Source of the DNA: Rhodospirillum sp.
Lineage (GTDB): Bacteria > Pseudomonadota > Alphaproteobacteria > Dongiales > Dongiaceae
Assembly: GCA_013822765.1 (NCBI GenBank)
Contig: PNKY01000002.1
Span: 558,001 to 622,000, forward strand
Length of the DNA stretch: 64,000 bases
Direction: 5' to 3'
Both the position numbers and the translations under genes were made by a program. The notes beneath the pieces are model-generated. The model did no database searches. It was not told where the DNA came from and worked only from the letters and a program-made list of their open reading frames with translations. Shown piece after piece: positions 1 to 64,000 of the stretch; positions within the stretch are counted from its first letter, which is position 1; every line of letters begins with the position of its first letter.

Positions 1-246
1 CGGAGTCTTGGCCGCCCGCTGGCGACGGACCACCGAATTGCTGAGGTTGACGGCCAGCTGGCGCATGGTGGCTTCCAGCAACTCGCCCTTGTCCTCGAAA
101 TAGTGGTGCACGATGCCGGCGGAGACGCCGGCCGTGGCGGCGATGCGCGAGACGCTGGCCTCCGAGAAGCCGACATCGTGGATCGAGGCGATGGTCGCCT
201 CGATCAGCTGCCGACGCCGGATCTCTTCCATGCCGACCTTGGGCAA
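1..246 (-). CDS. betI: BetI, TetR-family repressor of choline/betaine genes (N-terminal part)
   Basis: BetI represses choline-to-glycine-betaine genes and is relieved by choline. Only the first 82 residues lie in the window; the C-terminal ligand domain is beyond the left edge. The start is read as TTG, giving the BetI-typical opening L/M-P-K-V-G-M-E-E-I-R-R-R-Q-L-I. A GAGG ribosome site ends seven bases before this TTG; the ATG five codons later would lose the conserved PKVG. The TetR helix-turn-helix follows, with GVSAGIVHHYF-EDKGELL at its recognition helix. The gene is divergent from choX with a palindrome between them. Identity is strong from the start motif and context, although the protein is incomplete here. 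Confidence 0.85.
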   Translation of the reverse strand, partial: MPKVGMEEIRRRQLIEATIASIHDVGFSEASVSRIAATAGVSAGIVHHYFEDKGELLEATMRQLAVNLSNSVVRRQRAAKTP

Positions 247-313
247 GCGCTGGCCTCGCGTCAGGATGGGGCGGCCGAAGCCGCGTGATTCGGATACTCT
301 AGGTTTTTTTAAG

Positions 314-329
314 TTGGTTGATCAATCAA
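314..329. promoter_or_regulatory. Putative BetI operator palindrome
   Basis: TTGGTTGATCAATCAA is an inverted repeat centred on a perfect TTGATCAA core, with one mismatched pair in its 16 bases. It sits in the AT-rich gap between divergent betI and choX, 68 bases before the betI start. Its TTGATTGATCAA-like form fits what I recall of BetI sites, but the assignment is inferred from position and symmetry. Confidence 0.6.
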
Positions 330-538
330 AATAAACTTGGATTAGGATCAACCCTTCGATAATGTCGCACCCAGGACTGCAGTACGTCGGCGGGGCGGCA
401 TTGTTGCGGGGCAGGTGAGGCTATATGCCGTGCGAGGCCGATGATTGCGAACGCCAACGGCGGCCGTGATTCCATTGACCGGAGCGGAAGGGTCCCGGCG
501 CATCGATCGGGCATTTAAATCATCGTAGGGAGGATGGC

Positions 539-1585
539 GTGAAGCATACCTTGAGACTTGCGGCTAGCGGTTTGGCCATTGCGCTTGCTCTGACTCTCGC
601 CGGATGCGGCGAGGAGAAGAAGGAAGAGCAGGCTTCTTCAACCGAGAGCACCGCGCCGGCGAGCACCACCGAGGCGCAGCCGGCGGCGACGCAGGAAGCC
701 GCCGCTACGCCGGCCGCGGTCACCGAACCTGACTCGTGCAAGAAGGTTCGCATTGCGGATGTGGGCTGGAGCGACAACACCGCGCAGAACGGGTTGTTCA
801 AGACCGTCTTGAAGGGCCTCGGCTACGCGCCAGAGGACCAAGTTCTGGCCTTGCCGGTCATCATGGAGAGCTTGAAGAACAAGGACCTCGATGTCTTCCT
901 CGACAACTGGATGCCATCCAACTCGGCCAATGTTCAGCCCTACCTGGATGCCAAGTCGCTGGAGATGCTCGATGCCAACCTGACCGGCGCTGGCTATGGC
1001 CCGGTGGTGCCCGACTATGTCGCGGCCGCCGGCGTGAAGGACGTCAAGGATCTGGCGGCCAACGGCGACAAGTTCGACAAGAAATTCTACGGCATTGAGC
1101 CGGGCAATGACGGCAACAAGATTGTCCAGGCGAAGATCGATGATGCCGCCAACGGCCTGCAGGGCTGGACGCTGGTGGAATCCTCTGAGCAGGGCATGCT
1201 CGCCCAGGCCGAGAAGTCGATGAAGAACCAGGAATGGATCGCGTTCCTCGGCTGGGCGCCGCATCCGGTGATGGGCAAGATGAAGTTGGTCTATCTGACC
1301 GGCTTCGAGAACGACGGCTTCGGCGATGCGCAGATCAAGACGCTGACCCGCGTGGGTTACAGCGCCGAGTGCGCCAATGTCGGCAAGCTGTTGGCCAATC
1401 TCAAATTCGACCTGCCGATGGAAAGCGCCATCATGGAAGCAATCGACGGCGGTGCGGAAGGCGAGAAGGCCTCGGCCGACTGGCTGAAGGCCAATCCGGG
1501 CGTGCTCGACGCATGGCTTGCCGGCGTCAAGACGACCGACGGCCAGGACGGCTTGCCGGCCGTCAAGAAAAGCCTCGGCCTCTAA
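539..1585 (+). CDS. choX: ChoX-like choline/betaine-binding lipoprotein of an ABC importer
   Basis: This is the extracytoplasmic solute receptor of a choline importer, OpuAC/ProX-type fold, 348 aa. The start is GTG with GGGAGG six bases upstream; the nearby ATG at 534 hits a stop at once. Residues 1-22 form a lipoprotein signal ending in the lipobox LAGC (C23). A Thr/Ala/Glu/Pro-rich linker runs to about residue 65, then the binding domain starts at VRIADVGWSD. W77, W124 and a later FLGW are candidate aromatic ligand-box residues. The segment YGIEPGNDGN matches the ChoX family. It heads the choXWV operon. Choline rather than betaine is inferred from ChoX-like motifs and betI next door. Confidence 0.88.
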   Translation: MKHTLRLAASGLAIALALTLAGCGEEKKEEQASSTESTAPASTTEAQPAATQEAAATPAAVTEPDSCKKVRIADVGWSDNTAQNGLFKTVLKGLGYAPEDQVLALPVIMESLKNKDLDVFLDNWMPSNSANVQPYLDAKSLEMLDANLTGAGYGPVVPDYVAAAGVKDVKDLAANGDKFDKKFYGIEPGNDGNKIVQAKIDDAANGLQGWTLVESSEQGMLAQAEKSMKNQEWIAFLGWAPHPVMGKMKLVYLTGFENDGFGDAQIKTLTRVGYSAECANVGKLLANLKFDLPMESAIMEAIDGGAEGEKASADWLKANPGVLDAWLAGVKTTDGQDGLPAVKKSLGL

Positions 1586-1600
1586 GATCGATGTCGCATC

Positions 1601-1630
1601 GGCGGCTCCGGCGGGGAGGCCGGAGCCGCC
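1601..1630 (+). other. Strong intra-operon stem-loop between choX and choW
   Basis: A perfect 12-bp stem, GGCGGCTCCGGC with GCCGGAGCCGCC, encloses a GGGGAG loop, 15 bases after the choX stop. No U-run follows, and choW starts about 105 bases further on. Such hairpins after binding-protein genes commonly attenuate transcription or protect the upstream mRNA 3' end, so that the receptor outnumbers the permease. That role is inferred. Confidence 0.7.
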
Positions 1631-1735
1631 CATTGTGCGACCGCCCGTCGTCGGGCTACTCATTGCAAAGTCAGGACTTCAAACGACTGGGCCAGCGCCA
1701 CTGAGGCGGGTGGGGCGGCCAATGGGGGACGCCGC

Positions 1736-2596
1736 ATGGAACAGCTCCAGAAGCTTCAGGATCTGATCACCGAGCATAAGATTCCGATCGGCCAATGGTC
1801 GAAAGCGATCATCGAATGGCTGACGGCCAATTTCGAGTGGCTGTTCGACGCCATCTCGTCGGTTCTCAAGACCCTGATCGACGGATCCTCCGACCTGCTT
1901 CTGCTCGTCCCGCCGCTCGTTCTTCTCGTCATCATCGCAGCGCTCGCGCATCTCATACAGCGCAACTGGAAGATAACGCTGTTCGTCGCGGTCGGTCTGC
2001 TGTTCATCCTCAATCTCGGCCTTTGGGGGGCGATGGTCGAGACCCTGGTGCTCGTGGTCTACGCGACGCTGGTCTCGCTGGCGATCGGCGTCCCGATCGG
2101 GATTCTGGCAGCGCGGCGGCCGGCGGTCTGGCACGCCATCGCGCCCGTGCTCGACATGATGCAGACCCTGCCCACCTTCGTTTACCTGGTGCCTATGCTC
2201 GCCCTGTTCGGCCTGGGCACGGTGCCGGGCATGTTCGCGACTGTGATCTTCGCCGTTGCGGCGCCGATCCGATTGACCTACCTCGGCATCAGCCAGGTGC
2301 CGGTGGCCTTGATCGAGGCAGGCGAGTCCTTCGGCTCGACGCGCTGGCAGCTGCTGTTCAAGGTGAAACTGCCGGCTGCGTTGCCCACCATCATGGCCGG
2401 CATCACCCAATGCATCATGCTGTCCTTGTCCATGGTGGTCATCGCGTCCATGGTGGGCGCCGGCGGTCTCGGGGCGCCGACGGTGCGCGCGCTCGCGACC
2501 AACAACATTCCGTTGGGTACCGAGGCGGGCTTAGCGATCGTTATCCTTGCCATCGCGCTCGATCGCGTGATGAAGCAGCGTTCGGTCAGGAAATAG
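1736..2596 (+). CDS. choW: Choline ABC transporter permease ChoW
   Basis: Inner-membrane permease of the choline importer, 286 aa, in the ProW/OpuAB family. It has an N-terminal amphipathic stretch, then hydrophobic segments from about residue 52 on. The BPD-transport core contains the EAA loop (EAGESFG at 194-200, running to KLPAALP), which docks on the ATPase. It lies between choX and choV, with only nine bases to the choV start. Together with ChoX and ChoV it would form a complete importer. Assignment is firm at family level; substrate follows from the operon. Confidence 0.9.
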   Translation: MEQLQKLQDLITEHKIPIGQWSKAIIEWLTANFEWLFDAISSVLKTLIDGSSDLLLLVPPLVLLVIIAALAHLIQRNWKITLFVAVGLLFILNLGLWGAMVETLVLVVYATLVSLAIGVPIGILAARRPAVWHAIAPVLDMMQTLPTFVYLVPMLALFGLGTVPGMFATVIFAVAAPIRLTYLGISQVPVALIEAGESFGSTRWQLLFKVKLPAALPTIMAGITQCIMLSLSMVVIASMVGAGGLGAPTVRALATNNIPLGTEAGLAIVILAIALDRVMKQRSVRK

Positions 2597-2605
2597 GGGG
2601 CGGCC

Positions 2606-3835
2606 ATGAGCGGTTCATTGAGTGCCGTCGCGTTCGAGCATGTCGACGTGGTGTTCGGCTTGCGCGCGGAGGAGGCAGTCGCTCTGCTCGACAAGGGCGA
2701 GGGCCGCGACGTCATCCTCGACAAGACCAACTGCCTGATCGCGGTGCACGACGCCTCTGTCTTCGTCAAAGAGGGCGAGATCCTGGTGTTGATGGGCCTC
2801 TCGGGCTCAGGCAAATCCTCGCTGCTCCGCTGTATCAACGGCCTCAACAAGGTCAGCCGCGGCAAGGTGCTGGTGCATGACGGCAACAGCACGGTCGATG
2901 TCGCCAGCTGCGATCCAGAAACGCTGCGCCGCCTGCGCCGCAACCGTATTTCCATGGTGTTCCAGCAGTTCGGCCTGATGCCGTGGCTGACGGTGCGCGA
3001 CAATGTCGGGTTCGGGCTCGACATCCGCGGTCTCGACAAGGCCGAGCGCGAACGCATCGTGGACGACAAGATCAAGCTGGTGCGGCTCGACAAGTTCGCC
3101 AACAAGTTCACCCACGAGCTCAGCGGCGGCATGCAGCAGCGCGTCGGCCTGGCGCGCGCGTTCGCGACCGAGGCGGACATCCTGTTGATGGATGAGCCGT
3201 TCTCGGCATTGGATCCGCTGATCCGCGAGCACCTGCAGGACGAGCTGATCGAGCTGCAGCAGAAGCTGAAGAAGACTATCGTGTTTGTGAGCCATGACCT
3301 CGACGAGGCGCTGAAGATCGGCACCCGCATCGCCATCATGGAGGCGGGCAAGGTGGTGCAGTTCGGCGTGCCGGAGGAGATCATCCTCAACCCGATCAAC
3401 GACTATGTCCGGCAGTTCGTGGCATCGATGAATCCGCTCACCGTGCTGAAGGGTGGCACCTTGATGCGGCCGCTCAGCGATCTGGCGCGCGAGCCGGGCG
3501 GCGCCACCATCCAGCTTGACCGTGCCGGCAAATGCCGCTGCCAGATCGACAGCCGCGGCAAGCCGACCAACCTCATGGTCAACGGCAAGCCCGGCGAGCT
3601 GGTGCCCTATGCCACCGACCTCAACCTCTCGAAGCTCCCGGACCATGTCATGATCTGCGGCACCGAGCGCACGCCGATGCGCGCCGCGGTCACCGTGCGC
3701 TCGCAGACCAAGCGCCCGATGGTGCTGCTGGGCGAGGACGGGGTGCTGATCGGCGTGGTCGGCGAGCACGAGATCTATCGCGGTATGCTGCGCCAGAGCG
3801 AGTATGCGAGGGTCGACGGCGCGCCGCCGATGTGA
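2606..3835 (+). CDS. choV: Choline ABC transporter ATP-binding protein ChoV
   Basis: Cytoplasmic ATPase of the importer, 409 aa. Walker A is GLSGSGKSS (64-72), the signature is LSGGMQQ (172-178), Walker B ends in LLMDEP (193-198), and the switch His is H230. About 130 further residues follow the ATPase core, as in ProV/OpuAA proteins with a regulatory tail; a short CBS-like pattern (RPMVLLGEDGVLIGVV) is visible near the end. The gene starts nine bases after choW. Its stop overlaps a possible GTG start of the HAD gene, so the two are probably translated together. Confidence 0.92.
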   Translation: MSGSLSAVAFEHVDVVFGLRAEEAVALLDKGEGRDVILDKTNCLIAVHDASVFVKEGEILVLMGLSGSGKSSLLRCINGLNKVSRGKVLVHDGNSTVDVASCDPETLRRLRRNRISMVFQQFGLMPWLTVRDNVGFGLDIRGLDKAERERIVDDKIKLVRLDKFANKFTHELSGGMQQRVGLARAFATEADILLMDEPFSALDPLIREHLQDELIELQQKLKKTIVFVSHDLDEALKIGTRIAIMEAGKVVQFGVPEEIILNPINDYVRQFVASMNPLTVLKGGTLMRPLSDLAREPGGATIQLDRAGKCRCQIDSRGKPTNLMVNGKPGELVPYATDLNLSKLPDHVMICGTERTPMRAAVTVRSQTKRPMVLLGEDGVLIGVVGEHEIYRGMLRQSEYARVDGAPPM

Positions 3836-3852
3836 GTGAAAGAACAAGAATC

Positions 3853-4548
3853 ATGATCGCCGCCATCCTGTTCGACAAGGACGGGACCCTCTACGACTTC
3901 TATCATACCTGGGCCGGGCTGACCGAGCAGGCTGCCCTGTTCGTGGCCGGCGGCGACGCCGAGCGCGCGAAGTTCCTGATGGAAAACTCCGGCAAGGATC
4001 CGGCAACCGGCAAGTATGGGCCGTCGTCGCCGATCGCCGCCGGCAGCAACCGCGAGATCGTGGAAGTGTGGTGCGGCCTCATCCAGCGTGCCGACGTGGA
4101 CGATGTCTATCAGCACGTCTCCAACATGTTCCTGGAGCATCAGACGAACGGCATCGAACCGGTAACGAACCTCGACCTGTTTTTCGGCCGGCTCAAGGCG
4201 CGTGGCCTGCGTCTCGGCGTTGCCACCATGGATAGCGAGAAGGCGGCGCGCGCCGCCATGCGGCGCGCCAATGCGACCCACCATCTCGACTTCATCTGCG
4301 GCTACGACACCGGCCACGGCGTGAAGCCGCTGGGCGGCATGGTCGAAGCTTTCGCGCGCCAGGTCGGCGTCGCCCTGCCGCATCTCGCGGTGGTAGGCGA
4401 TTCCCCGCACGACATGCACATGGCCCGCGCCGGCAAGGCCGGCCGCGCCATCGGCGTGCTGACCGGCGTGTCGCCCAAGGAAGCGCTGCTGGAGGCGGGG
4501 GCGCATGCGGTGATCGACAGCATCGCGGAGATCGAGAGCGTGCTCTGA
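3853..4548 (+). CDS. HAD-superfamily hydrolase coupled to the choline operon
   Basis: Small-molecule phosphatase-type HAD protein, 231 aa from this ATG. Motif I is FDKDGT with D8 (nucleophile) and D10, motif III Lys is K158 (HGVKP), and motif IV is VVGDSPHDM with D183 and D187. A helical cap lies between motif I and the core, as in phosphoglycolate-phosphatase relatives. An in-frame GTG at 3832 overlaps the choV stop (GTGA) and would add seven residues; it may be the true coupled start. The substrate is unknown. Coupling to choV suggests a role with choline or betaine uptake, which is only an inference. Confidence 0.85.
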   Translation: MIAAILFDKDGTLYDFYHTWAGLTEQAALFVAGGDAERAKFLMENSGKDPATGKYGPSSPIAAGSNREIVEVWCGLIQRADVDDVYQHVSNMFLEHQTNGIEPVTNLDLFFGRLKARGLRLGVATMDSEKAARAAMRRANATHHLDFICGYDTGHGVKPLGGMVEAFARQVGVALPHLAVVGDSPHDMHMARAGKAGRAIGVLTGVSPKEALLEAGAHAVIDSIAEIESVL

Positions 4549-4632
4549 GGCGTGGAACGGGCGGCAAGCCTATGCAGCGCATTGTAGATAAGGGAATTTT
4601 GGACCGCAAAGGCCACGGCCGAGGGAGGAAGC

Positions 4633-5253
4633 ATGATCCGCAGGTTCGACCGCGACTCAGCATTGCTGCTGATCGATGTCCAGCAGGGCGTCAACCTGCT
4701 GCAGCATTGGGGCGGCAAGACCGGACGGCGCAACAATCTCGCCGCAGAGCAGAAGATCGCTGCTGCGCTCGATGCCTGGCGACAGCGAGAGCTGCCGGTG
4801 TATTTCACGGCGCATGATTCGCTCGAGGCCGCCTCGCCGCTGAAGTTGCGGCTTGAAACTGGTCGCTTCATCAAAGGCCTGGAGCCGAAGCCGGGCGAAC
4901 CTGTCATTGCGAAGTCTGCGAACAGCGCGTTCATCGGCACCGGCTTGGAAGTCGCGCTCCGGCGGCGGCGCATCAACCGGCTGATGTTCGTCGGCTTCTT
5001 CACCAACTTCTGTGTCGAGACCTCGGTTCGGATGGCGAACAACATGGGGTTCGACACCTATCTGGCGCACGACGCCTGCGCGACCTGCAATCGGGTCGGG
5101 CTGAACGGCGAGGACTATGACCCGGAGCTCGTGCATGCGCTGAGCATTGCCGGCATGCACCGGGAGTTCTGCACCGCGATGTCGACTGCCGATGCGATCG
5201 CGCTGACGCGGGCAGACGCGTCCCACTTGGAGCGCGTTCAGGGGAACGAGTAG
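4633..5253 (+). CDS. Isochorismatase-family cysteine hydrolase
   Basis: Cytoplasmic hydrolase of the isochorismatase-like fold, 206 aa. The Asp-Lys-Cys triad is visible: D15 in LLIDVQQG, K94 in IAKSANSAF, and C127 in FFTNFCVETS. Family members cleave amides or enol ethers (nicotinamidase, N-carbamoylsarcosine amidase and others), and sequence alone does not choose between them. N-carbamoylsarcosine or a related betaine-derived amide would fit the choline neighbourhood, but this is speculative. It follows the HAD gene by 84 bases with a GAGGGAGG ribosome site, so it may be the last gene of the cho operon. Confidence 0.85.
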   Translation: MIRRFDRDSALLLIDVQQGVNLLQHWGGKTGRRNNLAAEQKIAAALDAWRQRELPVYFTAHDSLEAASPLKLRLETGRFIKGLEPKPGEPVIAKSANSAFIGTGLEVALRRRRINRLMFVGFFTNFCVETSVRMANNMGFDTYLAHDACATCNRVGLNGEDYDPELVHALSIAGMHREFCTAMSTADAIALTRADASHLERVQGNE

Positions 5254-5281
5254 ATTCTCGGGTTCTCCGCGCTCGGGCGGA

Positions 5282-6181
5282 TCATGAGATAGTCAGAACA
5301 CCCTGCATCACCGCCGCGCACCGCCCGCTGATGCGAGGCGGGGCGACCTTGCCGCGGCGCATCTCGGCGTAGCCGTGGAGCAGGGAGGGGCGGCCCATCT
5401 CCACGCCTTGGCGGGCTTCCAGATGGAAGTCGCTATCGGGGCGCAGATCCAGTTGAGCCAGCAGCGCTGTCAACGTGGCGGTGGCGCTGCCGGTGGCCGG
5501 GTCTTCGCCGATACCGTCGTAGGGCGACAGGTTGCGCGCCTGGATGCGCACGCCGTTGTCGCTCGGCCACTTCACGTAGAGATGCACGCTCTCGACGCGA
5601 TGGCTGGCGCGGATCAGGTCGAAGGCCTTCAGGTGCACGCGCGCCTTGCCGAGGGCCGCGACGTCGCGGACCTCGGCAAACATGAACTCCAGTCCGACCG
5701 TGGCATTGGTCGGCGCGTGGGTGCTGGTGACGATCTCGGACTCATCCAGGTTAAGCGCGGCCGCGACCGCCGCGACGCTTGGCGCCTCCCGGGTCGAGAG
5801 CGATTGCGGCGCGGTGAGAGATGCGCCTACGACCTTGTCGCCAACGCGGTCGAGCCGCAGGCGGACTAAGCCAGCTTTCTCCTCGAATACGAGCTCGTCG
5901 GTCTTGATGGGCCGGTCGCTGGCCAGAGCGAAGGCGGCACCGATGTTGGGGTGGCCGGCAAACGGCACTTCATCGGCTGGCGTGAACAGCCGCACATGCG
6001 CGGTATGCGCGGGGTCCTGCGGCTTCAGAATGAACGCCGTCTCGGACAGGTTGAACTCGCGTGCGATCGCCTGCATGCGCGTGCCGTCGAGCGTGTCGGC
6101 GTCGAACACGATGGCCGCCGGGTTGCCCTGCAGCGGCGCCTCCGCAAAGACGTCGACGATGGCGTAGCGCAACTGCGTCAT
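5282..6181 (-). CDS. PhzF-family isomerase/epimerase-like protein
   Basis: PhzF-fold protein, 299 aa, starting MTQLRYAIVDVFAE. The catalytic Glu of the family is E47 in NLSETAFIL, and the second half carries the family motif GEDPATGSAT. PhzF proteins act on small carboxylic or amino acid substrates by proton shuttling; most homologues outside phenazine clusters have no known substrate. The ATG overlaps the stop of the aminotransferase gene by four bases (ATGA), so both are translationally coupled. With the DauR-like regulator upstream, an amino acid catabolic or racemisation role is likely. Confidence 0.87.
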   Translation of the reverse strand: MTQLRYAIVDVFAEAPLQGNPAAIVFDADTLDGTRMQAIAREFNLSETAFILKPQDPAHTAHVRLFTPADEVPFAGHPNIGAAFALASDRPIKTDELVFEEKAGLVRLRLDRVGDKVVGASLTAPQSLSTREAPSVAAVAAALNLDESEIVTSTHAPTNATVGLEFMFAEVRDVAALGKARVHLKAFDLIRASHRVESVHLYVKWPSDNGVRIQARNLSPYDGIGEDPATGSATATLTALLAQLDLRPDSDFHLEARQGVEMGRPSLLHGYAEMRRGKVAPPRISGRCAAVMQGVLTIS

Positions 6182-7320
6182 GCGGCGGAGCGGTTCTGCA
6201 GCAGGAAATTCCGCATCACATTCAACCCGTCCTTGGTATAGAAGCGGCCGAAGCCGATGCGGAAGCGGTCGGGCGGCGTCGGGGTAAGGCTCGAGCGGTA
6301 GATCGACGCCGGCAGCAGCACCACGCCGACCTCTTCCACCAAGCGACGGCAGAAGGTCTCCACGCCGTCCTGGCCCAGATAGCGCGGATAGGCGACGCAC
6401 CCGCCGTCCGGCCGCCGCCATTCGAACCAGCCGGGGAATTCGTTGAAGAAGCTGTCGACCAACTCGACGTTGACCTTGAGCAGCGCGAGGTTACGGCCGA
6501 TCACCTTGTCACGCGCCTTGAGCGCGATAATCGAAAGATGCTCGCTCGGCCCGGCATTGCAGATCGAGAGATAGTGCTTCATGTGCTCCATGCGCGAGAG
6601 CAGCCCGTGGTCCTTGCACGCGATCCAGCCGACGCGCAGGCCGGGCAGGCCATAAGCCTTGGACATGACGCCGAGCGACAGGCCGCGCTCGTAGGCCTCG
6701 ACCGCCGCCGGCAACTGCTTGGCGTGATCCAGCTCCAGCCCGCGATAGACCTCGTCGGAGAACAGCCATATGCCGTGTTTCCGGCACAGCGCGACCAGCG
6801 CATCGAAGGTGGCGCGGTCGATCACCTTTCCGGTCGGATTGTGCGGGAAGTTGATCGAGATAAGCTTGGTATTCGGCCGGATCTTGGCCGCCAGCTCCTC
6901 GAGGTCGAGGTCCCAGTTGCGGTCCGCTCGCAACGCGACGCCCTCGGTCGCGCACAACGCCAGCGGCAGTTGCTCCGCTGACTGGTAGTTCGGCGTGATG
7001 ACGATCGCGTGGTCGTCCTTGGTGAGCAAGGTGTGCATGGCGCAATAGATGCCTTCCTCGGCGCCGGCGAAGGCGAGCACGTCGTCGCTCGCCACGCCCC
7101 GGTAGGTTGCGGCGATGGCGGCGCGCAGCTTGGGCGTGCCCCAGGTCTCGATGTAGCTGAGCGGCATCTCCTCCCAGGCCGCGCGGTCGTCTGGATCGGC
7201 CAGCGCCAGCAGCTCCTTGATGGTCAGGGTCTGCGCGTCCGACGGCGTCATGTGCCAGCGGGCGGCGAACTCCCACTTGCCGAGATAGACTTCGAGGTTG
7301 AAATCGGGGAGCAGGGTCAT
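6178..7320 (-). CDS. Class I/II PLP-dependent aminotransferase
   Basis: Fold-type I aminotransferase, 380 aa, normal family length. Visible motifs are NFPHNPTG (157-164), FSDEVYRGLE with D189 and Y192 contacting the cofactor, and the Schiff-base lysine K221 in MSKAYGLPGLRVGW. The C-terminal Arg region RFRIGFGRFY binds the substrate carboxylate. Both ends overlap neighbours by ATGA, so this is the middle gene of a tightly coupled three-gene operon. The amino donor is not predictable from sequence; the DauR-like regulator points to an amino acid, possibly a D- or basic one. Confidence 0.9.
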   Translation of the reverse strand: MTLLPDFNLEVYLGKWEFAARWHMTPSDAQTLTIKELLALADPDDRAAWEEMPLSYIETWGTPKLRAAIAATYRGVASDDVLAFAGAEEGIYCAMHTLLTKDDHAIVITPNYQSAEQLPLALCATEGVALRADRNWDLDLEELAAKIRPNTKLISINFPHNPTGKVIDRATFDALVALCRKHGIWLFSDEVYRGLELDHAKQLPAAVEAYERGLSLGVMSKAYGLPGLRVGWIACKDHGLLSRMEHMKHYLSICNAGPSEHLSIIALKARDKVIGRNLALLKVNVELVDSFFNEFPGWFEWRRPDGGCVAYPRYLGQDGVETFCRRLVEEVGVVLLPASIYRSSLTPTPPDRFRIGFGRFYTKDGLNVMRNFLLQNRSAA

Positions 7321-7943
7321 TGGGCGGCCTTCATGCTGGAATTGCGTGCGGCGTTGAGCAGCGCGTAGACGGTGGCGCGCGAGACGTTCATCGCGCTCGC
7401 GACGTGCGGGGCGGCGTTACGGGCGGCGAACAGGCCCGCCGCGTCGATCTCCGCGATCAAGGCGATGCGCTCCTCGCGGTCGAGCGCCTTCAGCGCCTTG
7501 CGCTTGGTCTCGAGGAAAGCGCGGATGAGGAGGTTGATGTGCTCGCGCCAGTCCTGGCGGAACATCGCCTCCGGCCGCGGCTCGCTCGGCGCGGCGAAGG
7601 CGGAGAGCAGCTTGATCGCCTGGTCGAACTGCGACACGTCCATGTTGACGCACATCAGCCCGATGCGCTTGCCCTTGTCGTCGCGCAGCGCCGCGGTGAT
7701 CGACTTGAGCCGCGCGCCGTCGACGTTCGCCTTGTCGTACGGCCCGTACACGTCGCGGTCGAGATGCAATTCGATATCGTCGCCGAGCAGCGATTCATCG
7801 CCGGCCTTGCGGTGCGAGAAGGCGTTCCAGATGTCGACGATATGACCGCTGCGCAGGTCGTGGATCACCACCTCGGCATGCGGGTGGAGCAGGGCGGCGA
7901 TCGCCTGGGCGATCGGTCGGTGAACGGCGAAGATGTCCTTCAT
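7317..7943 (-). CDS. DauR/YheO-type PAS-HTH transcriptional regulator
   Basis: Regulator of 208 aa with two parts: an N-terminal YheO-like PAS domain (about 8-118; motifs HPHAEVVIHDLRSG and GLMCVNMDVS) and a C-terminal HTH_22 domain (about 155-203, ending NVSRATVYALLNAAR). Relatives include DauR, which controls D-arginine use in Pseudomonas. It is first in the operon with the aminotransferase and PhzF genes and overlaps the next start by ATGA, so it probably controls its own operon. It is divergent from a TetR gene; the shared gap contains short palindromes. Confidence 0.88.
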   Translation of the reverse strand: MKDIFAVHRPIAQAIAALLHPHAEVVIHDLRSGHIVDIWNAFSHRKAGDESLLGDDIELHLDRDVYGPYDKANVDGARLKSITAALRDDKGKRIGLMCVNMDVSQFDQAIKLLSAFAAPSEPRPEAMFRQDWREHINLLIRAFLETKRKALKALDREERIALIAEIDAAGLFAARNAAPHVASAMNVSRATVYALLNAARNSSMKAAQ

Positions 7944-7982
7944 GGCGCTATTTGCGCGCTGACTGGACGATCTGTCAATGCA

Positions 7983-7993
7983 GACAAATTGTC
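7983..7993. promoter_or_regulatory. Short palindrome upstream of the DauR-like operon
   Basis: GACAAATTGTC is a perfect 5-1-5 inverted repeat 40 bases before the regulator start. TGTC half-sites recur just to its left (CTGTCAATGCAGAC). It could bind the DauR-like protein, but this is inferred from symmetry and position only. Confidence 0.35.
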
Positions 7994-8008
7994 ATGATGC
8001 GGTCTGGC

Positions 8009-8044
8009 TTGACTCTTTTTCACCGAAATAATATTCAATGAATA
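8009..8044 (+). promoter_or_regulatory. Candidate promoter and operator of the TetR gene
   Basis: TTGACT (8009-8014) lies 17 bases before TATTCA (8032-8037), a plausible -35/-10 pair. The -10 is embedded in a perfect 6-1-6 palindrome TATTCAATGAATA (8032-8044). An operator covering the -10 would let the TetR protein repress itself. The region is clearly AT-rich compared with its surroundings. Confidence 0.5.
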
Positions 8045-8070
8045 AGTCCTCTACGAAATGAAAGACGCTC

Positions 8071-8652
8071 GTGAAACGCCGACCCTATCAACTGAAGCGC
8101 CGGGCGGAAAACGCGGAGGAGACGCGGCGGCGGCTGGTCCGGGCGACGTTTGCGCTGCATGGCGAGCAGGGCATCGCCGCCACCACCATGACGCAGATCG
8201 CGGAGCGGGCGGGCGTGGGGATCGGGACCGTCTATCACCATTTCCCGACCCTCGATGATACGGTCGTGGCCTGCGGGCAGATGGTGATGGCGGCCTATCC
8301 GCCGCCGACCGAGGCGATCTTCGCCGGCGTGCCGACCATGAAGGAGCGGCTGGTCCGCCTCGCGCACGCGTTGTTCGATCATCAGGATCGGGTGGGATTG
8401 GACATGGTGCGGCCCGATCGGGACCGCTCGCCGATCGTGCGCAAGTTCGTCGACGAGGACCAGGAGCACCGCGTCGAACTGACCCGCGCCGCGCTCGCGC
8501 CGTTCGCGATCGACCGCGATCTCATTCGCATGGCGGCCGCGCTGCTGGATATCGGTGTCTGTCGCGCGCTGCAGGGCGTTGGTCTCACGCTCGATCAAGC
8601 CGCGGAGACGATCGCCGAACTGATTCACGCGCGGCTAACGCGCAAGGACTAG
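8071..8652 (+). CDS. TetR-family transcriptional regulator
   Basis: TetR-type repressor, 193 aa, with a GTG start. The N-terminal HTH is clear: TRRRLVRATFALHGEQGIAA, then TMTQIAERAGVGIGTVYHHF. The C-terminal ligand-binding half is not diagnostic. It precedes the MBL-fold gene by 13 bases on the same strand, so the pair is likely one operon and the MBL protein a likely target. The start has no strong Shine-Dalgarno sequence. The palindrome over the -10 upstream suggests autoregulation. Confidence 0.88.
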   Translation: MKRRPYQLKRRAENAEETRRRLVRATFALHGEQGIAATTMTQIAERAGVGIGTVYHHFPTLDDTVVACGQMVMAAYPPPTEAIFAGVPTMKERLVRLAHALFDHQDRVGLDMVRPDRDRSPIVRKFVDEDQEHRVELTRAALAPFAIDRDLIRMAAALLDIGVCRALQGVGLTLDQAAETIAELIHARLTRKD

Positions 8653-8665
8653 CTGGGAGAGGAAG

Positions 8666-9394
8666 ATGGAAACGCGCATCGACGAAATCGCCGACGGCAT
8701 CTATCGCTTGTCGACCTACATGGCCGAGGTGGCGCCGCCGGCCGGCTTCACCTTCAACCAGTTCCTGGTGAAGGCCGACCAGCCGCTGCTGTTCCACACC
8801 GGCATGCGCGGGATCTTCCCGCTGGTGTCGGCCGCGGTCTCGAAGATCGTGCCGGTGGACAGCCTGCGTTGGGTCACCTTCGGGCACGTCGAAGCCGACG
8901 AGTGCGGCGCGATGAACAAGTGGCTGGAGGCTGCGCCGCGCGCGCAGGTCGCGCATGGCCAGATCGCCTGCGCCGTGTCGCTGAACGATCTGGCCGACCG
9001 CGAGCCGCGCGCGCTGAATAACGGCGAGGTGCTCGATCTTGGCGGCAAGCGCGTGCGCTATCTCGACACGCCGCATGTGCCGCATTGCTGGGAAGCCGGC
9101 GTGCTGTACGAGGAGACGACCGGCACGCTGCTGTGCGGCGACCTGCTCACCCATCTCGGCGACGGACCGGCGCTGACCAGCAGGGACATCGTCGGCCCGG
9201 CGATCGATGCGGAAGAGATCTTCCACGCCACCAGCGTCGGCGCCGCCACCGCGCCGACCATCCGCAAGCTCGCGGACCTGGAGCCGCGCACGCTGGGCGT
9301 CATGCACGGCAGCTCGTTCAATGGCGACTGCGCCCATGCGCTGCATTCGCTGGCGGACTACTACGCGATCGGCCTGAAGGCGATGGCAGCGTAA
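8666..9394 (+). CDS. MBL-fold protein of the oxygen-binding diiron (flavodiiron-like) type
   Basis: Metallo-beta-lactamase fold, 242 aa. The metal set matches the diiron ODP type, not the hydrolase HxHxDH type: H74-x-E76-x-D78 (GHVEADECG), then HVPHCWE (H137/H140), D159 and H163 in CGDLLTH, and H214 in VMHGSS. Flavodiiron proteins reduce O2 or NO but carry a flavodoxin domain, which is absent here, so an outside electron donor or a sensing role is needed. It sits directly behind a TetR gene with a GGGAGAGGAAG ribosome site. Confidence 0.85.
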   Translation: METRIDEIADGIYRLSTYMAEVAPPAGFTFNQFLVKADQPLLFHTGMRGIFPLVSAAVSKIVPVDSLRWVTFGHVEADECGAMNKWLEAAPRAQVAHGQIACAVSLNDLADREPRALNNGEVLDLGGKRVRYLDTPHVPHCWEAGVLYEETTGTLLCGDLLTHLGDGPALTSRDIVGPAIDAEEIFHATSVGAATAPTIRKLADLEPRTLGVMHGSSFNGDCAHALHSLADYYAIGLKAMAA

Positions 9395-9419
9395 GGCGCA
9401 CCGACACAGCCCACTCCTT

Positions 9420-9449
9420 CGTCACCTCGGCTCAAGGCCGGGATGACGG
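9420..9449. repeat. Intergenic inverted repeat (CGTCA-stem family) between convergent genes
   Basis: The arms GTCACCTCGGCT and GGCCGGGATGAC fold into an imperfect hairpin with a CAA loop. Read on the minus strand it begins CGTCATCCCGGCC, the same outer flank as the repeats near 16.3, 40.9 and 55.2 kb. It lies between convergent genes and may end transcription from both sides. Confidence 0.6.
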
Positions 9450-9474
9450 TTGAGGGTGGCGAAACTGGTGCGAA

Positions 9475-10215
9475 TTAGTCGAGCATCGCCGCCGCGATTG
9501 CCGGCAGTGCGGTGCCTGCCTTCTCCCGCAGCACAAAATTCGCCAGCTTGCTGAGCGGCGTGAAGTCGGGATTGATCTCGATCACCGTCGCGCCGTTGGA
9601 GCCGGCGATGAAGGGCAACTCGGCGGCCGGGTAGACCATCGTTGACGTGCCGATGCTGAGGAACAGGTCGCATTGCGCCGCCGCTTGCTGCGCGCGGACG
9701 AGGGCATCGCCGCGTAGCGGTTCGCCAAACCACACCACGTCGGGCCGTAGCAGGCTGCCGCAGTGCGCGCAGCGCGGCGGCGGCTCGTCAGTCGGCGCCC
9801 AGCTGTCCGCGGGATGACGATGGTCAAAGCAGATGGTGCGGCGAATGTTGCCGTGCAACTCGACCAGGTTGCGGTTGCCGGCACGGGCATGCAGGCCATC
9901 GACATTCTGGGTCGCAAGGAAGAAGCCGGGATGCGCTGCTTCGATCTGTGCCAGCGCATAGTGCCCCGGGTTCGGCTCGGCCTTTGCGGCGACGCCGCGG
10001 CGCCACTCGTACCACTCCCACACCATGCGCGGATTGCGCTGGAACGCTTGCGGGGTCGCGAGGTCTTCGGGGCGGTACTTGGCCCAGAGGCCGGTTTGCT
10101 TGTCGCGGAAGGTGGAGAGGCCGCTCTCCGCGGAGATGCCGGCGCCGGTGAAGGCGACGATGCGCTGGGCGGCGCGCAGGCGATCGATCAGCTCCGAGGG
10201 AAGATCGATCACCAT
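9475..10215 (-). CDS. cobB: Sir2-family NAD-dependent protein deacylase, CobB/SIRT5-like
   Basis: Sirtuin of 246 aa that removes acyl groups from lysine using NAD. Motifs: NAD-binding GAGISAESG (24-32), TQNVDGLH (102-109), catalytic H121 in ELHGNIRR, and C149-x2-C152 as part of the zinc site with C129; a fourth Cys is not obvious, with H132 nearby in CFDH. Y69-x-x-R72 (WYEWRR) is the class III signature that selects negatively charged acyl groups such as succinyl. It begins four bases after the argS stop, so the two are cotranscribed. Desuccinylase activity is inferred from the Y-x-x-R motif. Confidence 0.9.
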   Translation of the reverse strand: MVIDLPSELIDRLRAAQRIVAFTGAGISAESGLSTFRDKQTGLWAKYRPEDLATPQAFQRNPRMVWEWYEWRRGVAAKAEPNPGHYALAQIEAAHPGFFLATQNVDGLHARAGNRNLVELHGNIRRTICFDHRHPADSWAPTDEPPPRCAHCGSLLRPDVVWFGEPLRGDALVRAQQAAAQCDLFLSIGTSTMVYPAAELPFIAGSNGATVIEINPDFTPLSKLANFVLREKAGTALPAIAAAMLD

Positions 10216-10219
10216 CGCG

Positions 10220-11980
10220 CTACATCCGCTCCGGCACCTCGATGCCGAGCAGGCTGAGCGACAGTTCCAGCGTCCGCAGCGTCACCGCGCACAGCGCCAG
10301 GCGCGATTGCAGCAGCGCCTTGTCCTGTTCGCTCAGGATATGGAACTGGTTGTAGTAGCTGCTGAAGGTCTGTGCCAAGCCGAACGCGTAATCCGCGATC
10401 TTGTTGGGGCCGCGCTCCTCGTACGCCGCGGCGATGGCGTCGGGCAGGGCCCCGAGCGCCAGCAGCAAATCGCGCTCGCCGGGTTCCGGCGGCAGGATCC
10501 TGCCGGGCTTCTCGCCCTGCGCCTCGGCCTTGCGCAAGATCGATTTGATGCGCACGGCGGCGTATTGCAGGTACGGGCCGGTCTTGCCCTCGAAGCGCAC
10601 GAAGCGGTCGAGATCGAACACGTAGTTTGCGACCGGATGATTGCTGAGGTCGGCGAACTTCAGCGCGGCAAGGCCGACGCGGCGTGCGATCTCCTGCCGC
10701 TCGGCCGGGTCGTAGTCGGTGGCGAGACCCTGTTCGTTGAGCCGCGCCATCGCGGCGCCGCTCATCATCGCGATCAGATCCTGCAGCTTCATCACGCCGC
10801 CGGCGCGGGTCTTGAACGGCTTGCCGTCCGGCCCGTTCATGGTGCCGAAGCCAAGATGCTCCATCCGCGCCTTGCCGTTGATGCCGGCCATGATGGCGGC
10901 GCGGAACACCTGCTCGAAATGCAGGTGCTGGCGCTGGTCGACGACGTAGAGGATGAAGTCGGGGTTCTGCTCGTGCACCCGGTCGACGATGGTGGCGAGG
11001 TCTGTGGTGCCGTACATCGCCGCGCCGTCCCGCTTGATGAGGATCAACGGGGGAATCTCTTTCTTGTCGTCGGGCTTGGCGACCGGAACGATCAGCGCGC
11101 CCTGATCCTCACGCGCGATGCCTATGGCCTTCATCTTGTCGACCATCGGTGCGATCAGCGGATCGACGCAGGCTTCGCCCTTCCACAGATCGAAGTGGAC
11201 GCCGAGCGCACCATAGTCGCGCTTCATCGCCTCGACCGAGACATCGAAGAAATGCTGCCACAAGGCGCGATAGCCGGGCCGGCCCTGTTGCAGCTCAGCG
11301 GTCGCCACGCGCGCCTTCTCCATGCGCGCCGGATCGGCCTTGCAGGCGGCCGCGGCGGTTGGATAGACCTCTTCCAGCTCGTCGACGGTGACCGGGCTCG
11401 CGTTCGGGTACGGTCCTTTAAAGTTGGGATCGAAGTAGGGCAGATCGGGCCGGCGGATCTCCAGCTCGGAGATGATCATACCCATCTGCAGGCCCCAATC
11501 GCCCATGTGCACGTCGCCGACCACCTCGTCGCCGGCGAAGATGAACAGGCGCCGCAGCGCTTCGCCAATGATGGCGGCACGCAGGTGGCCGACATGCATG
11601 GTCTTGGCGATGTTTGCGCCGCCGTAGTCCATCACCACCATCTCGCGTTTCTTGGTGGGGACAGCGAGACGGTCATCGGCCGCGACCTTGTTGGCGTGTT
11701 CGGCGAGCGCCTTGTCGGTTAGTGACAGGTTGATGAAGCCCGGGCCGGCCAGCGAGATGTCGCGCAGCTGGGGCAGGGCCTGAAGCTTCGCCATCACTTG
11801 CTCGGCGATGGCGCGCGGGTTCTGCTTGGCGGCCTTGGCCGCGGCGAGGGCGCCGTTGCACTGGAACTGGCCGAGGTCCGGACGATTGGAGACGGTGACG
11901 CGGCCATATTCGGCCGGCAGGCCAAGATCGCTGAACACCCGCGCCACGACTTCAGTGAGCGCGCCGCTTAAAGAAGACAT
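10220..11980 (-). CDS. argS: Arginyl-tRNA synthetase
   Basis: Class I synthetase that charges tRNA-Arg, 586 aa. The HIGH motif is HVGH (129-132) within GANIAKTMHVGHLRAA. The KMSKS region is degenerate (GKPFKTRAGG), typical of ArgS. The DALR anticodon domain is present and the protein ends IEVPERM, close to the Escherichia coli ending IETVERM. Motif wording follows the enterobacterial-type ArgS rather than the SANPTGPMHVGHGRGA type I recall as common in alphaproteobacteria. It lies between the betaine-homocysteine methyltransferase (31 bases upstream) and a sirtuin. Confidence 0.95.
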   Translation of the reverse strand: MSSLSGALTEVVARVFSDLGLPAEYGRVTVSNRPDLGQFQCNGALAAAKAAKQNPRAIAEQVMAKLQALPQLRDISLAGPGFINLSLTDKALAEHANKVAADDRLAVPTKKREMVVMDYGGANIAKTMHVGHLRAAIIGEALRRLFIFAGDEVVGDVHMGDWGLQMGMIISELEIRRPDLPYFDPNFKGPYPNASPVTVDELEEVYPTAAAACKADPARMEKARVATAELQQGRPGYRALWQHFFDVSVEAMKRDYGALGVHFDLWKGEACVDPLIAPMVDKMKAIGIAREDQGALIVPVAKPDDKKEIPPLILIKRDGAAMYGTTDLATIVDRVHEQNPDFILYVVDQRQHLHFEQVFRAAIMAGINGKARMEHLGFGTMNGPDGKPFKTRAGGVMKLQDLIAMMSGAAMARLNEQGLATDYDPAERQEIARRVGLAALKFADLSNHPVANYVFDLDRFVRFEGKTGPYLQYAAVRIKSILRKAEAQGEKPGRILPPEPGERDLLLALGALPDAIAAAYEERGPNKIADYAFGLAQTFSSYYNQFHILSEQDKALLQSRLALCAVTLRTLELSLSLLGIEVPERM

Positions 11981-12011
11981 CGAAAGACTCTGATTTTGTA
12001 GTTCTTGTTGG

Positions 12012-13067
12012 TCAGAAGTTTGGGTGGGGGTCGGCCCCGTTCGCGCGCCGCCGGTTTCGTCGGCCGCCGCCGGGCTGTTCCTGGCCGAGGGTCGCCGCCG
12101 CCTTCGAGGTGATGGGACCGAGGCGCGTCACGATGTTGTCGACGGTCGGCATCTCGCCCGGCTGGTGATGGTCGAGCGAATTGCGCAGCGCCTGCAGGTG
12201 CTCCGGCGAGGTGCCGCAGCAGCCGCCGACGATCTTCGCGCCGGCATCGCGCACGACCCTGGCGTATTCCGCCATCAGCTCCGGCGTGCCGTTGTAGCGA
12301 ATGTGACCTTCCTCGTAGTACGGGATGCCGCAATTGCCCTTGGCGACGATCACGTCGCCCGGCCGTGCTGCAGCCGCCAGCTGCGTGATGGTGACGGCGA
12401 GGTCCGGCGCGCCGACGCCGCAATTGGCGCCGTAGGCCAGCGGCTTCGGGTCCAGCTCATGCACGAAGGCGACGAAATCGGCGGGCGTCAGACCCATCAT
12501 GGTCCGGCCGTTGGTGTCGAACGAGCAGGTGGCGACGATCGGCAGGCCGGTGACCGCGGCGCCCTTCACGGCGGCGGTCACTTCCTCCTTGGAGGACATG
12601 GTCTCGATCCACAGCACGTCGACGCCACCCTCGGCCAGGGCACGCGCCTGCTCAGCGAAAGCGTTCGCGCCGTCGTCGATGGTGAGCGGACCCAGCGGCT
12701 CATAGAGCTCTCCGGTCGGACCCATCGAGCCGGCCACGATCACGTCGCGGCCCTTTTCCTGCTTCGCTTTGTCGGCGATGCGGCGGCCGATGCGGGCGGC
12801 CTCGCGGTTGATCTCGCGCACCCTGTCCTGGAAATTGTGCAGCTTCAGCCGGTAGCGGGTGCCGCCGAACGAGTTGGTCAGGAACAGGTCGGCGCCCGCA
12901 TCGACGAACGACTGGTGCAGCGCCTCGATCCGCTCCGGATGCTCGAAATTCCACATCTCCGGCGCGTCGCCGGTCATCAGGCCAGCCGCGAACAGGTTGG
13001 TGCCAGTGGCCCCATCCGCCATCAGGAAGGGGCGGCTGCTCAGGAGTTGCTGAAAGCGATCCGACAT
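12012..13067 (-). CDS. bmt: Betaine-homocysteine S-methyltransferase (Pfam S-methyl_trans)
   Basis: Zinc methyltransferase that makes methionine from homocysteine with glycine betaine as likely methyl donor, 351 aa. Zinc cysteines are C216 (YGANCGVG) and C283-C284 (VGGCCGTSPEHL). The start MSDRFQQLL has GAGG four bases upstream. It resembles the short rhizobial Bmt and lacks MetH cobalamin domains. The product dimethylglycine would feed the flavoenzyme at 29.0-31.6 kb. The C-terminus after about residue 320 is a low-complexity Gly/Arg/Asn tail. S-methylmethionine or another methyl donor is possible, but the choXWV/betI context favours betaine. Confidence 0.87.
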   Translation of the reverse strand: MSDRFQQLLSSRPFLMADGATGTNLFAAGLMTGDAPEMWNFEHPERIEALHQSFVDAGADLFLTNSFGGTRYRLKLHNFQDRVREINREAARIGRRIADKAKQEKGRDVIVAGSMGPTGELYEPLGPLTIDDGANAFAEQARALAEGGVDVLWIETMSSKEEVTAAVKGAAVTGLPIVATCSFDTNGRTMMGLTPADFVAFVHELDPKPLAYGANCGVGAPDLAVTITQLAAAARPGDVIVAKGNCGIPYYEEGHIRYNGTPELMAEYARVVRDAGAKIVGGCCGTSPEHLQALRNSLDHHQPGEMPTVDNIVTRLGPITSKAAATLGQEQPGGGRRNRRRANGADPHPNF

Positions 13068-13228
13068 GGGCCTCAAAATCTCTGTGGATATCTGTCTGCT
13101 GCATCGCAACCTAGGCCGTTCCGCCCGGCCCGGCAAGCGAGAAGGACTTGTGCCCCATGGACGCGCCCAAGTGCTTGACTTAAAAGGGTTGCGAGGCTCC
13201 GTAACGCGCGCTCTGGGAGGGCTGAATC

Positions 13229-14008
13229 GTGGATCTCGGAATTGCCGGCAAGAGGGCCATCATCTGCGGCGCGAGCAAGGGGCTGGGCAAGGCCTGCGCC
13301 GAGGCCCTGGCGCGCGAAGGGGTGAAGATCACCATCGCTGCCCGCCACCTGGCGCAGTTGGCCGAGACCGCGGAGGAAATCCGCAAGGAGAGCGGCAACC
13401 GGGTCACCGCGGTGGTGGCGGACGTCACGACCGCGGAGGGACGGCAGGCGGTGCTGGCCGCCTGCAACAACCCGGACATCCTCATCACCAATTCCGGCGG
13501 CCCGCCGGCCGGCGACTTCCGTGACTGGAGCGAGGTCGAATGGCACCAGGCGGTGCAGAACAACATGATCACCCACATCCTGATGATCAAGGCGGTGGTG
13601 GACGGGATGATCGACCGGCGCTGGGGCCGGATCGTCAATGTCACCTCGGCGGCGGTGAAGTCGCCGTATCCGAGCCTCGGGCTCTCGAACGGTGCGCGCG
13701 CCGGCTTGACCGGCTTCGTGGCCGGCCTGTCGCGCGAGGTCGCGAAATACAACGTGACGATCAACAACCTGCTGCCCGGCTCGCACGAGACTGACCGCCT
13801 GATCAAGCTGACCGAGGCCGATGCACGTGCGCGCCGCGTGCACCTCGACACGGCGCTCGCGGAGGCCAAGGCTGCTGAAACCAGCGGCCGCTTCGGCACG
13901 CCGGAGGAGTTCGGCGCGGTCGCGGCGTTCCTGTGCAGCCAGCATGCCGGCTACATCGTCGGGCAGAACATCCTGGTCGACGGGGGGACGTATCCGGGCA
14001 CCCTATAG
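13229..14008 (+). CDS. SDR-family protein lacking the catalytic Tyr-Lys pair
   Basis: Rossmann-fold protein of 259 aa with GTG start and GGGAGG upstream. The cofactor motif is GASKGLG (14-20) and the catalytic Ser is S140 (VNVTSAAV). Where SDRs have Y-x3-K, 13 and 17 residues after that Ser, this protein has S153 and R157 (GLSNGARAGLTGF). The C-terminus (ILVDGGTYPGTL) is typical. This agrees with the BKR-like SDR subgroup described as lacking the standard catalytic tetrad. It may bind NAD(P)(H) without ordinary dehydrogenase chemistry. It stands alone on the plus strand after the divergent bmt operon. Confidence 0.85.
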   Translation: MDLGIAGKRAIICGASKGLGKACAEALAREGVKITIAARHLAQLAETAEEIRKESGNRVTAVVADVTTAEGRQAVLAACNNPDILITNSGGPPAGDFRDWSEVEWHQAVQNNMITHILMIKAVVDGMIDRRWGRIVNVTSAAVKSPYPSLGLSNGARAGLTGFVAGLSREVAKYNVTINNLLPGSHETDRLIKLTEADARARRVHLDTALAEAKAAETSGRFGTPEEFGAVAAFLCSQHAGYIVGQNILVDGGTYPGTL

Positions 14009-14037
14009 AGCGTGCGCGGCTTCGGAAGGGGGGCCGA

Positions 14038-14958
14038 ATGAGACGCAATGGCTTTCTGCTCGGGCTCCTCGGACTGCTGTTCTGCAGCGCGATGCCGGCG
14101 CACGCGGACACGCCCGATGCCTTGCGTGATGCGGCCGCCGCGGCGCTGCAAAAGCTCGACCAGTTCGCCGTCAAGGAATCGGCACGGGTCAAAGACGCCG
14201 CGCGGGCGACCAGGGACCTCGGGGTGCAGCTCAACTCGGTCGCGGCCCAGAGTGCGCCGCTCAATGATCAGCTCAAGAACAGGAAGAGCGAGCTGGAGGA
14301 CAAGATCGACGCGATCGAGGAGCAGGTCCAGAAGCTGAAGGTGCAGGCAGACAAGCTGGACGCCATCCTGCGAAAAATCACCGAGTTGATGCCGAAATTC
14401 ATGAACGCCGCCGCGAACGATCAAGGCATCGAGGCGTCACAGCACATCCTCGCGTCCATTGTTCAGGACCAGACGAAGGCCGCAAGGCTGGCCGATGCGA
14501 TCGCGCAGCGGAACTCCGACGAGGTCGGCAGCCTGCTGCGGCACGCTTTCGAAGGCGCACGCGTACAGGTCAGCGCGATGCCGGAGGGCCAGGGCGCGAC
14601 GGTGAACTTCCGCGTCGGCAGCCTGGTTCATTGTCTTTCGGCGAACAAGCGCTGCCGTGGGTCGCCATCTTCGCTCGGCAAGAGCGCATCGCGCGATGCG
14701 CCGGACACCGAGGCGCTCCTGAAGCAGCTGCAAAGCCTGCTGGTCGCGGCCAACCGGGAAGCGGCGGCCTGCAACAAGAGGGTCGGAGATCTGCTGTCCA
14801 AGCTCGACACTGCGCAACGCGGATCGGCCCCGATCGATGTCGACCGGGCCGCGGACCTGCAGCGTTTGATGGGGCGCCTGAGCACGTTGCAGTCGACGGC
14901 GAGCCAGGTGTCTCGCGACGCCACCGCGGCCATGGACCGGGTAGTCGCCCGCAGCTGA
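14038..14958 (+). CDS. Secreted coiled-coil protein of unknown function
   Basis: A 306-aa protein with a Sec signal peptide (MRRNGFLLGLLGLLF, cleavage near AHA-DTP). Residues about 65-125 are rich in Leu/Glu/Lys heptads (SELEDKIDAIEEQVQKLKV) and should form a coiled coil. Further helices cover the C-terminal 90 residues. There are few cysteines (LVHCLSANKRC and AACNKRV). I recognise no family. It follows the SDR by 29 bases with GGAAGGGGGG upstream, so they may be cotranscribed. A periplasmic structural or adaptor role is possible. Confidence 0.75.
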   Translation: MRRNGFLLGLLGLLFCSAMPAHADTPDALRDAAAAALQKLDQFAVKESARVKDAARATRDLGVQLNSVAAQSAPLNDQLKNRKSELEDKIDAIEEQVQKLKVQADKLDAILRKITELMPKFMNAAANDQGIEASQHILASIVQDQTKAARLADAIAQRNSDEVGSLLRHAFEGARVQVSAMPEGQGATVNFRVGSLVHCLSANKRCRGSPSSLGKSASRDAPDTEALLKQLQSLLVAANREAAACNKRVGDLLSKLDTAQRGSAPIDVDRAADLQRLMGRLSTLQSTASQVSRDATAAMDRVVARS

Positions 14959-15016
14959 TGATGCGTCGAGGGGCTCTATCGACCCGAGGGTCGCCCTGCT
15001 CGCCAAGGCTTCGCGT

Positions 15017-15038
15017 CCTTCCCCCATAAGGGGGGAGG
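15017..15038. terminator. Hairpin CCTTCCCCC-ATAA-GGGGGGAGG between convergent genes
   Basis: An inverted repeat with a nine-base stem that has one mismatched pair and a four-base loop lies between the coiled-coil gene and the convergent aminotransferase. A related hairpin pair occurs at 23985-24124, so it may be a dispersed repeat reused as a two-way terminator. There is no clear U-run. Confidence 0.5.
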
Positions 15039-15045
15039 CGACGCA

Positions 15046-16224
15046 TTACGCACGAGAGCCGAGCACCTTGCAGAAGGTGCCGGTCTCTTCCTCGGTATTG
15101 AAGTAGTGCACCGACGCGCGCACCACCTGGCTCAGCCCCCGCCGGCCGAAATCGAGCTGGGCCGACGACTTGCTCGACACCGAGACGCCGATATTGGCGG
15201 CGCGCAGGCGAGCCTGAATGTCGCGCGGTTGCTCGCCGTCCTTGGTGAAGGTCACGATGCCGGAGCGCACGCGGCCGAGGTCCTGGACTGTGACGCCTGG
15301 CAACTCCGCAAGGTCCGTGCGCAGGCGATCGGCCAGCAGGGTGACGCGCGCGCGGATCGGCTCGAGGCCAAGCTCGAGCGCGTAGCGCACGGCGGCGCGC
15401 AGGCCGACGCGGCCCGCGACATAACTCTCCCAGTTCTCGAACCGCCGTGCATCGGGGCTTAGCTTGAACGTGCGCGCATCGGTCCAGGTGGCTGCGTGCA
15501 GGTCGATGAAGGGCGGGTCGAGGCGGTCGATGATCTTCTTGGAGACGTAGAGGAAGCCGGTGCCGCGCGGGCCGCGCAGGAACTTGCGGCCGGTGCCGGA
15601 GAGCAGGTCGCAGCCGATCTTCTGAACGTCGAGCGGCATCTGGCCGACCGACTGGCAGGCATCGAGCAGATAGGTGATGCCGTGGCGACGCGCGATCTTG
15701 CCGATCTCCTCGGCCGGGTTGACCAGGCCGCCCTGGGTCGGGATGTGGGTGATGGCGATGAGCCTGGTCTTCGGACCGATCAGGCGCTCCATGGCATCGA
15801 GGTCGACCTGACCGCTGCTGTCGCACGGCGCCACGTCGATCTCGAGCCCACGGCGCCTGGCCTGGTGCAGGAAGGCGAGGAAGTTGCTGACATACTCCGC
15901 TTCGACGGTGAGGATGCGGTCGCCCTCCTTCAACGGCAAGGAATAGAACGCCATGTCCCAGGCGCGGGTGGCGTTCTCGACATAGGCGATCTCGGAGCGA
16001 TGGCAGTTCAGCAGCGCGGCGAAGGCGTCGTAGAAATCCTCCAGCGCCGGTTCGGCCTTGTCCTCCGCGTCATAGCCGCCGATGGTCTGCTCCAGCGCCA
16101 GGTGATCCAGCACCGCCTGATAGACCGGCGTCGGCATCAAGGAAGAGCCGGCGTTGTTGAAGTGGATCAGCTTTTCGCAGGCCGGCGTATCCGCGCGCAG
16201 GCGGGCGATGTCGAGATTGGTCAT
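15046..16224 (-). CDS. Class V aminotransferase / cysteine desulfurase-like enzyme
   Basis: PLP enzyme of 392 aa. It has FNNAGSSLMP near the N-terminus, D188 in YLLDACQSVGQ for the pyridine nitrogen, and K214 in SGTGRKFLRGPRGTG as Schiff-base lysine. The family includes desulfurases, isopenicillin-N epimerase-like and EgtE-like C-S lyases. No SufS/IscS-type catalytic Cys loop is evident, and no Fe-S or ergothioneine genes flank it. It lies upstream of the convergent coiled-coil gene and downstream of the LysE cluster, all on the minus strand. The substrate is unknown. Confidence 0.87.
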   Translation of the reverse strand: MTNLDIARLRADTPACEKLIHFNNAGSSLMPTPVYQAVLDHLALEQTIGGYDAEDKAEPALEDFYDAFAALLNCHRSEIAYVENATRAWDMAFYSLPLKEGDRILTVEAEYVSNFLAFLHQARRRGLEIDVAPCDSSGQVDLDAMERLIGPKTRLIAITHIPTQGGLVNPAEEIGKIARRHGITYLLDACQSVGQMPLDVQKIGCDLLSGTGRKFLRGPRGTGFLYVSKKIIDRLDPPFIDLHAATWTDARTFKLSPDARRFENWESYVAGRVGLRAAVRYALELGLEPIRARVTLLADRLRTDLAELPGVTVQDLGRVRSGIVTFTKDGEQPRDIQARLRAANIGVSVSSKSSAQLDFGRRGLSQVVRASVHYFNTEEETGTFCKVLGSRA

Positions 16225-16254
16225 GCGAAGTGCCTCACTGGATACTTTCCTTTG

Positions 16255-16403
16255 ACGTCATGGCCGGCTGAGCGGCGAGGAAGGTTTCTCACTTTTCCGT
16301 CCTGGCCGGACGAAGATCCGGCCATCCAAATTCGCGTGCAAGCGGCGGATCGACACTTGGATCACCGGGTCTCGTCGCGCTGCTCCTCGCCCGGCAATGA
16401 CGG
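16255..16403. repeat. Composite intergenic repeat: two inverted CGTCA-stem units
   Basis: Unit one contains the perfect hairpin TGGCCGGA-CGAAGA-TCCGGCCA (16303-16324), flanked by CCGTC and ATCCA. Unit two, in opposite orientation, is TTGGATCACCGGGTC ... GCCCGGCAATGACGG (16357-16403). A further partial copy, ACGTCATGGCCGG, starts at 16255. The element fills the gap between the aminotransferase start and the last LysE gene. The same flanks appear at 9.4, 40.9 and 55.2 kb. Confidence 0.65.
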
Positions 16404-16427
16404 AAAGAGAATGGGCGTCGTCATCCG

Positions 16428-17056
16428 TCACGCCGCGCGCTTGGCGAGGCCCAGCATGCCACCCATCGCGATCAGGACGCCGCCGGTGGCGCGGTTGATG
16501 TTCCTGCGGGCGCGGTAGCTGTGGATGAAGCGGCGCACTTGCGCGGCTAGGGTGGCATAGAGCGCGGAGTTGAGGGTGCCGAGGATGACGAAGCACGTGC
16601 CCAGGCGACCATCTGCGGCAGCAGCGGCCGCTCGACGTCAATGAACTGTGGAAAGAACGCGACGTAGAACATGATGCCGGCCGGATTGAGCGCGGTCACG
16701 ACGAAGGCCTGCGTGAACATGCGCCATCTGTCGCGCGCCAGCCGGCCGTCGTCCTCCAAGGTCTCCGGCACCGGCGCGCGCCAGGTCTTGATGCCGAGGT
16801 AGATGAGGTAGACGGCGCCGGCGATCTTCAGCGCGTTAGACTGCTCGGCGGACGTCATCAGCAACGCGCCGAGGCCAAGCAGCGTCAGCGTGAGCGACAC
16901 AATGTAGCCGAGGCAGACGCCCGGAACGCTGGCGAGCGCAGAGCGGCGACCCCGGGTCAGGACGTAGCTCACGACCAGCGTATCGGTCGGGCCGGGCATC
17001 ACCAGCAGCAGGATTGCAGCGGTGATGAAGGCGCCCATGGTGTGGAGTTCAGGCAT
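16428..17056 (-). pseudogene. LysE/RhtB-family exporter, frameshifted copy
   Basis: Third of three tandem amino acid exporter genes. The first 150 residues match its neighbours (MPGPTDTLVVSYVLTRG, ALNPAGIMFYVAFFPQF). Reading then leaves frame at the G-run at 16600-16602 and stops early. Adding one G restores VAWGTCFVILGTLNSALYATL and a full match to the paralogues down to GLAKRAA. With that base the gene would be 630 bases, the same as the other two. This is either a recent single-base loss or a sequencing error in a homopolymer. The exporter would sit in the inner membrane with six helices. Confidence 0.85.
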
Positions 17057-17068
17057 TCGCTCTCTCCA

Positions 17069-17698
17069 TCAGGCCGCGCGCTTCGCCAAGCCCACCAGGC
17101 CGCCCATCGCGATCAGGAAGCCGCCGGTGGCGCGGTTCATGTTCTTGCGCGCGCGATAGCTTGTGATGAGGCGCCGCACCTGCAGCGCCAGCGTGGCGTA
17201 GAGGATGGAGTTGAGGGTGCCCATCACGATGAAAGTCGCGCCGAACACCGCGACCTGGTTCAGGAGTGGCTTCTCCGCGCTCAGGAACTGCGGGAAGAAG
17301 GCGACGTAAAAGACGATCCCACCAGGATTGAGCGCGGTCGCCATGTAGGTATGCGCCATGATGCGCCAGCGGCCATGCTGCAGCGGCGCGCCGTCGTCGA
17401 GCGTCTCCGGCACCGGCGCGCGCCAAGTTTTGATGCCGAGATAGACGAGGTAGAGCGCGCCGGCGATCTTCAGGATGTTGAACAGTTCGGCCGACGCCAT
17501 CAGGATCGCGCCGAGCCCGAGCAGCGACAGGATCAGCGCGGTGGCGTCGCCGAGCGTCACGCCCGGCACGCTGGCCCAGGCCGAGCGCTTGCCCTGGGTG
17601 AGGGCATAGCTCACCACCACCATGTCGGTCGGGCCGGGCAGGATCAGCAGCGCCTCGGCAGCGAGGACGAACGCGATCCAGATCTGAAGATCGGGCAT
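17069..17698 (-). CDS. LysE/RhtB-family amino acid exporter (middle copy)
   Basis: Inner-membrane exporter of 209 aa with six hydrophobic segments. The family motif LPGPTDMVVVSYALTQGKRSA is near residues 20-40, and ALNPGGIVFYVAFFPQFL is in the centre. Relatives export lysine, arginine, homoserine or threonine. The start MPDLQIW aligns with both paralogues; an upstream in-frame ATG at 17707 overlaps the stop of the first copy (ATGA) and would add three residues. Substrate is not predictable. It is second in a three-gene tandem array. Confidence 0.88.
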   Translation of the reverse strand: MPDLQIWIAFVLAAEALLILPGPTDMVVVSYALTQGKRSAWASVPGVTLGDATALILSLLGLGAILMASAELFNILKIAGALYLVYLGIKTWRAPVPETLDDGAPLQHGRWRIMAHTYMATALNPGGIVFYVAFFPQFLSAEKPLLNQVAVFGATFIVMGTLNSILYATLALQVRRLITSYRARKNMNRATGGFLIAMGGLVGLAKRAA

Positions 17699-17703
17699 GA
17701 CGC

Positions 17704-18333
17704 TCATGCTGTGCGGCGGGCGAGGCCGAGGATGCCTCCGGTCACCAGCAGGATGCCACCGGCTGCACGGTTCAGGTTCCTGCGGGCGCGATAGCCCTTC
17801 AGGAAGCGCGTCACCTGGCCCGCCAGCAGGGCGTAGAGAACGGCGTTGACGGTCGCCATCACCAGGAAGGTGCCGCCGAGGACCACGACCTGCGGCAGGA
17901 GCGGCAGGTGGGCGCTCAAGAATAATGGGAAGAACGCGACGTAAAAGACGATGCTCTTGGGATTGAGCGCCGTGACGGCGTAAGCGTGTGCCGTGATGCG
18001 CCAGGGGGAGCTTTCGCGCGGCGCGTTCTCGTCGAGCGTCTCCGGAACTGGTGCGCGCAGCACCTTGATGCCGAGATAGATCAGGTAGGCGGCCCCGGCC
18101 AGCTTCAGCGCGGTGAACAACTCGGCCGAGGCGGCGAGCACCGCACCCAGGCCCAGCAGGGACAGCGCCATCGCGGTGAAGTCTCCGGCTGCGACTCCCG
18201 GCACCGTGGCCCAGGCGGAGCGCTTGCCCTGCGCCAGGGCGTAGCTGATGACCAGCAGCACCGTCGGGCCGGGAATGATGAGCAAGGCCTCCGTCGCGGC
18301 GACGAAGGATATCCAGGTGTGGAAGTCGGGCAT
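17704..18333 (-). CDS. LysE/RhtB-family amino acid exporter (first copy)
   Basis: Inner-membrane exporter of 209 aa from the ATG that aligns with the paralogues (MPDFHTWISF); an in-frame ATG 39 bases upstream is less likely. Motifs are IPGPTVLLVISYALAQGKRSA and ALNPKSIVFYVAFFPLFL. It is the upstream gene of the tandem set and overlaps the next gene by ATGA if the longer start there is used. No regulator of the LysG/Lrp type is adjacent. The three copies are diverged enough to have different substrates. Confidence 0.88.
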   Translation of the reverse strand: MPDFHTWISFVAATEALLIIPGPTVLLVISYALAQGKRSAWATVPGVAAGDFTAMALSLLGLGAVLAASAELFTALKLAGAAYLIYLGIKVLRAPVPETLDENAPRESSPWRITAHAYAVTALNPKSIVFYVAFFPLFLSAHLPLLPQVVVLGGTFLVMATVNAVLYALLAGQVTRFLKGYRARRNLNRAAGGILLVTGGILGLARRTA

Positions 18334-18446
18334 CTTGGCGCTCCTGGTCTCGACCGGAGGCCAGCCAGCCATGAGGGAGCGCTATTTCGCAACCCCCAAA
18401 ATTGTGACGGTACAAGGTGCCGCGGTTGGTGGCCGCGGTGCTCTCG

Positions 18447-18887
18447 CTATTGCGAGAGGCTGTAGATGAAGTCGTATTCGGTGCCCTTGTCGTTGCGGGC
18501 ATGAAGCTTCATCTCGCCACGCACGCCGGAATACTTCCCGGTGCCGCCGGTCACCGCGAGGGTGGAGTCACCCGCATCAAGGAACGGCCCCTCGACGGTG
18601 AGCTGGCCGTCCGCCAGGGTGAGCGTCCAGAAGCACTCCCACGCCTTGCCCGGAACGGTGCGGATGCACCAGCCGTTGTCGTCGCCGAGCTTGTTGGCGT
18701 TGCTCTCGTCATAGATCTCGTTGGCGAAGGTGAGGAGATCGCCGGCGCTGTCATCCTTCGCGCCGAGATCGGTGACGGCATCAGTGGTCGCGCGTTCCAC
18801 CAGCTTCAAGGTCATGTTGCCTGCGATTGCCGACGGTCCGGAGACAATGAGCAGAATGCTGGCCGCAGCCATGATGATCTTTCCCAT
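18447..18887 (-). CDS. Secreted allene-oxide-cyclase/dirigent-barrel-like protein
   Basis: Secreted protein of 146 aa with a signal peptide ending near AIA-GN (residue 22). The C-terminal half has the pattern FLDAGDSTLAVTGGTGKYSGVRG ending YDFIYSL, typical of the allene oxide cyclase barrel-like family, with two Cys (WCIRTVPGKAWECFW) that may form a disulfide. Bacterial members have no established reaction. The start is supported by AAGGGAGGGAAAA. It is divergent from the cytochrome c gene. Function is unknown; a periplasmic lipid or small-molecule binding role is possible. Confidence 0.75.
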   Translation of the reverse strand: MGKIIMAAASILLIVSGPSAIAGNMTLKLVERATTDAVTDLGAKDDSAGDLLTFANEIYDESNANKLGDDNGWCIRTVPGKAWECFWTLTLADGQLTVEGPFLDAGDSTLAVTGGTGKYSGVRGEMKLHARNDKGTEYDFIYSLSQ

Positions 18888-19016
18888 TTTTCCCTCCCTT
18901 GTCCGGTGGCGTTGACGCGTGCGGCCCGCACGCGTACCGCTGTTGTAGTATGCCGCTAACACCGTTTGTGCGTCTGTACGAATAAACTGGCGGTCTCGCA
19001 CCTGCTGGGAGACACC

Positions 19017-19397
19017 ATGCGCCATCGCTGGTTTCTGGGTTTGTTGGGTTGGGTCGCGGCGTGGGGGCCGGCCAGCGCTGACTCGGTCGATCTCGCCGGC
19101 GCCGAGGCGCAGTTCAAGAAATCCTGCGGCACCTGCCACGTCGCGGCGGCGGATGGCGGGAAACGGCAGGGGCCGAACCTGTTCGGGGTGGTCGGGCGCA
19201 AGGCGGGCGAGGTGGGGGAGTTCAAATACTCGGAGGCCTTCGCCAAGGGCAGCGGCAGCATCGTCTGGGACGAAAGCACGCTCGACCGCTGGCTGGCCGA
19301 TCCGCAGTCCGTCATCCCCGGCGCGGTCATGCCCTACAAGCAAGCCGATCCCGACAAGCGCCGGCTGGTCATCGAGTATCTTAAGACCCGGCGCTAG
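19017..19397 (+). CDS. Periplasmic class I cytochrome c
   Basis: Small secreted monohaem cytochrome c, 126 aa. The signal peptide spans residues 1-21. Haem-binding C37-G-T-C40-H41 and the axial Met M105 (GAVMPY) are in place, with the family motifs GPNLFGVVGR and YSEAF between them. It would carry electrons in the periplasm. The GMC dehydrogenase pair at 20.4-22.5 kb on the same strand could be its donor, though two unrelated genes lie between. The divergent neighbour encodes an allene-oxide-cyclase-like protein. Confidence 0.92.
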   Translation: MRHRWFLGLLGWVAAWGPASADSVDLAGAEAQFKKSCGTCHVAAADGGKRQGPNLFGVVGRKAGEVGEFKYSEAFAKGSGSIVWDESTLDRWLADPQSVIPGAVMPYKQADPDKRRLVIEYLKTRR

Positions 19398-19418
19398 GCC
19401 ATTCCGAACCAATCCACC

Positions 19419-19431
19419 TTGACCCGGTCAA
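19419..19431. promoter_or_regulatory. Palindrome upstream of the RHH gene
   Basis: TTGACCCGGTCAA is a perfect 6-1-6 palindrome, flanked by two direct copies of ACCTTGA (19416-19422 and 19431-19437). It lies 132 bases before the RHH-protein start. It may be an operator; nothing else identifies the binding protein. Confidence 0.35.
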
Positions 19432-19562
19432 CCTTGATCCTTGGGCGACTTGATTGCGGTCGCAGAGGGTTTAGTCTTGCCCCTAGCCTGCGCATGGGAA
19501 TGTCCGCCAAGACGCAAGCATGACAGGCCCGCAAACGGGCTGACCTGGGAGGAGCCACCGTC

Positions 19563-19883
19563 ATGTGCCACGTGTTCGCCAGCCAAGATCCCGCCATCTA
19601 CCAGACAATCACCCGCTCGGTGCGGCTGAGCGGCTTCAGCACCAGCATCCGGCTCGAAGCGCTGTTCTGGTCGATCCTGGACCAGATCGCCAAGAGCCAG
19701 AATATGTCGACCGGTCGCTTCATCAGCACCTTGCACGATGAGGTGCTGGAGCTGCGCGGGGAGGTCGGCAATTTCACCTCGTTGCTGCGCGTGACCTGCG
19801 CGGTGTACATCGAGCGCAATCAGGGCATGAACCTTGTCCAGTCCGCCCAGAGCGACCTAACCGAAGAGAAACAGGTGGCGTGA
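19563..19883 (+). CDS. Ribbon-helix-helix domain protein (RHH_4 type)
   Basis: A 106-aa protein with a central RHH_4-type segment: SVRLSGFSTSIRLEALFWSIL followed by AKSQNMSTGRFISTLHDEV. Such proteins are widespread in alphaproteobacteria and probably bind DNA as dimers. The C-terminal 20 residues are Gln/Glu-rich and disordered. The start has GGGAGGAG upstream. A perfect palindrome lies in its upstream region. No target is known. It stands alone between cytochrome c and glyoxalase. Confidence 0.8.
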   Translation: MCHVFASQDPAIYQTITRSVRLSGFSTSIRLEALFWSILDQIAKSQNMSTGRFISTLHDEVLELRGEVGNFTSLLRVTCAVYIERNQGMNLVQSAQSDLTEEKQVA

Positions 19884-19990
19884 CTATGCTGCACTGCGAA
19901 GCGCGGCAAGAAACCGCACTGTAGTAATCGGATAACACCCGCCGGCCAGCGGGACTCCTAAGCTTTCGGACGAAGGCTTGGGAGAAGCCA

Positions 19991-20386
19991 GTGGCCAAAG
20001 TCATCCACAGCATGATCCGCGTCCGCGACCTGGACGCGTCGATGAAGTTCTATGAGGCGGCGTTCGGGCTGACATCGGCCGACCGGTTCGATTTCGACGG
20101 CTTCACGCTGGTCTACCTGCGCAATCCGGAAAACGATTTCGAGATCGAGCTGACGTGGAACCACGGCCGCGCCGAGCCGTACACGCACGGCGACGGCTAC
20201 GGCCATGTCGCGGTCACGGTGCCCGATCTCGACAGCGAGCATCGGCGCTTCGTGGAGCGCGGGCTCAATCCCAATCCGATCAAGGAATTCCAGCGCGACG
20301 GCGCGCTGATGGCCAAGTTCTTTTTCGTCCAGGATCCCGACGGCTACAAGATCGAGGTCTTGCAGGAACACGGGCGCTATCGCTGA
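19991..20386 (+). CDS. gloA: Glyoxalase I (lactoylglutathione lyase)
   Basis: VOC-fold enzyme of 131 aa that isomerises the glutathione-methylglyoxal adduct. Metal ligands align with Escherichia coli GloA: H6 (HSMIRVRDL), E53 (FEIELTWN), H72 (GYGHVAV) and E122 (GYKIEVL). The start is GTG with GGGAG upstream. Length is typical. Glutathione-linked enzymes elsewhere in the window (two GSTs, GFA protein) fit a glutathione-using host. Downstream genes begin 52 bases later and may be separate. Confidence 0.93.
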   Translation: MAKVIHSMIRVRDLDASMKFYEAAFGLTSADRFDFDGFTLVYLRNPENDFEIELTWNHGRAEPYTHGDGYGHVAVTVPDLDSEHRRFVERGLNPNPIKEFQRDGALMAKFFFVQDPDGYKIEVLQEHGRYR

Positions 20387-20438
20387 CCAAGAACAATCGA
20401 CCGCGGCACACGCGGCGCAAACGAGTGGAGGATACGAA

Positions 20439-20951
20439 ATGTCGACGACGATGATGGATCGCCGAGCCTTCCTGGCGGCGAGCTCCGCCGGCGCAATCGC
20501 GGTGGCGGTGGGCGGCAACCTGGTGATCGGCGGCAACGGCGCCTGGGCCATGTCGACCAAGGCGCTGACCGGCGACGAGGCGGCGATGCTGGTGCGCATG
20601 GCGCGCGCGACCTATCCGCACGCCATGCTGGACGATGCGATCTACGGCAAGGTCGTCTACTCGCTCGACGAGAAAGCGGCGGCCGATCCCGCGCTGCTGC
20701 GCTCGCTGCAAGAAGGCGCCGCGACACTCAAGAGCAAGAAGTTCGACACGCTGGACGAAGCGGGCCAGGAAGCGGTGTTGAAGCAGATCGAGACCTCCGC
20801 GCCGTTCCAGGCCGTCCGCGGCGAATGCGTCACCGGCATCTACAACAACCCCGATGTCTGGAAGGTGCTGGGCTACGAAGGACCCTCAGCGGAGCTGGGC
20901 GGCTACATTAATCGCGGCTTCAGCGACATCGACTGGCTGCAGGACGCTTAG
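20439..20951 (+). CDS. Tat-exported small subunit of a GMC dehydrogenase (gluconate dehydrogenase subunit 3-like)
   Basis: Periplasmic protein of 170 aa with a twin-arginine signal (MDRRAFLAASSAG, R8-R9) and cleavage near AWA-MST. The mature part resembles the small subunit of membrane gluconate/sorbitol-type dehydrogenases (LTGDEAAMLVRMARATYPH). It usually assists maturation and export of the flavin subunit, which has no signal of its own. The next gene, 11 bases on, encodes that large subunit. An electron acceptor such as cytochrome c is expected. Confidence 0.82.
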   Translation: MSTTMMDRRAFLAASSAGAIAVAVGGNLVIGGNGAWAMSTKALTGDEAAMLVRMARATYPHAMLDDAIYGKVVYSLDEKAAADPALLRSLQEGAATLKSKKFDTLDEAGQEAVLKQIETSAPFQAVRGECVTGIYNNPDVWKVLGYEGPSAELGGYINRGFSDIDWLQDA

Positions 20952-20962
20952 GGAGAACCATC

Positions 20963-22534
20963 ATGGCCACAAAATTTGAACTGAACGACGACAGCGTCGT
21001 GGTGGTGATCGGCTCCGGCGCTGGCGGCGGAACCCTGTCCAACGAGCTCGCGCAGAAGGGCGTCAAGGTGGTGCTGCTGGAAGCGGGCGGCCGCCACGAG
21101 ATCGAGGACTTCGTCAACGACGAATGGTCGAGCTTCGGCCAGATCTCCTGGCTCGACAAGCGCACGACCTCCGGCAACTGGCGGGTGGCGAAGGATTTCG
21201 CCGGCCTGCCGGCATGGATCGTGAAGGCGGTCGGCGGATCGACCGTGCATTGGGCCGGCGCCTCGCTGCGGTTCCAGGAGCACGAGTTCAAGGTGAAGTC
21301 GACCTATGGCGACATCGCCGGCGCCAACCTGCTGGATTGGCCGATCTCGCTCGCCGAGATGGAGCCCTACTACGACAGGGCGGAAGACAAGATGGGCGTC
21401 ACCGGCACGCACGGCATTCCGCGCCTGCCGGGCAACAACAACTTCCGGGTGTTGGCGGCCGGCGCCAAGAAGCTCGGCTACAAGGAGTTCCACACCGGCA
21501 ACATGGCGATTAACTCGCAACCGCGCGACGGGCGCGGCGCCTGCCAGCAGATCGGCTTCTGCTTCCAGGGCTGCAAGTCGGGCGCCAAGTGGTCGACCCT
21601 CTATACCGAGATCCCGAAGGGCGAGGCGACCGGCAATCTCGAGGTGCGGCCGAGCAGCCAGGCGCTGCAGATCCAGCACGACGATAGCGGCAAGGTGACC
21701 GGCGTGCTTTATGCCAACAAGGACGGCAAGCGGCAGGTGCAGCTGGCGAGGGTGGTGGCGGTGGCCGGCAACTCGATCGAGAGTCCGCGGCTGCTGCTCA
21801 ATTCCGCCACGTCGAAATACCCCGACGGATTGGCCAACTCGTCGGGACAAGTGGGCAAGAACTACATGCGGCACATGACGGGGTCGGTCTATGCGATCTT
21901 CGACAAGCCGGTGCACATGTATCGCGGCACCACCATGGCCGGCATCATCCGCGATGAATCGGCGTTCAAGCCCGACCGCGGCTTCGTCGGCGGCTATGAG
22001 ATGGAGACGCTGTCACTGGGCGTGCCGTTCATGGCCGCGTTCCTCGACCCCGGCGCCTGGGGCCGCGACTTCTCGTCAGCGATGGAAGGCTACGCCAACA
22101 TGGCCGGCATGTGGCTGGTGGGCGAGGATATGCCGCAGGAGAAGAACAGCGTCACTCTGCACGCCACGGAGAAGGATCAGTACGGCCTGCCGGTGCCCAA
22201 CGTGAATTTCGACGACCATGCGAATGACGTCGCGATGCGCGAGCACGCATTCACGCAGGGCAGCGCGGTCTATGACGCGGTGGGCGCGGTGAAGACGTTC
22301 CGTACGCCGCCTTATCCGTCGACCCACAATCTCGGCACCAACCGGATGAGCGAGAAGGCGAGCGACGGCGTGGTGAACAAACACGGCCAGGCCCACGACA
22401 TCGCCAACCTGTTCATCTCGGACGGCAGCCAGTTCACCACCGGCGCGGCGGAGAACCCGACGCTCACCATCGTGGCGCTGGCGATCCGGCAGGCGGAGTA
22501 TATCGCCGACCAGATGGCGAAGAACGAGATCTGA
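20963..22534 (+). CDS. GMC-family FAD-dependent dehydrogenase, large subunit
   Basis: Flavoprotein of 523 aa. The FAD Rossmann motif is IGSGAGGG (16-23) with the acidic strand end LLEAGG; the GMC signature NSIESPRLLLNSA is central, and the C-terminal active-site region contains STHNLGTNRM and NPTLTIVALAIRQAEYI. Members oxidise sugars, polyols or alcohols in the periplasm and pass electrons to cytochrome c. It has no signal peptide, so it probably travels with the Tat small subunit encoded just upstream. The substrate is unknown. Confidence 0.9.
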   Translation: MATKFELNDDSVVVVIGSGAGGGTLSNELAQKGVKVVLLEAGGRHEIEDFVNDEWSSFGQISWLDKRTTSGNWRVAKDFAGLPAWIVKAVGGSTVHWAGASLRFQEHEFKVKSTYGDIAGANLLDWPISLAEMEPYYDRAEDKMGVTGTHGIPRLPGNNNFRVLAAGAKKLGYKEFHTGNMAINSQPRDGRGACQQIGFCFQGCKSGAKWSTLYTEIPKGEATGNLEVRPSSQALQIQHDDSGKVTGVLYANKDGKRQVQLARVVAVAGNSIESPRLLLNSATSKYPDGLANSSGQVGKNYMRHMTGSVYAIFDKPVHMYRGTTMAGIIRDESAFKPDRGFVGGYEMETLSLGVPFMAAFLDPGAWGRDFSSAMEGYANMAGMWLVGEDMPQEKNSVTLHATEKDQYGLPVPNVNFDDHANDVAMREHAFTQGSAVYDAVGAVKTFRTPPYPSTHNLGTNRMSEKASDGVVNKHGQAHDIANLFISDGSQFTTGAAENPTLTIVALAIRQAEYIADQMAKNEI

Positions 22535-22551
22535 GGGTCCTCCCTGGGGTG

Positions 22552-22580
22552 CGCCGCTCCGGTCGCTGACCGGGGCGGCG
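22552..22580. terminator. Bidirectional hairpin terminator
   Basis: CGCCGCTCCGGTC and GACCGGGGCGGCG pair over 13 bases (one wobble) around a GCT loop, followed by TTGCCTT. It lies 18 bases past the dehydrogenase stop and just past the convergent ELM1-family gene. Confidence 0.75.
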
Positions 22581-22585
22581 TTGCC

Positions 22586-23761
22586 TTATTCCGCCGCGCG
22601 GCGCGAGATCCAACCCTGCAGGGCGCGGCAGCGCGCGACCACCTCGGACAACCCGGAGATTCGGGTCAGATCTTGTGCGGTTTTGCGGATCGGCGGCATC
22701 TCGGGATTGAACGCCGATGCCGGGCGCGCCAGGTCAAGCGCGTAGACCGCCTGCTGGATGCGCCGCAGGTCGCGCGGATATCGCAGGATGTGTTGCGCAT
22801 GCAGCCAGTCCTGCGCAGCATTGAGCCGCTCGCCGGCGCCTGTCAGGCCGCGCGCGCGCATGGTCTCGCTCAAGCGGCTGAGGCGGTTGAACAGGCCGCG
22901 GCGCCAGCTGCGCTGGAGATCCACGCGGTTGGGCGATTCGATCACATAGGTCGGCGTGCCGGAGCCGCAGCCATCGAGGATCATGGACGCGCTGTCGGCG
23001 GTGACGAACAGGCACGCGGACTCGCGCAGCAGGGTGTCGTAGGGATTGCTGTTGTCGTTGGCATGGTTGTCGTTGGCCGGGGCAGGAGACCAGCGATAGA
23101 CGCGCGGGCGGAACAGGACGCCTTCCACCGCGGCGATCCAGGCCTCGGGCGTGCGCCGCGACGTGCACACGATGACCGATCCGCCATGGCGGTCGGCGGC
23201 CATCTGGGCGCGCAGCGCGACCTCCTTGAGCGTGCTCTCCGCAGTATCGAACTCCTTGACCTCGCCGCCCAGCAGGATGGTGAACCATGGCTTCGGCGCC
23301 GGCACGACGGCGCTGCTGGCATTTCGCATGCGCCGCGGACGCGCCAGCGGCAGTCGCAGGCCGACGACATTCGAGCGCTTGGGCAGCATGAACTGCGGCG
23401 TGCCGACCAGCAGATCGTATTCCGCGATGGCGCGATGTGCGCGGCCGATCGAGACGATCCTGGTGCGGCCGCCAGATTGTTCCTTGACCCAGAACGCAAC
23501 GCGGCTCGCTCGCCGACCGCAGCACACGATCAACGACGGCCAGGGTGCCTGCAAGCCAAGCGCGTGGCGGCGGCGCGCGCCATCGTCGGTGTCGGACAAT
23601 AAGCGATGCGTGAGAACGCGATCGTCTGCGCCAGCGGCCCAGTCGAGGCGCTTGATCACGTACGGTCGATCGAGCGCGTCGGCCAAGGCTAGGCACTGCT
23701 CGTTGTCGCCGGAGGCGTGGGTCTGGAGAATCCAGATATCGGACTGAAACGCGCTGATCAT
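22586..23761 (-). CDS. ELM1-family (mitochondrial fission ELM1-like) protein
   Basis: Protein of 391 aa from MISAFQSDIWILQTHASGDN. The start motif and the later segments FTILLGGEVKEFD, SVIVCTSRRTPEAW and LFVTADSASMILDGCGSGTPTYVIE match the ELM1/COG3660 family. These look like GT-B-type folds with a nucleotide-sugar-like C-terminal half, and bacterial members often sit in cell-envelope or LPS loci. No reaction is established. Here it is divergent from a Wzx-like flippase, consistent with a surface glycan role. A Lys/Arg-rich insert and an Asn-rich loop (PANDNHANDNSNP) are peculiar. Confidence 0.82.
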   Translation of the reverse strand: MISAFQSDIWILQTHASGDNEQCLALADALDRPYVIKRLDWAAGADDRVLTHRLLSDTDDGARRRHALGLQAPWPSLIVCCGRRASRVAFWVKEQSGGRTRIVSIGRAHRAIAEYDLLVGTPQFMLPKRSNVVGLRLPLARPRRMRNASSAVVPAPKPWFTILLGGEVKEFDTAESTLKEVALRAQMAADRHGGSVIVCTSRRTPEAWIAAVEGVLFRPRVYRWSPAPANDNHANDNSNPYDTLLRESACLFVTADSASMILDGCGSGTPTYVIESPNRVDLQRSWRRGLFNRLSRLSETMRARGLTGAGERLNAAQDWLHAQHILRYPRDLRRIQQAVYALDLARPASAFNPEMPPIRKTAQDLTRISGLSEVVARCRALQGWISRRAAE

Positions 23762-24390
23762 GCTCACTGCGGACGGATGTGCGATATCGCCAATGCTACG
23801 TTGCAGCCGGTCCCCTAGATGTTGGGTGCCGCGCCCCGCCCGGCAAGGTGCCGGAGTGCGACAAAAACCACCTGTGTCACCGATCACAAAGCCGCGATTC
23901 GGGTCTTGCGCAAAAACCGCGGTGGGTTGGGGGATATTGCATCAATTCAAGCCGCCCGCAATCGATCTCCGCTAGAGACGCCTCTTCCCACCTTTGTGGG
24001 GGAAGGATCCGGAGCCTTAGCGAGGCGCAGCTGGATCGGGGTGCCGCCGGACGATCGCTTGGGCGCCCCGTTGGCTGTCGTGCGGCGGCCCCCATCCCAA
24101 CCTTCTCCCACAAGGGGGAAGGGGCTCAGCAAGCATGTCGGATCGGCCGTGCGTTCCGTATGCGATGGCCGTGAGAACGGCGACACCGGTTGCATCCCTG
24201 TGACATCGGCGCAGTGCGGCAACTTGCGGGGCGTTGGCGGCTTGCTTCCCGGACCGGGGCCACTTTCCGGCGCCGGACCTATCTGCTAGGACCTTTCTGC
24301 CAAGAGGGGGCGCGGCGAGTGGGCCATGGTCGTGGCGGCGCAGTGTGGCGAGCGCCATTCGCAAGACGGTAAAAGGCCAATATCCAGCCC
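23762..24390. other. Long intergenic region between the ELM1 gene and the flippase gene
   Basis: This 629-base divergent gap has no convincing gene. It holds the promoters of both neighbours and the hairpin repeat at 23985-24124. No clear operator was seen. Open frames here are short and lack family resemblance. Confidence 0.6.
23985..24124. repeat. Intergenic element bounded by two inverted-repeat hairpins
   Basis: The left hairpin is CTTCCCACCTTTGTGGGGGAAG and the right is CCTTCTCCCACAAGGGGGAAGG; each folds on itself and the two are similar. About 95 bases of GC-rich sequence separate them. A single related hairpin lies at 15017-15038. It resembles dispersed intergenic repeats of GC-rich alphaproteobacteria, but family membership needs a genome scan. 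Confidence 0.55.
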
Positions 24391-25953
24391 ATGAACGACA
24401 ATTCTCGGACAAGCCGGCAGGCCTTGAAAAAGGCCAATTCCAGCACGCGCAAGCTGACCGAGCCGGAGAACGACGAGCCGAGCCTCTACAACGAAGACCT
24501 GAGACAGAAGACCCGCTGGTCGATCCTGTGGACGGTGGTCCGCATCGCCTCGGATCAGATGTTCTCGTTCGTCGTGTTCGTGATCCTGGCGCGCCTGTTG
24601 TCGCCGCACGAGATCGGAATCTTCGCCCTTGCCATCGCATTCACCGAGGTGAGCCGCGTCATCGCCATCCAGGGCATGGTGCAGAACATCCCGCGCGCCA
24701 AGAAGCTGACGCCGGAGCTTGCCGACACGGTGTTCTGGACCAACCTCGCGATGTCGGTCGTGGTGGCATTCGTGGTCCTGGGCCTCGCGCCGATCATCAT
24801 GGGCGTGATCGACCAGCCCGATGCGGCCGCGCCGCTGCAGGCGCTCGGATTCGTGCTGCCGATCGCGGCACTGGGCGCGACGCACATGTCGCTGCGCCTG
24901 CGCGAGTTCGGGCACAAGTCGCTGGCGCTGCGCTCACTCGTCGGCGGCACCATCGGCGGCGGCGCCGCAATCGCGGCGGCCTTTGCCGGCTGGGGGATCT
25001 GGAGCCTGGTGGTGCAGCGCTTCGTCACCGAATCGATGAACGCGCTGATGGCGTGGCTGTCCTACCGGTGGCTGCCCGGCCGCAACTTCTCGATCAAGCA
25101 GCTGCGCGCGATCTGGGGCTTCGGCTTCAACATGGCGTTGACGCAGATTCTCGGCCTGTTGCCGCGGCGCGCCATAGATCTGGTGATTGGCACCGTCATC
25201 GGTGCGGCGGCGGTCGGTATCTATCGCACCGCAGGCCGGACCAGCGAACTGGTGGCGACCGGCACCATCTCGCCATACACCACCGTTGCGCTGCAGACCC
25301 TGTCGCGCCTGCAGACCGATACCAAGGAAATCACCAAGGCGTTTCGCTGGATGGTCTCTCGCAGCGCGATGCTGACTATTCCGGCGATGGTCGGCTTCGG
25401 GGTGCTGGCGCCCGACGCAGTGCCGGCAATCTATGGCGAGAAGTGGCGGGATGCCGGCGTGCTGGCGCAGACCTTCGCCTGCCTCGGCGTCACCTACTCG
25501 ATCTCCAGCTTCGCCTCGCCTCTGCTGATGGCGCTGGGGCGAGGCGCGACCCTGCGGACCCTGTCCATCTGCAACCTGACCGCTACCGTCGTGGTGGCGA
25601 TGCTGGCGGCGCCGTTCGGCATCTTCGTGATGGCGTGGGCGTCGGTCGTGCGCGGCTATCTATCGCTGCCCTTTACCCTGTGGGCGCTGAAGCGCGCATC
25701 AGGCATCACGCCCTTGGATGCACTGTCGGCGGTTTCCAAGCCGCTCGCCGCCTCGCTGATGATGGGGGCGGGGGTGTGGGGCCTGATGGAACTTATCCGG
25801 CCAATGTTCGCGCAGGTCTTGATCCCGGTCTTCATCTGCGTCGGGGCGGGCATGGCGATTTATGCGATACTGATTCTTGCGATCTCGCAACAGGCCCGAC
25901 AGCTGGCTGGGAACCAACTTAAGCGCGTGCGCGCGTTCACTGGAAAGAAGTAG
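24391..25953 (+). CDS. Wzx-like oligosaccharide flippase (polysaccharide transporter)
   Basis: Membrane protein of 520 aa in the MOP/MATE exporter superfamily. After a polar 40-residue N-terminus it has about 12-14 hydrophobic segments; the opening RWSILWTVVRIASDQMFSFV and LARLLSPHEIGIFALA are typical of O-antigen/exopolysaccharide flippases of the WzxC type. It would move lipid-linked oligosaccharide across the inner membrane. No polymerase or glycosyltransferase is adjacent, which is unusual, but an ELM1-family protein and two PP-loop proteins flank it. Confidence 0.87.
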   Translation: MNDNSRTSRQALKKANSSTRKLTEPENDEPSLYNEDLRQKTRWSILWTVVRIASDQMFSFVVFVILARLLSPHEIGIFALAIAFTEVSRVIAIQGMVQNIPRAKKLTPELADTVFWTNLAMSVVVAFVVLGLAPIIMGVIDQPDAAAPLQALGFVLPIAALGATHMSLRLREFGHKSLALRSLVGGTIGGGAAIAAAFAGWGIWSLVVQRFVTESMNALMAWLSYRWLPGRNFSIKQLRAIWGFGFNMALTQILGLLPRRAIDLVIGTVIGAAAVGIYRTAGRTSELVATGTISPYTTVALQTLSRLQTDTKEITKAFRWMVSRSAMLTIPAMVGFGVLAPDAVPAIYGEKWRDAGVLAQTFACLGVTYSISSFASPLLMALGRGATLRTLSICNLTATVVVAMLAAPFGIFVMAWASVVRGYLSLPFTLWALKRASGITPLDALSAVSKPLAASLMMGAGVWGLMELIRPMFAQVLIPVFICVGAGMAIYAILILAISQQARQLAGNQLKRVRAFTGKK

Positions 25954-26058
25954 CGGCTTCTCTGGTGCCGACTTCATCTGCCGGGCGACCGGCATGGTGA
26001 TGCATGGGATCACGCTATTCGGTACTTCGCCCGAATCGCACAAGTTCGCGGCATCAGT

Positions 26059-27318
26059 TCAAGGCTCCCCGCGCCCGCCGGCAGCCGACATAGGCGCGTT
26101 TGACTGCGAGGGCGACGCGGATTGCGGGGCCACGTCCCGTCGAGCCTTCTCTTTCGAGTTGTGGATAAGTGGCCGCAGCTTGGCAGCGATGCGCTGTCGC
26201 AACTGGCGCGCCGGCAAGGCCAGACGATTCTTGGCTACCGCCAGCTTCAGGCTGGAAATCCAGGGGCCGCTCTCGCCATTCTTCCTGGCGGCGGTCAAAA
26301 TCTCGCGCAGGTACGAAAGCTGCACCCGGTTTCGGGCGAGAATGCCAACGATCTCGGCATGTGTCGGCCTGCGGTCAAAGCACAGCGGCTCCCGGCCGTT
26401 TGCCATGAAGTTGAGCTTCGTCCGGATGCACTTCTCGCATCGGCCGCAATTCCCGCCGGTCATCGGTCCTTCCCAGCAGACGCGAAGCTGCACAGCGATC
26501 TCCGGGTAGTCGCAGATCAGGCGCACGCGGTCCGTGCGCGTGAAGCCACCGCCCTCGGTATGGATCTCGAAGCCGCCTCCGGACAGGAGCGGGTTGGTGA
26601 TCGGATTGGAGCCCCAGGGCAACTCGATGTGGCCGTAATCCTCGTCGGCGCCGAGGATCCCGACGTTCGCCACGCCCTGGAACAGATGTAGGCAGGCGGC
26701 AAGTCCGCCGGCGAATTCCAACGTCCACGTCTTGCATGCCACATCGCGCCAGTTGGTGCGCACAGTCGACAGTGGCACGCCGAGGGTGCTGGTCATGGCG
26801 GCGATCGCGCTGCGCGCGCGCTCGTAGGCCTGCACCTCGGCGAGCGGCAGGTCGAAGCCATGGATCAGGACGGCGCACTCCGGCCGTGCGGTACGCAGTC
26901 CCGAGTGGCCACAGTGATGCCGCAGCAGCGCGAAGGTCCCGTCGACGCCACCTGAGACTGCAAACACGCCCCGGCGCAACGACGACGATGTCTTGTCGTG
27001 CAGCATCTGATCGGCGGTGATCCGGATCGGCGTGTAGCTGGGGCGCCAGAGCGCCCAGGCCTCCTGGAACTCCTCGAGGTTCCGGATCAGCGTTTCGGTC
27101 ACTGGCCCTTCGACGTGCATCGCACGTCCCTCTCGCATCGCCACGAACAATGCGGCGACAACCGCGAAGTCATAGACCTCCAGAGGCGGCGGCAGCACGT
27201 CCCCGGAGATCTCGAAGAAGATCGTGCGGGAGCCGCCGACGGCATTGAAAGTAGCCGTCCGTACAACGGAATGGCTGTCGCGGTCCTCGCGGACGGAAAT
27301 GCGCAAGCTATCGGCCAA
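26059..27318 (-). CDS. QueC-like PP-loop ATPase with zinc motif, paralogue A
   Basis: Protein of about 419 aa in an uncharacterised family. Residues 1-115 form an N-terminal region of unknown fold. A PP-loop follows: FAVSGGVDGTFALL (SGGVDGT at 122-128), where the usual second Ser of SGGxDS is Gly. A C281-x9-C291-x2-C294-x2-C297 cluster (GGNCGRCEKCIRTKLNF) closely resembles the QueC zinc motif. A basic C-terminal tail follows. The start is uncertain: TTG here aligns with the ATG of paralogue B; GTG at 27333 and TTG at 27456 are open alternatives. It may adenylate a carboxylate substrate. The neighbouring flippase suggests surface glycan chemistry. Confidence 0.72.
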   Translation of the reverse strand: MADSLRISVREDRDSHSVVRTATFNAVGGSRTIFFEISGDVLPPPLEVYDFAVVAALFVAMREGRAMHVEGPVTETLIRNLEEFQEAWALWRPSYTPIRITADQMLHDKTSSSLRRGVFAVSGGVDGTFALLRHHCGHSGLRTARPECAVLIHGFDLPLAEVQAYERARSAIAAMTSTLGVPLSTVRTNWRDVACKTWTLEFAGGLAACLHLFQGVANVGILGADEDYGHIELPWGSNPITNPLLSGGGFEIHTEGGGFTRTDRVRLICDYPEIAVQLRVCWEGPMTGGNCGRCEKCIRTKLNFMANGREPLCFDRRPTHAEIVGILARNRVQLSYLREILTAARKNGESGPWISSLKLAVAKNRLALPARQLRQRIAAKLRPLIHNSKEKARRDVAPQSASPSQSNAPMSAAGGRGEP

Positions 27319-27558
27319 TGAGCCAATCCCCACCAATGGACATATCTTCGAGCGCAGGCTCCGATCCTTCGGAAGGCTCGTCAGGAGAGAAAGTGCCGGC
27401 GCCAGTACTAGTTCCCATGTGCGATAGCAGGGCGATCTAGGCGGGTGGAGGGACAAAGCGGTGACATGGCCCGAGCAGGCGCGCTCAGGGCCAACAACCG
27501 ATTGATTTCGTCAACCCGTCATCAGGATGTGCGGTGCGCGAGGCGCCGTGGATGGATG

Positions 27559-28791
27559 CTATCGGTTGACCGCCGTCCGTGTCTGGGGCAGGTCGCGGCC
27601 GAGCCTTGCGCGTTGACTGCCGGTCTTTGCCGTCGGTTCGCGTAGCGATTTGAGCTTGCCGCTAATGCGCCGCCCTGCGGCGCGGCCCAGCATCGCCACT
27701 CTGTTCTTTTCGATCGTCAGCCTAAGCGCCGTCACCCAAGACCCGCTCATGCCGTTGGCTGCTGCAATCCGCAGAACTTCGCGCAGGAAATGGATCTGGA
27801 TTGGATTGCGGGTCCTGAGAGAGAGGATTTCCGCGAATGTCGGCGGCCGGTCGAAGCACAGCGGCGCGCTGCCGACTGCCATGAAGTTGAGCTTGGTCCT
27901 GATGCACTTCTCGCAGTGGCCGCAATTGCCACCAGTGAACGGACCTTCCCAGCAGACGCGCAGCTGGGCCGCGATCTCCGGATAGTCGCACAGGAACCGG
28001 ACGCGCTCGGTGCGCGTGACGCACCCGCCTTCGGTGACGATATCGAATCCGCCGCCCGACATCAGGTGATTGGTGACGGGGTTGCATCCCAGCGGCACGA
28101 TGATGTGGGCATAGTCCTCCGCCGCGCCGCAGACGCCGACATTCGCGAGACCGCGAAACTGCATCAGGCAGGAGGCGAGGGTGGCCTGGCAATCCATGCC
28201 CCAGTCACGGCCGAGTACGTCGCGCCAGTTGGTCTCCACGATCGACAGCGGAATACCGAGCGGGCTCGTCATCGCCGCGATGCGATCGCGCGCATGGTCG
28301 AACGCAAGCTGCTCGCGCAGCGGAATGTCGAAGCCATGCACCAGCATGGCGCAGACCGGACGCACCGCCCGGATGCCGGCGTGGCCGGTATGGTGCTTCA
28401 GCAGCGCGTAGGTGCCATCGACGCCGCCCGAGACCGCGAACACGCCGCGCCGGACGTCAGAGATCTCCGTCGGCACGACCTGGTCGGCGGTGATCTGAAC
28501 GCGGCGGTACTTCGGCTGCCACAGCGACCAGATCTCCTGGAACTCGTCGACGTTGCGGAGCAGGGCGGCGCTGACCGGTCCTTCGACGTGGACATGCCGT
28601 CCTTCGCGCATCGCGACATAGAGTGCGGCGATGACGGCGAAGTCGTAGGCGTCGAGCGGCGGCGGCAGGGTCTCGCCGGTGATCCGATAGAACACGCTGA
28701 CCGGCCCGCCGGCCAAGGTGTAGGTGGCGGTTCGTACAATGGCGTTCGATTGCCGCTGCTCGCGCACGGCAATGCGCATGACGTCGTTCAT
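27559..28791 (-). CDS. QueC-like PP-loop ATPase with zinc motif, paralogue B
   Basis: Protein of 410 aa, clearly homologous to its downstream neighbour along nearly the whole length (shared FAVSGGVDGT, LVHGFD, NPVTN-type and GGNCG-x-CEKCIRTKLNFMA motifs). SGGVDGT is at 121-127 and the zinc-type cysteines are C280, C290, C293 and C296. The start is ATG; a GTG at 28803 with AGAGGG four bases upstream is an alternative adding four residues. Being about twice as long as QueC and duplicated, it is not an ordinary queuosine gene. It is the upstream gene of the pair, with 240 bases between them. Confidence 0.75.
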   Translation of the reverse strand: MNDVMRIAVREQRQSNAIVRTATYTLAGGPVSVFYRITGETLPPPLDAYDFAVIAALYVAMREGRHVHVEGPVSAALLRNVDEFQEIWSLWQPKYRRVQITADQVVPTEISDVRRGVFAVSGGVDGTYALLKHHTGHAGIRAVRPVCAMLVHGFDIPLREQLAFDHARDRIAAMTSPLGIPLSIVETNWRDVLGRDWGMDCQATLASCLMQFRGLANVGVCGAAEDYAHIIVPLGCNPVTNHLMSGGGFDIVTEGGCVTRTERVRFLCDYPEIAAQLRVCWEGPFTGGNCGHCEKCIRTKLNFMAVGSAPLCFDRPPTFAEILSLRTRNPIQIHFLREVLRIAAANGMSGSWVTALRLTIEKNRVAMLGRAAGRRISGKLKSLREPTAKTGSQRARLGRDLPQTRTAVNR

Positions 28792-29026
28792 GGGTTGTAC
28801 CACGTTGCCCTCTGGATGCCTCGACACGCGCTGATCGGCGCGTTCCGGGTTCCCCAAGAACCCGGATGGAAGAGTTAACTCAGGGCTACGATGTTCCCGA
28901 CGCGGGGGCTTTCCGTTGGGTCAAAACGGTGACAACAAGTCGCGTGCGTTATTCGTTCTTCGACTTTGGCACTTTCATTCCCAACCGCATGTCTTTGCAC
29001 CTATGTGGGCACGCGATAGAGCTGCA

Positions 29027-31588
29027 TCAGGTGCGCGGCTTCAGGTTCTCCGGGTCGTATAGCGGCTTGTAGCCGACGCCAGCGACCTCGACCGGATAGG
29101 TCTCGCCGAAATACTCCACGATCAGTTTGCGGCCTTCCTGGCAGTGCGACCACGGCAGATAGGCGAGGGCGATGTTCTTGCCGATGGTGGGGCCGTAGGC
29201 GACCGAGGTGGTGAAGGAGCGACGGCCGAGCTCGTCGACCAGGGTCTCCTTCGTCTCCGGATCCATCACCGGCATGATGCCGACGGGATAGCGCGCGACG
29301 CCTTTCGAGTCCGTGTTGCTGGTCATGACAAGCGTGCAGAGCATGGCGGGCTGGTGCTTGCGCGCGCGGTGTTCCAGGTGCCTGGCCTTGCCGCGGAAGT
29401 CGGCTTCCTTGACCTTCGGGCGCTGGAGGTCGGATTCGAGCAGGTTGTATTCGGTCAGCAGGTCGGCGTTCTGCAGGCGCAGGCTCTTTTCCATGCGGCG
29501 GCTGTTGGCGTAGGTCTCGACGCCGAACGCCATCACGCCGGTCGCGCGCAGCGCGTCCCAGACGGCGAGGCCGTCCTCGTACTTCATGTGCAGCTCCCAG
29601 CCTTGCTCGCCGACATAGGAGATGCGGAAGCCGGTGACGCTCTTGCCGGCGATCTTGATCGGCTTGATCGATGCGAACGGGAAATTCTCGTGGGTCAGGC
29701 CGTTCGGGTCCTCGGCGACCCTCTGCAACGTCGCGCGCGCGTTCGGCCCCCAGATGCCGATGGTGACGTATTTCTCGCTGACGTCGGTGACGGTGACGTT
29801 GAAGCCTGTGTCCTGCGCCAGCCGCTGCACGTAGCGCAGGTCGCGCGGCCCGGCGTCGGCGCCGTCGATCACGCGACAGCGGTCGGCCATGCGGATGACG
29901 GTGAGGTCGGCGCGCACCATGCCCTCGTCGTCGAGGAAGTGGGTGTAGATGCCCTTGCCGATGTTGGGATCGCCACCGATCTTGGCGGCGCAGATCCATT
30001 CCATCAGCGCGACGTGGTCCGGGCCTTCGACGTCGAACATGTAGAAGTGCGACAGGTTCACGATGCCGCAATCCTCGCTCATGGCGAGATGCTCGGCGTT
30101 GGAGACGCGCCAAAAGTGGCGGGAATCCCACTCGTTCTCGCGCACCGGCACGCGGTTGCCGTATTTCTTCAGGAGGTGCTCGTTGGCGGCGTAGCCGTGC
30201 GCGCGCTCCCAGCCGCCCAGCTCCATGAAATAGCCGCCGAGCTCCTTCTCGCGCTCGTAGAACGGCGAGCGCTTGACGTTGCGGCCGGTGGCATAGGGCT
30301 CGCGCGGATGGACGGCAGGATTGTAGATCTTCTGCGCCGCCTCGCCGCAGCGGCCTTCGATGAATGCCTCCTTCAGCTGGTGCGCATAGAAGCGGGCATA
30401 GTCGATCTTGGCGTGATCGATCTCGGTACGGCCGTCGGTCATCCAGTCGGCGACCAGCTTGGCCATGCCGGGCGCGTCCTTGACCCAGATGGCGACGGCG
30501 TACCACAGGCCGCGCACCTTCTGGCTTTCGCCGATCGACGGGCCGCCGTCGGCGGTCACCTGTAGCAGGCCGTTGAACGAGCGCTGCTCGTTGTAGCCAA
30601 GCTCGCCCAGGATCGGCGTCAGCTCGATCGCGCGCTCCAGCGGCTCGAGGATCTGCTCCATGTCGAGGTCGCGCTGCGAGGGCGACAGGCGCGCCTGCTC
30701 CTTTTCGAGGATGTCGCGCGGATGGCACAGGCGCGGGTTCTTCTCCTCGTAGTAACCCCACTCGATCATGCCGCCTTCCGAGGTGGTCGGATCGCCGGTG
30801 TCGCGCATGTAGGCGGAGTTGCCCTGGTCGCGCAGCAGCGGGAAGCCGATCTCCTTGCCGGTGCCGGCGAACTCGGTGTACGGCCCGAAGAACGTGAGCG
30901 GATGGTCGACCGGCATGACCGGCAGATCCTCGCCAGCCATCTCCGCGATCAGGCGGCCCCACAGGCCGGCGCACACCACCACATAGTCGGCCATGATGGT
31001 GCCGCGGTCGGTCTTGACGCCCTTGATGCGGCCGTTCTCGATGATCAGCGCCTTGGCGGGGGTGTTGGCGAACACCTTGAGCTTGCCGGAAGTCGCGCCC
31101 TGGTCGATCAGCTTGCCGGCGACGGTCTGCGAGCGCGGGATGACGAGGCCGGCGTCGGGGTCCCACAGGCCGCCTTGCACCTTGTCCAGTTCGATGAGCG
31201 GGAACCTCTGCTTGATCTCGGCCGGGCCGATCAGGCGTGCGCGGGTGCCGAACGCCTTGGCCGACGCGATCTTGCGCTTGATCTCATCCATGCGCGCATC
31301 GTCGCCGACGCGCGCGACCTCGAGTCCGCCGATGCGCTCGTAGTGGCCGAGCTTCTCGTAGAACTCGATCGAGTAGAGCGAGGTCCAGCAGGACAGGAAG
31401 TCGTGGCTGGTCATGTAGCAGAAATCGGAGGCGTGGGCGGTCGAGCCGATGTCGGTCGGAACGCCGGACTTGTCGATGCCGACGATGTCGTCCCAGCCGC
31501 GCTGGATCAGGTGATGCGCGACTGCGGCGCCTACGATGCCGCCCAATCCGACGATGACGACCTTCGCCTTCTCCGGAAACCCTGCCAT
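29027..31588 (-). CDS. Dimethylglycine/sarcosine dehydrogenase-like flavoprotein with GcvT domain
   Basis: Two-part enzyme of 853 aa. The N-terminal DAO-type FAD domain has GLGGIVG (14-20) and GSTAH (H52), the position where DMGDH-type enzymes attach FAD covalently. The C-terminal 400 residues are GcvT-like (YVGEQGWELHMKY, ALRLQN-type and YPVEVAGV), which bind tetrahydrofolate and capture the released one-carbon unit. It would demethylate dimethylglycine, sarcosine or a related N-methyl compound. The ATG is chosen because GGGAG lies nine bases before it; a TTG six bases earlier is too close. It is divergent from the MttB-family gene. Confidence 0.88.
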   Translation of the reverse strand: MAGFPEKAKVVIVGLGGIVGAAVAHHLIQRGWDDIVGIDKSGVPTDIGSTAHASDFCYMTSHDFLSCWTSLYSIEFYEKLGHYERIGGLEVARVGDDARMDEIKRKIASAKAFGTRARLIGPAEIKQRFPLIELDKVQGGLWDPDAGLVIPRSQTVAGKLIDQGATSGKLKVFANTPAKALIIENGRIKGVKTDRGTIMADYVVVCAGLWGRLIAEMAGEDLPVMPVDHPLTFFGPYTEFAGTGKEIGFPLLRDQGNSAYMRDTGDPTTSEGGMIEWGYYEEKNPRLCHPRDILEKEQARLSPSQRDLDMEQILEPLERAIELTPILGELGYNEQRSFNGLLQVTADGGPSIGESQKVRGLWYAVAIWVKDAPGMAKLVADWMTDGRTEIDHAKIDYARFYAHQLKEAFIEGRCGEAAQKIYNPAVHPREPYATGRNVKRSPFYEREKELGGYFMELGGWERAHGYAANEHLLKKYGNRVPVRENEWDSRHFWRVSNAEHLAMSEDCGIVNLSHFYMFDVEGPDHVALMEWICAAKIGGDPNIGKGIYTHFLDDEGMVRADLTVIRMADRCRVIDGADAGPRDLRYVQRLAQDTGFNVTVTDVSEKYVTIGIWGPNARATLQRVAEDPNGLTHENFPFASIKPIKIAGKSVTGFRISYVGEQGWELHMKYEDGLAVWDALRATGVMAFGVETYANSRRMEKSLRLQNADLLTEYNLLESDLQRPKVKEADFRGKARHLEHRARKHQPAMLCTLVMTSNTDSKGVARYPVGIMPVMDPETKETLVDELGRRSFTTSVAYGPTIGKNIALAYLPWSHCQEGRKLIVEYFGETYPVEVAGVGYKPLYDPENLKPRT

Positions 31589-31874
31589 TGCCAACGACTC
31601 CCAATCGGTCTTTCGGCGGACTATAGGGGGGCGGCGGCCGGCTGGCCGCCTGTTAGCGACATTCGCAAAATGCCGTGCGACACCCGCCCGCCGCGTCCAG
31701 CTGTATAACCCCCGGAAAACAACTCATTTTGCACCCGCGCAGGGGGCGCGAAAAGGGTATCGCCTGTCGCTCATCCGCTAGAGGAAACCGGCCTCCGGTG
31801 ACGAAATGGCGGCATTTCCGGCCGGAGTCCAGACGGGCCGCCGGCGGTCGTTTTTGTGACAAAGAGGCAGGTCT
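31589..31874. promoter_or_regulatory. Shared divergent promoter region of the DMGDH-like and MttB-like genes
   Basis: A 286-base gap feeds both genes. It holds an AT-richer patch (AAAACAACTCATTTTGC, about 31718-31734) likely to carry promoter elements. I could not pin a -35/-10 pair or an operator with confidence. Co-regulation of the two genes is likely from the layout. Confidence 0.45.
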
Positions 31875-33443
31875 ATGGCCATCGCAGAATCCAGCGCGGA
31901 ACAGGGCGGCGGTCGCCGCGGTCGTGGTTCGGGCGGCGCCGAAGCAAGGCGGCATCTCCGCAACAAGCCGAAGCTGGTGCAGAGCCCGTTCATCGCCCGC
32001 CAGATCCCCATCTACGAGGTGCTGAGCGAAGAAGGGCTGCAGATCGTCGAGAATAATGCCGACACCATCCTGCAGGAAGTCGGCATCGAGTTCCGCGACG
32101 AGCCGGAAGCGATCGAGCTGTGGAAGACGGCCGGCGCCGACGTGAAGGGGACGCGCATCCGCTTCCCCAAGGGCCTGCCACGCTCCATCATCCAGAAGTC
32201 CGCGCCGCGCGAGTATGTCCAGTATGCCCGCAATCCGGAGCGCAATGTCACCATCGGCGGCAACAATACGGTGTTCGCGCCGGTCTATGGTCCGCCGTTC
32301 GTGCGCAACCTCGATGAGGGCCGCCGCTATGCGACCATCGAGGACTTCCGCAACTTCGTGAAGCTCGCGTACATGTCGCCCTCGATCCACCATTCGGGCG
32401 GCACGGTGTGCGAGCCGGTGGACCTGCCGGTGAACAAGCGTCACCTCGACATGGTCTATTCGCACATCAAATTTTCCGACAAGCCGTTCATGGGCTCGGT
32501 CACCCAACCGGAGCGCGCCGCCGACACCGTGTCGATGGCGAAGATCGTGTTCGGCGAGGATTTTCTGGAGAAGAACACCGTCATTACCAGCCTGATCAAC
32601 GCCAACTCGCCGATGGTGTGGGACGGCACCATGCTGGGCGCGATGAAGGTCTATGCGCGCGCCAACCAGGCTTGCATCACCACGCCGTTCATCCTGGCCG
32701 GCGCGATGAGCCCGGTGACGGCGGCCGGCACGATCGCGCAGGTGCTGGCGGAAGTGCTGGCGGGCGCCGGCACCTGCCAGCTCTACAGGCCTGGCGCGCC
32801 GGTGATCTTCGGCGTGTTCGCGAGCTCGATCTCCATGCAGTCGGGCGCGCCGACCTTCGGCACGCCGGAGCCGACCCTGGTCTCGTTCGCGTGCGGCCAG
32901 CTGGCGCGGCGCCTCGGCATCCCATACCGCACCGGCGGCTCGCTGTGCGGCTCCAAGACTGCGGATGCGCAAGCGGCGTACGAGAGCGCGCACACCCTGC
33001 TGCCGACGCTGCTCGCCAACACCAACTTCGTGCTGCACGGCGCGGGCTGGCTGGAAGGCGGCTTGGCGTCGGGCTACGAGAAGTTCGTGATGGATGCCGA
33101 CCAGCTTGCCATGATGCAGGTGCTGGCCAAGGGCGTCGACCTCAGCGAGAACGGCCAGGCGCTCGACGCCATCCGCGAAGTCGGGCCGGGCAGCCATTTC
33201 CTCGGCTGCGCCCACACCCAGGCGAATTTCGAGACCGCGTTCTACCGCTCGACCATCGCCGACAACAACAGCTTCGAGCAGTGGGAAGCGGAGGGCCGGC
33301 AGGACGCCGCCCAGCGCGCCAACAAGCTCTACAAGCGGATGCTGTCGGAGTACGAAGCTCCGGCGCTTGATCCCGCGATCGACGAGGCGCTGCTCGCCTT
33401 CATGGCGGAGAAGAAGTCGGCGGTTCCGGACAGCAACATCTAG
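31875..33443 (+). CDS. MttB-family methyltransferase without pyrrolysine
   Basis: Trimethylamine methyltransferase superfamily protein, 522 aa. The reading frame is continuous with no internal TAG, so it belongs to the large non-pyrrolysine group that includes glycine betaine:corrinoid methyltransferase MtgB. Motifs include SPSIHHSGGTVCEP, ANSPMVWDGTML and the glycine-rich TPFILAGAMSPVTAAGT. The first 30 residues are a basic Gly/Arg-rich tail. No corrinoid protein is adjacent. Together with the divergent DMGDH-like gene it points to methylated-amine or betaine use; the precise substrate is not known. Confidence 0.9.
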   Translation: MAIAESSAEQGGGRRGRGSGGAEARRHLRNKPKLVQSPFIARQIPIYEVLSEEGLQIVENNADTILQEVGIEFRDEPEAIELWKTAGADVKGTRIRFPKGLPRSIIQKSAPREYVQYARNPERNVTIGGNNTVFAPVYGPPFVRNLDEGRRYATIEDFRNFVKLAYMSPSIHHSGGTVCEPVDLPVNKRHLDMVYSHIKFSDKPFMGSVTQPERAADTVSMAKIVFGEDFLEKNTVITSLINANSPMVWDGTMLGAMKVYARANQACITTPFILAGAMSPVTAAGTIAQVLAEVLAGAGTCQLYRPGAPVIFGVFASSISMQSGAPTFGTPEPTLVSFACGQLARRLGIPYRTGGSLCGSKTADAQAAYESAHTLLPTLLANTNFVLHGAGWLEGGLASGYEKFVMDADQLAMMQVLAKGVDLSENGQALDAIREVGPGSHFLGCAHTQANFETAFYRSTIADNNSFEQWEAEGRQDAAQRANKLYKRMLSEYEAPALDPAIDEALLAFMAEKKSAVPDSNI

Positions 33444-33538
33444 GCTCCGGCGGCGCTTGGCATCGTCGCTCGTTGCTGTTGAACAAGTATCGCGCGCTCA
33501 CTACCCTGGACGCTCAGGTCCACGTGGGGGAGGTGAGC

Positions 33539-34198
33539 GTGCGTCCAATTCTGATCGCTACGGCGCTCTTCCTGGCTTCGGCATGTTCGGGCACAGGCGG
33601 GTCGACGTCTGCCACGACGCCCAGGGCAACGACCGATGCGAGTCCCAAGGTTTCGGCCAGCATCGATCCCGCCACAGTGACGCCGGAGTACGTCGCGTCC
33701 TTGCCGCGAGATCAGGCGGAGGCAGCCATGAGTTCGCTCACCCAACGCCACCTTCGCTTGGCGATGAATCCCTGTCCTGGTCTGACGGATGCCTGCCTCA
33801 GCGAGCAACTCGAAGCCTCGCTCGACCAGAGCGGCGAGTTGGCGGCGCTGTGCAAGGTGAATGGGACCGGAAAGGAATACCATGTCTGCTTGTTGATCGC
33901 CCCTGTGACCGTTGCGATGGTAACGGCGGCCGGCGGCAATCCAGCTACGGATATCGACTGGTCGGATGTCGACAGCACCAATAACGCGGCACGAAGGCAA
34001 TTCGCAGAGTTCATCTTTGCCAAAAAGTGCGGCGACGACGTGCGCTGCTTCGTCGACCAGGCGGCGGCGCTCCTGGGCCTGTCGCCGGCGGTCGCGAAAT
34101 CCTGCCAGCGTCATGAGTCGCCGAGCGATCGGATGAATTGCCTCAGCGACGCGCAGGAGGCGGAGGTGCTTCAGCGGGCCATCAGGTCCCTGTCCTAG
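33539..34198 (+). CDS. Four-Cys-hairpin lipoprotein 1
   Basis: Unrecognised lipoprotein, 219 aa. The start is GTG with GGGGGAGG five bases upstream. The signal ends in lipobox LASAC (C16). A disordered Ser/Thr stretch leads to TPEYVASLPRDQ, a motif shared with two later genes. Eight mature cysteines fall in four Cys pairs with spacings of 6, 11, 5 and 11 residues. Between pairs two and three is AGGNPATDIDWSD. First of four tandem relatives. It would sit in the inner face of the outer membrane or on the inner membrane. No function is known. Confidence 0.78.
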   Translation: MRPILIATALFLASACSGTGGSTSATTPRATTDASPKVSASIDPATVTPEYVASLPRDQAEAAMSSLTQRHLRLAMNPCPGLTDACLSEQLEASLDQSGELAALCKVNGTGKEYHVCLLIAPVTVAMVTAAGGNPATDIDWSDVDSTNNAARRQFAEFIFAKKCGDDVRCFVDQAAALLGLSPAVAKSCQRHESPSDRMNCLSDAQEAEVLQRAIRSLS

Positions 34199-34216
34199 CT
34201 GATCAGGCAAGCCCGC

Positions 34217-34903
34217 ATGGCGCGAACAGTGCCACCGTCGAAGATCGCCGCACTGCTGGTCGCATCCGCGATCACGCTGGCGGCGTGTCAGACGCCGGGC
34301 GAAACCGTGATGCCGCGATACGGCGCGCCGGAGTGCTACGATCCGTCGCCGGAGGAAGCCGAGCACGCCGCGCGACTCCTTGACGAGGCGTTTTTCGACC
34401 GTTTGAAGGACGATATCTTGATTCGCCTCATGGCGACCTGCGCGGACGTCGGTGTACCCGCGAGATCGCAATGCGTGAACGAGGCGATCCTCACCGGCTT
34501 TGACGAGACAGGCGAAGCGCGCCGTCAATGCGCTGACACGGAGGAAAGGATCGTCTGCTACATGTTCGGATCTTACGGCTACAACCTTGCGCGCCGGCAG
34601 CAGCCTGACTTGTCGCAGGGCTACGATTGGCAGGATCCGCTGGCGTCGCTCAAGAGCACAATGGACACAATCCGTGACCAAAGCATTGCACTATGCCGAT
34701 ATCACGGATCCGGGACGCGGGTTGAGCGATGCGTCCTCGAGCAGTTCGGCGCGGCCTTGTCCCTGAGCAGGGAGCAGGTCTTGACGTGTGTGGGCATGGG
34801 TGACGCGAAGACCGCCTTCCGTTGCGAGTTGCGCAGCCATCTTGAGCAAGCCTTCGAAGCGGCATTCTCTCGCATGGAAAACAACAAAGGTGTGCGCACT
34901 TGA
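34217..34903 (+). CDS. Four-Cys-hairpin lipoprotein 2 (divergent)
   Basis: Lipoprotein of 228 aa with lipobox LAAC (C24). It is the most diverged of the set: the TPEYVA motif is missing, but four Cys pairs remain with spacings of 10, 8, 11 and 11 (for example C-RYHGSGTRVER-C and C-VGMGDAKTAFR-C), plus an extra Cys near residue 40. YDWQDPLAS replaces the DIDWSD motif. It follows the first gene by 18 bases, so it is in the same operon. No known family recognised. Confidence 0.75.
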   Translation: MARTVPPSKIAALLVASAITLAACQTPGETVMPRYGAPECYDPSPEEAEHAARLLDEAFFDRLKDDILIRLMATCADVGVPARSQCVNEAILTGFDETGEARRQCADTEERIVCYMFGSYGYNLARRQQPDLSQGYDWQDPLASLKSTMDTIRDQSIALCRYHGSGTRVERCVLEQFGAALSLSREQVLTCVGMGDAKTAFRCELRSHLEQAFEAAFSRMENNKGVRT

Positions 34904-35000
34904 TGCTGGTCGAAGGGATCGTTTGTCCTCTGGACAGTCGCCGGTTGCGTCGCAAGGCTGCCCGTTGCAGATTGGCGTCGGAGCATGGGGAGGGGGCGGC

Positions 35001-35657
35001 GTGACGGCAAGAGCAGCGGGTCTAGGGGTCGTCGCACCATTCCTTTTGATGGCCGTCGCAGGACCATCACAGGGCGACGTGACATCTGCCGATATCGACG
35101 GCGCGACCGTTACGCCCGAATATGTGGCGGCGCAGCCGCGCGACAAGGTCGAACCCATCCTCTATGCGATGATCGATGTGGTCATGGACCGGGTCATCGG
35201 CGCTTGTGACCAGCGGCAAGGCAAAGCGCGCGACAGATGCATCGACGAGACCCTCCTGCTTGCCTTCGAGAACGATGGCGTCATGGGCCGGAACTGCAAG
35301 AGCAGAGATCCCGGCGAGGACTATCAGCGTTGCGTGATGATGGGGACGCGTCTCGTCCCAGTCGCCAAGGCGGTGGGCGCTGACCCTGCCACGCTGATCG
35401 ATTGGTCGGATCTTGAAGACACTCAATCTGTCTTTGATAAGCTAAGTGAGCTGATCGACGACCGCTGCAAATCGGCCACCACCGAGGATGAGCTGATCGG
35501 GTGCTCAATCGGTACCAGGGCGTCGCTCTTGGGCCTCAGTCCTGCCGTCGCAGAGCATTGTCAGGAACGTGGGGGAATTGAGGACATGCCAGCTTGCGTG
35601 CACGACGCCCTTGATGCGGCGATCTATCAGACCGCCATCCGGCGGCTCTCGTCATGA
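35001..35657 (+). CDS. Four-Cys-hairpin secreted protein 3
   Basis: Protein of 218 aa, GTG start with AGGGGG upstream. It has a signal-like hydrophobic N-terminus (GVVAPFLLMAVAG) but no lipobox Cys, so it is probably a free periplasmic protein. TPEYVAAQPRDK is followed by four Cys pairs with spacings of 10, 11, 11 and 11. VGADPATLIDWSDLED and LLGLSPAVAEHC match protein 1 closely. There are 97 bases between it and gene 2. Function unknown. Confidence 0.77.
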   Translation: MTARAAGLGVVAPFLLMAVAGPSQGDVTSADIDGATVTPEYVAAQPRDKVEPILYAMIDVVMDRVIGACDQRQGKARDRCIDETLLLAFENDGVMGRNCKSRDPGEDYQRCVMMGTRLVPVAKAVGADPATLIDWSDLEDTQSVFDKLSELIDDRCKSATTEDELIGCSIGTRASLLGLSPAVAEHCQERGGIEDMPACVHDALDAAIYQTAIRRLSS

Positions 35658-35679
35658 TGACTGTTCCTCGGGTCAGCTG

Positions 35680-36375
35680 ATGCCGGGCGGTGCGCCAAAG
35701 GTGAGCGTTCGCTGGCGGGCCATTGCGCTCGCCATGCTTGCCGTCCTCTCGGCGTGCGGCTATTGGCCTGATGAACAGCTCCCTGGCGAGGCAGCCACGT
35801 CGAAGGCGGCGACCGGCGACCATCCGATCACCCCGGAACATGTTGCCTCCCTGCCGGCAGGGCAATCGCGGCCGGTGGTCAACCAGCTGTCCAACGAAGT
35901 GGTCGCCGCGGAGACCGCGCCGTGCAGCGGCAACCCCGATGTCGATTGGGAAGCGTGCGTCAGCGCGCGGATGCTGAGGGCGTTCGACCGCTACGGCTTT
36001 CTGACGGGCCACTGCCGCAGCCAACCGGACCTCAAGGCGGTGCGCAGTTGCGTGCAGTTTGGGCGGTCGGGGATCGACTGGCTGCTGGCGATCGGCGGCA
36101 ACCCGGACACGGACTTCGACTGGTCGAATCCGGAGAAGTCCCATGAGGCCGCGCTCAAGAAGCTGAATGATGTGCTGACCGAGCGCTGCGACGGCAAGCC
36201 GGAGCAGCCCGGCAATTCCTGCTTCACCAGCGAGAGTGCGCGCGTGCTCGGCCTCGGCGAGGTGGTGGCGACAAACTGCGCCGCGCGCCAGACGCTGGAG
36301 GAGCGCGGCGCCTGCGTTGTCGATGCGCACGATGCGGCGATGTACAGGGATGCGCTCGCGATCCTGAACCGCTGA
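35680..36375 (+). CDS. Four-Cys-hairpin lipoprotein 4
   Basis: Lipoprotein of 231 aa with lipobox LSAC (C26). ITPEHVASLPAGQ is followed by four Cys pairs with spacings of 10, 11, 10 and 11. IGGNPDTDFDWSNPEKS and VLGLGEVVATNC align with proteins 1 and 3. The start is 22 bases after gene 3. It closes a four-gene run and is convergent with trmFO. The repeated pair spacing suggests a fold of stacked disulfide helical hairpins, which is an inference. Confidence 0.77.
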   Translation: MPGGAPKVSVRWRAIALAMLAVLSACGYWPDEQLPGEAATSKAATGDHPITPEHVASLPAGQSRPVVNQLSNEVVAAETAPCSGNPDVDWEACVSARMLRAFDRYGFLTGHCRSQPDLKAVRSCVQFGRSGIDWLLAIGGNPDTDFDWSNPEKSHEAALKKLNDVLTERCDGKPEQPGNSCFTSESARVLGLGEVVATNCAARQTLEERGACVVDAHDAAMYRDALAILNR

Positions 36376-36381
36376 TCGCGG

Positions 36382-37752
36382 CTAGCCGACCTTCTGACCC
36401 AACCATCCCGACAGGTCGCCGAGCGCGCGCCGGGACATCAACGGCTTGCGCTGGGCCTTCCATTCGCGCACCTGGCCGCGGGTCAGGCCCTCCGGCTCAG
36501 GCAGCACCGGGAACAGGCCGAAATTCACGTTCATCGGCTGGAAGCTGGCGCTGTTGGCGTTGATCGTGATGTGGCGCAGCAGCGCGCCGAGCGCGGTGGT
36601 GGCGGGCGGCGGCACTACGCCGACGCCGAGGCGTTCGGCGGCAGCGAAGCGGCCGGCCAACAGGCCGATCGCCGCGCTCTCGACATAGCCCTCGACGCCG
36701 GTGATCTGGCCGGCGAAGCGCAGGCGCGGCATCGCCTTCAGGCGCAGCTTCTCGTCCAACAGCTTGGGCGAGTTGATGAAGGTGTTGCGGTGCAGCCCGC
36801 CGAGACGCGCGAACTCGGCGCGCTCCAGGCCGGGAATGGTGCGGAAGATGCGCACCTGCTCGCCATGCTTCAGCTTGGTCTGGAAGCCGACCATGTTGAA
36901 GAGCGTGCCGAGCGCGTTGTCCTGGCGCAGCTGCACCACGGCATAGGGCGGCCGGCTGGCGCGCGGATTGGTGAGGCCGACCGGCTTCATCGGGCCGAAG
37001 CGTAGCGTTGCCGGCCCGCGTTCCGCCATCACTTCGATCGGCAGGCAGCCTTCGAAATACGGCGTGTTGGTTTCCCACTCCTTGAAGACGCCCTTCTCGC
37101 CGGTCAGCAGGGCATCGATGAAGGCGAGATACTCCGGCTTCTCCAGCGCGCAGTTGATGTAGTCGCCGCCCGCACTGCCTTCGTCGTAGCGCGACTGCAT
37201 CCAGGCTTTGTCCATGTCGATCGTCTCGCGATAGACGATCGGCGCGATGGCGTCGAAGAAGCTGAGCGCGGTCTCGCCGGTCAGGCCGCGGATCGCCTCT
37301 GAGAGAGCGGGCGAAGTGAGGGGGCCGGTGGCGACGATGACGCTGTCCCAGTCCTCCGGCGGCAGGCCGGCGATCTCGCCGCGGCTCAGCTCCACCAGCG
37401 GATGGCTCGCCAGGCGCTCGGTGACCGCGCGCGAGAAGCCATCGCGGTCGACCGCCAGGGCGCCGCCGGCCGGCAGACGATGCGCATCGGCCGAGGCCAG
37501 GATCAGCGAGCCGGCGCGGCGCATCTCCTCATGCAGCAGGCCGACTGCGTTGTTCTCGGCGTCGTCGGAGCGCAGCGAGTTGGAGCACACCAGCTCGGCG
37601 CAGTTCTCGGTCTGGTGCGCCTCGGTCGGGCGCATCGGGCGCATCTCGTGCAGCACGACGGGAACGCCGGCCTGGGCGAGGTGCCAGGCGGCCTCGCTGC
37701 CGGCGAGGCCGGCGCCGATGATGTGGACGGGCTGGGACTGGGTTGCGGTCAT
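36382..37752 (-). CDS. trmFO: TrmFO, folate-dependent tRNA (uracil-54-C5)-methyltransferase
   Basis: FAD enzyme of 456 aa that makes ribothymidine at tRNA position 54 with methylenetetrahydrofolate as carbon source. N-terminal FAD motif [14 protein letters not shown], the conserved [12 protein letters not shown] (C51 and C56), and the TrmFO C-terminal pattern NVNFGLFP. Length is normal for the family. It is convergent with the lipoprotein cluster and divergent from the RidA-like gene. Folate use links it loosely to the DMGDH-like enzyme. Confidence 0.95.
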
Positions 37753-37929
37753 GGGGTCTGATAGCGGCTGGGCGGGCGCGCCTCAAGCCCAATCGTGGGC
37801 CGCAGTGCGGCGCAATTACCGCAAGCCCAAGGGAAAATTCAGCTTTTCGTAACCATTACCCCGCATGAACAATGGACAAGCAGGGCAAATCTGCCAATCA
37901 TCGGATGCCAAAGGGGGACTCGGGTACGA

Positions 37930-38331
37930 ATGTTGCAGCGCCTGAATCCGGCGAGCGTGTCAGCGCCTTTCAGCCGATATTCCCATGCGGTGATCGCGCC
38001 GGAGGGCTATCGGTGGCTGTACATCTCGGGTCAGGTCGGCGCCGATCGCGACCGCAAGATCCCCAAGGACTTCGAAGCCCAGGCCGAGTTGGCGTTCCAG
38101 AACCTGATCGCCTGCATCCGTGAGTCGGGCTTTGACCTGCAGGACCTGGTGAAGGTCACCGTTCTGCTCACCCGGGCGAGCGATATCGCGGCCTATCGGC
38201 AGGTTCGCGACCGGATGCTGGGAAGCGTGGCGCCGGCGAGCACGCTCATGATCGTGGCGGGGCTGGCGGCGCCGGAACTGCTGGTCGAAGTCGAAGGGGT
38301 GGCGGCGCGGCCCGCCGAGCGCACAGCATGA
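37930..38331 (+). CDS. RidA/YjgF-family protein lacking the catalytic Arg
   Basis: YjgF-fold protein of 133 aa (YISGQVGADRDRKIP, AFQNLIACIRESGFDLQDLVKVTVLLT, LLVEVEGVAA). Canonical RidA deaminases have Arg105 in a P-x-R-S motif; here that stretch is APASTLMIV, so the Arg is Ser. It is therefore unlikely to hydrolyse 2-aminoacrylate-derived imines. Its last codon overlaps the first PilZ gene (ATGA), so it is translationally coupled to the PilZ trio. Role unknown. Confidence 0.85.
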   Translation: MLQRLNPASVSAPFSRYSHAVIAPEGYRWLYISGQVGADRDRKIPKDFEAQAELAFQNLIACIRESGFDLQDLVKVTVLLTRASDIAAYRQVRDRMLGSVAPASTLMIVAGLAAPELLVEVEGVAARPAERTA

Positions 38332-38603
38332 CCACCGACGAGGATCCGTTCGCCGACCGTCGCTCGTCCGTCCGCAAGAAGGTGACGCGCGCGGCGCGGG
38401 TGTTTTTCAACGACCGGCAGAGCCTGATCGACTGCACCATCCTCGATCTGTCCGACGGCGGCGCCAAGCTGGAATTCGCCGGCCGCCAGATGCTGCCGCG
38501 CACCTTCGATCTGCAGATGCAGAACGGCGCGATCTATCGCTGCGAAGTGCGCTGGGCCAAGGACAATTTCTTCGGCGTCCGCTTCCTGGACGACAACGAG
38601 TAG
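38328..38603 (+). CDS. PilZ-domain mini-protein 1
   Basis: Single-domain PilZ protein of 91 aa. The c-di-GMP motif R-x3-R is R-SSV-R in ADRRSSVRKK and the second motif is D-L-S-D-G-G (D/NxSxxG). It overlaps the RidA-like stop by four bases. PilZ proteins change partner activity on binding c-di-GMP. First of three tandem copies. Confidence 0.88.
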   Translation: MTTDEDPFADRRSSVRKKVTRAARVFFNDRQSLIDCTILDLSDGGAKLEFAGRQMLPRTFDLQMQNGAIYRCEVRWAKDNFFGVRFLDDNE

Positions 38604-38618
38604 GCCGCGGCGGGCGCC

Positions 38619-38897
38619 ATGACCGACGATCAGGGCAGCTCACAAGACACGCGACGCGGCCAGGACCGCAAGACCGTCCTCAAGGGCGCCAAGGTGGTGT
38701 TCAACAACGGCAAGGGTGTGCTGGTCTGCCGGGTGCGCGACCTGTCGCCGGACGGCGCGCGCCTGGAGTTTGCGCCGCGCCAGGCCGTGCCCGATACCTT
38801 CGAGCTGCACGTGATGGGGCAACCGGTGCGCAAATGCGAGCGGCGCTGGGTCCGGAACAATATCGTCGGCGTGCGGTTTGTGGCGGAGGACAAGTAG
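38619..38897 (+). CDS. PilZ-domain mini-protein 2
   Basis: PilZ protein of 92 aa with R-GQD-R and DLSPDGARLEF, so both ligand motifs are kept. It starts 15 bases after copy 1. The core aligns along its whole length with both neighbours (VRNNIVGVRF versus AKDNFFGVRF), showing tandem duplication. Partner and target unknown. Confidence 0.88.
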   Translation: MTDDQGSSQDTRRGQDRKTVLKGAKVVFNNGKGVLVCRVRDLSPDGARLEFAPRQAVPDTFELHVMGQPVRKCERRWVRNNIVGVRFVAEDK

Positions 38898-38909
38898 CGG
38901 CGGCGAGTC

Positions 38910-39176
38910 ATGACCGACGATCCATCCCATCCTTCCGATGAACGACGCGGCCGCGAGGCCCGCCGGACCGCTCTGAAGAGCGGGCGCATCGTCTTTCCGG
39001 GCGGCAGCGTCGAATGCAAGCTGCGGAACATCTCCGACGGCGGCGCCCGCCTGGAGATCGGCGGTCAGCAGCTCCTGCCACACACCTTCGAGCTGCACAT
39101 CACCAGCTGGCCGATCCGCCAATGCAGCCTGCGCTGGGCCAAGGACAACCTGGTCGGCGTGCAGTTCCTGGATTAG
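38910..39176 (+). CDS. PilZ-domain mini-protein 3
   Basis: PilZ protein of 88 aa. The second motif is NISDGG. The Arg pair is shifted: R-EAR-R within ERRGREARRTAL fits R-x3-R, but the exact register is less clear than in copies 1 and 2. It begins 12 bases after copy 2 and converges with the GFA gene. Binding to c-di-GMP is probable but less certain. Confidence 0.85.
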   Translation: MTDDPSHPSDERRGREARRTALKSGRIVFPGGSVECKLRNISDGGARLEIGGQQLLPHTFELHITSWPIRQCSLRWAKDNLVGVQFLD

Positions 39177-39179
39177 CGG

Positions 39180-39578
39180 TCAGCTGCTGCTGCGCTCGTA
39201 TTGCGGCAGGCCGTCGTCGAGTTTGATCCAGGGCAGCTTCTCCGCCACGTGCACATGGAACTGCGGTGCCGCCTGCTCTGGATGCGCCAGCAGCGCGGCG
39301 TAGAGATGCGTCTCGCCCGGCCAGCGCTCGCTTTCAAAGGCGACCGGGGATCCGCAGTTTCGACAGAACGAGCGGCGCGCGCCGGGGGACGATTGACGAA
39401 TGAGCGGCTCGACACCGGTGAAGCGGCACGACTCACGGCGCACGCCGATCCAGGTGGTGAAGGGCGAGGCGGTCGCACGCCTACAGCTCTCGCAATGGCA
39501 ATGGCCGCACCAGATCGGTGAGCCGGTGAATTCGAATGTCACCTGGCCGCACAGGCAATGGCCCTTCGTCACGCTCAT
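39180..39578 (-). CDS. GFA-family (glutathione-dependent formaldehyde-activating-like) zinc protein
   Basis: CENP-V/GFA-fold protein of 132 aa. Zinc cysteines appear as CLC (HCLCGQV), CGHCHCESC and CRNCGSP. Most GFA-family proteins have no proven Gfa activity, so the formaldehyde link is only family knowledge. Formaldehyde would be produced by demethylation of dimethylglycine elsewhere in the window. It is cotranscribed with two glutathione transferases just upstream. Confidence 0.87.
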   Translation of the reverse strand: MSVTKGHCLCGQVTFEFTGSPIWCGHCHCESCRRATASPFTTWIGVRRESCRFTGVEPLIRQSSPGARRSFCRNCGSPVAFESERWPGETHLYAALLAHPEQAAPQFHVHVAEKLPWIKLDDGLPQYERSSS

Positions 39579-39587
39579 TGTGTCCCC

Positions 39588-40226
39588 CTAGACCGGCTGT
39601 TCGATCCCCTCCGCCTTCAGCATGCGAGCATAGCCAGGCCGCTGCATGACCAGCCGGATCAGCTTGTTGACGTGCGGATTGGCGTGGGCGGGAGTTGCCA
39701 TGAACTCGGTCCACTGCGCCAGCATCACCGCGTAGTAGTCGCAGACGTAGAAGGTCTGGCCACAGAGATACGGGCCGGACTTGGCGAGGTGCTGGTCGAG
39801 GAAACGGAACATGCCGGCGGCCTGCTGCTCGGCCTTGGTCTTCAGCTCGGCCTGGCGGTCTGCGCCGTCGATGACATGCTCGGGATGCCACCAATGCATC
39901 AGCGCAATCTGCAGCGTGTTGGTGAGATAGGCCATCCATTGCAGGAACAGCGGGCGATCCGCGCTGTCCGTCTTGGGCGCCAAGCCGGCTTCGCGATGTC
40001 GCTCCGCCAGGAACAGGGCGATGGCAGTGGTTTCGTAGAGGATCTTGCCGCCGTCATAGACCAATGTCGGCACGCGGGCGTGCGGGTTGATCTTGAGATA
40101 ATCGGGGCTGCGCTGCTCGCCCTTCGACGTATCGACCTTGATCAACTCGTACGGGACGCCGATATCTTCCAGCATCGCGTGCGGCGTCATGTTGGCACTG
40201 GCCGGCGACCAATAGAGCGTATACAT
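39588..40226 (-). CDS. Glutathione S-transferase, copy 1
   Basis: GST of 212 aa. The N-terminal thioredoxin fold reads MYTLYWSPASANMTPHAMLE with the cis-Pro in ARVPTLVYDGG and the ATAIALFLAE helix; the all-helical C-terminal domain follows. It is nearly the same length as the gene upstream and ends in the same sequence RPGYARMLKAEGIEQPV, so the pair arose by tandem duplication. The catalytic Ser/Tyr/Cys is not certain. Substrate unknown. Confidence 0.9.
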   Translation of the reverse strand: MYTLYWSPASANMTPHAMLEDIGVPYELIKVDTSKGEQRSPDYLKINPHARVPTLVYDGGKILYETTAIALFLAERHREAGLAPKTDSADRPLFLQWMAYLTNTLQIALMHWWHPEHVIDGADRQAELKTKAEQQAAGMFRFLDQHLAKSGPYLCGQTFYVCDYYAVMLAQWTEFMATPAHANPHVNKLIRLVMQRPGYARMLKAEGIEQPV

Positions 40227-40241
40227 GTGGTTCTCCTCGCC

Positions 40242-40880
40242 TCAGACCGGCTGCTCGATGCCCTCGGCTTTCAGCATGCGCGCGTAGCCGGGGCGCTGCA
40301 TGACTGCACGGATCAGCTTGTTGACATTTGGAGTGGTGTGCGCGGGCGTGACCATGGCGCGGGTCCAGCGTGCCAGCATCACGGCATAGTAGTCGCAGAC
40401 GTAGAAGGTCGAACCGCACAGATACGGACCCGACTTCGCAAGCTGCTCATCGAGGAAGCGGAACATCTCAGCCGTGCGCTGCTCCGCCTTGCACTTCACG
40501 GCGGCTTGCTCACTGTCGCCGTCGACGAATTTTTCCGAATGCCACCAGTGCATGCAGGATTCCTGCAGCGTGTTGGTGAGATACGCCATCCATTGCAGGA
40601 AGAGGCCACGGTCCTTGCTGTCGCTCTTCGGCATGAATGGGATGTTGGGGTGGCGATCAGCCAGGAACAGGCAGATGGCGGTCGACTCGTACATCACCCG
40701 GTCGCCGTCATAGACCAGGGTCGGCACGCGCGCGTGCGGGTTGAGCTTGAGGTAGTCCGCGCTGTGCTGGTCGCCGGCCTTGGTGTCGACCTTGATCAGC
40801 TCGAACGGCGCGCCGATCTCCTCCAGCATGGCGTGCGGCGCCATCGCGGCGCTGCCCGGCGCGAAATAGAGTTTGTACAT
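40242..40880 (-). CDS. Glutathione S-transferase, copy 2
   Basis: GST of 212 aa, paralogous to its downstream neighbour (15 bases apart). It opens MYKLYFAPGSAAMAPHAMLEE, with cis-Pro in ARVPTLVYDGD and conserved FLQWMAYLTNTLQE in the helical domain. It is the first gene of the GST-GST-GFA minus-strand run. A hairpin repeat lies upstream. Detoxification by glutathione conjugation is a family inference. Confidence 0.9.
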   Translation of the reverse strand: MYKLYFAPGSAAMAPHAMLEEIGAPFELIKVDTKAGDQHSADYLKLNPHARVPTLVYDGDRVMYESTAICLFLADRHPNIPFMPKSDSKDRGLFLQWMAYLTNTLQESCMHWWHSEKFVDGDSEQAAVKCKAEQRTAEMFRFLDEQLAKSGPYLCGSTFYVCDYYAVMLARWTRAMVTPAHTTPNVNKLIRAVMQRPGYARMLKAEGIEQPV

Positions 40881-40927
40881 GCGGTTCCCCCTGACGTTTC
40901 CTTCGCATCATACAGCGCTCAACAGAA

Positions 40928-40973
40928 TTGGATTACCGGGCCGCGACACTTCGTGTCGGCCCGGTGATGACGG
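40928..40973. repeat. Intergenic hairpin repeat (CGTCA-stem family)
   Basis: ACCGGGCCG (40935-40943) pairs with CGGCCCGGT (40957-40965); the inner part adds GACAC-TTC-GTGTC. Outer flanks are TTGGATT on the left and GATGACGG on the right, as in the unit at 16357-16403. It lies between two minus-strand genes and could end transcription of the nucleoside hydrolase mRNA or separate it from the GST genes. Confidence 0.65.
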
Positions 40974-40987
40974 TGGGGAGGGGGCCA

Positions 40988-41897
40988 CTATAGCTGTGCA
41001 AGCCGCTCCAGCAGCAGGGTGCGGACACGGTCGGCGTCGCAGGAGACGGCGACCCGGATATTGCCGTCGCCCTCGCCGAGCTTGAAACGGGTCTGGCCAG
41101 CGCGCTCGGCGTCGGCGGTCTCGATCTCGAGCGTGGTCGCGGTCACGTCGAACAGGTTCGGCGCGATCAGCCACATCACAGCCAGTGGATCGTACAGCGC
41201 CGCCGCCGGTTTCTTGAACGACTTCATATAGAACTCTAGCATGTCGGCGCCGGCGTTGCAGCAGGGGCGGTCGGTTGCGCGCAGCAGGTCGATCCACATC
41301 TGGTCGACGCTCGCCTGCCGCGCGACCTCCAGCGGCGCCCAGAACATCGGCCGCCCGCAGTCCAGCACCTTGTGCGCGGCCTTGGGGTCGACATGCACGT
41401 TGAACTCGGCATAGCGCGAGGAATTGCCGCCCTCGGGACCGAGCGAGCCCGCCATCAGCACGATCTCCTTGATGCCGCGGACGATATCCGGCTGCTGCTC
41501 CAGGGCGAGCGCCAAGTTGGTCTGCGGGCCCAGCAGCACGACGGTCTGGCTGTTGGGCTGGGCCGCGGACAGGATCTCGATCAGCGCCTCGACCGCCGAT
41601 CCCCGGCTGCCGTTCGGGCCGTCGGGAATGGTCGCATCGCCGATGCCGTTTTGGCCGTGGATGTCCTCGATCGTGCTCCAGGTGCCCGCCAGCGGCTTCT
41701 CGGCGCCGCGGAAGACGGGAATCTGCGACTTGCCGGCCAGAGCGACCAGCGCCGACGCGTTGCGCGTGGTGCGGTTGATGCCGACGTTACCGGCAACCGT
41801 CGTAACCGCGCGGATCTCCAGCTCCGGCGACGCGCAGGCCAGGAAAATGGCCAGCGCGTCGTCGATCCCCGGATCGGTGTCGATGATGATCGGTCGT

Positions 41898-41908
<11 letters not shown>
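40988..41908 (-). CDS. Inosine-uridine nucleoside N-ribohydrolase family protein
   Basis: Nucleoside hydrolase of 306 aa that cleaves the N-glycosidic bond of ribonucleosides. The calcium-binding motif is [11 protein letters not shown] (8-18; D10, D12, D16, D17), followed by [10 protein letters not shown] and the late [12 protein letters not shown] region. Its first eleven bases overlap the end of uvrA, so it may be translated from the uvrA message. Substrate range (purine or pyrimidine) is not predictable. Confidence 0.9.
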
Positions 41909-44813
<2,905 letters not shown>

Positions 44814-45005
44814 GTGTGCCTTTTTCCTTTCGGGAGATGAGCGACTATCCCCGAATCCGCCCGGACTTCAAGCGCCATGAATGCATTGCTGGAAGGCGCT
44901 GATCCGCCGTGTTTTTTGACATTCGGATGCGCCCAATTATGCAGTCTAAACAAGGGTCGTGACAAAAAGTGGCAGGAATTGGATGCACGTCGCAGTGGGC
45001 GAGGG

Positions 45006-45257
45006 CTATCGGACGGTGACGTAACCTCCGCCGCTCAGCGTCTCGACCTTCCTGAACCGGCGTCTCAGGTAGGCGAGCACATCCTCGTCCAGAGCACCCG
45101 AAAGCGGTTGCTTCGCATCACGTGAGCCGAATGGCCCGTACAAAGCAACCTTGCCAGCATCGTCCAAATACGCGCGCGCCCAAAAGTACCGTCCGCCATT
45201 TTCAAAGTGGTAGACGATATAGTTGTACCTTTGGATCAACCTCTTGCCGTCGTACAT
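45006..45257 (-). CDS. Small hypothetical protein, 83 aa
   Basis: Short plausible gene with ATG start (MYDGKRLIQRYNYIVYHFE). It is rich in aromatic residues in the first half and has an Arg-rich segment (AYLRRRFRKVETL) near the end. No family recognised and no strong ribosome site seen. It lies in the uvrA-ssb gap on the minus strand, reading toward uvrA. Its normal codon make-up is the main support. Confidence 0.5.
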   Translation of the reverse strand: MYDGKRLIQRYNYIVYHFENGGRYFWARAYLDDAGKVALYGPFGSRDAKQPLSGALDEDVLAYLRRRFRKVETLSGGGYVTVR

Positions 45258-45483
45258 CTCTTCGCATCGGTGTTCGATCTCGGTCGGTCGAACGGTATCG
45301 TCGGGCGGGTTCGAACATCGGGCGTCAAAAACCCCATTACCGGTTCGGTATTTGATTGGAGCATGCTATCCGGTTCGACCACCTGGGACACGCCCTCTTC
45401 GCCGGGACGATCCCTTTACGTTCTCCTGACCGGGTGCTAAAGCTGCGCCTTTATCGGTTCAAGAAAAGACAGGCAGGGAAGCT
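45258..45483. promoter_or_regulatory. Upstream region of ssb
   Basis: This 226-base stretch carries the ssb promoter. It is rich in GTTCG and CGAAC tetrads (for example GGTTCGAACATC at about 45309) but no pair with the seven-base spacing of an alphaproteobacterial SOS box. No -35/-10 pair is certain. Confidence 0.4.
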
Positions 45484-45978
45484 ATGGCTGGCAGCGTCAA
45501 CAAGGTCATTCTGGTCGGCAATCTGGGCCGCGATCCGGAGATCCGCTCGACCCAGGACGGGACGCGAGTCGCCAACCTGTCCTTGGCGACCTCGGAGAGC
45601 TGGCGCGACAAGGCCAGCGGCGAGCGGCGCGAGCGCACGGAGTGGCACCGCGTGGTGGTGTTCAACGACCGCCTGGTGGATGTCTGCGAGCGGTTCCTGA
45701 AGAAGGGCAGCAAGATCTACATCGAGGGCGCGCTGCAGACCCGCAAATGGACCGACCAGTCCGGCGCCGAGAAATACACCACCGAAGTCGTGCTGCAGAA
45801 GTTCCGCGGCGAGCTGACCATGCTCGACGGCCGCAGCGGCGGTGCCAGCGGTGGCGCCGAGGATGATGCCGGCGGCGGCTTCAGCGACAGCGGCAGCAGC
45901 AGCAGCGGCCCCGGCCGCATGGGCCGCGCCCCGGCCGGCGCCGGCGGCGGGGACCTGGACGACGATATCCCGTTCTAA
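45484..45978 (+). CDS. ssb: Single-stranded DNA-binding protein
   Basis: SSB of 164 aa. The N-terminal OB fold starts [21 protein letters not shown] and continues with [24 protein letters not shown] Gly/Ser-rich linker of about 40 residues follows, and the acidic C-terminal tip DLDDDIPF recruits repair and replication proteins. It acts in replication, recombination and repair. It is near uvrA, as in many proteobacteria. Confidence 0.97.
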
Positions 45979-46029
45979 GGCGCTTCGGCGCCGTCGCGTC
46001 CCAGCCGGGCGAGAACCTCTCGAGGACGG

Positions 46030-46539
46030 ATGCTCATGTTCGCGACGAAGGCCATCGAGACCGACGACAAGGCGGCGCTCTACCGCGAGTTGGCGCAGCA
46101 GCTGGAAGGCTTGCTGAGCGGCGAGCGCGATGCGATCGCCAATGCGGCCAACACCGCGGCGCTTCTGTTCACGACGCTGCCGGACCTGAACTGGGCCGGC
46201 TTCTACTTCCTGAGATCGCCGGACGAGCTGGTGCTGGGTCCGTTTCAGGGCAATCCGGCCTGCGTGCGCATTGCGGTCGGCCGCGGCGTGTGCGGCGCGG
46301 CGGTCGAGCAGCGCCGGACCATGCTGGTCGAAGACGTGCATACCTTCGCCGGCCACATCGCGTGCGATGCAGCCTCGCGCTCGGAACTGGTGGTGCCGCT
46401 GATCCGGGACGGCCGCGTTCTCGGCGTCATCGATCTCGACAGCCCGCACGTGGCACGGTTCGACCGCGACGATCAGCGCGGCATCGAATCCATCGCGCAG
46501 ATCTATGTGAAGGCCAGCGACGACCTCGGCGTGCCATGA
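46030..46539 (+). CDS. msrC: Free methionine-(R)-sulfoxide reductase (GAF domain)
   Basis: Cytoplasmic fRMsr of 169 aa that repairs free methionine-R-sulfoxide. The three redox cysteines align with Escherichia coli C84, C94 and C118: C78 (NPACVRI), C88 (GRGVCGAA) and C112 (HIACDAASRSE). The GAF core WAGFYFLRSPDELVLGPFQG is typical. An ATG six bases later is an alternative start. Its stop overlaps the next gene (ATGA). With periplasmic MsrA nearby it forms a methionine-repair neighbourhood. Confidence 0.93.
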   Translation: MLMFATKAIETDDKAALYRELAQQLEGLLSGERDAIANAANTAALLFTTLPDLNWAGFYFLRSPDELVLGPFQGNPACVRIAVGRGVCGAAVEQRRTMLVEDVHTFAGHIACDAASRSELVVPLIRDGRVLGVIDLDSPHVARFDRDDQRGIESIAQIYVKASDDLGVP

Positions 46540-47168
46540 CCCGCGCGGCGACGATCCTCCCGGCGACGCGGCGCCGGTTCCTCTCCTGTGCGTCGGCGCT
46601 TCTTGCCGGTACCGTGGTTGCAATGATACCAACGCACTGGAGCTTCGCTGACACCGACGTACAATGGGCGCGCCTGCAGCGCGGCTTGAGCCAGAAATCC
46701 ATGGCCGACTGCCGCAAGGTGGCGGAGCGGCTGCGGCCGCGCCTCGGCGAGTTGCTCAAAGGAGCGCAGTGGGAGGGCCAGCTCGTCAAGGCGGTCGCCG
46801 ACGAGCTGAAGCGAGCCAAGGCTTATCCCATCCATCCGCCGCCGCCCGGTCCCGCTTGCGCGGAAGCGCTGCGCGGCGAGGCGGGGTCCACATCCTCATC
46901 CGCCGGTGCGATCGATGCCGGCGTCAACGCCGCCGCTGCGACGACCGCGACGTTGCCCGGGATCGGCACGGTCATAGCTGCCGTGCTGCTGGTGGTCGCT
47001 GCGGTCATCATGATCATCGCCCAGACCATGACGAGCGGCAAAGAGCAGCAGGCGGCCGACAAGGAGCACGAGGAACAGACGGCGAAGGTCAATAAGCTGC
47101 AGCGGCGCGTGACGGACGAGATGGAACGCAGGGACGACTGCACCTTGTTCGGAAAGAAGCCCGACTAG
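46536..47168 (+). CDS. Putative exported or membrane protein coupled to msrC
   Basis: Unrecognised protein of 210 aa. It begins with a basic, Tat-like stretch (TRRRFLSCASALLAG) and a signal-like segment, then a helical region with three Cys, and a strong hydrophobic segment near residues 145-168 (GTVIAAVLLVVAAVIMIIA), followed by a charged coiled-coil-like tail. The topology suggests anchoring to the inner membrane with a periplasmic domain. Its ATG overlaps the msrC stop, so it is translated together with it. Role unknown. Confidence 0.72.
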   Translation: MTRAATILPATRRRFLSCASALLAGTVVAMIPTHWSFADTDVQWARLQRGLSQKSMADCRKVAERLRPRLGELLKGAQWEGQLVKAVADELKRAKAYPIHPPPPGPACAEALRGEAGSTSSSAGAIDAGVNAAAATTATLPGIGTVIAAVLLVVAAVIMIIAQTMTSGKEQQAADKEHEEQTAKVNKLQRRVTDEMERRDDCTLFGKKPD

Positions 47169-47206
47169 GCTTCTCGGGCAGCCTGCGAGCGCGATCGACG
47201 ATCTTG

Positions 47207-47935
47207 TTAGTTGCTCGCCTTGCCCGCCATGACCAGGACCGGTTCGTCGCGGTAGAGCGCCGGGAAGATGCGCTCCAGGTTGCGGACCTTCGGCAGGTCG
47301 TTGATCACAATATAGGGATAGGTCGGGTTCAGCGTCAGGAAGTCCTGGTGATAGTCCTCGGCCGGGTAGAAGCCGTGGCCGGGCTCGATGGTGGTGACGA
47401 TCGTATCGCCATAAACCTTCGCCTGATCGAGCTGAGCGATATAGGCCTTCGCCACGCGCGCCTGCTCCTCGCTGGTCGGAAAGATCGCCGAGCGGTATTG
47501 CGGGCCGATATCCGGGCCCTGGTAGTTGAACTGGGTCGGATCGTGCGCGACCGAGAAGTAGATCTGCAGGATCTTGCCGTAGCTGATCTTGGTTGGGTCG
47601 AAGGTGATCTCGACCGCTTCCGCATGGCCGGTCGTGCCTTGGCCCACCATTTCGTAGGTGGCGGTCCCAGCATCGCCGCCGGCATATCCGGAGACCGCGC
47701 GCGTGACGCCAGCGACGTGCTGGAAGACGCCCTGCACGCCCCAGAAGCATCCGCCCGCCAGCACCGCGACCTCGGAGGTGCGCGGTCCGGGCTGCGCGTC
47801 GATGACGGGGGCGGGGATGACGACAGCCTCTTCAGCCGCCGCGGACGTTGCCCACGGTTGCCAGGCCGCGACAGCGAAGATCGCGGCGACCAGGGCGATC
47901 GGCACGACGTGCCGGAGGTTGCTTTTGCTCAACAT
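47207..47935 (-). CDS. msrA: Exported peptide methionine-(S)-sulfoxide reductase MsrA
   Basis: MsrA of 242 aa. Residues 1-35 form a signal or membrane anchor (VVPIALVAAIFAVAAWQPW), so it works in the periplasm. The catalytic motif is GGCFWG with C63, and the C-terminal part carries VSVAHDPTQFNYQG-type and YHQDFL motifs. No extra resolving Cys is seen near the C-terminus, so an outside reductant is needed. It is convergent with the msrC-linked gene. The start MLSKSN has no strong SD. Confidence 0.92.
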   Translation of the reverse strand: MLSKSNLRHVVPIALVAAIFAVAAWQPWATSAAAEEAVVIPAPVIDAQPGPRTSEVAVLAGGCFWGVQGVFQHVAGVTRAVSGYAGGDAGTATYEMVGQGTTGHAEAVEITFDPTKISYGKILQIYFSVAHDPTQFNYQGPDIGPQYRSAIFPTSEEQARVAKAYIAQLDQAKVYGDTIVTTIEPGHGFYPAEDYHQDFLTLNPTYPYIVINDLPKVRNLERIFPALYRDEPVLVMAGKASN

Positions 47936-48105
47936 CGTTCGTTTTTCCGCATTCAGGGACTGCAAACGTAGTCCTGATCCTCGGGGCGGAGAAGGGTGCA
48001 TCGCGGAAACGTGATACGCGCCGGTGGCTGATCCATCGCGCAGCGTGACCGCAGGTTGCACCCGTGCTAGGCTCGGGCCGCTCTGTCGCCTCGGGGTCCG
48101 GTGCC

Positions 48106-48780
48106 ATGATGCAATGGTCTCCAATCGCTGCGCGGCTTCGATGCCTTGCCGTGATCGTCGCCGGCCTTGCCTGTTGCGACGTGGCGGCGGCGAAGCAGAT
48201 CTCCTGCACCAAGAGCGGGGTCGAGTTCGATCATGCCGCCTATTCGGCTGAATACGAATTCTTGTGCAGGAAAGAGACGGTCGACGAGGATTCGTTCGAC
48301 CAGCTGCGGGCGAGCAAGCCTAAGAACTGGCAGCAGCTGATCGATTTCGGTCAGGCGTTCCTGCCGCCGAACACCGTCGTCGACGGATCGATCATGTCGA
48401 GCAGAAAGGGACACTATGGCAGTGTCTACCTGGTGACGGCGATCGGCCCGGTGCATCTGACCGAGCCCAAGTTCAAGCTGGCGATCGAGGCTATCACCAA
48501 GGCAAATCCGCTTGGCGTTCCGGGGTCGGTGACCTGGCGGTCCGGAGAGTCGATCGGCGACTATTCGGTCGAGTTCTATAATCAGACCTTTCCGGAGAGC
48601 AATGTCGGCGGCGGCCCCCGCGAATGCATGGGGTTCATCCGCTACGTCAGCGGCACGCCGCCCAGCCACGCGCAGCGTGTGATCGGCACCTATTGCGAGA
48701 TCGGCAAGAACCCGCTCAACAGCGCGCGCGCCGCGGCGGTGCTGAAGACGCTGATCGTGCGCCCGGATGCGGTCGACTAG
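48106..48780 (+). CDS. Secreted protein of unknown function
   Basis: Protein of 224 aa with a signal peptide (MMQWSPIAARLRCLAVIVAGLACC) and cleavage near AAA-KQI. The mature part has scattered Cys and a region YNQTFPESNVGGGPRECMGFIRYV. No family recognised. Start could also be the ATG three bases later or a GTG further upstream. It is divergent from msrA with 170 bases between and convergent with the short cysteine hydrolase. Confidence 0.72.
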   Translation: MMQWSPIAARLRCLAVIVAGLACCDVAAAKQISCTKSGVEFDHAAYSAEYEFLCRKETVDEDSFDQLRASKPKNWQQLIDFGQAFLPPNTVVDGSIMSSRKGHYGSVYLVTAIGPVHLTEPKFKLAIEAITKANPLGVPGSVTWRSGESIGDYSVEFYNQTFPESNVGGGPRECMGFIRYVSGTPPSHAQRVIGTYCEIGKNPLNSARAAAVLKTLIVRPDAVD

Positions 48781-48813
48781 CACGGCAGCTCAGTTCGCGC
48801 TCGCCCGCGCAGC

Positions 48814-49293
48814 TTAGGACAGCAGCGGAATGTCTTGGCGGGTCGCGACATGCTTGAAGTGGTGGCGCCACAGCTTTGCACCCAGATCGCCTGATCTGTC
48901 GATCGAGGAGCCGGCAACCAGATCGGTGAGAAGCGTCGGGTGCAGGCCGGCATCGAACAGCGCAAACCCGGCGGCGAGCACGCAGGTATCGGCCTGGACG
49001 CCGCACACCAGGACGCGGCTCGGCCGCAAGGCGACCAGGTGTTCGATCGCTTCCGGCGGCGGCAGATAGCCATGCTTCACGAAAATCCGGTCGGCGGGGA
49101 CGAGGCTGTCGTCGGACGCGCCGGGAGCCCAGCCAAGCTGGCGTCGGAACGGCGTCCGTTCCTCGTCGTGGCGTTCGACCGTTGCGATCGACGGCATCGT
49201 CCCGATGAGCGCGCTGATGCCGGTCACGAGCCACGCCGGCGGCGAGAAGCTGGGCTGGACATCGATGACCATGAGCGCAGGGTTGGAAGCCAT
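48814..49293 (-). CDS. Short isochorismatase-family cysteine hydrolase
   Basis: Protein of 159 aa, shorter than usual for the fold (about 180-210). The triad is present: D10 in MVIDVQPSF, K73 in IFVKHGYLPP and C104 in GVQADTCVLAA. Segments that form one side of the pocket are reduced. Substrate unknown. It is ten bases downstream of the ohrR gene on the same strand, so it may be cotranscribed with it. Distinct from the other family member at 4.6 kb. Confidence 0.85.
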   Translation of the reverse strand: MASNPALMVIDVQPSFSPPAWLVTGISALIGTMPSIATVERHDEERTPFRRQLGWAPGASDDSLVPADRIFVKHGYLPPPEAIEHLVALRPSRVLVCGVQADTCVLAAGFALFDAGLHPTLLTDLVAGSSIDRSGDLGAKLWRHHFKHVATRQDIPLLS

Positions 49294-49302
49294 GGTGCCT
49301 TC

Positions 49303-49758
49303 CTATTCCGCGCCAGCCTTGATCAAGTTGTCGCGCAAGTCAGCGACGCCTTTTCGCATCCTGCGAAATTCCTCCGGGTTCAGGCCGGACGCTTTCACTA
49401 GATTGGTGGTCGATATTTTCTCGCGCAGCCGCCGGCCGGCATCGGTCAGGCTGACCACCACCTGGCGTTCATCCGCCGCGGCCCGCTCCCGGCGGACATA
49501 GCCCATCGCTTCGAGCTTCTTGAGCAACGGCGTGAGGGTATTGGATTCAAGGAACAGCTTCTCGCCCAGGCTGCCGACGGTCTGGTTGTCCTCCTCCCAC
49601 AGCGCCACGATTGTGATGTACTGGGGGTAGGTGAGGCCGACTTGGTCCAGGATCGGCTTGTAGGCTCGTCCGAAGGCAAGGTTGGCCGAATAGACGGCAA
49701 AGCAGAGGAAGTCGCCAAGTCCCCGAGCTGGCTTGGTTTTTTCGTCCTTGGGGGTCAT
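49303..49758 (-). CDS. ohrR: OhrR, MarR-family organic hydroperoxide sensor
   Basis: MarR-type repressor of 151 aa. The conserved peroxide-sensing Cys is C19 in GDFLCFAVYSAN, and it is the only Cys in the protein, so this is the one-Cys type. The winged helix runs through GLTYPQYITIVALWEE, LFLESNTLTPLLKKLE and the wing MGYVRRERAAADERQ. It is divergent from the ohr gene, and operator-like palindromes lie between them. The cysteine hydrolase follows it. Confidence 0.93.
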   Translation of the reverse strand: MTPKDEKTKPARGLGDFLCFAVYSANLAFGRAYKPILDQVGLTYPQYITIVALWEEDNQTVGSLGEKLFLESNTLTPLLKKLEAMGYVRRERAAADERQVVVSLTDAGRRLREKISTTNLVKASGLNPEEFRRMRKGVADLRDNLIKAGAE

Positions 49759-49804
49759 TGTACGCGCTCCTGATACACGAAAAGGTGACCATCTCCCCTA
49801 AATA

Positions 49805-49879
49805 TAATCGTATGCGATTAAATCGCAAGCTTGACAAGCGGGGCCGTCTCGCTATATAGATCGCATACGATTTAATCGC
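49805..49879. promoter_or_regulatory. ohr promoter with two OhrR operator-like palindromes
   Basis: Site 1 is TAATCGTATGCGATTA (49805-49820), a perfect 6-4-6 palindrome that runs on into GCGATTAAATCGC. Site 2 holds ATCGCATACGAT (49860-49871), the exact reverse complement of the site-1 core, followed by TTAATCGC. Between them TTGACA (49831-49836) and TATATA (49853-49858) are 16 bases apart, a near-consensus sigma70 promoter toward ohr. Site 2 then covers the transcription start. OhrR binding is inferred. Confidence 0.8.
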
Positions 49880-49918
49880 GAACGTCAAAATAACCACCCA
49901 CCAGAAAGGAAACGGACC

Positions 49919-50320
49919 ATGACCACCACCGCAAAAGTCCTCTTTACCGGCGGCACCCACACCACCAGCGGCCCCAACGGCGCCTCGCGCAGCAGCGACG
50001 GCTTCGTCGATGTCAAGCTGGCTCAGCCGCACCCGGCCGCCGAGAACCTGTTCGCCAGCGCCTGGTCGGCCTGCTACCTCGGCGCGATCGAGCTCGCCGC
50101 TGCCCAGCGCAAGGTCAAGCTGCCGGAGCATCCGGCAGTCGACACCGAGATCGACCTCAATCGCGACGGCAACTCGTTCTTCCTGCGGGCGCGCTTGAAC
50201 GTCAGCCTGCCGGGCGTGGACCGCGCGGTCGCCGAGCAGTTGGCGGAAGCGGCGCATGGAATCTGCCCGTACTCCAAGGCAGTCCACGGCAACATCGAGA
50301 TCTCGACCAACGTCATCTGA
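49919..50320 (+). CDS. ohr: Ohr/OsmC-family organic hydroperoxide reductase
   Basis: Thiol peroxidase of 133 aa. The two catalytic cysteines are C52 (AWSACYLGAIE) and C116 (GICPYSKAV), with SSDGFVDVKLAQP preceding them. The catalytic Arg found in the ATGGRDGR motif of classic Ohr has no clear counterpart here (TGGTHTTSGPNG), so this may be a divergent Ohr. Start has AAAGGAAAC upstream. Control by the divergent OhrR is strongly suggested. Confidence 0.88.
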   Translation: MTTTAKVLFTGGTHTTSGPNGASRSSDGFVDVKLAQPHPAAENLFASAWSACYLGAIELAAAQRKVKLPEHPAVDTEIDLNRDGNSFFLRARLNVSLPGVDRAVAEQLAEAAHGICPYSKAVHGNIEISTNVI

Positions 50321-50395
50321 CGATCTCCGACAGCCTGCCCGGATCGATCGGGCAGGCTGCGGTGTCGTTCAACAACAAATGAAAATGGTGTCATC

Positions 50396-50836
50396 ATGAT
50401 TCCGCTTCGCATTCTCATGCTTGCGGCGGCGAGCAGCTTTGCCTTGACCTGCAGTGCCGCCGCCGCCGAGAGCTACGCGCCCGCGCCGCTGCCGGTCGCC
50501 TCCGAGCCGGCGCCCCGGCTGCACGTCGATGAGCCTCTCCCGGAGGCGCTGGCGCGGGGGCTGGCGGTGATCCGCTATCGCACCGAGAATTTGCGGATCG
50601 TGCCGGTGTTTGGTCCGGGCGCGCTCGATGTTTCGCCCAGGGTCGGGCACCTGCATGTCTCCGTCGACGGTTCGCCGTGGCATTGGGCGGACGCCAGCGG
50701 CGTGCCGCTCATCATCCAGGGCCTGCCGGTCGGACAGCACAAGGTGCTGGTCCAGATCGCCGATCCAGCCCACACGGTGCTCGAGAGCAAGACCGTCGAA
50801 TTCTTCATTCCGGTGCAGAACGAGACGCACCACTGA
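50396..50836 (+). CDS. DUF6130-like secreted protein
   Basis: Protein of 146 aa with signal peptide (MIPLRILMLAAASSFALTCSAAAAE). The mature domain has RLHVDEPLPEALARGLAVI, VGHLHVSVDGSPWHWADASG and LPVGQHKVLVQIADPAH, a small beta domain like the DUF6130 type I recall. It has several conserved His. It follows ohr by 75 bases and may share its regulation. Function unknown. Confidence 0.75.
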   Translation: MIPLRILMLAAASSFALTCSAAAAESYAPAPLPVASEPAPRLHVDEPLPEALARGLAVIRYRTENLRIVPVFGPGALDVSPRVGHLHVSVDGSPWHWADASGVPLIIQGLPVGQHKVLVQIADPAHTVLESKTVEFFIPVQNETHH

Positions 50837-50879
50837 CCCGCCGGCCTCTTATCGAGATTTCATGGAAGGTCACAATCGG

Positions 50880-51899
50880 ATGCTTGAAGACATTCAACTG
50901 GCCCGACGCGGCTTCCTGGGCGCCGCCGCTGTCGCCGTTGCCGAGCTCAGTGGGCTCGGCGCCGTTCAAGCGCAATCCAGTGCTGCCGGCTCAACGAACA
51001 AATCGTTTGGCCCGTTGAAGCAGGTCGATGCCGGCGTGCTGAATGCGGGTTACGCCGACGTGGGTCCGGCCGACGGTCCGGCGGTCATCCTCCTGCATGG
51101 CTGGCCGTACGATATTCACACCTATGTCGACGTCGCGCCGCTGCTGGCATCGGCGGGCTATCGCGTGATCGTTCCCTATCTGCGCGGCTATGGCGCCACC
51201 CGCTTCCTGTCGACCGACACGCCGCGCAACGGCCAGCAATCGGTTCTCGCGATCGACGTGATCGCCCTGATGGATGCGCTCAAGATCGAGCAGGCGATCG
51301 TCGGCGGCTGCGATTGGGGCGCCCGCACGGCCAACATCGTGGCGGCGCTCTGGCCGCAGCGCGTCAAGGCGATGGTCTCGGTCAGCGGCTACCTGATCGG
51401 CAACCGGGAGATCAACAAGAAGCCCCTGCCGCCCAAGCGCGAGCTGGAGTGGTGGTACCAGTACTACTTCGCGACCGAGCGCGGCCGCGCCGGCTATCAG
51501 GAATACCGGCGCGACTTTGCCAAGCTGATCTGGCAACTCGCGTCGCCGAAGTGGAAGTTCGACGACGCGACGTTCGAGCGTAGCGCGGCTGCCCTCGACA
51601 ATCCGGATCACGTCGACATCACGATCCACAATTACCGTTGGCGGCTGAGCCTGGTCGAGGGCGAGTCACAGTACGACGAACTGGAGCAGCGCCTCGCGGA
51701 GTTGCCGGTCATCGCGGTGCCCACGATCACGCTGGAAGGCGACGCGAACGGCGCGCCGCATCCAGATCCGGCGGTCTATGCCAAGAGGTTCTCCGGCCCC
51801 TATGCGCATCGCCTGATCAGCGGCGGCATCGGGCACAACCTGCCGCAGGAGGCGCCGTCGGCGTTCGCTGCCGCCATCATGGATGCAGCCAAGATGTAG
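50880..51899 (+). CDS. Tat-exported alpha/beta hydrolase, epoxide hydrolase-like
   Basis: Protein of 339 aa. The start is ATG with GGAAGG nine bases upstream; an earlier in-frame ATG at 50862 is possible. A twin-arginine signal opens it (ARRGFLGAAAVAV, R9-R10). HGWP (73-76) is the oxyanion motif. The nucleophile elbow GGCDWGA has D145 rather than Ser, as in epoxide hydrolases and haloalkane dehalogenases, and the His is in GIGHNLPQE. Epoxide hydrolysis is inferred; the tyrosine cap residues are not certain. Follows DUF6130-like gene. Confidence 0.85.
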   Translation: MLEDIQLARRGFLGAAAVAVAELSGLGAVQAQSSAAGSTNKSFGPLKQVDAGVLNAGYADVGPADGPAVILLHGWPYDIHTYVDVAPLLASAGYRVIVPYLRGYGATRFLSTDTPRNGQQSVLAIDVIALMDALKIEQAIVGGCDWGARTANIVAALWPQRVKAMVSVSGYLIGNREINKKPLPPKRELEWWYQYYFATERGRAGYQEYRRDFAKLIWQLASPKWKFDDATFERSAAALDNPDHVDITIHNYRWRLSLVEGESQYDELEQRLAELPVIAVPTITLEGDANGAPHPDPAVYAKRFSGPYAHRLISGGIGHNLPQEAPSAFAAAIMDAAKM

Positions 51900-51917
51900 C
51901 GCGGCGCGCGCATCGCC

Positions 51918-52931
51918 TCAGTGGTGATAGCCAATGTCCGCGCGCACCTTGCCGCGGAACACCCAGTACGACCAACCGGTGTAGACCAGGATCACCGGCA
52001 GCAGGAACAGCGTGCCGACCAGCAGGAAGGCCTGGGTCTTCGGCGAGGAGGCGGCCTCCCACAGGGTGTAGTGGTAGGGCACGATCATCGGAAACAGGCT
52101 GATCGCGATGCCGATGTAGGAGAGCGTGAACAGGATCGCCGCGCCGATGAACACGCCGGCCTCGGAGTTGCCGTTGAGCGCGCGCCAGGTGCCGAAGGCG
52201 GCGAGCGCGGTCGCGATCGGGACCGGCGCCAGCAGCGCGATGTTGGGCCAGGAGAACCAGCGGGCCGCGATCTCCGCGTGTTGCAACGGGGTCCACACGC
52301 TGACGATCAGGACCGCGACCAGCACGCCGATGAGGCAGATCTTGCCGTGGCGGCGGGCGGCCGCCTGGATCGGGCCCTCGGTCTTCAGGATCAGCCAACC
52401 GGCGCCGAGCAGGCCGTAGCCGAACACCAGCGCGATGCCGGTCATCAGCGAAAACGGCGTGAGGAAGTCGAAGGTGGTGCCGGCGAAATGCCGGCCGTCG
52501 ACCTTGAAACCCTGGATGAAGGCGCCGAGCATCACGCCTTGCGCGAAGGTGGCAATGGCCGAGCCATAGCAGAAGCCGTGGTCCCAGAAGGTGCGATGGG
52601 CCGCGTCGCGGAAGCGGAACTCGAACGCCACGCCGCGGAACACCAGCGCCAGCAGCATCGCCAGGATCGGGAAGTAGAGCGCGGGGATGACGATGGCGAA
52701 GGCGAGCGGGAAGGCGGCCATCAAGCCGACACCACCCAGGATCAGCCAGGTCTCGTTGCCGTCCCATACCGGCGCGATCGAGTTCATGATGATGTTGCGG
52801 GTGCCGGTGTCCGGCGCGAGGCCGTAGAGCATGCCGACGCCGAGATCGAAGCCGTCGAGCAGCACGTAGAAGAAGATCCCGACGCCGAGGATGAGCGTCC
52901 AGATCGGGACAAAATCGAGGACCTCGTTCAT
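51918..52931 (-). CDS. cydB: Cytochrome bd-type oxidase subunit II
   Basis: Membrane subunit of a quinol oxidase, 337 aa, about eight hydrophobic segments. Motifs LLDGFDLGVGM, PVWDGNETWLILGG and FRGVAFEFRFR are standard CydB. Its ATG overlaps the cydA stop by four bases (ATGA). No CydX-like short ORF follows before the convergent hydrolase. With CydA it would reduce O2 at the inner membrane without proton pumping. Confidence 0.94.
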   Translation of the reverse strand: MNEVLDFVPIWTLILGVGIFFYVLLDGFDLGVGMLYGLAPDTGTRNIIMNSIAPVWDGNETWLILGGVGLMAAFPLAFAIVIPALYFPILAMLLALVFRGVAFEFRFRDAAHRTFWDHGFCYGSAIATFAQGVMLGAFIQGFKVDGRHFAGTTFDFLTPFSLMTGIALVFGYGLLGAGWLILKTEGPIQAAARRHGKICLIGVLVAVLIVSVWTPLQHAEIAARWFSWPNIALLAPVPIATALAAFGTWRALNGNSEAGVFIGAAILFTLSYIGIAISLFPMIVPYHYTLWEAASSPKTQAFLLVGTLFLLPVILVYTGWSYWVFRGKVRADIGYHH

Positions 52932-54325
52932 GACACGTCCCCTTCCGAACGGACCTGGATCAAGGTCGGACTGGCCGGTCGTCCGCTTTCGATCGGCGAG
53001 TCGGCTTCCGGCCCCGCCACTGGGCCCTTCCGGATCATCCGCACCATGACCATGATGCCGGCGGGGAAGATGATCAGATACACTGCCATGTATCCCAGCA
53101 GCGATATGAGAACGTCGCCGCCGGTGAGCGACGGCGGCACGGAGTCCGCCGTCCGCATCAGGCCATAGACGGTCCACGGCTGCCGGCCGACCTCCGTCGT
53201 GGTCCAGCCGGCGAGCACCGCGATGAAGCCGAGCGGCCCCATGAACAGGCATGCGCGCAGATACCACGCATTGTCATGGAGCTTGTCGCGCCAGCGCAGC
53301 CACCAGCTCGCCACCACCATCGCCAACATCAGCAGACCGATGCCGACCATGATGCGGAACGCGAAGAACGGGATCGCGACCGGCGGGCGATCCTCCACCG
53401 GAAAGTCCTTCAGCCCCTTGACCTCGCCGTCCAGGCTGTGGGTCAGGATGAGGCTGCCGAGATAGGGCACGTCGATCGCGAAACGGTTGGTCTCGGCGCT
53501 CTCGTCCGGAATCGCGAACAGGGTGAGCGGCACTTGCCGCTCGGTCTCCCAGCGCGCCTCGATCGCGGCCAGCTTGGCCGGCTGATGCTCGCGCGTGTTG
53601 AGGCCGTGCTCGTCGCCGAGCAGGATCTGCAGCGGCACCAGGACGCTCAGCAGCCACAGCGTCATCGAGAGCATAATCTTCGCTTCGGAATAGAAGCGGC
53701 CACTGCGCAGCAGCCAGGCGGCGACGCCCAGCACCGCGAAACCGGTCGTCACGTAGAACCCGACCACCGTATGACCGAGGCGGTACGGGAACGAAGGATT
53801 GAAGATGATCTCGATCCAGTCGCGCGGCACGAAGCGGCCGTCGATCAGCTCATAGCCGGCTGGCGTCTGCATCCAGCTGTTGGCCGCCAGGATCCAGAAG
53901 GACGAGAACAGCGTGCCGAGCGCCACCATCAAGGCCGCGATGAAATGCGCCCAGGGCGGTACCAGCTTGCGCCCGAACAGCAGAACGCCCAGGAACGCCG
54001 CCTCCAGGAAGAACGCCGTCAGGCCTTCGTAGGCGAGCAGGGGGCCGATGATGTCTGCCGTCGCGTCGGAGAAGCGGCTCCAGTTGGTGCCGAACTGGAA
54101 CGGCATGATCACGCCAGACACCACGCCCATGCCGAACGATACCGAGAAGATCTTGATCCAGAACATCGAGACGCGCAGGTAGACCTCGCGCCCGGTGAAC
54201 AGCCGCATGCCTTCGAGCACCGCGATGAAGGAAGCGAGGCCGACCGTGAAGGCCGGCATCAGGATGTGCCAGGCGATCACCCAGGCGAATTGTAGGCGCG
54301 AGAGGAAGACCGGATCGAGTTCCAT
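52928..54325 (-). CDS. cydA: Cytochrome bd-type (CIO-like) oxidase subunit I
   Basis: Haem-bearing subunit of 465 aa. Conserved opening LSRLQFAWVIAWHILMPAF with a haem ligand His, FGTNWSRFSD, and GRQPWTVYGLMRTADS are CydA hallmarks. It is shorter than Escherichia coli CydA because the Q-loop is short, as in cyanide-insensitive CIO oxidases. No cydDC exporter genes are nearby. Gives resistance to cyanide or NO if CIO-like; this is a family inference. Confidence 0.94.
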   Translation of the reverse strand: MELDPVFLSRLQFAWVIAWHILMPAFTVGLASFIAVLEGMRLFTGREVYLRVSMFWIKIFSVSFGMGVVSGVIMPFQFGTNWSRFSDATADIIGPLLAYEGLTAFFLEAAFLGVLLFGRKLVPPWAHFIAALMVALGTLFSSFWILAANSWMQTPAGYELIDGRFVPRDWIEIIFNPSFPYRLGHTVVGFYVTTGFAVLGVAAWLLRSGRFYSEAKIMLSMTLWLLSVLVPLQILLGDEHGLNTREHQPAKLAAIEARWETERQVPLTLFAIPDESAETNRFAIDVPYLGSLILTHSLDGEVKGLKDFPVEDRPPVAIPFFAFRIMVGIGLLMLAMVVASWWLRWRDKLHDNAWYLRACLFMGPLGFIAVLAGWTTTEVGRQPWTVYGLMRTADSVPPSLTGGDVLISLLGYMAVYLIIFPAGIMVMVRMIRKGPVAGPEADSPIESGRPASPTLIQVRSEGDVS

Positions 54326-54441
54326 GACGCCATCCCGTAGAGTGCGTGCGGCTCCGGCAGGGTGGCGCTATTGCCACGACTTTTCAATCAGTACATGGTC
54401 GGAGCAAAAGTGTCATTTGCGCGCGCTTGCGGAGCCGGGAC

Positions 54442-55152
54442 ATGAAACCTCTGCATATCGGGATCGTCGCCTGTTCCGCGGAGGGCGCGGCGCTGTGCTA
54501 CAAGACCATCTGCGTCGAGGGCGCGCAGCTGCTTAGACCCCACGCGCACCCGGAAATCTCGATGCATACGCCTTCGCTGGCGGACTACGTGGCGTGCCTC
54601 GAGCGTGGCGACCTGCCGGGCGTCGCCGACCTGATGCTCGCCTCGGCGGAGAAGCTGGCGCGGATCGGCGCCGACTTCCTGATCTGCCCCGACAACACGA
54701 TTCACGAGGCGCTGCCGCTGGTGCTGCCGCGCTCGCCGTTGCCGTGGCTGCACATCGCCGAAGTGGCGGCGGCGGAAGCGGCGGCGCGCGGATTCCAGCG
54801 CCTCGGCATCACCGGCACGCGCTGGCTGGTCGACAGCGAGGTCTATCCGGAGGCGCTGACGGCGCGCGGGCTCGACTACCTGCGTCCAAATGCGGCGGAA
54901 CGCGCGGAGACCAATCGGATCATCATGGAGGAGCTCGTCTACGACACGTTCCAGCCGGACTCGGTTGCCTATTTCCAGCGCGTGATCGCGCGCATGAGGG
55001 ACGAAGGGTGCGACGCCGTGATCCTCGGCTGCACCGAGATCCCGCTGATTCTCAGCGATGCCAACTGTCCGCTGCCGACGCTCGATTCCACGCGACTGCT
55101 TGCGCGCGCCGCATTGCAGCGAGCGGTGCAGGGCACTGCAACGGAACAGTAG
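54442..55152 (+). CDS. Aspartate/glutamate racemase-family protein
   Basis: Racemase-fold protein of 236 aa. The C-terminal acid-base Cys is C197 in ILGCTEIPLI. The first half-site is ICPDNTIHEA (C82, N85, T86), with one extra residue compared with the usual C-x-N-T; in some family members (for example the E. coli L-Asp/Glu-specific type) this Cys is Thr. So it may be a one-Cys enzyme or act on other substrates. It reads away from cydA and converges on the OYE gene. Confidence 0.85.
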   Translation: MKPLHIGIVACSAEGAALCYKTICVEGAQLLRPHAHPEISMHTPSLADYVACLERGDLPGVADLMLASAEKLARIGADFLICPDNTIHEALPLVLPRSPLPWLHIAEVAAAEAAARGFQRLGITGTRWLVDSEVYPEALTARGLDYLRPNAAERAETNRIIMEELVYDTFQPDSVAYFQRVIARMRDEGCDAVILGCTEIPLILSDANCPLPTLDSTRLLARAALQRAVQGTATEQ

Positions 55153-55176
55153 AGGCGCCGGTCGACCTTCTTTCAT

Positions 55177-55280
55177 ACGTCATGGTCGTGCTTGGCACGA
55201 CCATACACGAGTTTCTCCCGATCGACGTGTCTCTGCCCATCGATACTCGTGGATGGTCGGACCAAGTCCGACCATGACGG
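55177..55280. repeat. Composite inverted repeat, two near-identical 37-base units
   Basis: Unit 1 has the hairpin ATGGTCGTG-CTTGG-CACGACCAT (55182-55204) with outer CGTC and ACACGAG. Unit 2 is inverted: ATGGTCGGA-CCAAG-TCCGACCAT (55253-55275) with CTCGTGG before and GACG after. The stems differ in the inner bases but each still pairs perfectly. It lies between convergent genes and may act as terminator. Same family as the repeats at 9.4, 16.3 and 40.9 kb. Confidence 0.75.
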
Positions 55281-55302
55281 AGTAGGGGAGGTGCGAAGGA
55301 GC

Positions 55303-56406
55303 TCAGTCGATCTCGTGCGACGGTGTGCGGGACTGGGCGCCTTTCGGTGCGGCGCGGAGGTACTGCGAGGGCCAGGCGCTCTCGTGGCCCAGTTCTGCGG
55401 CGGCTTCCAGTGGCCAGTATGGCGAGCGCAGCAGCTCGCGCGCCAGCAGCACCATGTCCGCTTCGCCGCCGCGGATGATGTGATCGGCTTGCGCGGCGCC
55501 GGTGATGAGGCCGACGGCAGCGGTCGGAATCCCCACCTCGCGACGAATGCGCGCGGCGAACGGCGTCTGGTAGCCGGGACCGACCGGGATCTCGGCCTTC
55601 TGGACGTTCCCGCCGGAGGAGCAGTCGATCATGTCGACGCCGAGGTCTTTCAGCTGCCGGGCAAGCTCAATCGACTGCTCGATGTCCCAGCCGCCCTCCA
55701 CCCAATCGGTGCAGGAGATGCGCACCAGCAGGGGGCAGCGCTCCGGCAGGTCGGCCCGCACCGCCCGCACGGTGTCGCGCAGGAACCGGGTGCGGTTCTC
55801 GAACGAGCCGCCATACTGGTCGGTGCGATGGTTGCTGAGCGGCGACAGGAACTCGTGGAACAGGTAGCCGTGGGCGGCGTGGATCTCGATCACGCGGAAA
55901 CCGGCGTGATAGGAGCGTTCCGCCGCTTCGACGAACGCTTCCTGCAGCCGGTGGATGCCGGCGGCGTCGAGCGGCTTGGGCATCGGATAATCCTCGGCGA
56001 AGGCCTCGGCGCTGGGCGCGAGCGGAACCCAGCCGCCGGCATTCTCGGGCACCTTGCCGTGGCCGGACCAGGGGCGGTGCGTGCTGGCCTTACGGCCGGC
56101 GTGCGCCAGCTGGATGCCGGCGATCGAGCCTTGCTGATCGATGAAATGCGTGGCGCGGGCGAGCGGCTCGAAGTGGCGGTCGCTCCAAACACCCAGGTCC
56201 TGTGGGGATATGCGGCCCTCGGGCGTGACCGCGGCAGCTTCCGTGAAGACCAGGCCGGCGCCGCCGATGGCGCGGCTGGCCAGGTGCACGAAGTGCCAGT
56301 CGTTTGCCATGCCCTCGCGCGAGGAGTATTGGCACATCGGCGAGACGCCGATGCGGTTGCGAAAGGTGATCTCGCGCAATCGGAATTCGTCAAACAGGTG
56401 CGGCAT
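55303..56406 (-). CDS. Old yellow enzyme family NADH:flavin oxidoreductase (YqjM/XenA-like)
   Basis: FMN enzyme of 367 aa that reduces activated C=C or nitro groups. It has the thermophilic-like OYE signature SPMCQYSS with C25 tuning the flavin, HAGRKAS in the substrate loop, and EIHAAHGYLFHEFLSPLSNHR with the active-site His pair. Start fits family length. It is a detoxification enzyme by family analogy. The efflux operon upstream is on the same strand but 51 bases away. Confidence 0.93.
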   Translation of the reverse strand: MPHLFDEFRLREITFRNRIGVSPMCQYSSREGMANDWHFVHLASRAIGGAGLVFTEAAAVTPEGRISPQDLGVWSDRHFEPLARATHFIDQQGSIAGIQLAHAGRKASTHRPWSGHGKVPENAGGWVPLAPSAEAFAEDYPMPKPLDAAGIHRLQEAFVEAAERSYHAGFRVIEIHAAHGYLFHEFLSPLSNHRTDQYGGSFENRTRFLRDTVRAVRADLPERCPLLVRISCTDWVEGGWDIEQSIELARQLKDLGVDMIDCSSGGNVQKAEIPVGPGYQTPFAARIRREVGIPTAAVGLITGAAQADHIIRGGEADMVLLARELLRSPYWPLEAAAELGHESAWPSQYLRAAPKGAQSRTPSHEID

Positions 56407-56457
56407 GGCGGAAATCCTTCAGTCGATCTTCCATAGATAACATCCGGGCGCGATTTC

Positions 56458-58092
56458 TCAATGCGCGCCGGCCGCACTGCCGCCGATGGTTTTCTTGAGC
56501 GCGAGGGTGGCGAGCAGGCTGAGCACTAGGCCGATGCCGATCAGCAGGAACACGTCGCTGTAGCTCATCACGAAGGCCTCGCGGCGGACGATCCGGCCGA
56601 TGGCGATGATGGCCTGGTGCTGGGCGACCAGCGGATCGGCGATGCCGTGGGTCTGGAAATAGTGCGTCAGGTCGGCGATGCGCTGGCGCGTCGCCTCGTT
56701 GAACAGCGAGACCGAGTCCATCAGCACGTTGGAATGGAACTGCTCGCGCTTGGTGATCAGGGTCTGCAGCGTGGCGATGCCGATGGCGCCGCCCAGGTTG
56801 CGGGTCATGTTGAACAGGCCCGAGGCCGAGCCGGCATTCTCCGCCTCGATGCCGGCGCTGGCCACCACCGACAGCGGCGTCATCACCAGCGCCTGGCCGA
56901 TGGCGCGCACGATGTTGGCCCAGAACAGCTGGTCGGCGGCATAGTCCATGGTCATGTGGATGTTCATGAAGTTGCTGGCGGCGAACAACGCGAAGCCGAT
57001 GCCGATCAGCACGCGGATGTCGACCATCCGCATCAGCCGCGGCACCAGCGGGATCATGATCAGCTGCGGGATGCCGGTCCAGGCCAGCACCTCGCCGATC
57101 TGCTCAGCATTGTAGCCCTGCTGCTGTGACAGATAGAGCGGCAGCACGAAGGACGAGCCGTAGAGCGCCGCGCCCAGCATGAAGTTGGCGGCGGTGCCCA
57201 GGCCGAAATTGCGCCGGGTCAAGAGGCGGAGGTTGATGACTGGGTTTTTTCCCCTCAGCTCGATCCACAGGAAGGCGGGAAGCGCGATGGCGGCGATCAC
57301 GGTCAGCCGCACGATGAAGTCGGAGCCAAACCAGTCCTCGCGGTTACCTTCCTCCAGCACGGTCTGCAGCGCGCCGAGGCCGATCGCCATCGCGGCGATG
57401 CCGGCCCAATCGCCCTGGCGCAGCAGGCCGAGCTGCATCCGCGCCTTGGGCAGCGAGGCGAACAGCATCGCCAGCATGATGAGGCCGGGCACCAGGTTGA
57501 CGTAGAAGATGTATTCCCAGCCGTAGTTCTCGTTGAGATAGCCGCCGACGGTCGGGCCGATCGCCGGCGCGAAGGTCGCGGACAATGCGAACATCGCCAG
57601 GCCGATTGGCTGCTTGCTGCGCGGCAGCATGGTCATGATGAGGGTGAAGGCGGCTGGGATCAGCACGCCGCCGGTGAAGCCCTGGAAGGCGCGCAGCACG
57701 ATCATCTCGCCAAGGTTGGCCGAGAAGGCGCAGGCGACGGAGAAGGCCAGGAACAGGGCGGTGTTGACCAGCAGGTATGTGCGCATCGAGAACACGCGCG
57801 ACAGCCAGCCGGTCAGCGGGATGACAATGATCTCCGGGATCAGGTAGGCGGTGGAGATCCAGCTGCCGTCATCGATGCCGGCGCCGATGGCGCCCTGGAT
57901 GTCAGCCAGCGAGGAATTGACGATCTGGATGTTGATGACGGCCAGGAACGCGCCGAGGGTGGCGCCGATCACGGCGAGCCAGGTGGTGAGGGAAACCGCG
58001 TCGGCGTTCTGGTTGGCCGGCGCGGCGATGACGGGCGGAGTCAGCTGCCGCGGGCGGAGGGAATGGTCTTCAAAGAGTTCGGCGACGGACAT
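56458..58092 (-). CDS. DHA2-family multidrug efflux transporter (EmrB-like)
   Basis: MFS exporter of 544 aa with 14 expected helices. The start MSVAELFEDHSLRPRQL precedes a first helix at LAVIGATLGAFLAVINIQIVN. Motif C of antiporters appears as LSATFAPAIGPTVGGYL. It pairs with the HlyD protein encoded 22 bases upstream to form a pump crossing the envelope, with an outer-membrane partner elsewhere. A TetR gene divergent from the operon is its probable repressor. Confidence 0.92.
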   Translation of the reverse strand: MSVAELFEDHSLRPRQLTPPVIAAPANQNADAVSLTTWLAVIGATLGAFLAVINIQIVNSSLADIQGAIGAGIDDGSWISTAYLIPEIIVIPLTGWLSRVFSMRTYLLVNTALFLAFSVACAFSANLGEMIVLRAFQGFTGGVLIPAAFTLIMTMLPRSKQPIGLAMFALSATFAPAIGPTVGGYLNENYGWEYIFYVNLVPGLIMLAMLFASLPKARMQLGLLRQGDWAGIAAMAIGLGALQTVLEEGNREDWFGSDFIVRLTVIAAIALPAFLWIELRGKNPVINLRLLTRRNFGLGTAANFMLGAALYGSSFVLPLYLSQQQGYNAEQIGEVLAWTGIPQLIMIPLVPRLMRMVDIRVLIGIGFALFAASNFMNIHMTMDYAADQLFWANIVRAIGQALVMTPLSVVASAGIEAENAGSASGLFNMTRNLGGAIGIATLQTLITKREQFHSNVLMDSVSLFNEATRQRIADLTHYFQTHGIADPLVAQHQAIIAIGRIVRREAFVMSYSDVFLLIGIGLVLSLLATLALKKTIGGSAAGAH

Positions 58093-58114
58093 GGCGCGCC
58101 CCGTATTCCTGCGG

Positions 58115-59194
58115 TCAACGGACGGCGACGTTCTCGGAAGAAGCAACCGGCGCTTCGGCGAAGGTGCGGGTATCGATCACCGGCTCCACCGACATACCGG
58201 CGCGCAGGCGGCCGGCGAGCGCATCGCTGGGCTCGATCGCGATCTTCACCGGGATGCGCTGCACGATCTTGGTGAAGTTGCCGGTGGCGTTGTCTGGCGG
58301 CAGCAGCGCGAATTCGAGGCCGCTGGCAGGCGACAGGCTATCGACATGGCCCTTCACGACATGGCCGGGGAAAGCGTCGACTTCGATCTCGACCGGCTGG
58401 CCGGCCGCGACATAGGTCAGCTGCGTCTCCTTGTAGTTGGCGACGACATAGACGGCATGCAGCGGCACCACCGCCATCAATTGCGTGCCGGCCTGCACAT
58501 ACTGGCCGACGCGCAGCGAGCGGGCGCCGACCGTGCCGTCGATCGGCGCGGTGATGGTGGTGTAGGAAAGATTGAGCTGCGCCTGATCGACCACGGACTG
58601 CAGGCGCGTGACCTGAGTCTCGGCCTTGACGCGCGCGGTGTTGAGCACCTCGACCCGCTGGTGCGCGGCGGTCAAGGCGGCGCGGTCGCTCTGCAGCTCC
58701 GCGGTCTGCTGCTGGAAGACCGTCTGCGCGCGCTGCACGTCCTGGACCGAGGTGATCTTGCCGGCGGTCAGCTTCTGATAGCGGTCGTAATCGTCCTTCG
58801 AGAACTTGACGGCGGCCTGGCCGGCGACGATGGCGGATTCGGCCTGCGCGATCACCGACTGCTGCTCGGCCAGCTGGGCGTCGATGTTGCGGATGTCGGC
58901 TTCGGCGCTGGCGACGTCGGCCTTGGCCTGGGCGAGGGCGGTGCGGTAGTCGCGATCGTCGATCCGCGCCAGGACGTCACCGGCCTTTACCTGCTGGTTG
59001 TCCTCGACCGCGACCGCGGAGATGTAGCCGGAGACCTTGGGCGCGATGGTGGTGTAGTCGGCCTGGACATAGGCGTCGTTGGTGGATTCCAGGAACCGGC
59101 CGGTGTCGTACCAGTACCAGCCATAAGTGCCGCCGCCGGCCAACACCGCCACGCCGGCGGTTGCCATCAGGATGCGCTTCAAGGACTTGGACAT
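58115..59194 (-). CDS. HlyD/EmrA-family periplasmic adaptor of the efflux pump
   Basis: Membrane fusion protein of 359 aa. One N-terminal helix (LMATAGVAVLAGGGTYGWYW) anchors it, then the biotinyl-lipoyl half (PKVSGYISAVAVEDNQQVKAGDVL), a long coiled-coil hairpin rich in Gln/Ala, and a beta-barrel half. It couples the MFS transporter to an outer-membrane channel. First gene of the two-gene operon. Confidence 0.93.
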   Translation of the reverse strand: MSKSLKRILMATAGVAVLAGGGTYGWYWYDTGRFLESTNDAYVQADYTTIAPKVSGYISAVAVEDNQQVKAGDVLARIDDRDYRTALAQAKADVASAEADIRNIDAQLAEQQSVIAQAESAIVAGQAAVKFSKDDYDRYQKLTAGKITSVQDVQRAQTVFQQQTAELQSDRAALTAAHQRVEVLNTARVKAETQVTRLQSVVDQAQLNLSYTTITAPIDGTVGARSLRVGQYVQAGTQLMAVVPLHAVYVVANYKETQLTYVAAGQPVEIEVDAFPGHVVKGHVDSLSPASGLEFALLPPDNATGNFTKIVQRIPVKIAIEPSDALAGRLRAGMSVEPVIDTRTFAEAPVASSENVAVR

Positions 59195-59392
59195 AGCCGT
59201 CTCCGGTTCGTTTGTAATGGTCAGTACTTGACGCTCGCCAGGCGCAATTCAAGGCACGCGGCTATGCAGCCGCCGCGTGGCTCCATTGCATTTCTTATAT
59301 TAATGCCCAATTTGTCAGCATGTTGCGGATTCGTCCGGATCTGGCCGGCTGGATGACTGGTTAAAGTCCTGCCCGGAACGATGGGGTTGAAA

Positions 59393-59411
59393 GTACCGTT
59401 CTGGACAGTAC
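59393..59411. promoter_or_regulatory. TetR operator-like palindrome in the efflux divergent region
   Basis: GTACCGTTCTGGACAGTAC is a palindrome with GTAC ends: seven of nine arm positions pair. It lies 22 bases before the TetR start and between the TetR gene and the efflux operon, as expected for an operator controlling both. Binding is inferred. Confidence 0.6.
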
Positions 59412-59433
59412 ATTGGGATGGAAAGGAACGACC

Positions 59434-60093
59434 ATGCCCGCAGACACCCTCGCTCCCTCGAAACCACGGCCCCCCAAGAAAGGCCGCTGTTCGCCGTCCG
59501 AACGTCGCCGGTCGCTGCTGGACGCCGCCCGCGACGTGTTCCTGGAGCGCGGCTTCGCTAATGCCACCATCGACGCGGTGGTGGAAAGGGCAGGCGGCTC
59601 CAAGGCGACCGTCTATGCCCTGTTCGAGAATAAGGAGGGGTTGTTCGCCGCCCTGGTGGCGGAGGCCGCGGAGGAGCTGTCAGCGCTGGTGCAGAGCTAT
59701 CCGCTGGACGGCAGGATCGAGGACGATCTGCGCGACTTCGGTCTCCACTATCTCGAGATCCTGATCCGGCCCGAGCGGCTGGCGCTGTTCCGGCTGGTGC
59801 TGGGCGAATGCGGCCGGGTGCCGGAAGTGGGTGAGATCTTCTTTCGCACCGGGCCCCAGGTGATCTTCCGGAAGGTAGCCGACATGCTGCGATCGGCCGC
59901 CGCGCGCGGCCAGATCGCCATTTCCGATGCCGAGGGCATGGCGCACTTTTTCATCGATGCGCTGCGCGGCCACGTCCATATGGAGGTGATGCTGAATCCG
60001 ACGCGCCGCCCGACCCAGAAGGAGATCGAGCGGCACGTCGATTTTGTGGTGGCGAATTTCCTGCGCGCTTGCCGGCTCCCCACGCGCGACTGA
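59434..60093 (+). CDS. TetR/AcrR-family regulator of the efflux operon
   Basis: Repressor of 219 aa. After a disordered basic start the HTH reads LLDAARDVFLERGFANATIDAVVERAGGSKATVYALFENKEGLF. The ligand domain is AcrR_C-like (YLEILIRPERLALFRLVLGE). AAGGAA precedes the chosen ATG; an ATG or GTG 21 bases earlier would add seven residues. It is divergent from emrAB-like genes, its likely target. The inducer is probably a pump substrate. Confidence 0.9.
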   Translation: MPADTLAPSKPRPPKKGRCSPSERRRSLLDAARDVFLERGFANATIDAVVERAGGSKATVYALFENKEGLFAALVAEAAEELSALVQSYPLDGRIEDDLRDFGLHYLEILIRPERLALFRLVLGECGRVPEVGEIFFRTGPQVIFRKVADMLRSAAARGQIAISDAEGMAHFFIDALRGHVHMEVMLNPTRRPTQKEIERHVDFVVANFLRACRLPTRD

Positions 60094-60109
60094 TCCCGCG
60101 CGCTTAGGG

Positions 60110-60379
60110 CTATTTACCAGCGCTTTCGCGGCCGTTCGACTTGCCAGCGCGGCCAGCGACCTTGCCCGCCGGCTCCTCGGTGACGACGCCGAAATCCTTC
60201 GACTTGGCTCCCTGGTTGGCGAGGTCGAATCCTTCCGCCGCCAAGCCGCGTTTCAGCAATTCGCGCACGGCAGAGGCGCGGCTCGGCATCCTGGTCTTGA
60301 ACCGCCAGTCGTCGACTGCCTTCAATTCGTCGTCGGTCAGCATGATCTGCAGGCGTTCGCCTCGATTGAGTTCTCCCAT
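60110..60379 (-). CDS. Small ribbon-helix-helix-like protein
   Basis: Protein of 89 aa. The segment GERLQIMLTDDELKAVDDWRFKTRMPSRASAVRELLKRGL looks like an RHH DNA-binding domain. The C-terminal 35 residues are Lys/Gly/Ala-rich and probably disordered. The ATG has GGGAGGGTGCT just before it. It converges with the TetR gene. No partner toxin is adjacent. Its promoter faces the AT-rich region on the right. Confidence 0.75.
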   Translation of the reverse strand: MGELNRGERLQIMLTDDELKAVDDWRFKTRMPSRASAVRELLKRGLAAEGFDLANQGAKSKDFGVVTEEPAGKVAGRAGKSNGRESAGK

Positions 60380-60665
60380 AGCACCCTCCCGTGGAATAGG
60401 TGGACGTATTATGTAGATTTCTCTCATAAGACGTCAAGTGAGGCCATGACGGTTTTTACTCATTTTTTGCATTTGGCGGACGGAGCGTCAGCGACGCTAT
60501 CAGCGACTCAGCAGTCAAATAACAACAAGTAGACGAATAGTATTCGTTAGATGGAGAAGCATCCTCATCAATAGTGCACTTAAAAACTTTGAAGTATTCA
60601 TTGCTTTCTCCGTGAATAGTGCGATGCTGTTGGCTTGCTAATCCCTTCAATTACGGGAACGAGCC
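60380..60665. promoter_or_regulatory. AT-rich divergent regulatory region with a perfect 15-base palindrome
   Basis: This 286-base gap is much richer in A/T than its neighbours. It contains ACGAATAGTATTCGT (60533-60547), a perfect 7-1-7 palindrome, AGCGTC-AGC-GACGCT (60484-60498), and a direct repeat AATAGTGC (60570-60577 and 60615-60622). These are likely binding sites for regulators of the kinase-like gene on the right or the RHH gene on the left. No gene is seen within it. Confidence 0.5.
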
Positions 60666-61331
60666 ATGGCAACGCGACCGACATTGGCCTTTTCGAGGCC
60701 GGATCTACCGGCGGGACCGGATCGCCGTATTGCGGACAACCTTTCCATCGTGGCCGGGCTGGTCCGGGACCAGGCATCCAGCCTCGACGGCCGCTCCAGC
60801 ACGCTCGATCGCGACGAGGTCCAGGCGATCCTGGCCGAGCTCGGCGGGCGGGTGGACGCGGTCGCGCGCCTGCACCGTCTGCTGGCGGAGAGCTCGGCGG
60901 AAGCCGCCCTCAACCTCGGCGAGTACCTTGAGGACATCTCGGCTGCCATCGTGGCGGCGTTGTCCGGCGATCGTGTCATCCGGCTGCAGTTTGCCTGCGA
61001 CCCCCACTGCTTCGTGCCGCCAGAGCGCGCGCTGTCGCTCGGCTTCATCGTGGTCGAGCTGGTGACGAACGCGGTCAAATACGCGCATCCGACCGGGGTG
61101 GCGGGCGAAATCACGGTGCGATGTGAGCAGCGTCCGGACGGAACCATCACCGTGGAGGTGTCGGACGATGGGGTCGGCCTGCCGGAGGGGATGGACCCGA
61201 TGAAGGCCAGCTCGCTGGGTCTACGGGTTGTACGGTCGTTGGCCACCCAACTTGGCGCCCGGGTGGAGTTTGAGCACGACGCGCTTGGATTGTCCTGCGT
61301 GCTCCAGATGCCTGGGGAACTGCGCGCATGA
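60666..61331 (+). CDS. HisKA_2/HWE-like histidine kinase homologue with degenerate H-box
   Basis: Protein of 221 aa. It has the layout of a soluble HisKA_2-type kinase: a dimerisation helix pair, then a HATPase domain with N-box ELVTNAVKYAHP and G1 box SDDGVGLPEG. The H-box region reads GPDRRIADNLSIVAGLV, where the family has an HRVKNNLQ pattern, so the phospho-acceptor His is Arg (R20). No sensor domain is present. It may act as an ATP-binding anti-sigma-like or regulatory protein. It starts 286 bases after the RHH gene. Confidence 0.82.
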   Translation: MATRPTLAFSRPDLPAGPDRRIADNLSIVAGLVRDQASSLDGRSSTLDRDEVQAILAELGGRVDAVARLHRLLAESSAEAALNLGEYLEDISAAIVAALSGDRVIRLQFACDPHCFVPPERALSLGFIVVELVTNAVKYAHPTGVAGEITVRCEQRPDGTITVEVSDDGVGLPEGMDPMKASSLGLRVVRSLATQLGARVEFEHDALGLSCVLQMPGELRA

Positions 61332-61371
61332 CGTTATTGAAACCGCGGCGGGGACGGTGCGGAGAGGAAGA

Positions 61372-61614
61372 ATGATCAACAAGAACTATCGCTGCTACTT
61401 CACAGATGCGGGCGATCGCATCCGGACCTACGAACAGATAGCGTGCGCGGACGATACAGTGGCCGCGCTCAAGGTCGACGAGCTGCTGTCCATATCGCAG
61501 TATACCTCTGCCGAATTGTGGGAGGGCAAGCGCCTGGTCGGCAAATGGGCCGTCAACGGTCACGCCGATCCGAACGGAAAGCACATCGCGAACGGGACGG
61601 CCGAAGCCAAGTAG
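61372..61614 (+). CDS. Small hypothetical protein, 80 aa
   Basis: Small protein (MINKNYRCYFTDAGDRIRTYEQIACADD) with ATG after GGAGAGGAAGA. It has two Cys and a central helix EVDELLS-type region (AALKVDELLSISQYTSAELWEG). No family recognised, although short companion proteins of this sort are common downstream of kinases in alphaproteobacteria. It lies 40 bases after the kinase-like gene and before a strong terminator, so it is probably in the same transcript. Confidence 0.7.
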   Translation: MINKNYRCYFTDAGDRIRTYEQIACADDTVAALKVDELLSISQYTSAELWEGKRLVGKWAVNGHADPNGKHIANGTAEAK

Positions 61615-61669
61615 CGCGATCGGAAGATCCGCACCGTCGCCATCCCACTCAGGACATTACCATGCGACA

Positions 61670-61700
61670 AGCCCCGCCGGCGCGAACCGGCGGGGCTTTT
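61670..61700. terminator. Rho-independent terminator
   Basis: AGCCCCGCCGG pairs perfectly with CCGGCGGGGCT over 11 bases around a CGCGAA loop and is followed by TTTT. It ends the kinase/small-protein transcript and lies just past the convergent CARDB gene. Confidence 0.92.
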
Positions 61701-61715
61701 ACGCTCGTTTGAGGG

Positions 61716-63260
61716 CTATTTCACCTTGAAGGAATTGTTGCCGTCGTCGAGCTCGATGATGCGGTTCGGGTCGTCGACGCGGACATAGAGCTGGATGGCG
61801 CCATCGATGGTGCCGCCGAGCTCGGCCAGCACGACCTGGGACTGGCCGGGCAGCACCGCCGGCACCAGCGTACCGCGCGCGGTGGCCGTGTCGCCGACCC
61901 AGCGCAGCGCCTTGAGGTTGGTCGGCGTGGACGCCGCGGTGCCCTTGTTCGTCACCTTCACGAACAGCTTGGTCGGGACGGCGGGGCTGGGCTGCACGCT
62001 GTCGATCACCAGGTCCGCCATCTTCTTGCTCGGCGTCGTATCGCTCTTGATGCCTCCCACGAAGCCAGGCGTCAGGTCGGTGGGCTCGGTCGTGACCTTG
62101 CCGTCGCCGGCCGTCTTCACGGTGCACTTCACCGAGTAGTCGGCGATGTTGGACAGCTTCTTGTGTGGCGCGAGCACCTCCACCCGGAAATAGCCCTGGG
62201 TCAGGTTCGGGTTGCTCGGGGCAGTGAGGCCGAGCGCGCCGCTCGCGGGCTGCGCGGCCTTGAAGCCGAGGCCCTTGGGCGCGTTCTTGTCGTCGATCTC
62301 GATCACGTGGTCGAGGAACTTCACGTCGGACTTGTCGAACTTGACCTGGAAGGTCTGCGAGTGGTTGCCGAGCTGATCGACGAAGCGGTATTTCACCGTG
62401 CCCTTACCGGTCGCCTCGATGGTCGGGTTGAGGTGCAGCTTGGCCGGGCACTTGGCTTCGTAGTCCTTGGGCGTGATGGCGAGCGCCGCCTGGTTCACCT
62501 GGAACCCCATGGCGATGTCGTTGCTGCCGGTCGGCTTTGGCTTCGGCGGATCGCTGACGGTCCGTTGCGGCCCGCCCTTCTGGCAAATCACGTTGATGTT
62601 GGCCCAGCTCGGCTGCGACTGCTTCCACTGAACGCTGGGTGCACCCGCTTCGTTGACGTCCTTGTTGTCGTTCTTGTGCGCGACGCGGGCGACGTATCGA
62701 AAGTCGGTCGGCAGGGTGGTGGTGCGGTCCTGGCCGAAGATCTGGTCGCGCGTCAGGCCCTGGTCCTCCAACTCGCCGCGCAGCTTGCGGCAGGCGTTGC
62801 GCGCCCGCGTGGCAACGCTGGTACCATCGATCTCGAGAGTCCACCAGGCGTCGCGATCGATGTCCTCGGTGGCGCCATGATCGACCGCCGCATCATAGTT
62901 GTACTGGTTGAATTCGGCCATCGAACCGCAGCAGCTGCCGACCTGGCCGGCGGAGATCAGCGGCGCAACGCCGATGACAAGGTAGGATTCCTTGATCCGC
63001 CACTTGTTCTTGCTGGTGTGCGCTTCGACGTGGAAGGGCAGGGCCAGCTTGGTGGGCTTGGCGTGGGCGTAGTCCTGGTCGTCGGGCACCACGACAATGG
63101 TGTCTTGACGGCCGATCGCCGCGGCTTGGTGGTTCTCGGCGGGCGAGATCTTCGGATCGCTCATCGACTCCGATGACGGCGTGTAGATGTCGGCAGACGC
63201 GCCCGCGGCGCTTAACAGCACGCCGATCGCGGCGCTCAGCAGCATGGTGCCCCTAGTCAT
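61716..63260 (-). CDS. Large secreted protein with C-terminal CARDB domain
   Basis: Secreted protein of 514 aa, signal peptide ending near ASA-DIY (residue 24). The first 420 residues are of unknown fold, Lys/Asp-rich, with several Cys (GSCCGSM, ARNACRKL, VICQKGG). The last 90 residues are a CARDB-type beta domain (DLVIDSVQPSPAVPTKLFVKVTNKGT ... IELDDGNNSFKV), often involved in adhesion or binding. Sits alone, divergent from nothing close on the right. Function unknown. Confidence 0.8.
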   Translation of the reverse strand: MTRGTMLLSAAIGVLLSAAGASADIYTPSSESMSDPKISPAENHQAAAIGRQDTIVVVPDDQDYAHAKPTKLALPFHVEAHTSKNKWRIKESYLVIGVAPLISAGQVGSCCGSMAEFNQYNYDAAVDHGATEDIDRDAWWTLEIDGTSVATRARNACRKLRGELEDQGLTRDQIFGQDRTTTLPTDFRYVARVAHKNDNKDVNEAGAPSVQWKQSQPSWANINVICQKGGPQRTVSDPPKPKPTGSNDIAMGFQVNQAALAITPKDYEAKCPAKLHLNPTIEATGKGTVKYRFVDQLGNHSQTFQVKFDKSDVKFLDHVIEIDDKNAPKGLGFKAAQPASGALGLTAPSNPNLTQGYFRVEVLAPHKKLSNIADYSVKCTVKTAGDGKVTTEPTDLTPGFVGGIKSDTTPSKKMADLVIDSVQPSPAVPTKLFVKVTNKGTAASTPTNLKALRWVGDTATARGTLVPAVLPGQSQVVLAELGGTIDGAIQLYVRVDDPNRIIELDDGNNSFKVK

Positions 63261-63392
63261 GGCGTATCTCCTGGCAAGGATGCCGGCGCCATGATCGGCG
63301 CCTGCACTCACAGGCTCGGTCGATACGGCCGGGCGAGAGGTTTGCCTTCGATCACGCCCTTGTCAGCCTAAGCGCATGGAACGTGACGGCGG

Positions 63393-63896
63393 TCACACGA
63401 TCTCCGGGCCACCCTGACGATCGCTCAGGGGCGGCCCGACCAGCTCGATGCCGTTCTGCCGGCAGGTCTCGGCGATCTCCGCCATGGCGTCGGCATCGGG
63501 CGCCGTCTGCGGCGGCAGTCCCGGGCGGTTGGCCGGGCGACTCAGCGACCGCAGCATGCTTTCGAAGTCGTGGCCGCGCGTGATGGTCATCACCCGGGCG
63601 CCGTCGGATTCCACCACGTAGCTGTGCGGAACGCCCTTGGGCGCGACGGCCGCGTCGCCGGCCTGGAGATAGTGGGTGCACCCGCCGACCTCCAGCCGCA
63701 GCGTGCCGTAGAGCACGACAAAAACCTCGTCCTCATGGTGGTGCAGATGGAGCGGGGGCGCGTCGCCATGGGGCATGTGATGCTCGACCACGCACAGGCC
63801 GTCGTTGCCTTCCCGTGCCGAGACCAGGAACCTGATGGCGCTGCCGAGAAACCACCGCATTTCGCCGCCATCCCGATTTATGAGTGCCACGCCCAT
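63393..63896 (-). CDS. Cupin-domain protein
   Basis: Single-cupin protein of 167 aa. Motif 1 holds H50, H52 and E57 in PPLHLHHHEDEVF, and motif 2 contains H91 in PKGVPHSYVV, giving a complete metal site. An extension of about 60 residues with a small helical stretch follows. Substrate unknown. Start ATG is plausible with no strong SD. The 103 bases to the right edge show nothing assignable. Confidence 0.87.
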   Translation of the reverse strand: MGVALINRDGGEMRWFLGSAIRFLVSAREGNDGLCVVEHHMPHGDAPPLHLHHHEDEVFVVLYGTLRLEVGGCTHYLQAGDAAVAPKGVPHSYVVESDGARVMTITRGHDFESMLRSLSRPANRPGLPPQTAPDADAMAEIAETCRQNGIELVGPPLSDRQGGPEIV

Positions 63897-64000
63897 GTTC
63901 GTCTTCCTCAGTGCTGCGAATTGGCCGTCGCGGCAGTTGCCGCCGCGATGCGAGGCTGTTTAGGCTGTCCCCGGCGGAGACGGAAATCGATTGATGATAT

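Follow-up and report, generated by a model that had tools for sequence, protein, structure and literature searches.

QueC-type enzymes are known from tRNA-base synthesis and, more recently, from protein tagging in phage defence. In an alphaproteobacterium deposited as Rhodospirillum sp. (GTDB family Dongiaceae; assembly GCA_013822765.1), two QueC-like genes stand in tandem beside a polysaccharide flippase gene, and their products are about twice as long as QueC. We asked to which family these proteins belong and what they might do in this setting. The analysis started from a window of 64,000 nucleotides (contig PNKY01000002.1, positions 558,001 to 622,000) and extended to relatives of the pair in other genomes.

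The gene pair and its predicted fold

The earlier note on this window, made from the sequence alone, had picked out a tandem pair of proteins of about 410 residues, each with SGGVDGT and a C-x9-C-x2-C-x2-C cluster. Both ORFs proved intact and lie on the minus strand (Table 1). The two proteins, copies A and B, are 58% identical over 406 residues and their genes are spaced 225 bp apart. The order of flippase and pair is the same in two further genomes of the genus. Elsewhere in the window, three tandem ORFs of about 90 residues with similar N-termini (38328-39176) perhaps encode small PilZ-like proteins.

Table 1. Positions in the window of the PP-loop gene pair, its motifs and the adjoining genes.
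Feature	Position	Strand	Remarks
QueC/QatC-like PP-loop protein copy A	27559..28791	minus	410 aa, intact; groups with upstream copy in genome G003
QueC/QatC-like PP-loop protein copy B	26059..27333	minus	About 419-424 aa, intact; start TTG 27318 or GTG 27333
Copy A N-terminal domain, residues 1-112	28456..28791	minus	Separate AlphaFold model; weak RNase H-fold matches
Copy A PP-loop SGGVDGT, residues 121-127	28411..28431	minus	Sequence, alignment, AlphaFold model
Copy A motif PLGCNPVTN	28069..28095	minus	Family consensus PWGS-[NH]-P-x-T-[DN]; near region bearing YPDC in QueC
Copy A zinc-type cluster C280-x9-C290-x2-C293-x2-C296	27904..27954	minus	Sequence, alignment
Copy B PP-loop SGGVDGT	26935..26955	minus	Sequence
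Copy B zinc-type cluster C-x9-C-x2-C-x2-C	26428..26478	minus	Sequence
Wzx-type polysaccharide flippase (Polysacc_synt_3)	24391..25953	plus	Pfam E 9.8e-66; convergent with copy B, 105 bp apart
ELM1-like protein (PF06258) adjoining flippase	22586..23887	minus	Pfam; tie to PP-loop pair uncertain

We modelled copy A with AlphaFold2 from an alignment with 84 relatives (pLDDT 93.7, pTM 0.90). The model shows a domain of RNase H-like topology, then a QueC-type PP-loop core with its cysteine site, and helical C-terminal segments. SGGVDGT sits between strand 115-119 and helix 124-134. The best structural match to the model was QatC (9y01, Z 15.5, 295 residues, model residues 1 to 366), and the next were QueC (3bl5, Z 13.3, residues 113-309) and Cap9 (9nto, Z 12.2). 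Further PP-loop ATP pyrophosphatases, including ThiI, LarE and TilS, were listed at Z of about 10. The fold (Z 9-15) and the placement of SGGxD(S) between the first core strand and helix assign the proteins to the PP-loop superfamily. Foldseek gave no match at E below 0.001, Cap9 being third at E 0.014, which indicates that the kinship to known structures is distant.

The QueC-like core read from the sequence is thus borne out by a confident model with a PP-loop site and by matches to QatC, QueC and Cap9, and the additional N-terminal region turned out to be a separate domain. Modelled alone (pLDDT 94.8), this domain has the order beta-beta-beta-alpha-beta-alpha-beta and matches RNase H-like folds only, at a Z of about 6 that may reflect just a common arrangement. 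The predicted RNase H-like topology is no evidence of nuclease activity.

An undescribed family and its conserved positions

Copies A and B are paralogues and belong to an undescribed family that has the QatC architecture. Neither matched a model above threshold in Pfam, NCBIfam or PADLOC, and the Pfam gathering score of QueC (PF06508) was reached by neither. Among the 84 relatives, PF06508 matched 38 and DUF6395 (PF19932) matched 46 at E up to 0.1, all weakly, with a best PF06508 value of 0.00036. The window pair resembles DUF6395 below its curated cut-off and over only about 40 residues, where the NCGxCEKC region is held in common; a DUF6395 search over 200 genomes gave no match anywhere, controls included, and carries no weight. 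NCBIfam models gave the 84 relatives weak matches only, to QueC, LarE and QatC among others. No PDB chain matched by sequence, the PP-loop matches all lying below threshold. Annotated relatives on plasmids of Azospirillum, Gloeothece and Gemmobacter are named "hypothetical protein" in RefSeq, and in the open-licence literature we found no description of the family and no paper on DUF6395. The profile comparison that the earlier note had proposed therefore matched no characterised family above threshold, and its suspicion of an undescribed group holds.

Of the ten largest PF06508 clusters in a 2026 survey, seven are described and the remaining three are almost exclusively archaeal (PMC13329287). 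Compared by description, the survey's QatC cluster is the nearest in architecture, and no cluster is described there with the motifs and context of our family (PMC13329287).

One scan of 84,980 genomes confirmed 160 relatives. For orthologues of the pair from two further members of the genus, dN is about 0.25-0.28 against dS of about 1.1, a sign of purifying selection; together with the 160 relatives, this indicates that the pair is not a product of chance. The scan recruited loci through a single degenerate pattern, [GPN]xNCGxC[EQK]KC, so that the 84-member alignment was largely bound to show NCGxCxKC as invariant, and the family is at least as large as counted. Support for the motif independent of the pattern comes from paralogues found by whole-protein search. 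Tandem partners that deviate from the pattern still keep all four cysteines, with CPKC (L062, L063, L075), CAKC (L084) or CSKC (L067).

Gly123 and Asp125 of the PP-loop and Cys280 are invariant in all 84 members and lie outside the search pattern, so their invariance is independent of recruitment. Ser121, Trp91, Gly153, Gly235 and Arg260 are nearly invariant in the same alignment, and a TNxR motif shows little or no variation over at least ten phyla. Position 50 is Asp in 65 and Glu in 10 of the 84. The first cysteine gap, x9 in the window pair, ranges from x7 to x14 across the family, so the site is a variant of the QueC-type C-x8-C-x2-C-x2-C, and its metal is predicted from the pattern to be zinc. 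The last PP-loop residue is Ser in 37, Ala in 27 and Gly in 18 of the 84 members. Gly in place of Ser, which had been taken to set the pair apart, is thus ordinary, and we dropped this position as a functional marker since all three residues are scattered over the tree.

The tree covers at least ten phyla, including Pseudomonadota, Actinomycetota, Verrucomicrobiota, Cyanobacteriota, Bacteroidota, Acidobacteriota and Gemmatimonadota. Of 299 genomes sampled evenly from the window's phylum, 7 carry the family, which is multicopy in 5 of those 7; the window's own genome has five copies. Adjacent pairs recur, for example at ten further loci, and at four loci (L063, L067, L075, L084) the members of a pair belong to different subclades, a hint of two-enzyme sets. 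In the tree, copy A clusters with the upstream G003 copy, and copy B clusters with the second G003 copy and the only one in Dongia deserti, which suggests a duplication before the Dongia species split. The window pair falls inside a 14-row clade (SH-aLRT 97) that holds both flippase-linked and pyruvyl-transferase-linked members.

Three other members stood out. The alphaproteobacterium G118, with a genome of only about 1.9 Mb, has four family copies, two of them tandem (L145, L146). A very divergent Dongia paralogue (L012:9021-10178) has SCGVDS replacing SGGxDS. Directly upstream of another Dongia paralogue lies a gene for a DUF6065 and SapC fusion protein (L010:10820-12058).

Gene neighbourhoods of the relatives

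Polysaccharide pyruvyl transferase (PF04230) was the commonest Pfam family among the neighbours, with 17 of 227 proteins, and flippases and glycosyltransferases were also prominent. With a purpose-built profile we found 26 pyruvyl-transferase-like ORFs in flanks of about 10 kb on each side; all lie within 6 kb of a family member, and 20 of them are no more than 500 bp away. This count includes near-duplicate loci (L066/L068, L131/L132), and four plasmid loci were among the seeds of the profile. Comparison of coordinates showed that in seven genomes the only detected PF04230 gene adjoins a family gene. In two Betaproteobacteria the single PF04230 gene is about 13 kb and about 25 kb away, respectively. 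In Azospirillum (L131/L132), a family gene and a pyruvyl-transferase gene form an annotated two-gene unit apart from other polysaccharide genes. Gloeothece has glycosyltransferases, a pyruvyl transferase and a family gene in a row, and Gemmobacter is similar.

The flippase link drawn from the window also recurs: besides the genomes of the genus, a flippase gene directly follows the family gene in Betaproteobacteria (with an ATGA overlap in L020) and in G118. The family genes of G118 and G287 adjoin flippase- and glycosyltransferase-like ORFs, which were named by reading their sequences, the G287 flippase being additionally compared with other flippases. Gene calls in the relatives' loci came from a simple scoring script. 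The family-adjacent flippases of Dongia and Betaproteobacteria are only about 23% identical.

Pyruvyl transferases and flippases are frequent neighbours, but a sizeable share of the family sits in ordinary surroundings, next to S-adenosylmethionine synthetase in Derxia and ribosomal protein L2 in Tateyamaria, for example, and some relatives lie among housekeeping genes. The sole polysaccharide neighbour of the Dongia pair is the convergent flippase, and no pyruvyl-transferase gene adjoins the pair.

Candidate reactions and substrates

We propose that the family enzymes activate a carboxyl group with formation of AMP and so modify an acidic exopolysaccharide precursor before its export, as part of surface-polysaccharide assembly. 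We give this reading about an even chance. QueC-type and related enzymes are known to adenylate their substrate while splitting ATP into AMP and PPi, and the fold and invariant residues make this the likeliest chemistry predicted here. Action on a glycan precursor is suggested by the gene association, a context that makes an acidic glycan precursor the likeliest predicted substrate and amide formation the simplest predicted product.

In the proposed scheme, the PP-loop core would spend ATP to adenylate an acidic sugar at its carboxyl (or amide) group. The substrate would be a cytoplasmic, probably lipid-linked precursor that bears a uronic acid, or a pyruvate ketal from a pyruvyl transferase. 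Displacement of AMP by ammonia or an amine would leave an amide-type decoration, after which a Wzx flippase would export the unit. Copies A and B, which appear to have split before the Dongia species separated, would probably differ in substrate or form a heteromer. We hold an amide product to be less likely than the broad statement that a polysaccharide is modified; the amidation raised in the earlier note would agree with the data.

The polysaccharide reading has points against it. The Dongia flippase gene is convergent and not co-transcribed with the pair, which also has no adjoining pyruvyl-transferase gene, and many relatives occur in ordinary neighbourhoods. PF04230 and the Wzx-type flippases are broad families, so they do not fix the substrate. 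A narrower version, tentative and rather doubtful, is that one part of the QueC/QatC superfamily, which escapes the current Pfam and NCBIfam models and shares its architecture with defence QatC, modifies surface polysaccharides in a new way together with a pyruvyl-transferase-family partner, for example by amidating a pyruvate ketal or uronic acid or by forming a nitrile on it.

The family could instead serve polysaccharide assembly through another chemistry: sulphur transfer, the formation of an amidine as by N-acetyl sugar amidotransferase, or the conversion of an amide to a nitrile by loss of water. The structural list includes PP-loop sulphur transferases (Z 9-11) and also N-acetyl sugar amidotransferase (WbpG/PseA group, 8wex, Z 7.2), a PP-loop enzyme of surface-polysaccharide biosynthesis and a possible functional analogue. 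However, a Z of only 7.2 is within the range of common arrangements. The family's C-x9-C-x2-C-x2-C is of QueC type and differs both from the CxxC(x)6CxC of the WbpG group and from the LarE-type site of three cysteines (PMC13329287). We consider these chemistries unlikely.

The best full-length structural match invites another comparison, that with QatC of the qatABCD anti-phage defence system (NF041925, 9y01). The family shares with QatC its length, an N-terminal domain, the QueC core, a helical C-terminal extension, the loss of the QueC YPDC motif and an acidic residue starting the corresponding N-terminal helix. In a global profile comparison with six QatC proteins (355 columns aligned), Asp50 is matched to an Asp that is invariant in the N-terminal domain of QatC, probably the Asp63 named for E. 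coli QatC (PMC13329287). A protein modifier like QatC or Cap9 that links a small acid to a partner protein at its N-terminus, in defence or in regulation of the polysaccharide machinery, would fit these likenesses. However, the QatC motifs ENGFISLN and STRTTHP are absent from the family, and NF041925 matched neither window protein and only 4 of the 84 relatives, weakly. Genes for qatA (KAP ATPase), qatB and qatD (TatD) were absent among the scanned window neighbours and five annotated regions, and did not figure in the neighbour tallies, each of which lists 25 families. A partner with N-terminal MG[GTSA][ST] was found in 4 of 467 nearby predicted genes, with differing lengths and sequences and none consistent. 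Cap9 of type IV CBASS shares the QueC-type core but is only about 185 residues long, retains the Tyr and Asp that bind CDG and has a CD-NTase partner (PMC13329287); the scanned window neighbours and annotated regions held no CD-NTase. Motifs, partners and PADLOC rule out membership in Qat or CBASS. With no PADLOC match and no relatives found in phage records, the defence role first entertained for the pair is not upheld, and we regard a protein modifier as improbable.

The family might also be non-catalytic, a nucleotide-binding structural or regulatory protein such as one that senses acidic polysaccharide precursors. Copies that stand alone in ordinary neighbourhoods, and the acceptance of Ala or Gly as the last residue of the PP-loop, would agree with this. 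Against it, Gly123, Asp125, Cys280, Arg260 and TNxR are kept across at least ten phyla, in what looks from the sequences like the pattern of an active ATP pyrophosphatase, and we allow this reading a slim chance.

Nucleotide derivatisation through 7-deazaguanine, a further suggestion of the earlier note, was not supported either. The host genome (97.7% complete) has Tgt, and in a profile search QueC, QueD, QueE and QueA were not found, suggesting queuine salvage; the host could still import a precursor. Neither QueE nor QueD was seen in 18 of 37 family-bearing genomes, including isolates of Devosia, Jannaschia, Pseudooceanicola, Silicimonas and Kitasatospora; QueE is divergent, and the QueE and QueD models both matched in 9 of 14 control genomes. 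Dongia deserti, unlike the host, has QueC, QueD and QueE.

The motifs were compared as well. YPDC, whose Tyr and Asp bind CDG in QueC, and YxQxHxxE are both absent from the family columns (motifs per PMC13329287). QatC has two threonines where QueC has this Tyr and Asp (PMC13279940). Near the YPDC region the family has PWGS-[NH]-P-x-T-[DN], a placement taken from sequence alignment. The QueC substrate motifs and the QatC signature are absent and the host was found without QueC, QueD, QueE and QueA, which together argue for neither preQ0 synthesis nor Qat defence; a preQ0 or queuosine role was rejected because these genes were not found in the host. Despite the QueC fold and a QueA-family gene directly upstream of a relative, followed by a pyruvyl-transferase-like ORF, in Saccharothrix (L066:8866-9969) and Kitasatospora (L074:8722-9837), the latter with no QueE or QueD seen, an enzyme that converts CDG to preQ0 or attaches a deazaguanine to a glycan or metabolite is very improbable.

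If the modification of surface polysaccharides is confirmed, a family with the whole architecture of QatC in a polysaccharide setting would represent a third field for the QueC-type fold. The family would then serve as a comparison for the role of the extra domains of QatC, and as a specific candidate to account for modifications of bacterial exopolysaccharides that so far lack an explanation. The two-gene unit of Azospirillum would open the polysaccharide role to simple knock-outs.

Follow-up and report, generated by a model that had tools for sequence, protein, structure and literature searches.

Unequal pairs of CGTC-type REP hairpins behind stop codons in a Dongia genome

The element at 55.2 kb and its kind

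The window analysed here is a stretch of 64,000 nucleotides (C2:558001-622000) from a 5.83-Mb draft genome in 53 contigs (completeness 97.71, contamination 5.82). This focal genome belongs to the genus of Dongia deserti, and Dongia lies in the Alphaproteobacteria, Rhodospirillales. Positions 55178-55279 hold a 102-nt element of two head-to-head inverted hairpin units, with the CGTC tags outermost (Table 1). The left side reads CGTC, a 9-bp stem ATGGTCGTG/CACGACCAT around the loop CTTGG, and then the inner arm ACACGAGTTT; on the right side, ATACTCGTGG follows the 28-nt core and leads into the inverted unit ATGGTCGGA/TCCGACCAT with GACG. The 5-nt CTTGG loop is found in both window units and in all 16 of the 16 focal pairs that we aligned, where its columns are invariant. 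Its outer letters could pair too, giving 10 bp and a 3-nt loop. The unpaired tail is CCA in the right unit and ACA in the left. An Rfam scan of the window returned no matches at gathering score.

Table 1. Features of the window, with positions counted from its first nucleotide.
Feature	Position	Strand	Remarks
Single imperfect CGTC unit CGTCATCCCGGCCTTGAGCCGAGGTGACG	9420..9448	-	without ATCCA
CGTC-like pair, different family	16298..16402	.	16298-16331 (CGTCCTGGCCGGA..TCCGGCCATCCAAAT) and inverse unit 16355-16402 (CGTCATTGCCGGG..CCCGGTGATCCAAGT)
Single long-loop CGTC unit	40928..40972	-	CGTCATCACCGGG..CCCGGTAATCCAA
Asp/Glu racemase-family gene	54346..55152	+	PF01177, E 1.2e-28; stop 25 nt short of the element
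Left CGTC unit	55178..55204	+	tag 55178-55181; stem 55182-55190 with 55196-55204; loop CTTGG 55191-55195; stem version GGTCGTG
Left inner arm ACACGAGTTT	55205..55214	+	focal-genome consensus CCACGAGTTT; first letter deviates here
28-nt core	55215..55242	.	varies from copy to copy
Right inner arm ATACTCGTGG	55243..55252	-	consensus AAACTCGTGG; near-complement of the left inner arm
Right CGTC unit, inverse	55253..55279	-	stem 55253-55261 with 55267-55275; loop 55262-55266; tag 55276-55279; stem version GGTCGGA
NADH:flavin oxidoreductase-family gene	55303..56406	-	PF00724, E 1.1e-68; convergent; stop 23 nt past the element

A preliminary description of the window had joined this element to sites at 9.4, 16.3 and 40.9 kb through shared CGTCAT...ATCCA/ACGAG flanks. 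These flanks are present at 55.2 kb, but ACGAG occurs there only, and the 9.4-kb unit has CGTCAT without ATCCA. The 16.3-kb pair ends in CCAAAT and CCAAGT and has one tag CGTCCT, the 40.9-kb unit ends in CCAAT, and the loops of both differ from that of the 55.2-kb unit. By our reading of these letters, the three sites belong to CGTC families other than that of the 55.2-kb element. An extra half unit CGTCATGGCCGGC (16256-16280) adjoins the 16.3-kb pair. The window also contains two tandem runs of similar DNA that look like duplicated genes, one at 16424-18317 (spaced by about 640 bp, with a LysE-type translocator among its predicted genes) and one at 39583-40862 (spaced by 654 bp, with a glutathione S-transferase among its predicted genes).

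The element is abundant in the focal genome. The constant-letter pattern GTCATN{5,11}TTGN{5,13}ATCCA, which requires no pairing, matched 153 times and its reversed form 0 times, which puts the element far above chance. The preliminary description had proposed a genome-wide search with a covariance model and would have given way if other copies were few or absent or if their base pairs did not covary; in the event, copies proved many and pair covariation strong. A model of the pair built from 16 focal pairs gave 149 strand matches at E <= 0.001, merged into at least 73 places after three places below 35 bits were excluded. This count is a lower bound, since 150 of 3343 first-look candidates were scored. 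At several of the 73 places one of the two hairpins has decayed, and the place in L138 belongs to a different type. We worked with these covariance-model places and set aside a loose regular expression for dimers that had many false intragenic matches. Across the focal genome and 30 relatives, 23 of 31 genomes had model matches at E <= 0.001.

The window element is almost certainly a CGTC REP pair, and it comes closest to the CGTC-3 REPs described by Di Nocera, De Gregorio and Rocco (2013, PMC3733652). As in that description, an unpaired CGTC tag (in CGTC-3 often TGTC or CCTC) stands at one end of a 9-bp stem that starts with AT and carries a 5-nt loop and a CCA-like tail. The many copies, counted in the head-to-head dimer orientation, are mainly intergenic and 3' of genes; the CGTC-3 description likewise has predominant heterodimers between tandem or convergent genes, and it links no transposase to the family. 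These features fit CGTC-3, so the kind of element is already known. CGTC-4 agrees with CGTC-3 in stem and loop lengths, and it is by the spacer, not by consensus letters, that the two may be told apart here: the CGTC-4 dimers described from Wolbachia have spacers of 1-2 bp (PMC3733652), and that of the Dongia pair is about 48 nt. The same paper reports CGTC REPs from all orders of Alphaproteobacteria and without transposase association, and Dongia is not named in its main text. A search of the 97.7% complete focal draft for the Y1 transposase domain (PF01797) gave 0 matches; the control was positive in 5 of 14 known genomes.

Stem versions and unequal partners

The claim that the stem letters vary and still pair was borne out. 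In the 16-pair alignment, 99.1% of cells were paired, compared with 25-40% when the partners were slid, and 15 of 28 pairs were altered on both sides, compared with at most 3 in the slid controls. Among 500 shuffles of this alignment, the number of changed pairs was reached by 1 and the covariation score by none. The count of further pair types (21) was not above that in the shuffles (23.1; 493 of 500 reached it). We also collected focal units in the fetched DNA by their constant letters alone (CGTCA, CTTGG, CCA); 86 of 107 had 9/9 pairs, 17 had 8/9, 4 had 7/9 and none had fewer, a count biased toward paired copies because much of this DNA was fetched with the pair model. The inner arm CCACGAGTTT shows no covariation within the focal genome. 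Among 87 unique units, drawn from every fetched genome and required beforehand to have 6/9 pairs or more, stem position 1 was A-T in 82 and position 2 was T-A in 74.

A slightly broader pattern gave 110 focal units, of which 89 were perfectly paired and 21 imperfect. Eight stem versions, each with at least 3 copies, make up 84 of the 89 perfect units, and several of these versions differ by blocks. Most of the imperfect units (18 of 21) have one or two uncompensated letters in one arm; 1 mixes two versions and 2 are altered in both arms. A few rare versions differ from common ones by a single pair (e.g. GGTCGCG, GCCAAGC, GCCAGTG). Covariation in the stems is thus real, but it is mainly variation between fixed versions, and point changes are rarely compensated. 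Eight versions with uncompensated departures from them suggest that hairpin versions are exchanged or copied whole, rather than altered by stepwise compensation. The 'compensating stems' of the preliminary description therefore stand as covariation and mostly fall as compensation. Of its two readings, selection on the hairpin or mosaic mobile repeats, the evidence lies nearer the mosaic one. Its observation is partly to largely confirmed and its interpretation partly supported.

Within a pair, the hairpins resemble each other without being identical. None of the 48 focal pairs in which both 9-bp hairpins could be parsed had equal 5' arms. We would expect 6.0 equal pairs when all partners are shuffled (zero in 0.14% of shuffles) and 11.7 when shuffling within stem group (zero in 0/5000), though these shuffles overstate significance, as copies share ancestry and the counts are not independent. 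Partners differ by two base pairs in 39 of 48 cases, and no shuffle had a mean difference as low as the observed 2.25 (lowest 2.35). Of the 51 pairs parsed in 21 other genomes, 1 had equal 5' arms (L158, in G003), and the 3' arm of the L158 unit is mismatching. Two pairs of other families in D. deserti slots have equal stems and unequal loops. C/G flips make up 0.57 of the differences between focal partners and 0.30 of those between non-partners (highest of 500 shuffles 0.40). We do not take this as a special rule for partners, since the excess was not clear in 18 other genomes (0.54 vs 0.47).

A pair can fold either into one long hairpin or into three local ones, and we computed both energies for 101 of 104 parsed pairs. 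As RNA, the long fold minus the three local hairpins averaged -14.1 kcal/mol in the 101 real pairs, compared with -34.8 in virtual pairs with equal partners; as DNA, the advantage of the long hairpin was 8.8 compared with 24.6 kcal/mol. The local hairpins win in 3/101 pairs as RNA and in 5/101 as DNA, and the minimum-free-energy fold of the window's own pair is the long hairpin. The idea that unequal partners make the local hairpins the most stable fold is ruled out, because the long hairpin is better in 98/101 pairs (RNA); unequal partners thus weaken the long hairpin without abolishing it. Di Nocera et al. (2013) suggested that heterodimers may evade enzymatic clearance. In their account, some families have homodimers only (including A. 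tumefaciens CGTC-3), and the preference for unequal partners had 'no obvious explanation' (PMC3733652). In the parsed focal pairs this preference is strict, and it has a measurable energetic consequence.

Position behind genes and slots in related species

Placement relative to genes was taken from a simple, purpose-written gene finder based on codon bias. The 73 places comprise 24 convergent, 43 tandem and 4 divergent gaps and 2 sites within a predicted gene, so that 67 of 73 are convergent or tandem. For comparison, the gaps in these loci that lack a dimer and span 60 nt or more were 16 convergent, 55 tandem and 31 divergent, with some gaps counted twice as the loci partly overlap. The element starts 8-49 nt past the stop codon on 45 of 48 convergent sides and on 35 of 43 upstream tandem sides. 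Eighty stops had an element at -20 to 60 nt, at a median distance of 27 nt; 76 of these distances were 15-45 nt and 2 were below 15. A hairpin followed by a T-tract (5 or more T among the eight letters after it) within 120 nt of the stop was found at 0/80 element stops and in 4/87 control gaps, and the elements are therefore not ordinary intrinsic terminators. Work quoted in PMC5082802 has E. coli REPs as barriers to 3'-to-5' decay or as Rho-linked ends, and as stalling ribosomes when they lie <15 nt from the stop codon; the Dongia elements mostly lie beyond that distance.

Two relatives were compared closely, Dongia deserti SYSU D60009 (G002, same genus) and the MAG FK1.bin31 (G003). The search for shared slots started from loci around focal elements and so was able to find shared slots only. 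We kept 20 (8 in D. deserti, 12 in G003), excluding L196:7337 and L164 (twice), which were loose-regex rows in coding or unparsed sequence. The stems in a shared slot are either the same or switched between species. At L001/L157 the focal GGTCGTG (with 3 nt extra) and GGTCGGA face CCCAAGG and GGCAAGG in G003; at L136/L091 a focal GCCAGGG faces CCCAAGG, and at L030/L092 a focal GCCAAGC faces CCCAAGG. Both hairpins are letter-identical at L094/L061. In G015, from another genus of the same family, the slot of the focal C1:877780 has GCCCGCA and GGCCGGG stems. The cores were uninformative as markers of descent, being no closer at shared slots than between unrelated copies (mean identity 0.62 in 15 same-orientation cases vs 0.62). 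Core orientation is opposite between species at 5 of 20 shared slots (the L147, L120, L129 and L137 slots), as would result from a flip or a fresh insertion of the pair. With cores equally alike at shared and unrelated slots, a given copy may have descended in place, but repeated insertion at favoured spots also fits.

We then examined all 12 focal slots in six stretches fetched from the focal genome, D. deserti and G003. In D. deserti, 10 of the 12 could be mapped, and all but one of the 10 carry at least one CGTC- or TGTC-tagged hairpin with a CCA-like tail. Of these 9 slots, two (C10:112022, C9:155611) have the same type as the focal genome but different stems, and seven have other families by loop and tail. 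The mapped slot C9:158739 has no tagged hairpin in D. deserti, and the unmapped C3:42946 has, by eye, another, non-CGTC repeat. In G003, 10 of 12 slots were mapped and 4 of 10 had a tagged hairpin, of the same type at C1:653120, C2:456694 and C10:112022 and of another type at C9:155611. By eye, G003 also has a decayed same-type element at C1:637576 and a lone hairpin with a 27-nt repeat at C3:276632, and there is a gene-sized insertion at C2:459247. The same detector found a hairpin in 1/31 (D. deserti) and 1/35 (G003) control gaps without a focal hairpin, many of them short (only 13 and 16, respectively, are at least 60 nt in the relative), and in 2/345 and 4/371 coding stretches. A detector for whole pairs, which missed several true ones, showed a weaker association: 5/8 vs 2/33 in D. 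deserti (p 0.0014) and 2/7 vs 2/37 in G003 (p 0.11). Conversely, one slot that holds a pair in D. deserti (C16:15029) has no element in the focal genome, where only a few bases separate the apparent gene ends (by eye).

Several of these properties go beyond the CGTC-3 description: 0/48 equal partners, which typically differ at two base pairs, the narrow distance to the stop codon, slots shared between species with replacement of one family by another, and the nested 27-nt repeat. What is unusual for an element of this known kind is that partners are alike but unequal and that a relative keeps hairpins of the same general type at the same spots while changing their version. Orthologous slots with different fillings offer a natural experiment for telling function from parasitism.

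A candidate role and its alternatives

In E. coli, REP hairpins act as barriers to 3'-to-5' decay or form part of Rho-linked ends. The Dongia elements combine high copy number and fixed anatomy with a stop distance of about 27 nt, unequal partners in every parsed focal pair and slots shared with relatives. The explanation we favour, and consider probable as a whole, is a CGTC REP heterodimer that serves as a barrier at RNA 3' ends and whose stems change by version replacement. Transcripts of one or both flanking genes would carry the element at their 3' end, and the hairpins in it would form a two-way barrier that halts 3'-to-5' trimming, perhaps also aiding Rho-dependent or collision-driven termination. 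We give this role, which parallels that of E. coli REPs, an even chance. Keeping the hairpins alike but unequal would, in the RNA energy model, lower by about 20 kcal/mol the margin by which the long hairpin (or a DNA cruciform) is favoured over three local ones. The stems would change chiefly by swapping in ready-made versions, through copying of whole hairpins between repeats, rather than by stepwise compensation; for this part, too, we see the balance as about level. A more tentative and rather doubtful extension is that conserved slots about 25 nt after Dongia stops each need a hairpin pair, but no particular one. Interchangeable pairs from several CGTC families would refill these slots, the rule of alike yet unequal partners would keep the hairpins separate, and versions would move as cassettes without a known REP transposase.

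Stepwise compensatory mutation at each site, with only the hairpin shape being needed, would account for the strong covariation and for the few rare versions one pair off common ones. It is improbable, given that eight versions, several differing by blocks, hold 84 of 89 perfect units, that 18 of 21 imperfect units are uncompensated, and that the L094/L061 hairpins are letter-identical where pairing alone would permit drift. Letter-exact versions and the non-covarying inner arm CCACGAGTTT suggest sequence recognition, as would suit a DNA-level site at which the RNA is irrelevant. E. coli REPs and BIMEs are bound by gyrase, IHF-like or other nucleoid proteins, and putative binding of this sort in Dongia is an analogy that we think unlikely, as other families at the same slots carry different letters. 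E. coli BIMEs are pairs of two different REP classes 3' of genes, of the GTAG type and with a RAYT present; the Dongia pairs resemble them in pairing different REP classes behind genes and differ in sequence. Intrinsic (Rho-independent) bidirectional terminators would likewise be stable hairpins directly past stop codons, often between convergent genes, but the lack of a T-tract hairpin within 120 nt of any of the 80 stops, against 4 of 87 control gaps, makes this reading very unlikely.

The elements might also be selfish, REPIN-like miniature mobile elements, with a transposase in trans (unidentified or lost), that land or survive mainly behind stops; recent spread or recognition by an enzyme would then maintain their hairpins, without benefit to the host. 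Their anatomy fits: like the REPINs of Pseudomonas fluorescens (Bertels and Rainey 2011, PMC3116915), they are doublets of inverted REPs in which the ends are conserved and the spacer, constant in length, is less so, and the REPIN description also includes alternative long-hairpin and 'clover' folds and compensatory changes. Presence differs between genomes (the C16:15029 slot is empty in the focal genome and C9:158739 in D. deserti), and the 27-nt repeat nested in REP stems indicates that small elements enter here. However, REPINs are tied to RAYT transposases (PMC3116915), whereas the Dongia partners are unequal, their tag is CGTC instead of GTAG, and the draft has no match to the Y1 domain that marks a RAYT; CGTC repeats are also reported without transposase association (PMC3733652). 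Moreover, the cores of the copies are unlike beyond their common ends, where recent copying of whole elements would predict likeness. We regard this mobile-element reading as possible but on the unlikely side. The Dongia element may fold like REPINs and may stand where intrinsic terminators stand, with the defining features of neither.

Another alphaproteobacterial system, Br-REP1 of Bradyrhizobium japonicum with its flanking palindromes (PMC5082802), likewise has three palindromes and lies in overlapping 3'-UTRs of convergent genes. There, dRNA-seq suggested complementary small RNAs from the repeat. It differs in that the counted repeat is the central palindrome CCGGAATCTCGAGATTCCGG, with letters unlike those of Dongia (PMC5082802).

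The 27-nt repeat CCGACGAATGTCGGCCTNCGCCGACGG occurs in the focal genome as a 25-nt core 18 times with at most 3 mismatches, compared with 0 in a reversed control (loci L009, L011, L116, L120, L141, L142, L143, L144, L146, L147, L151, L153 and L154). By reading, 15 of the 18 copies lie within the stem of a recognisable CGTC unit, 1 at the edge of a truncated unit and 2 elsewhere. The hosts are CGTC-3 pairs and CCCGG-type units, once with a tandem pair of the repeat. In the G003 copy of the C10:130287 slot, the repeat is absent and the stem intact. A second CGTC family with an 8-bp stem (CCCGGC CTTGA GCCGGG) is common in the focal genome (including L011, L120, L147, L151, L153 and L154); its four parsed pairs combine ATCCCGGC and ACCCCGGC, one base pair apart. 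A further pair type at L138:1584-1671 has GGCCGGG and GCCCGGG stems, CTTGT loops and inner arms CCACGTCTT/AAGACGTGG.
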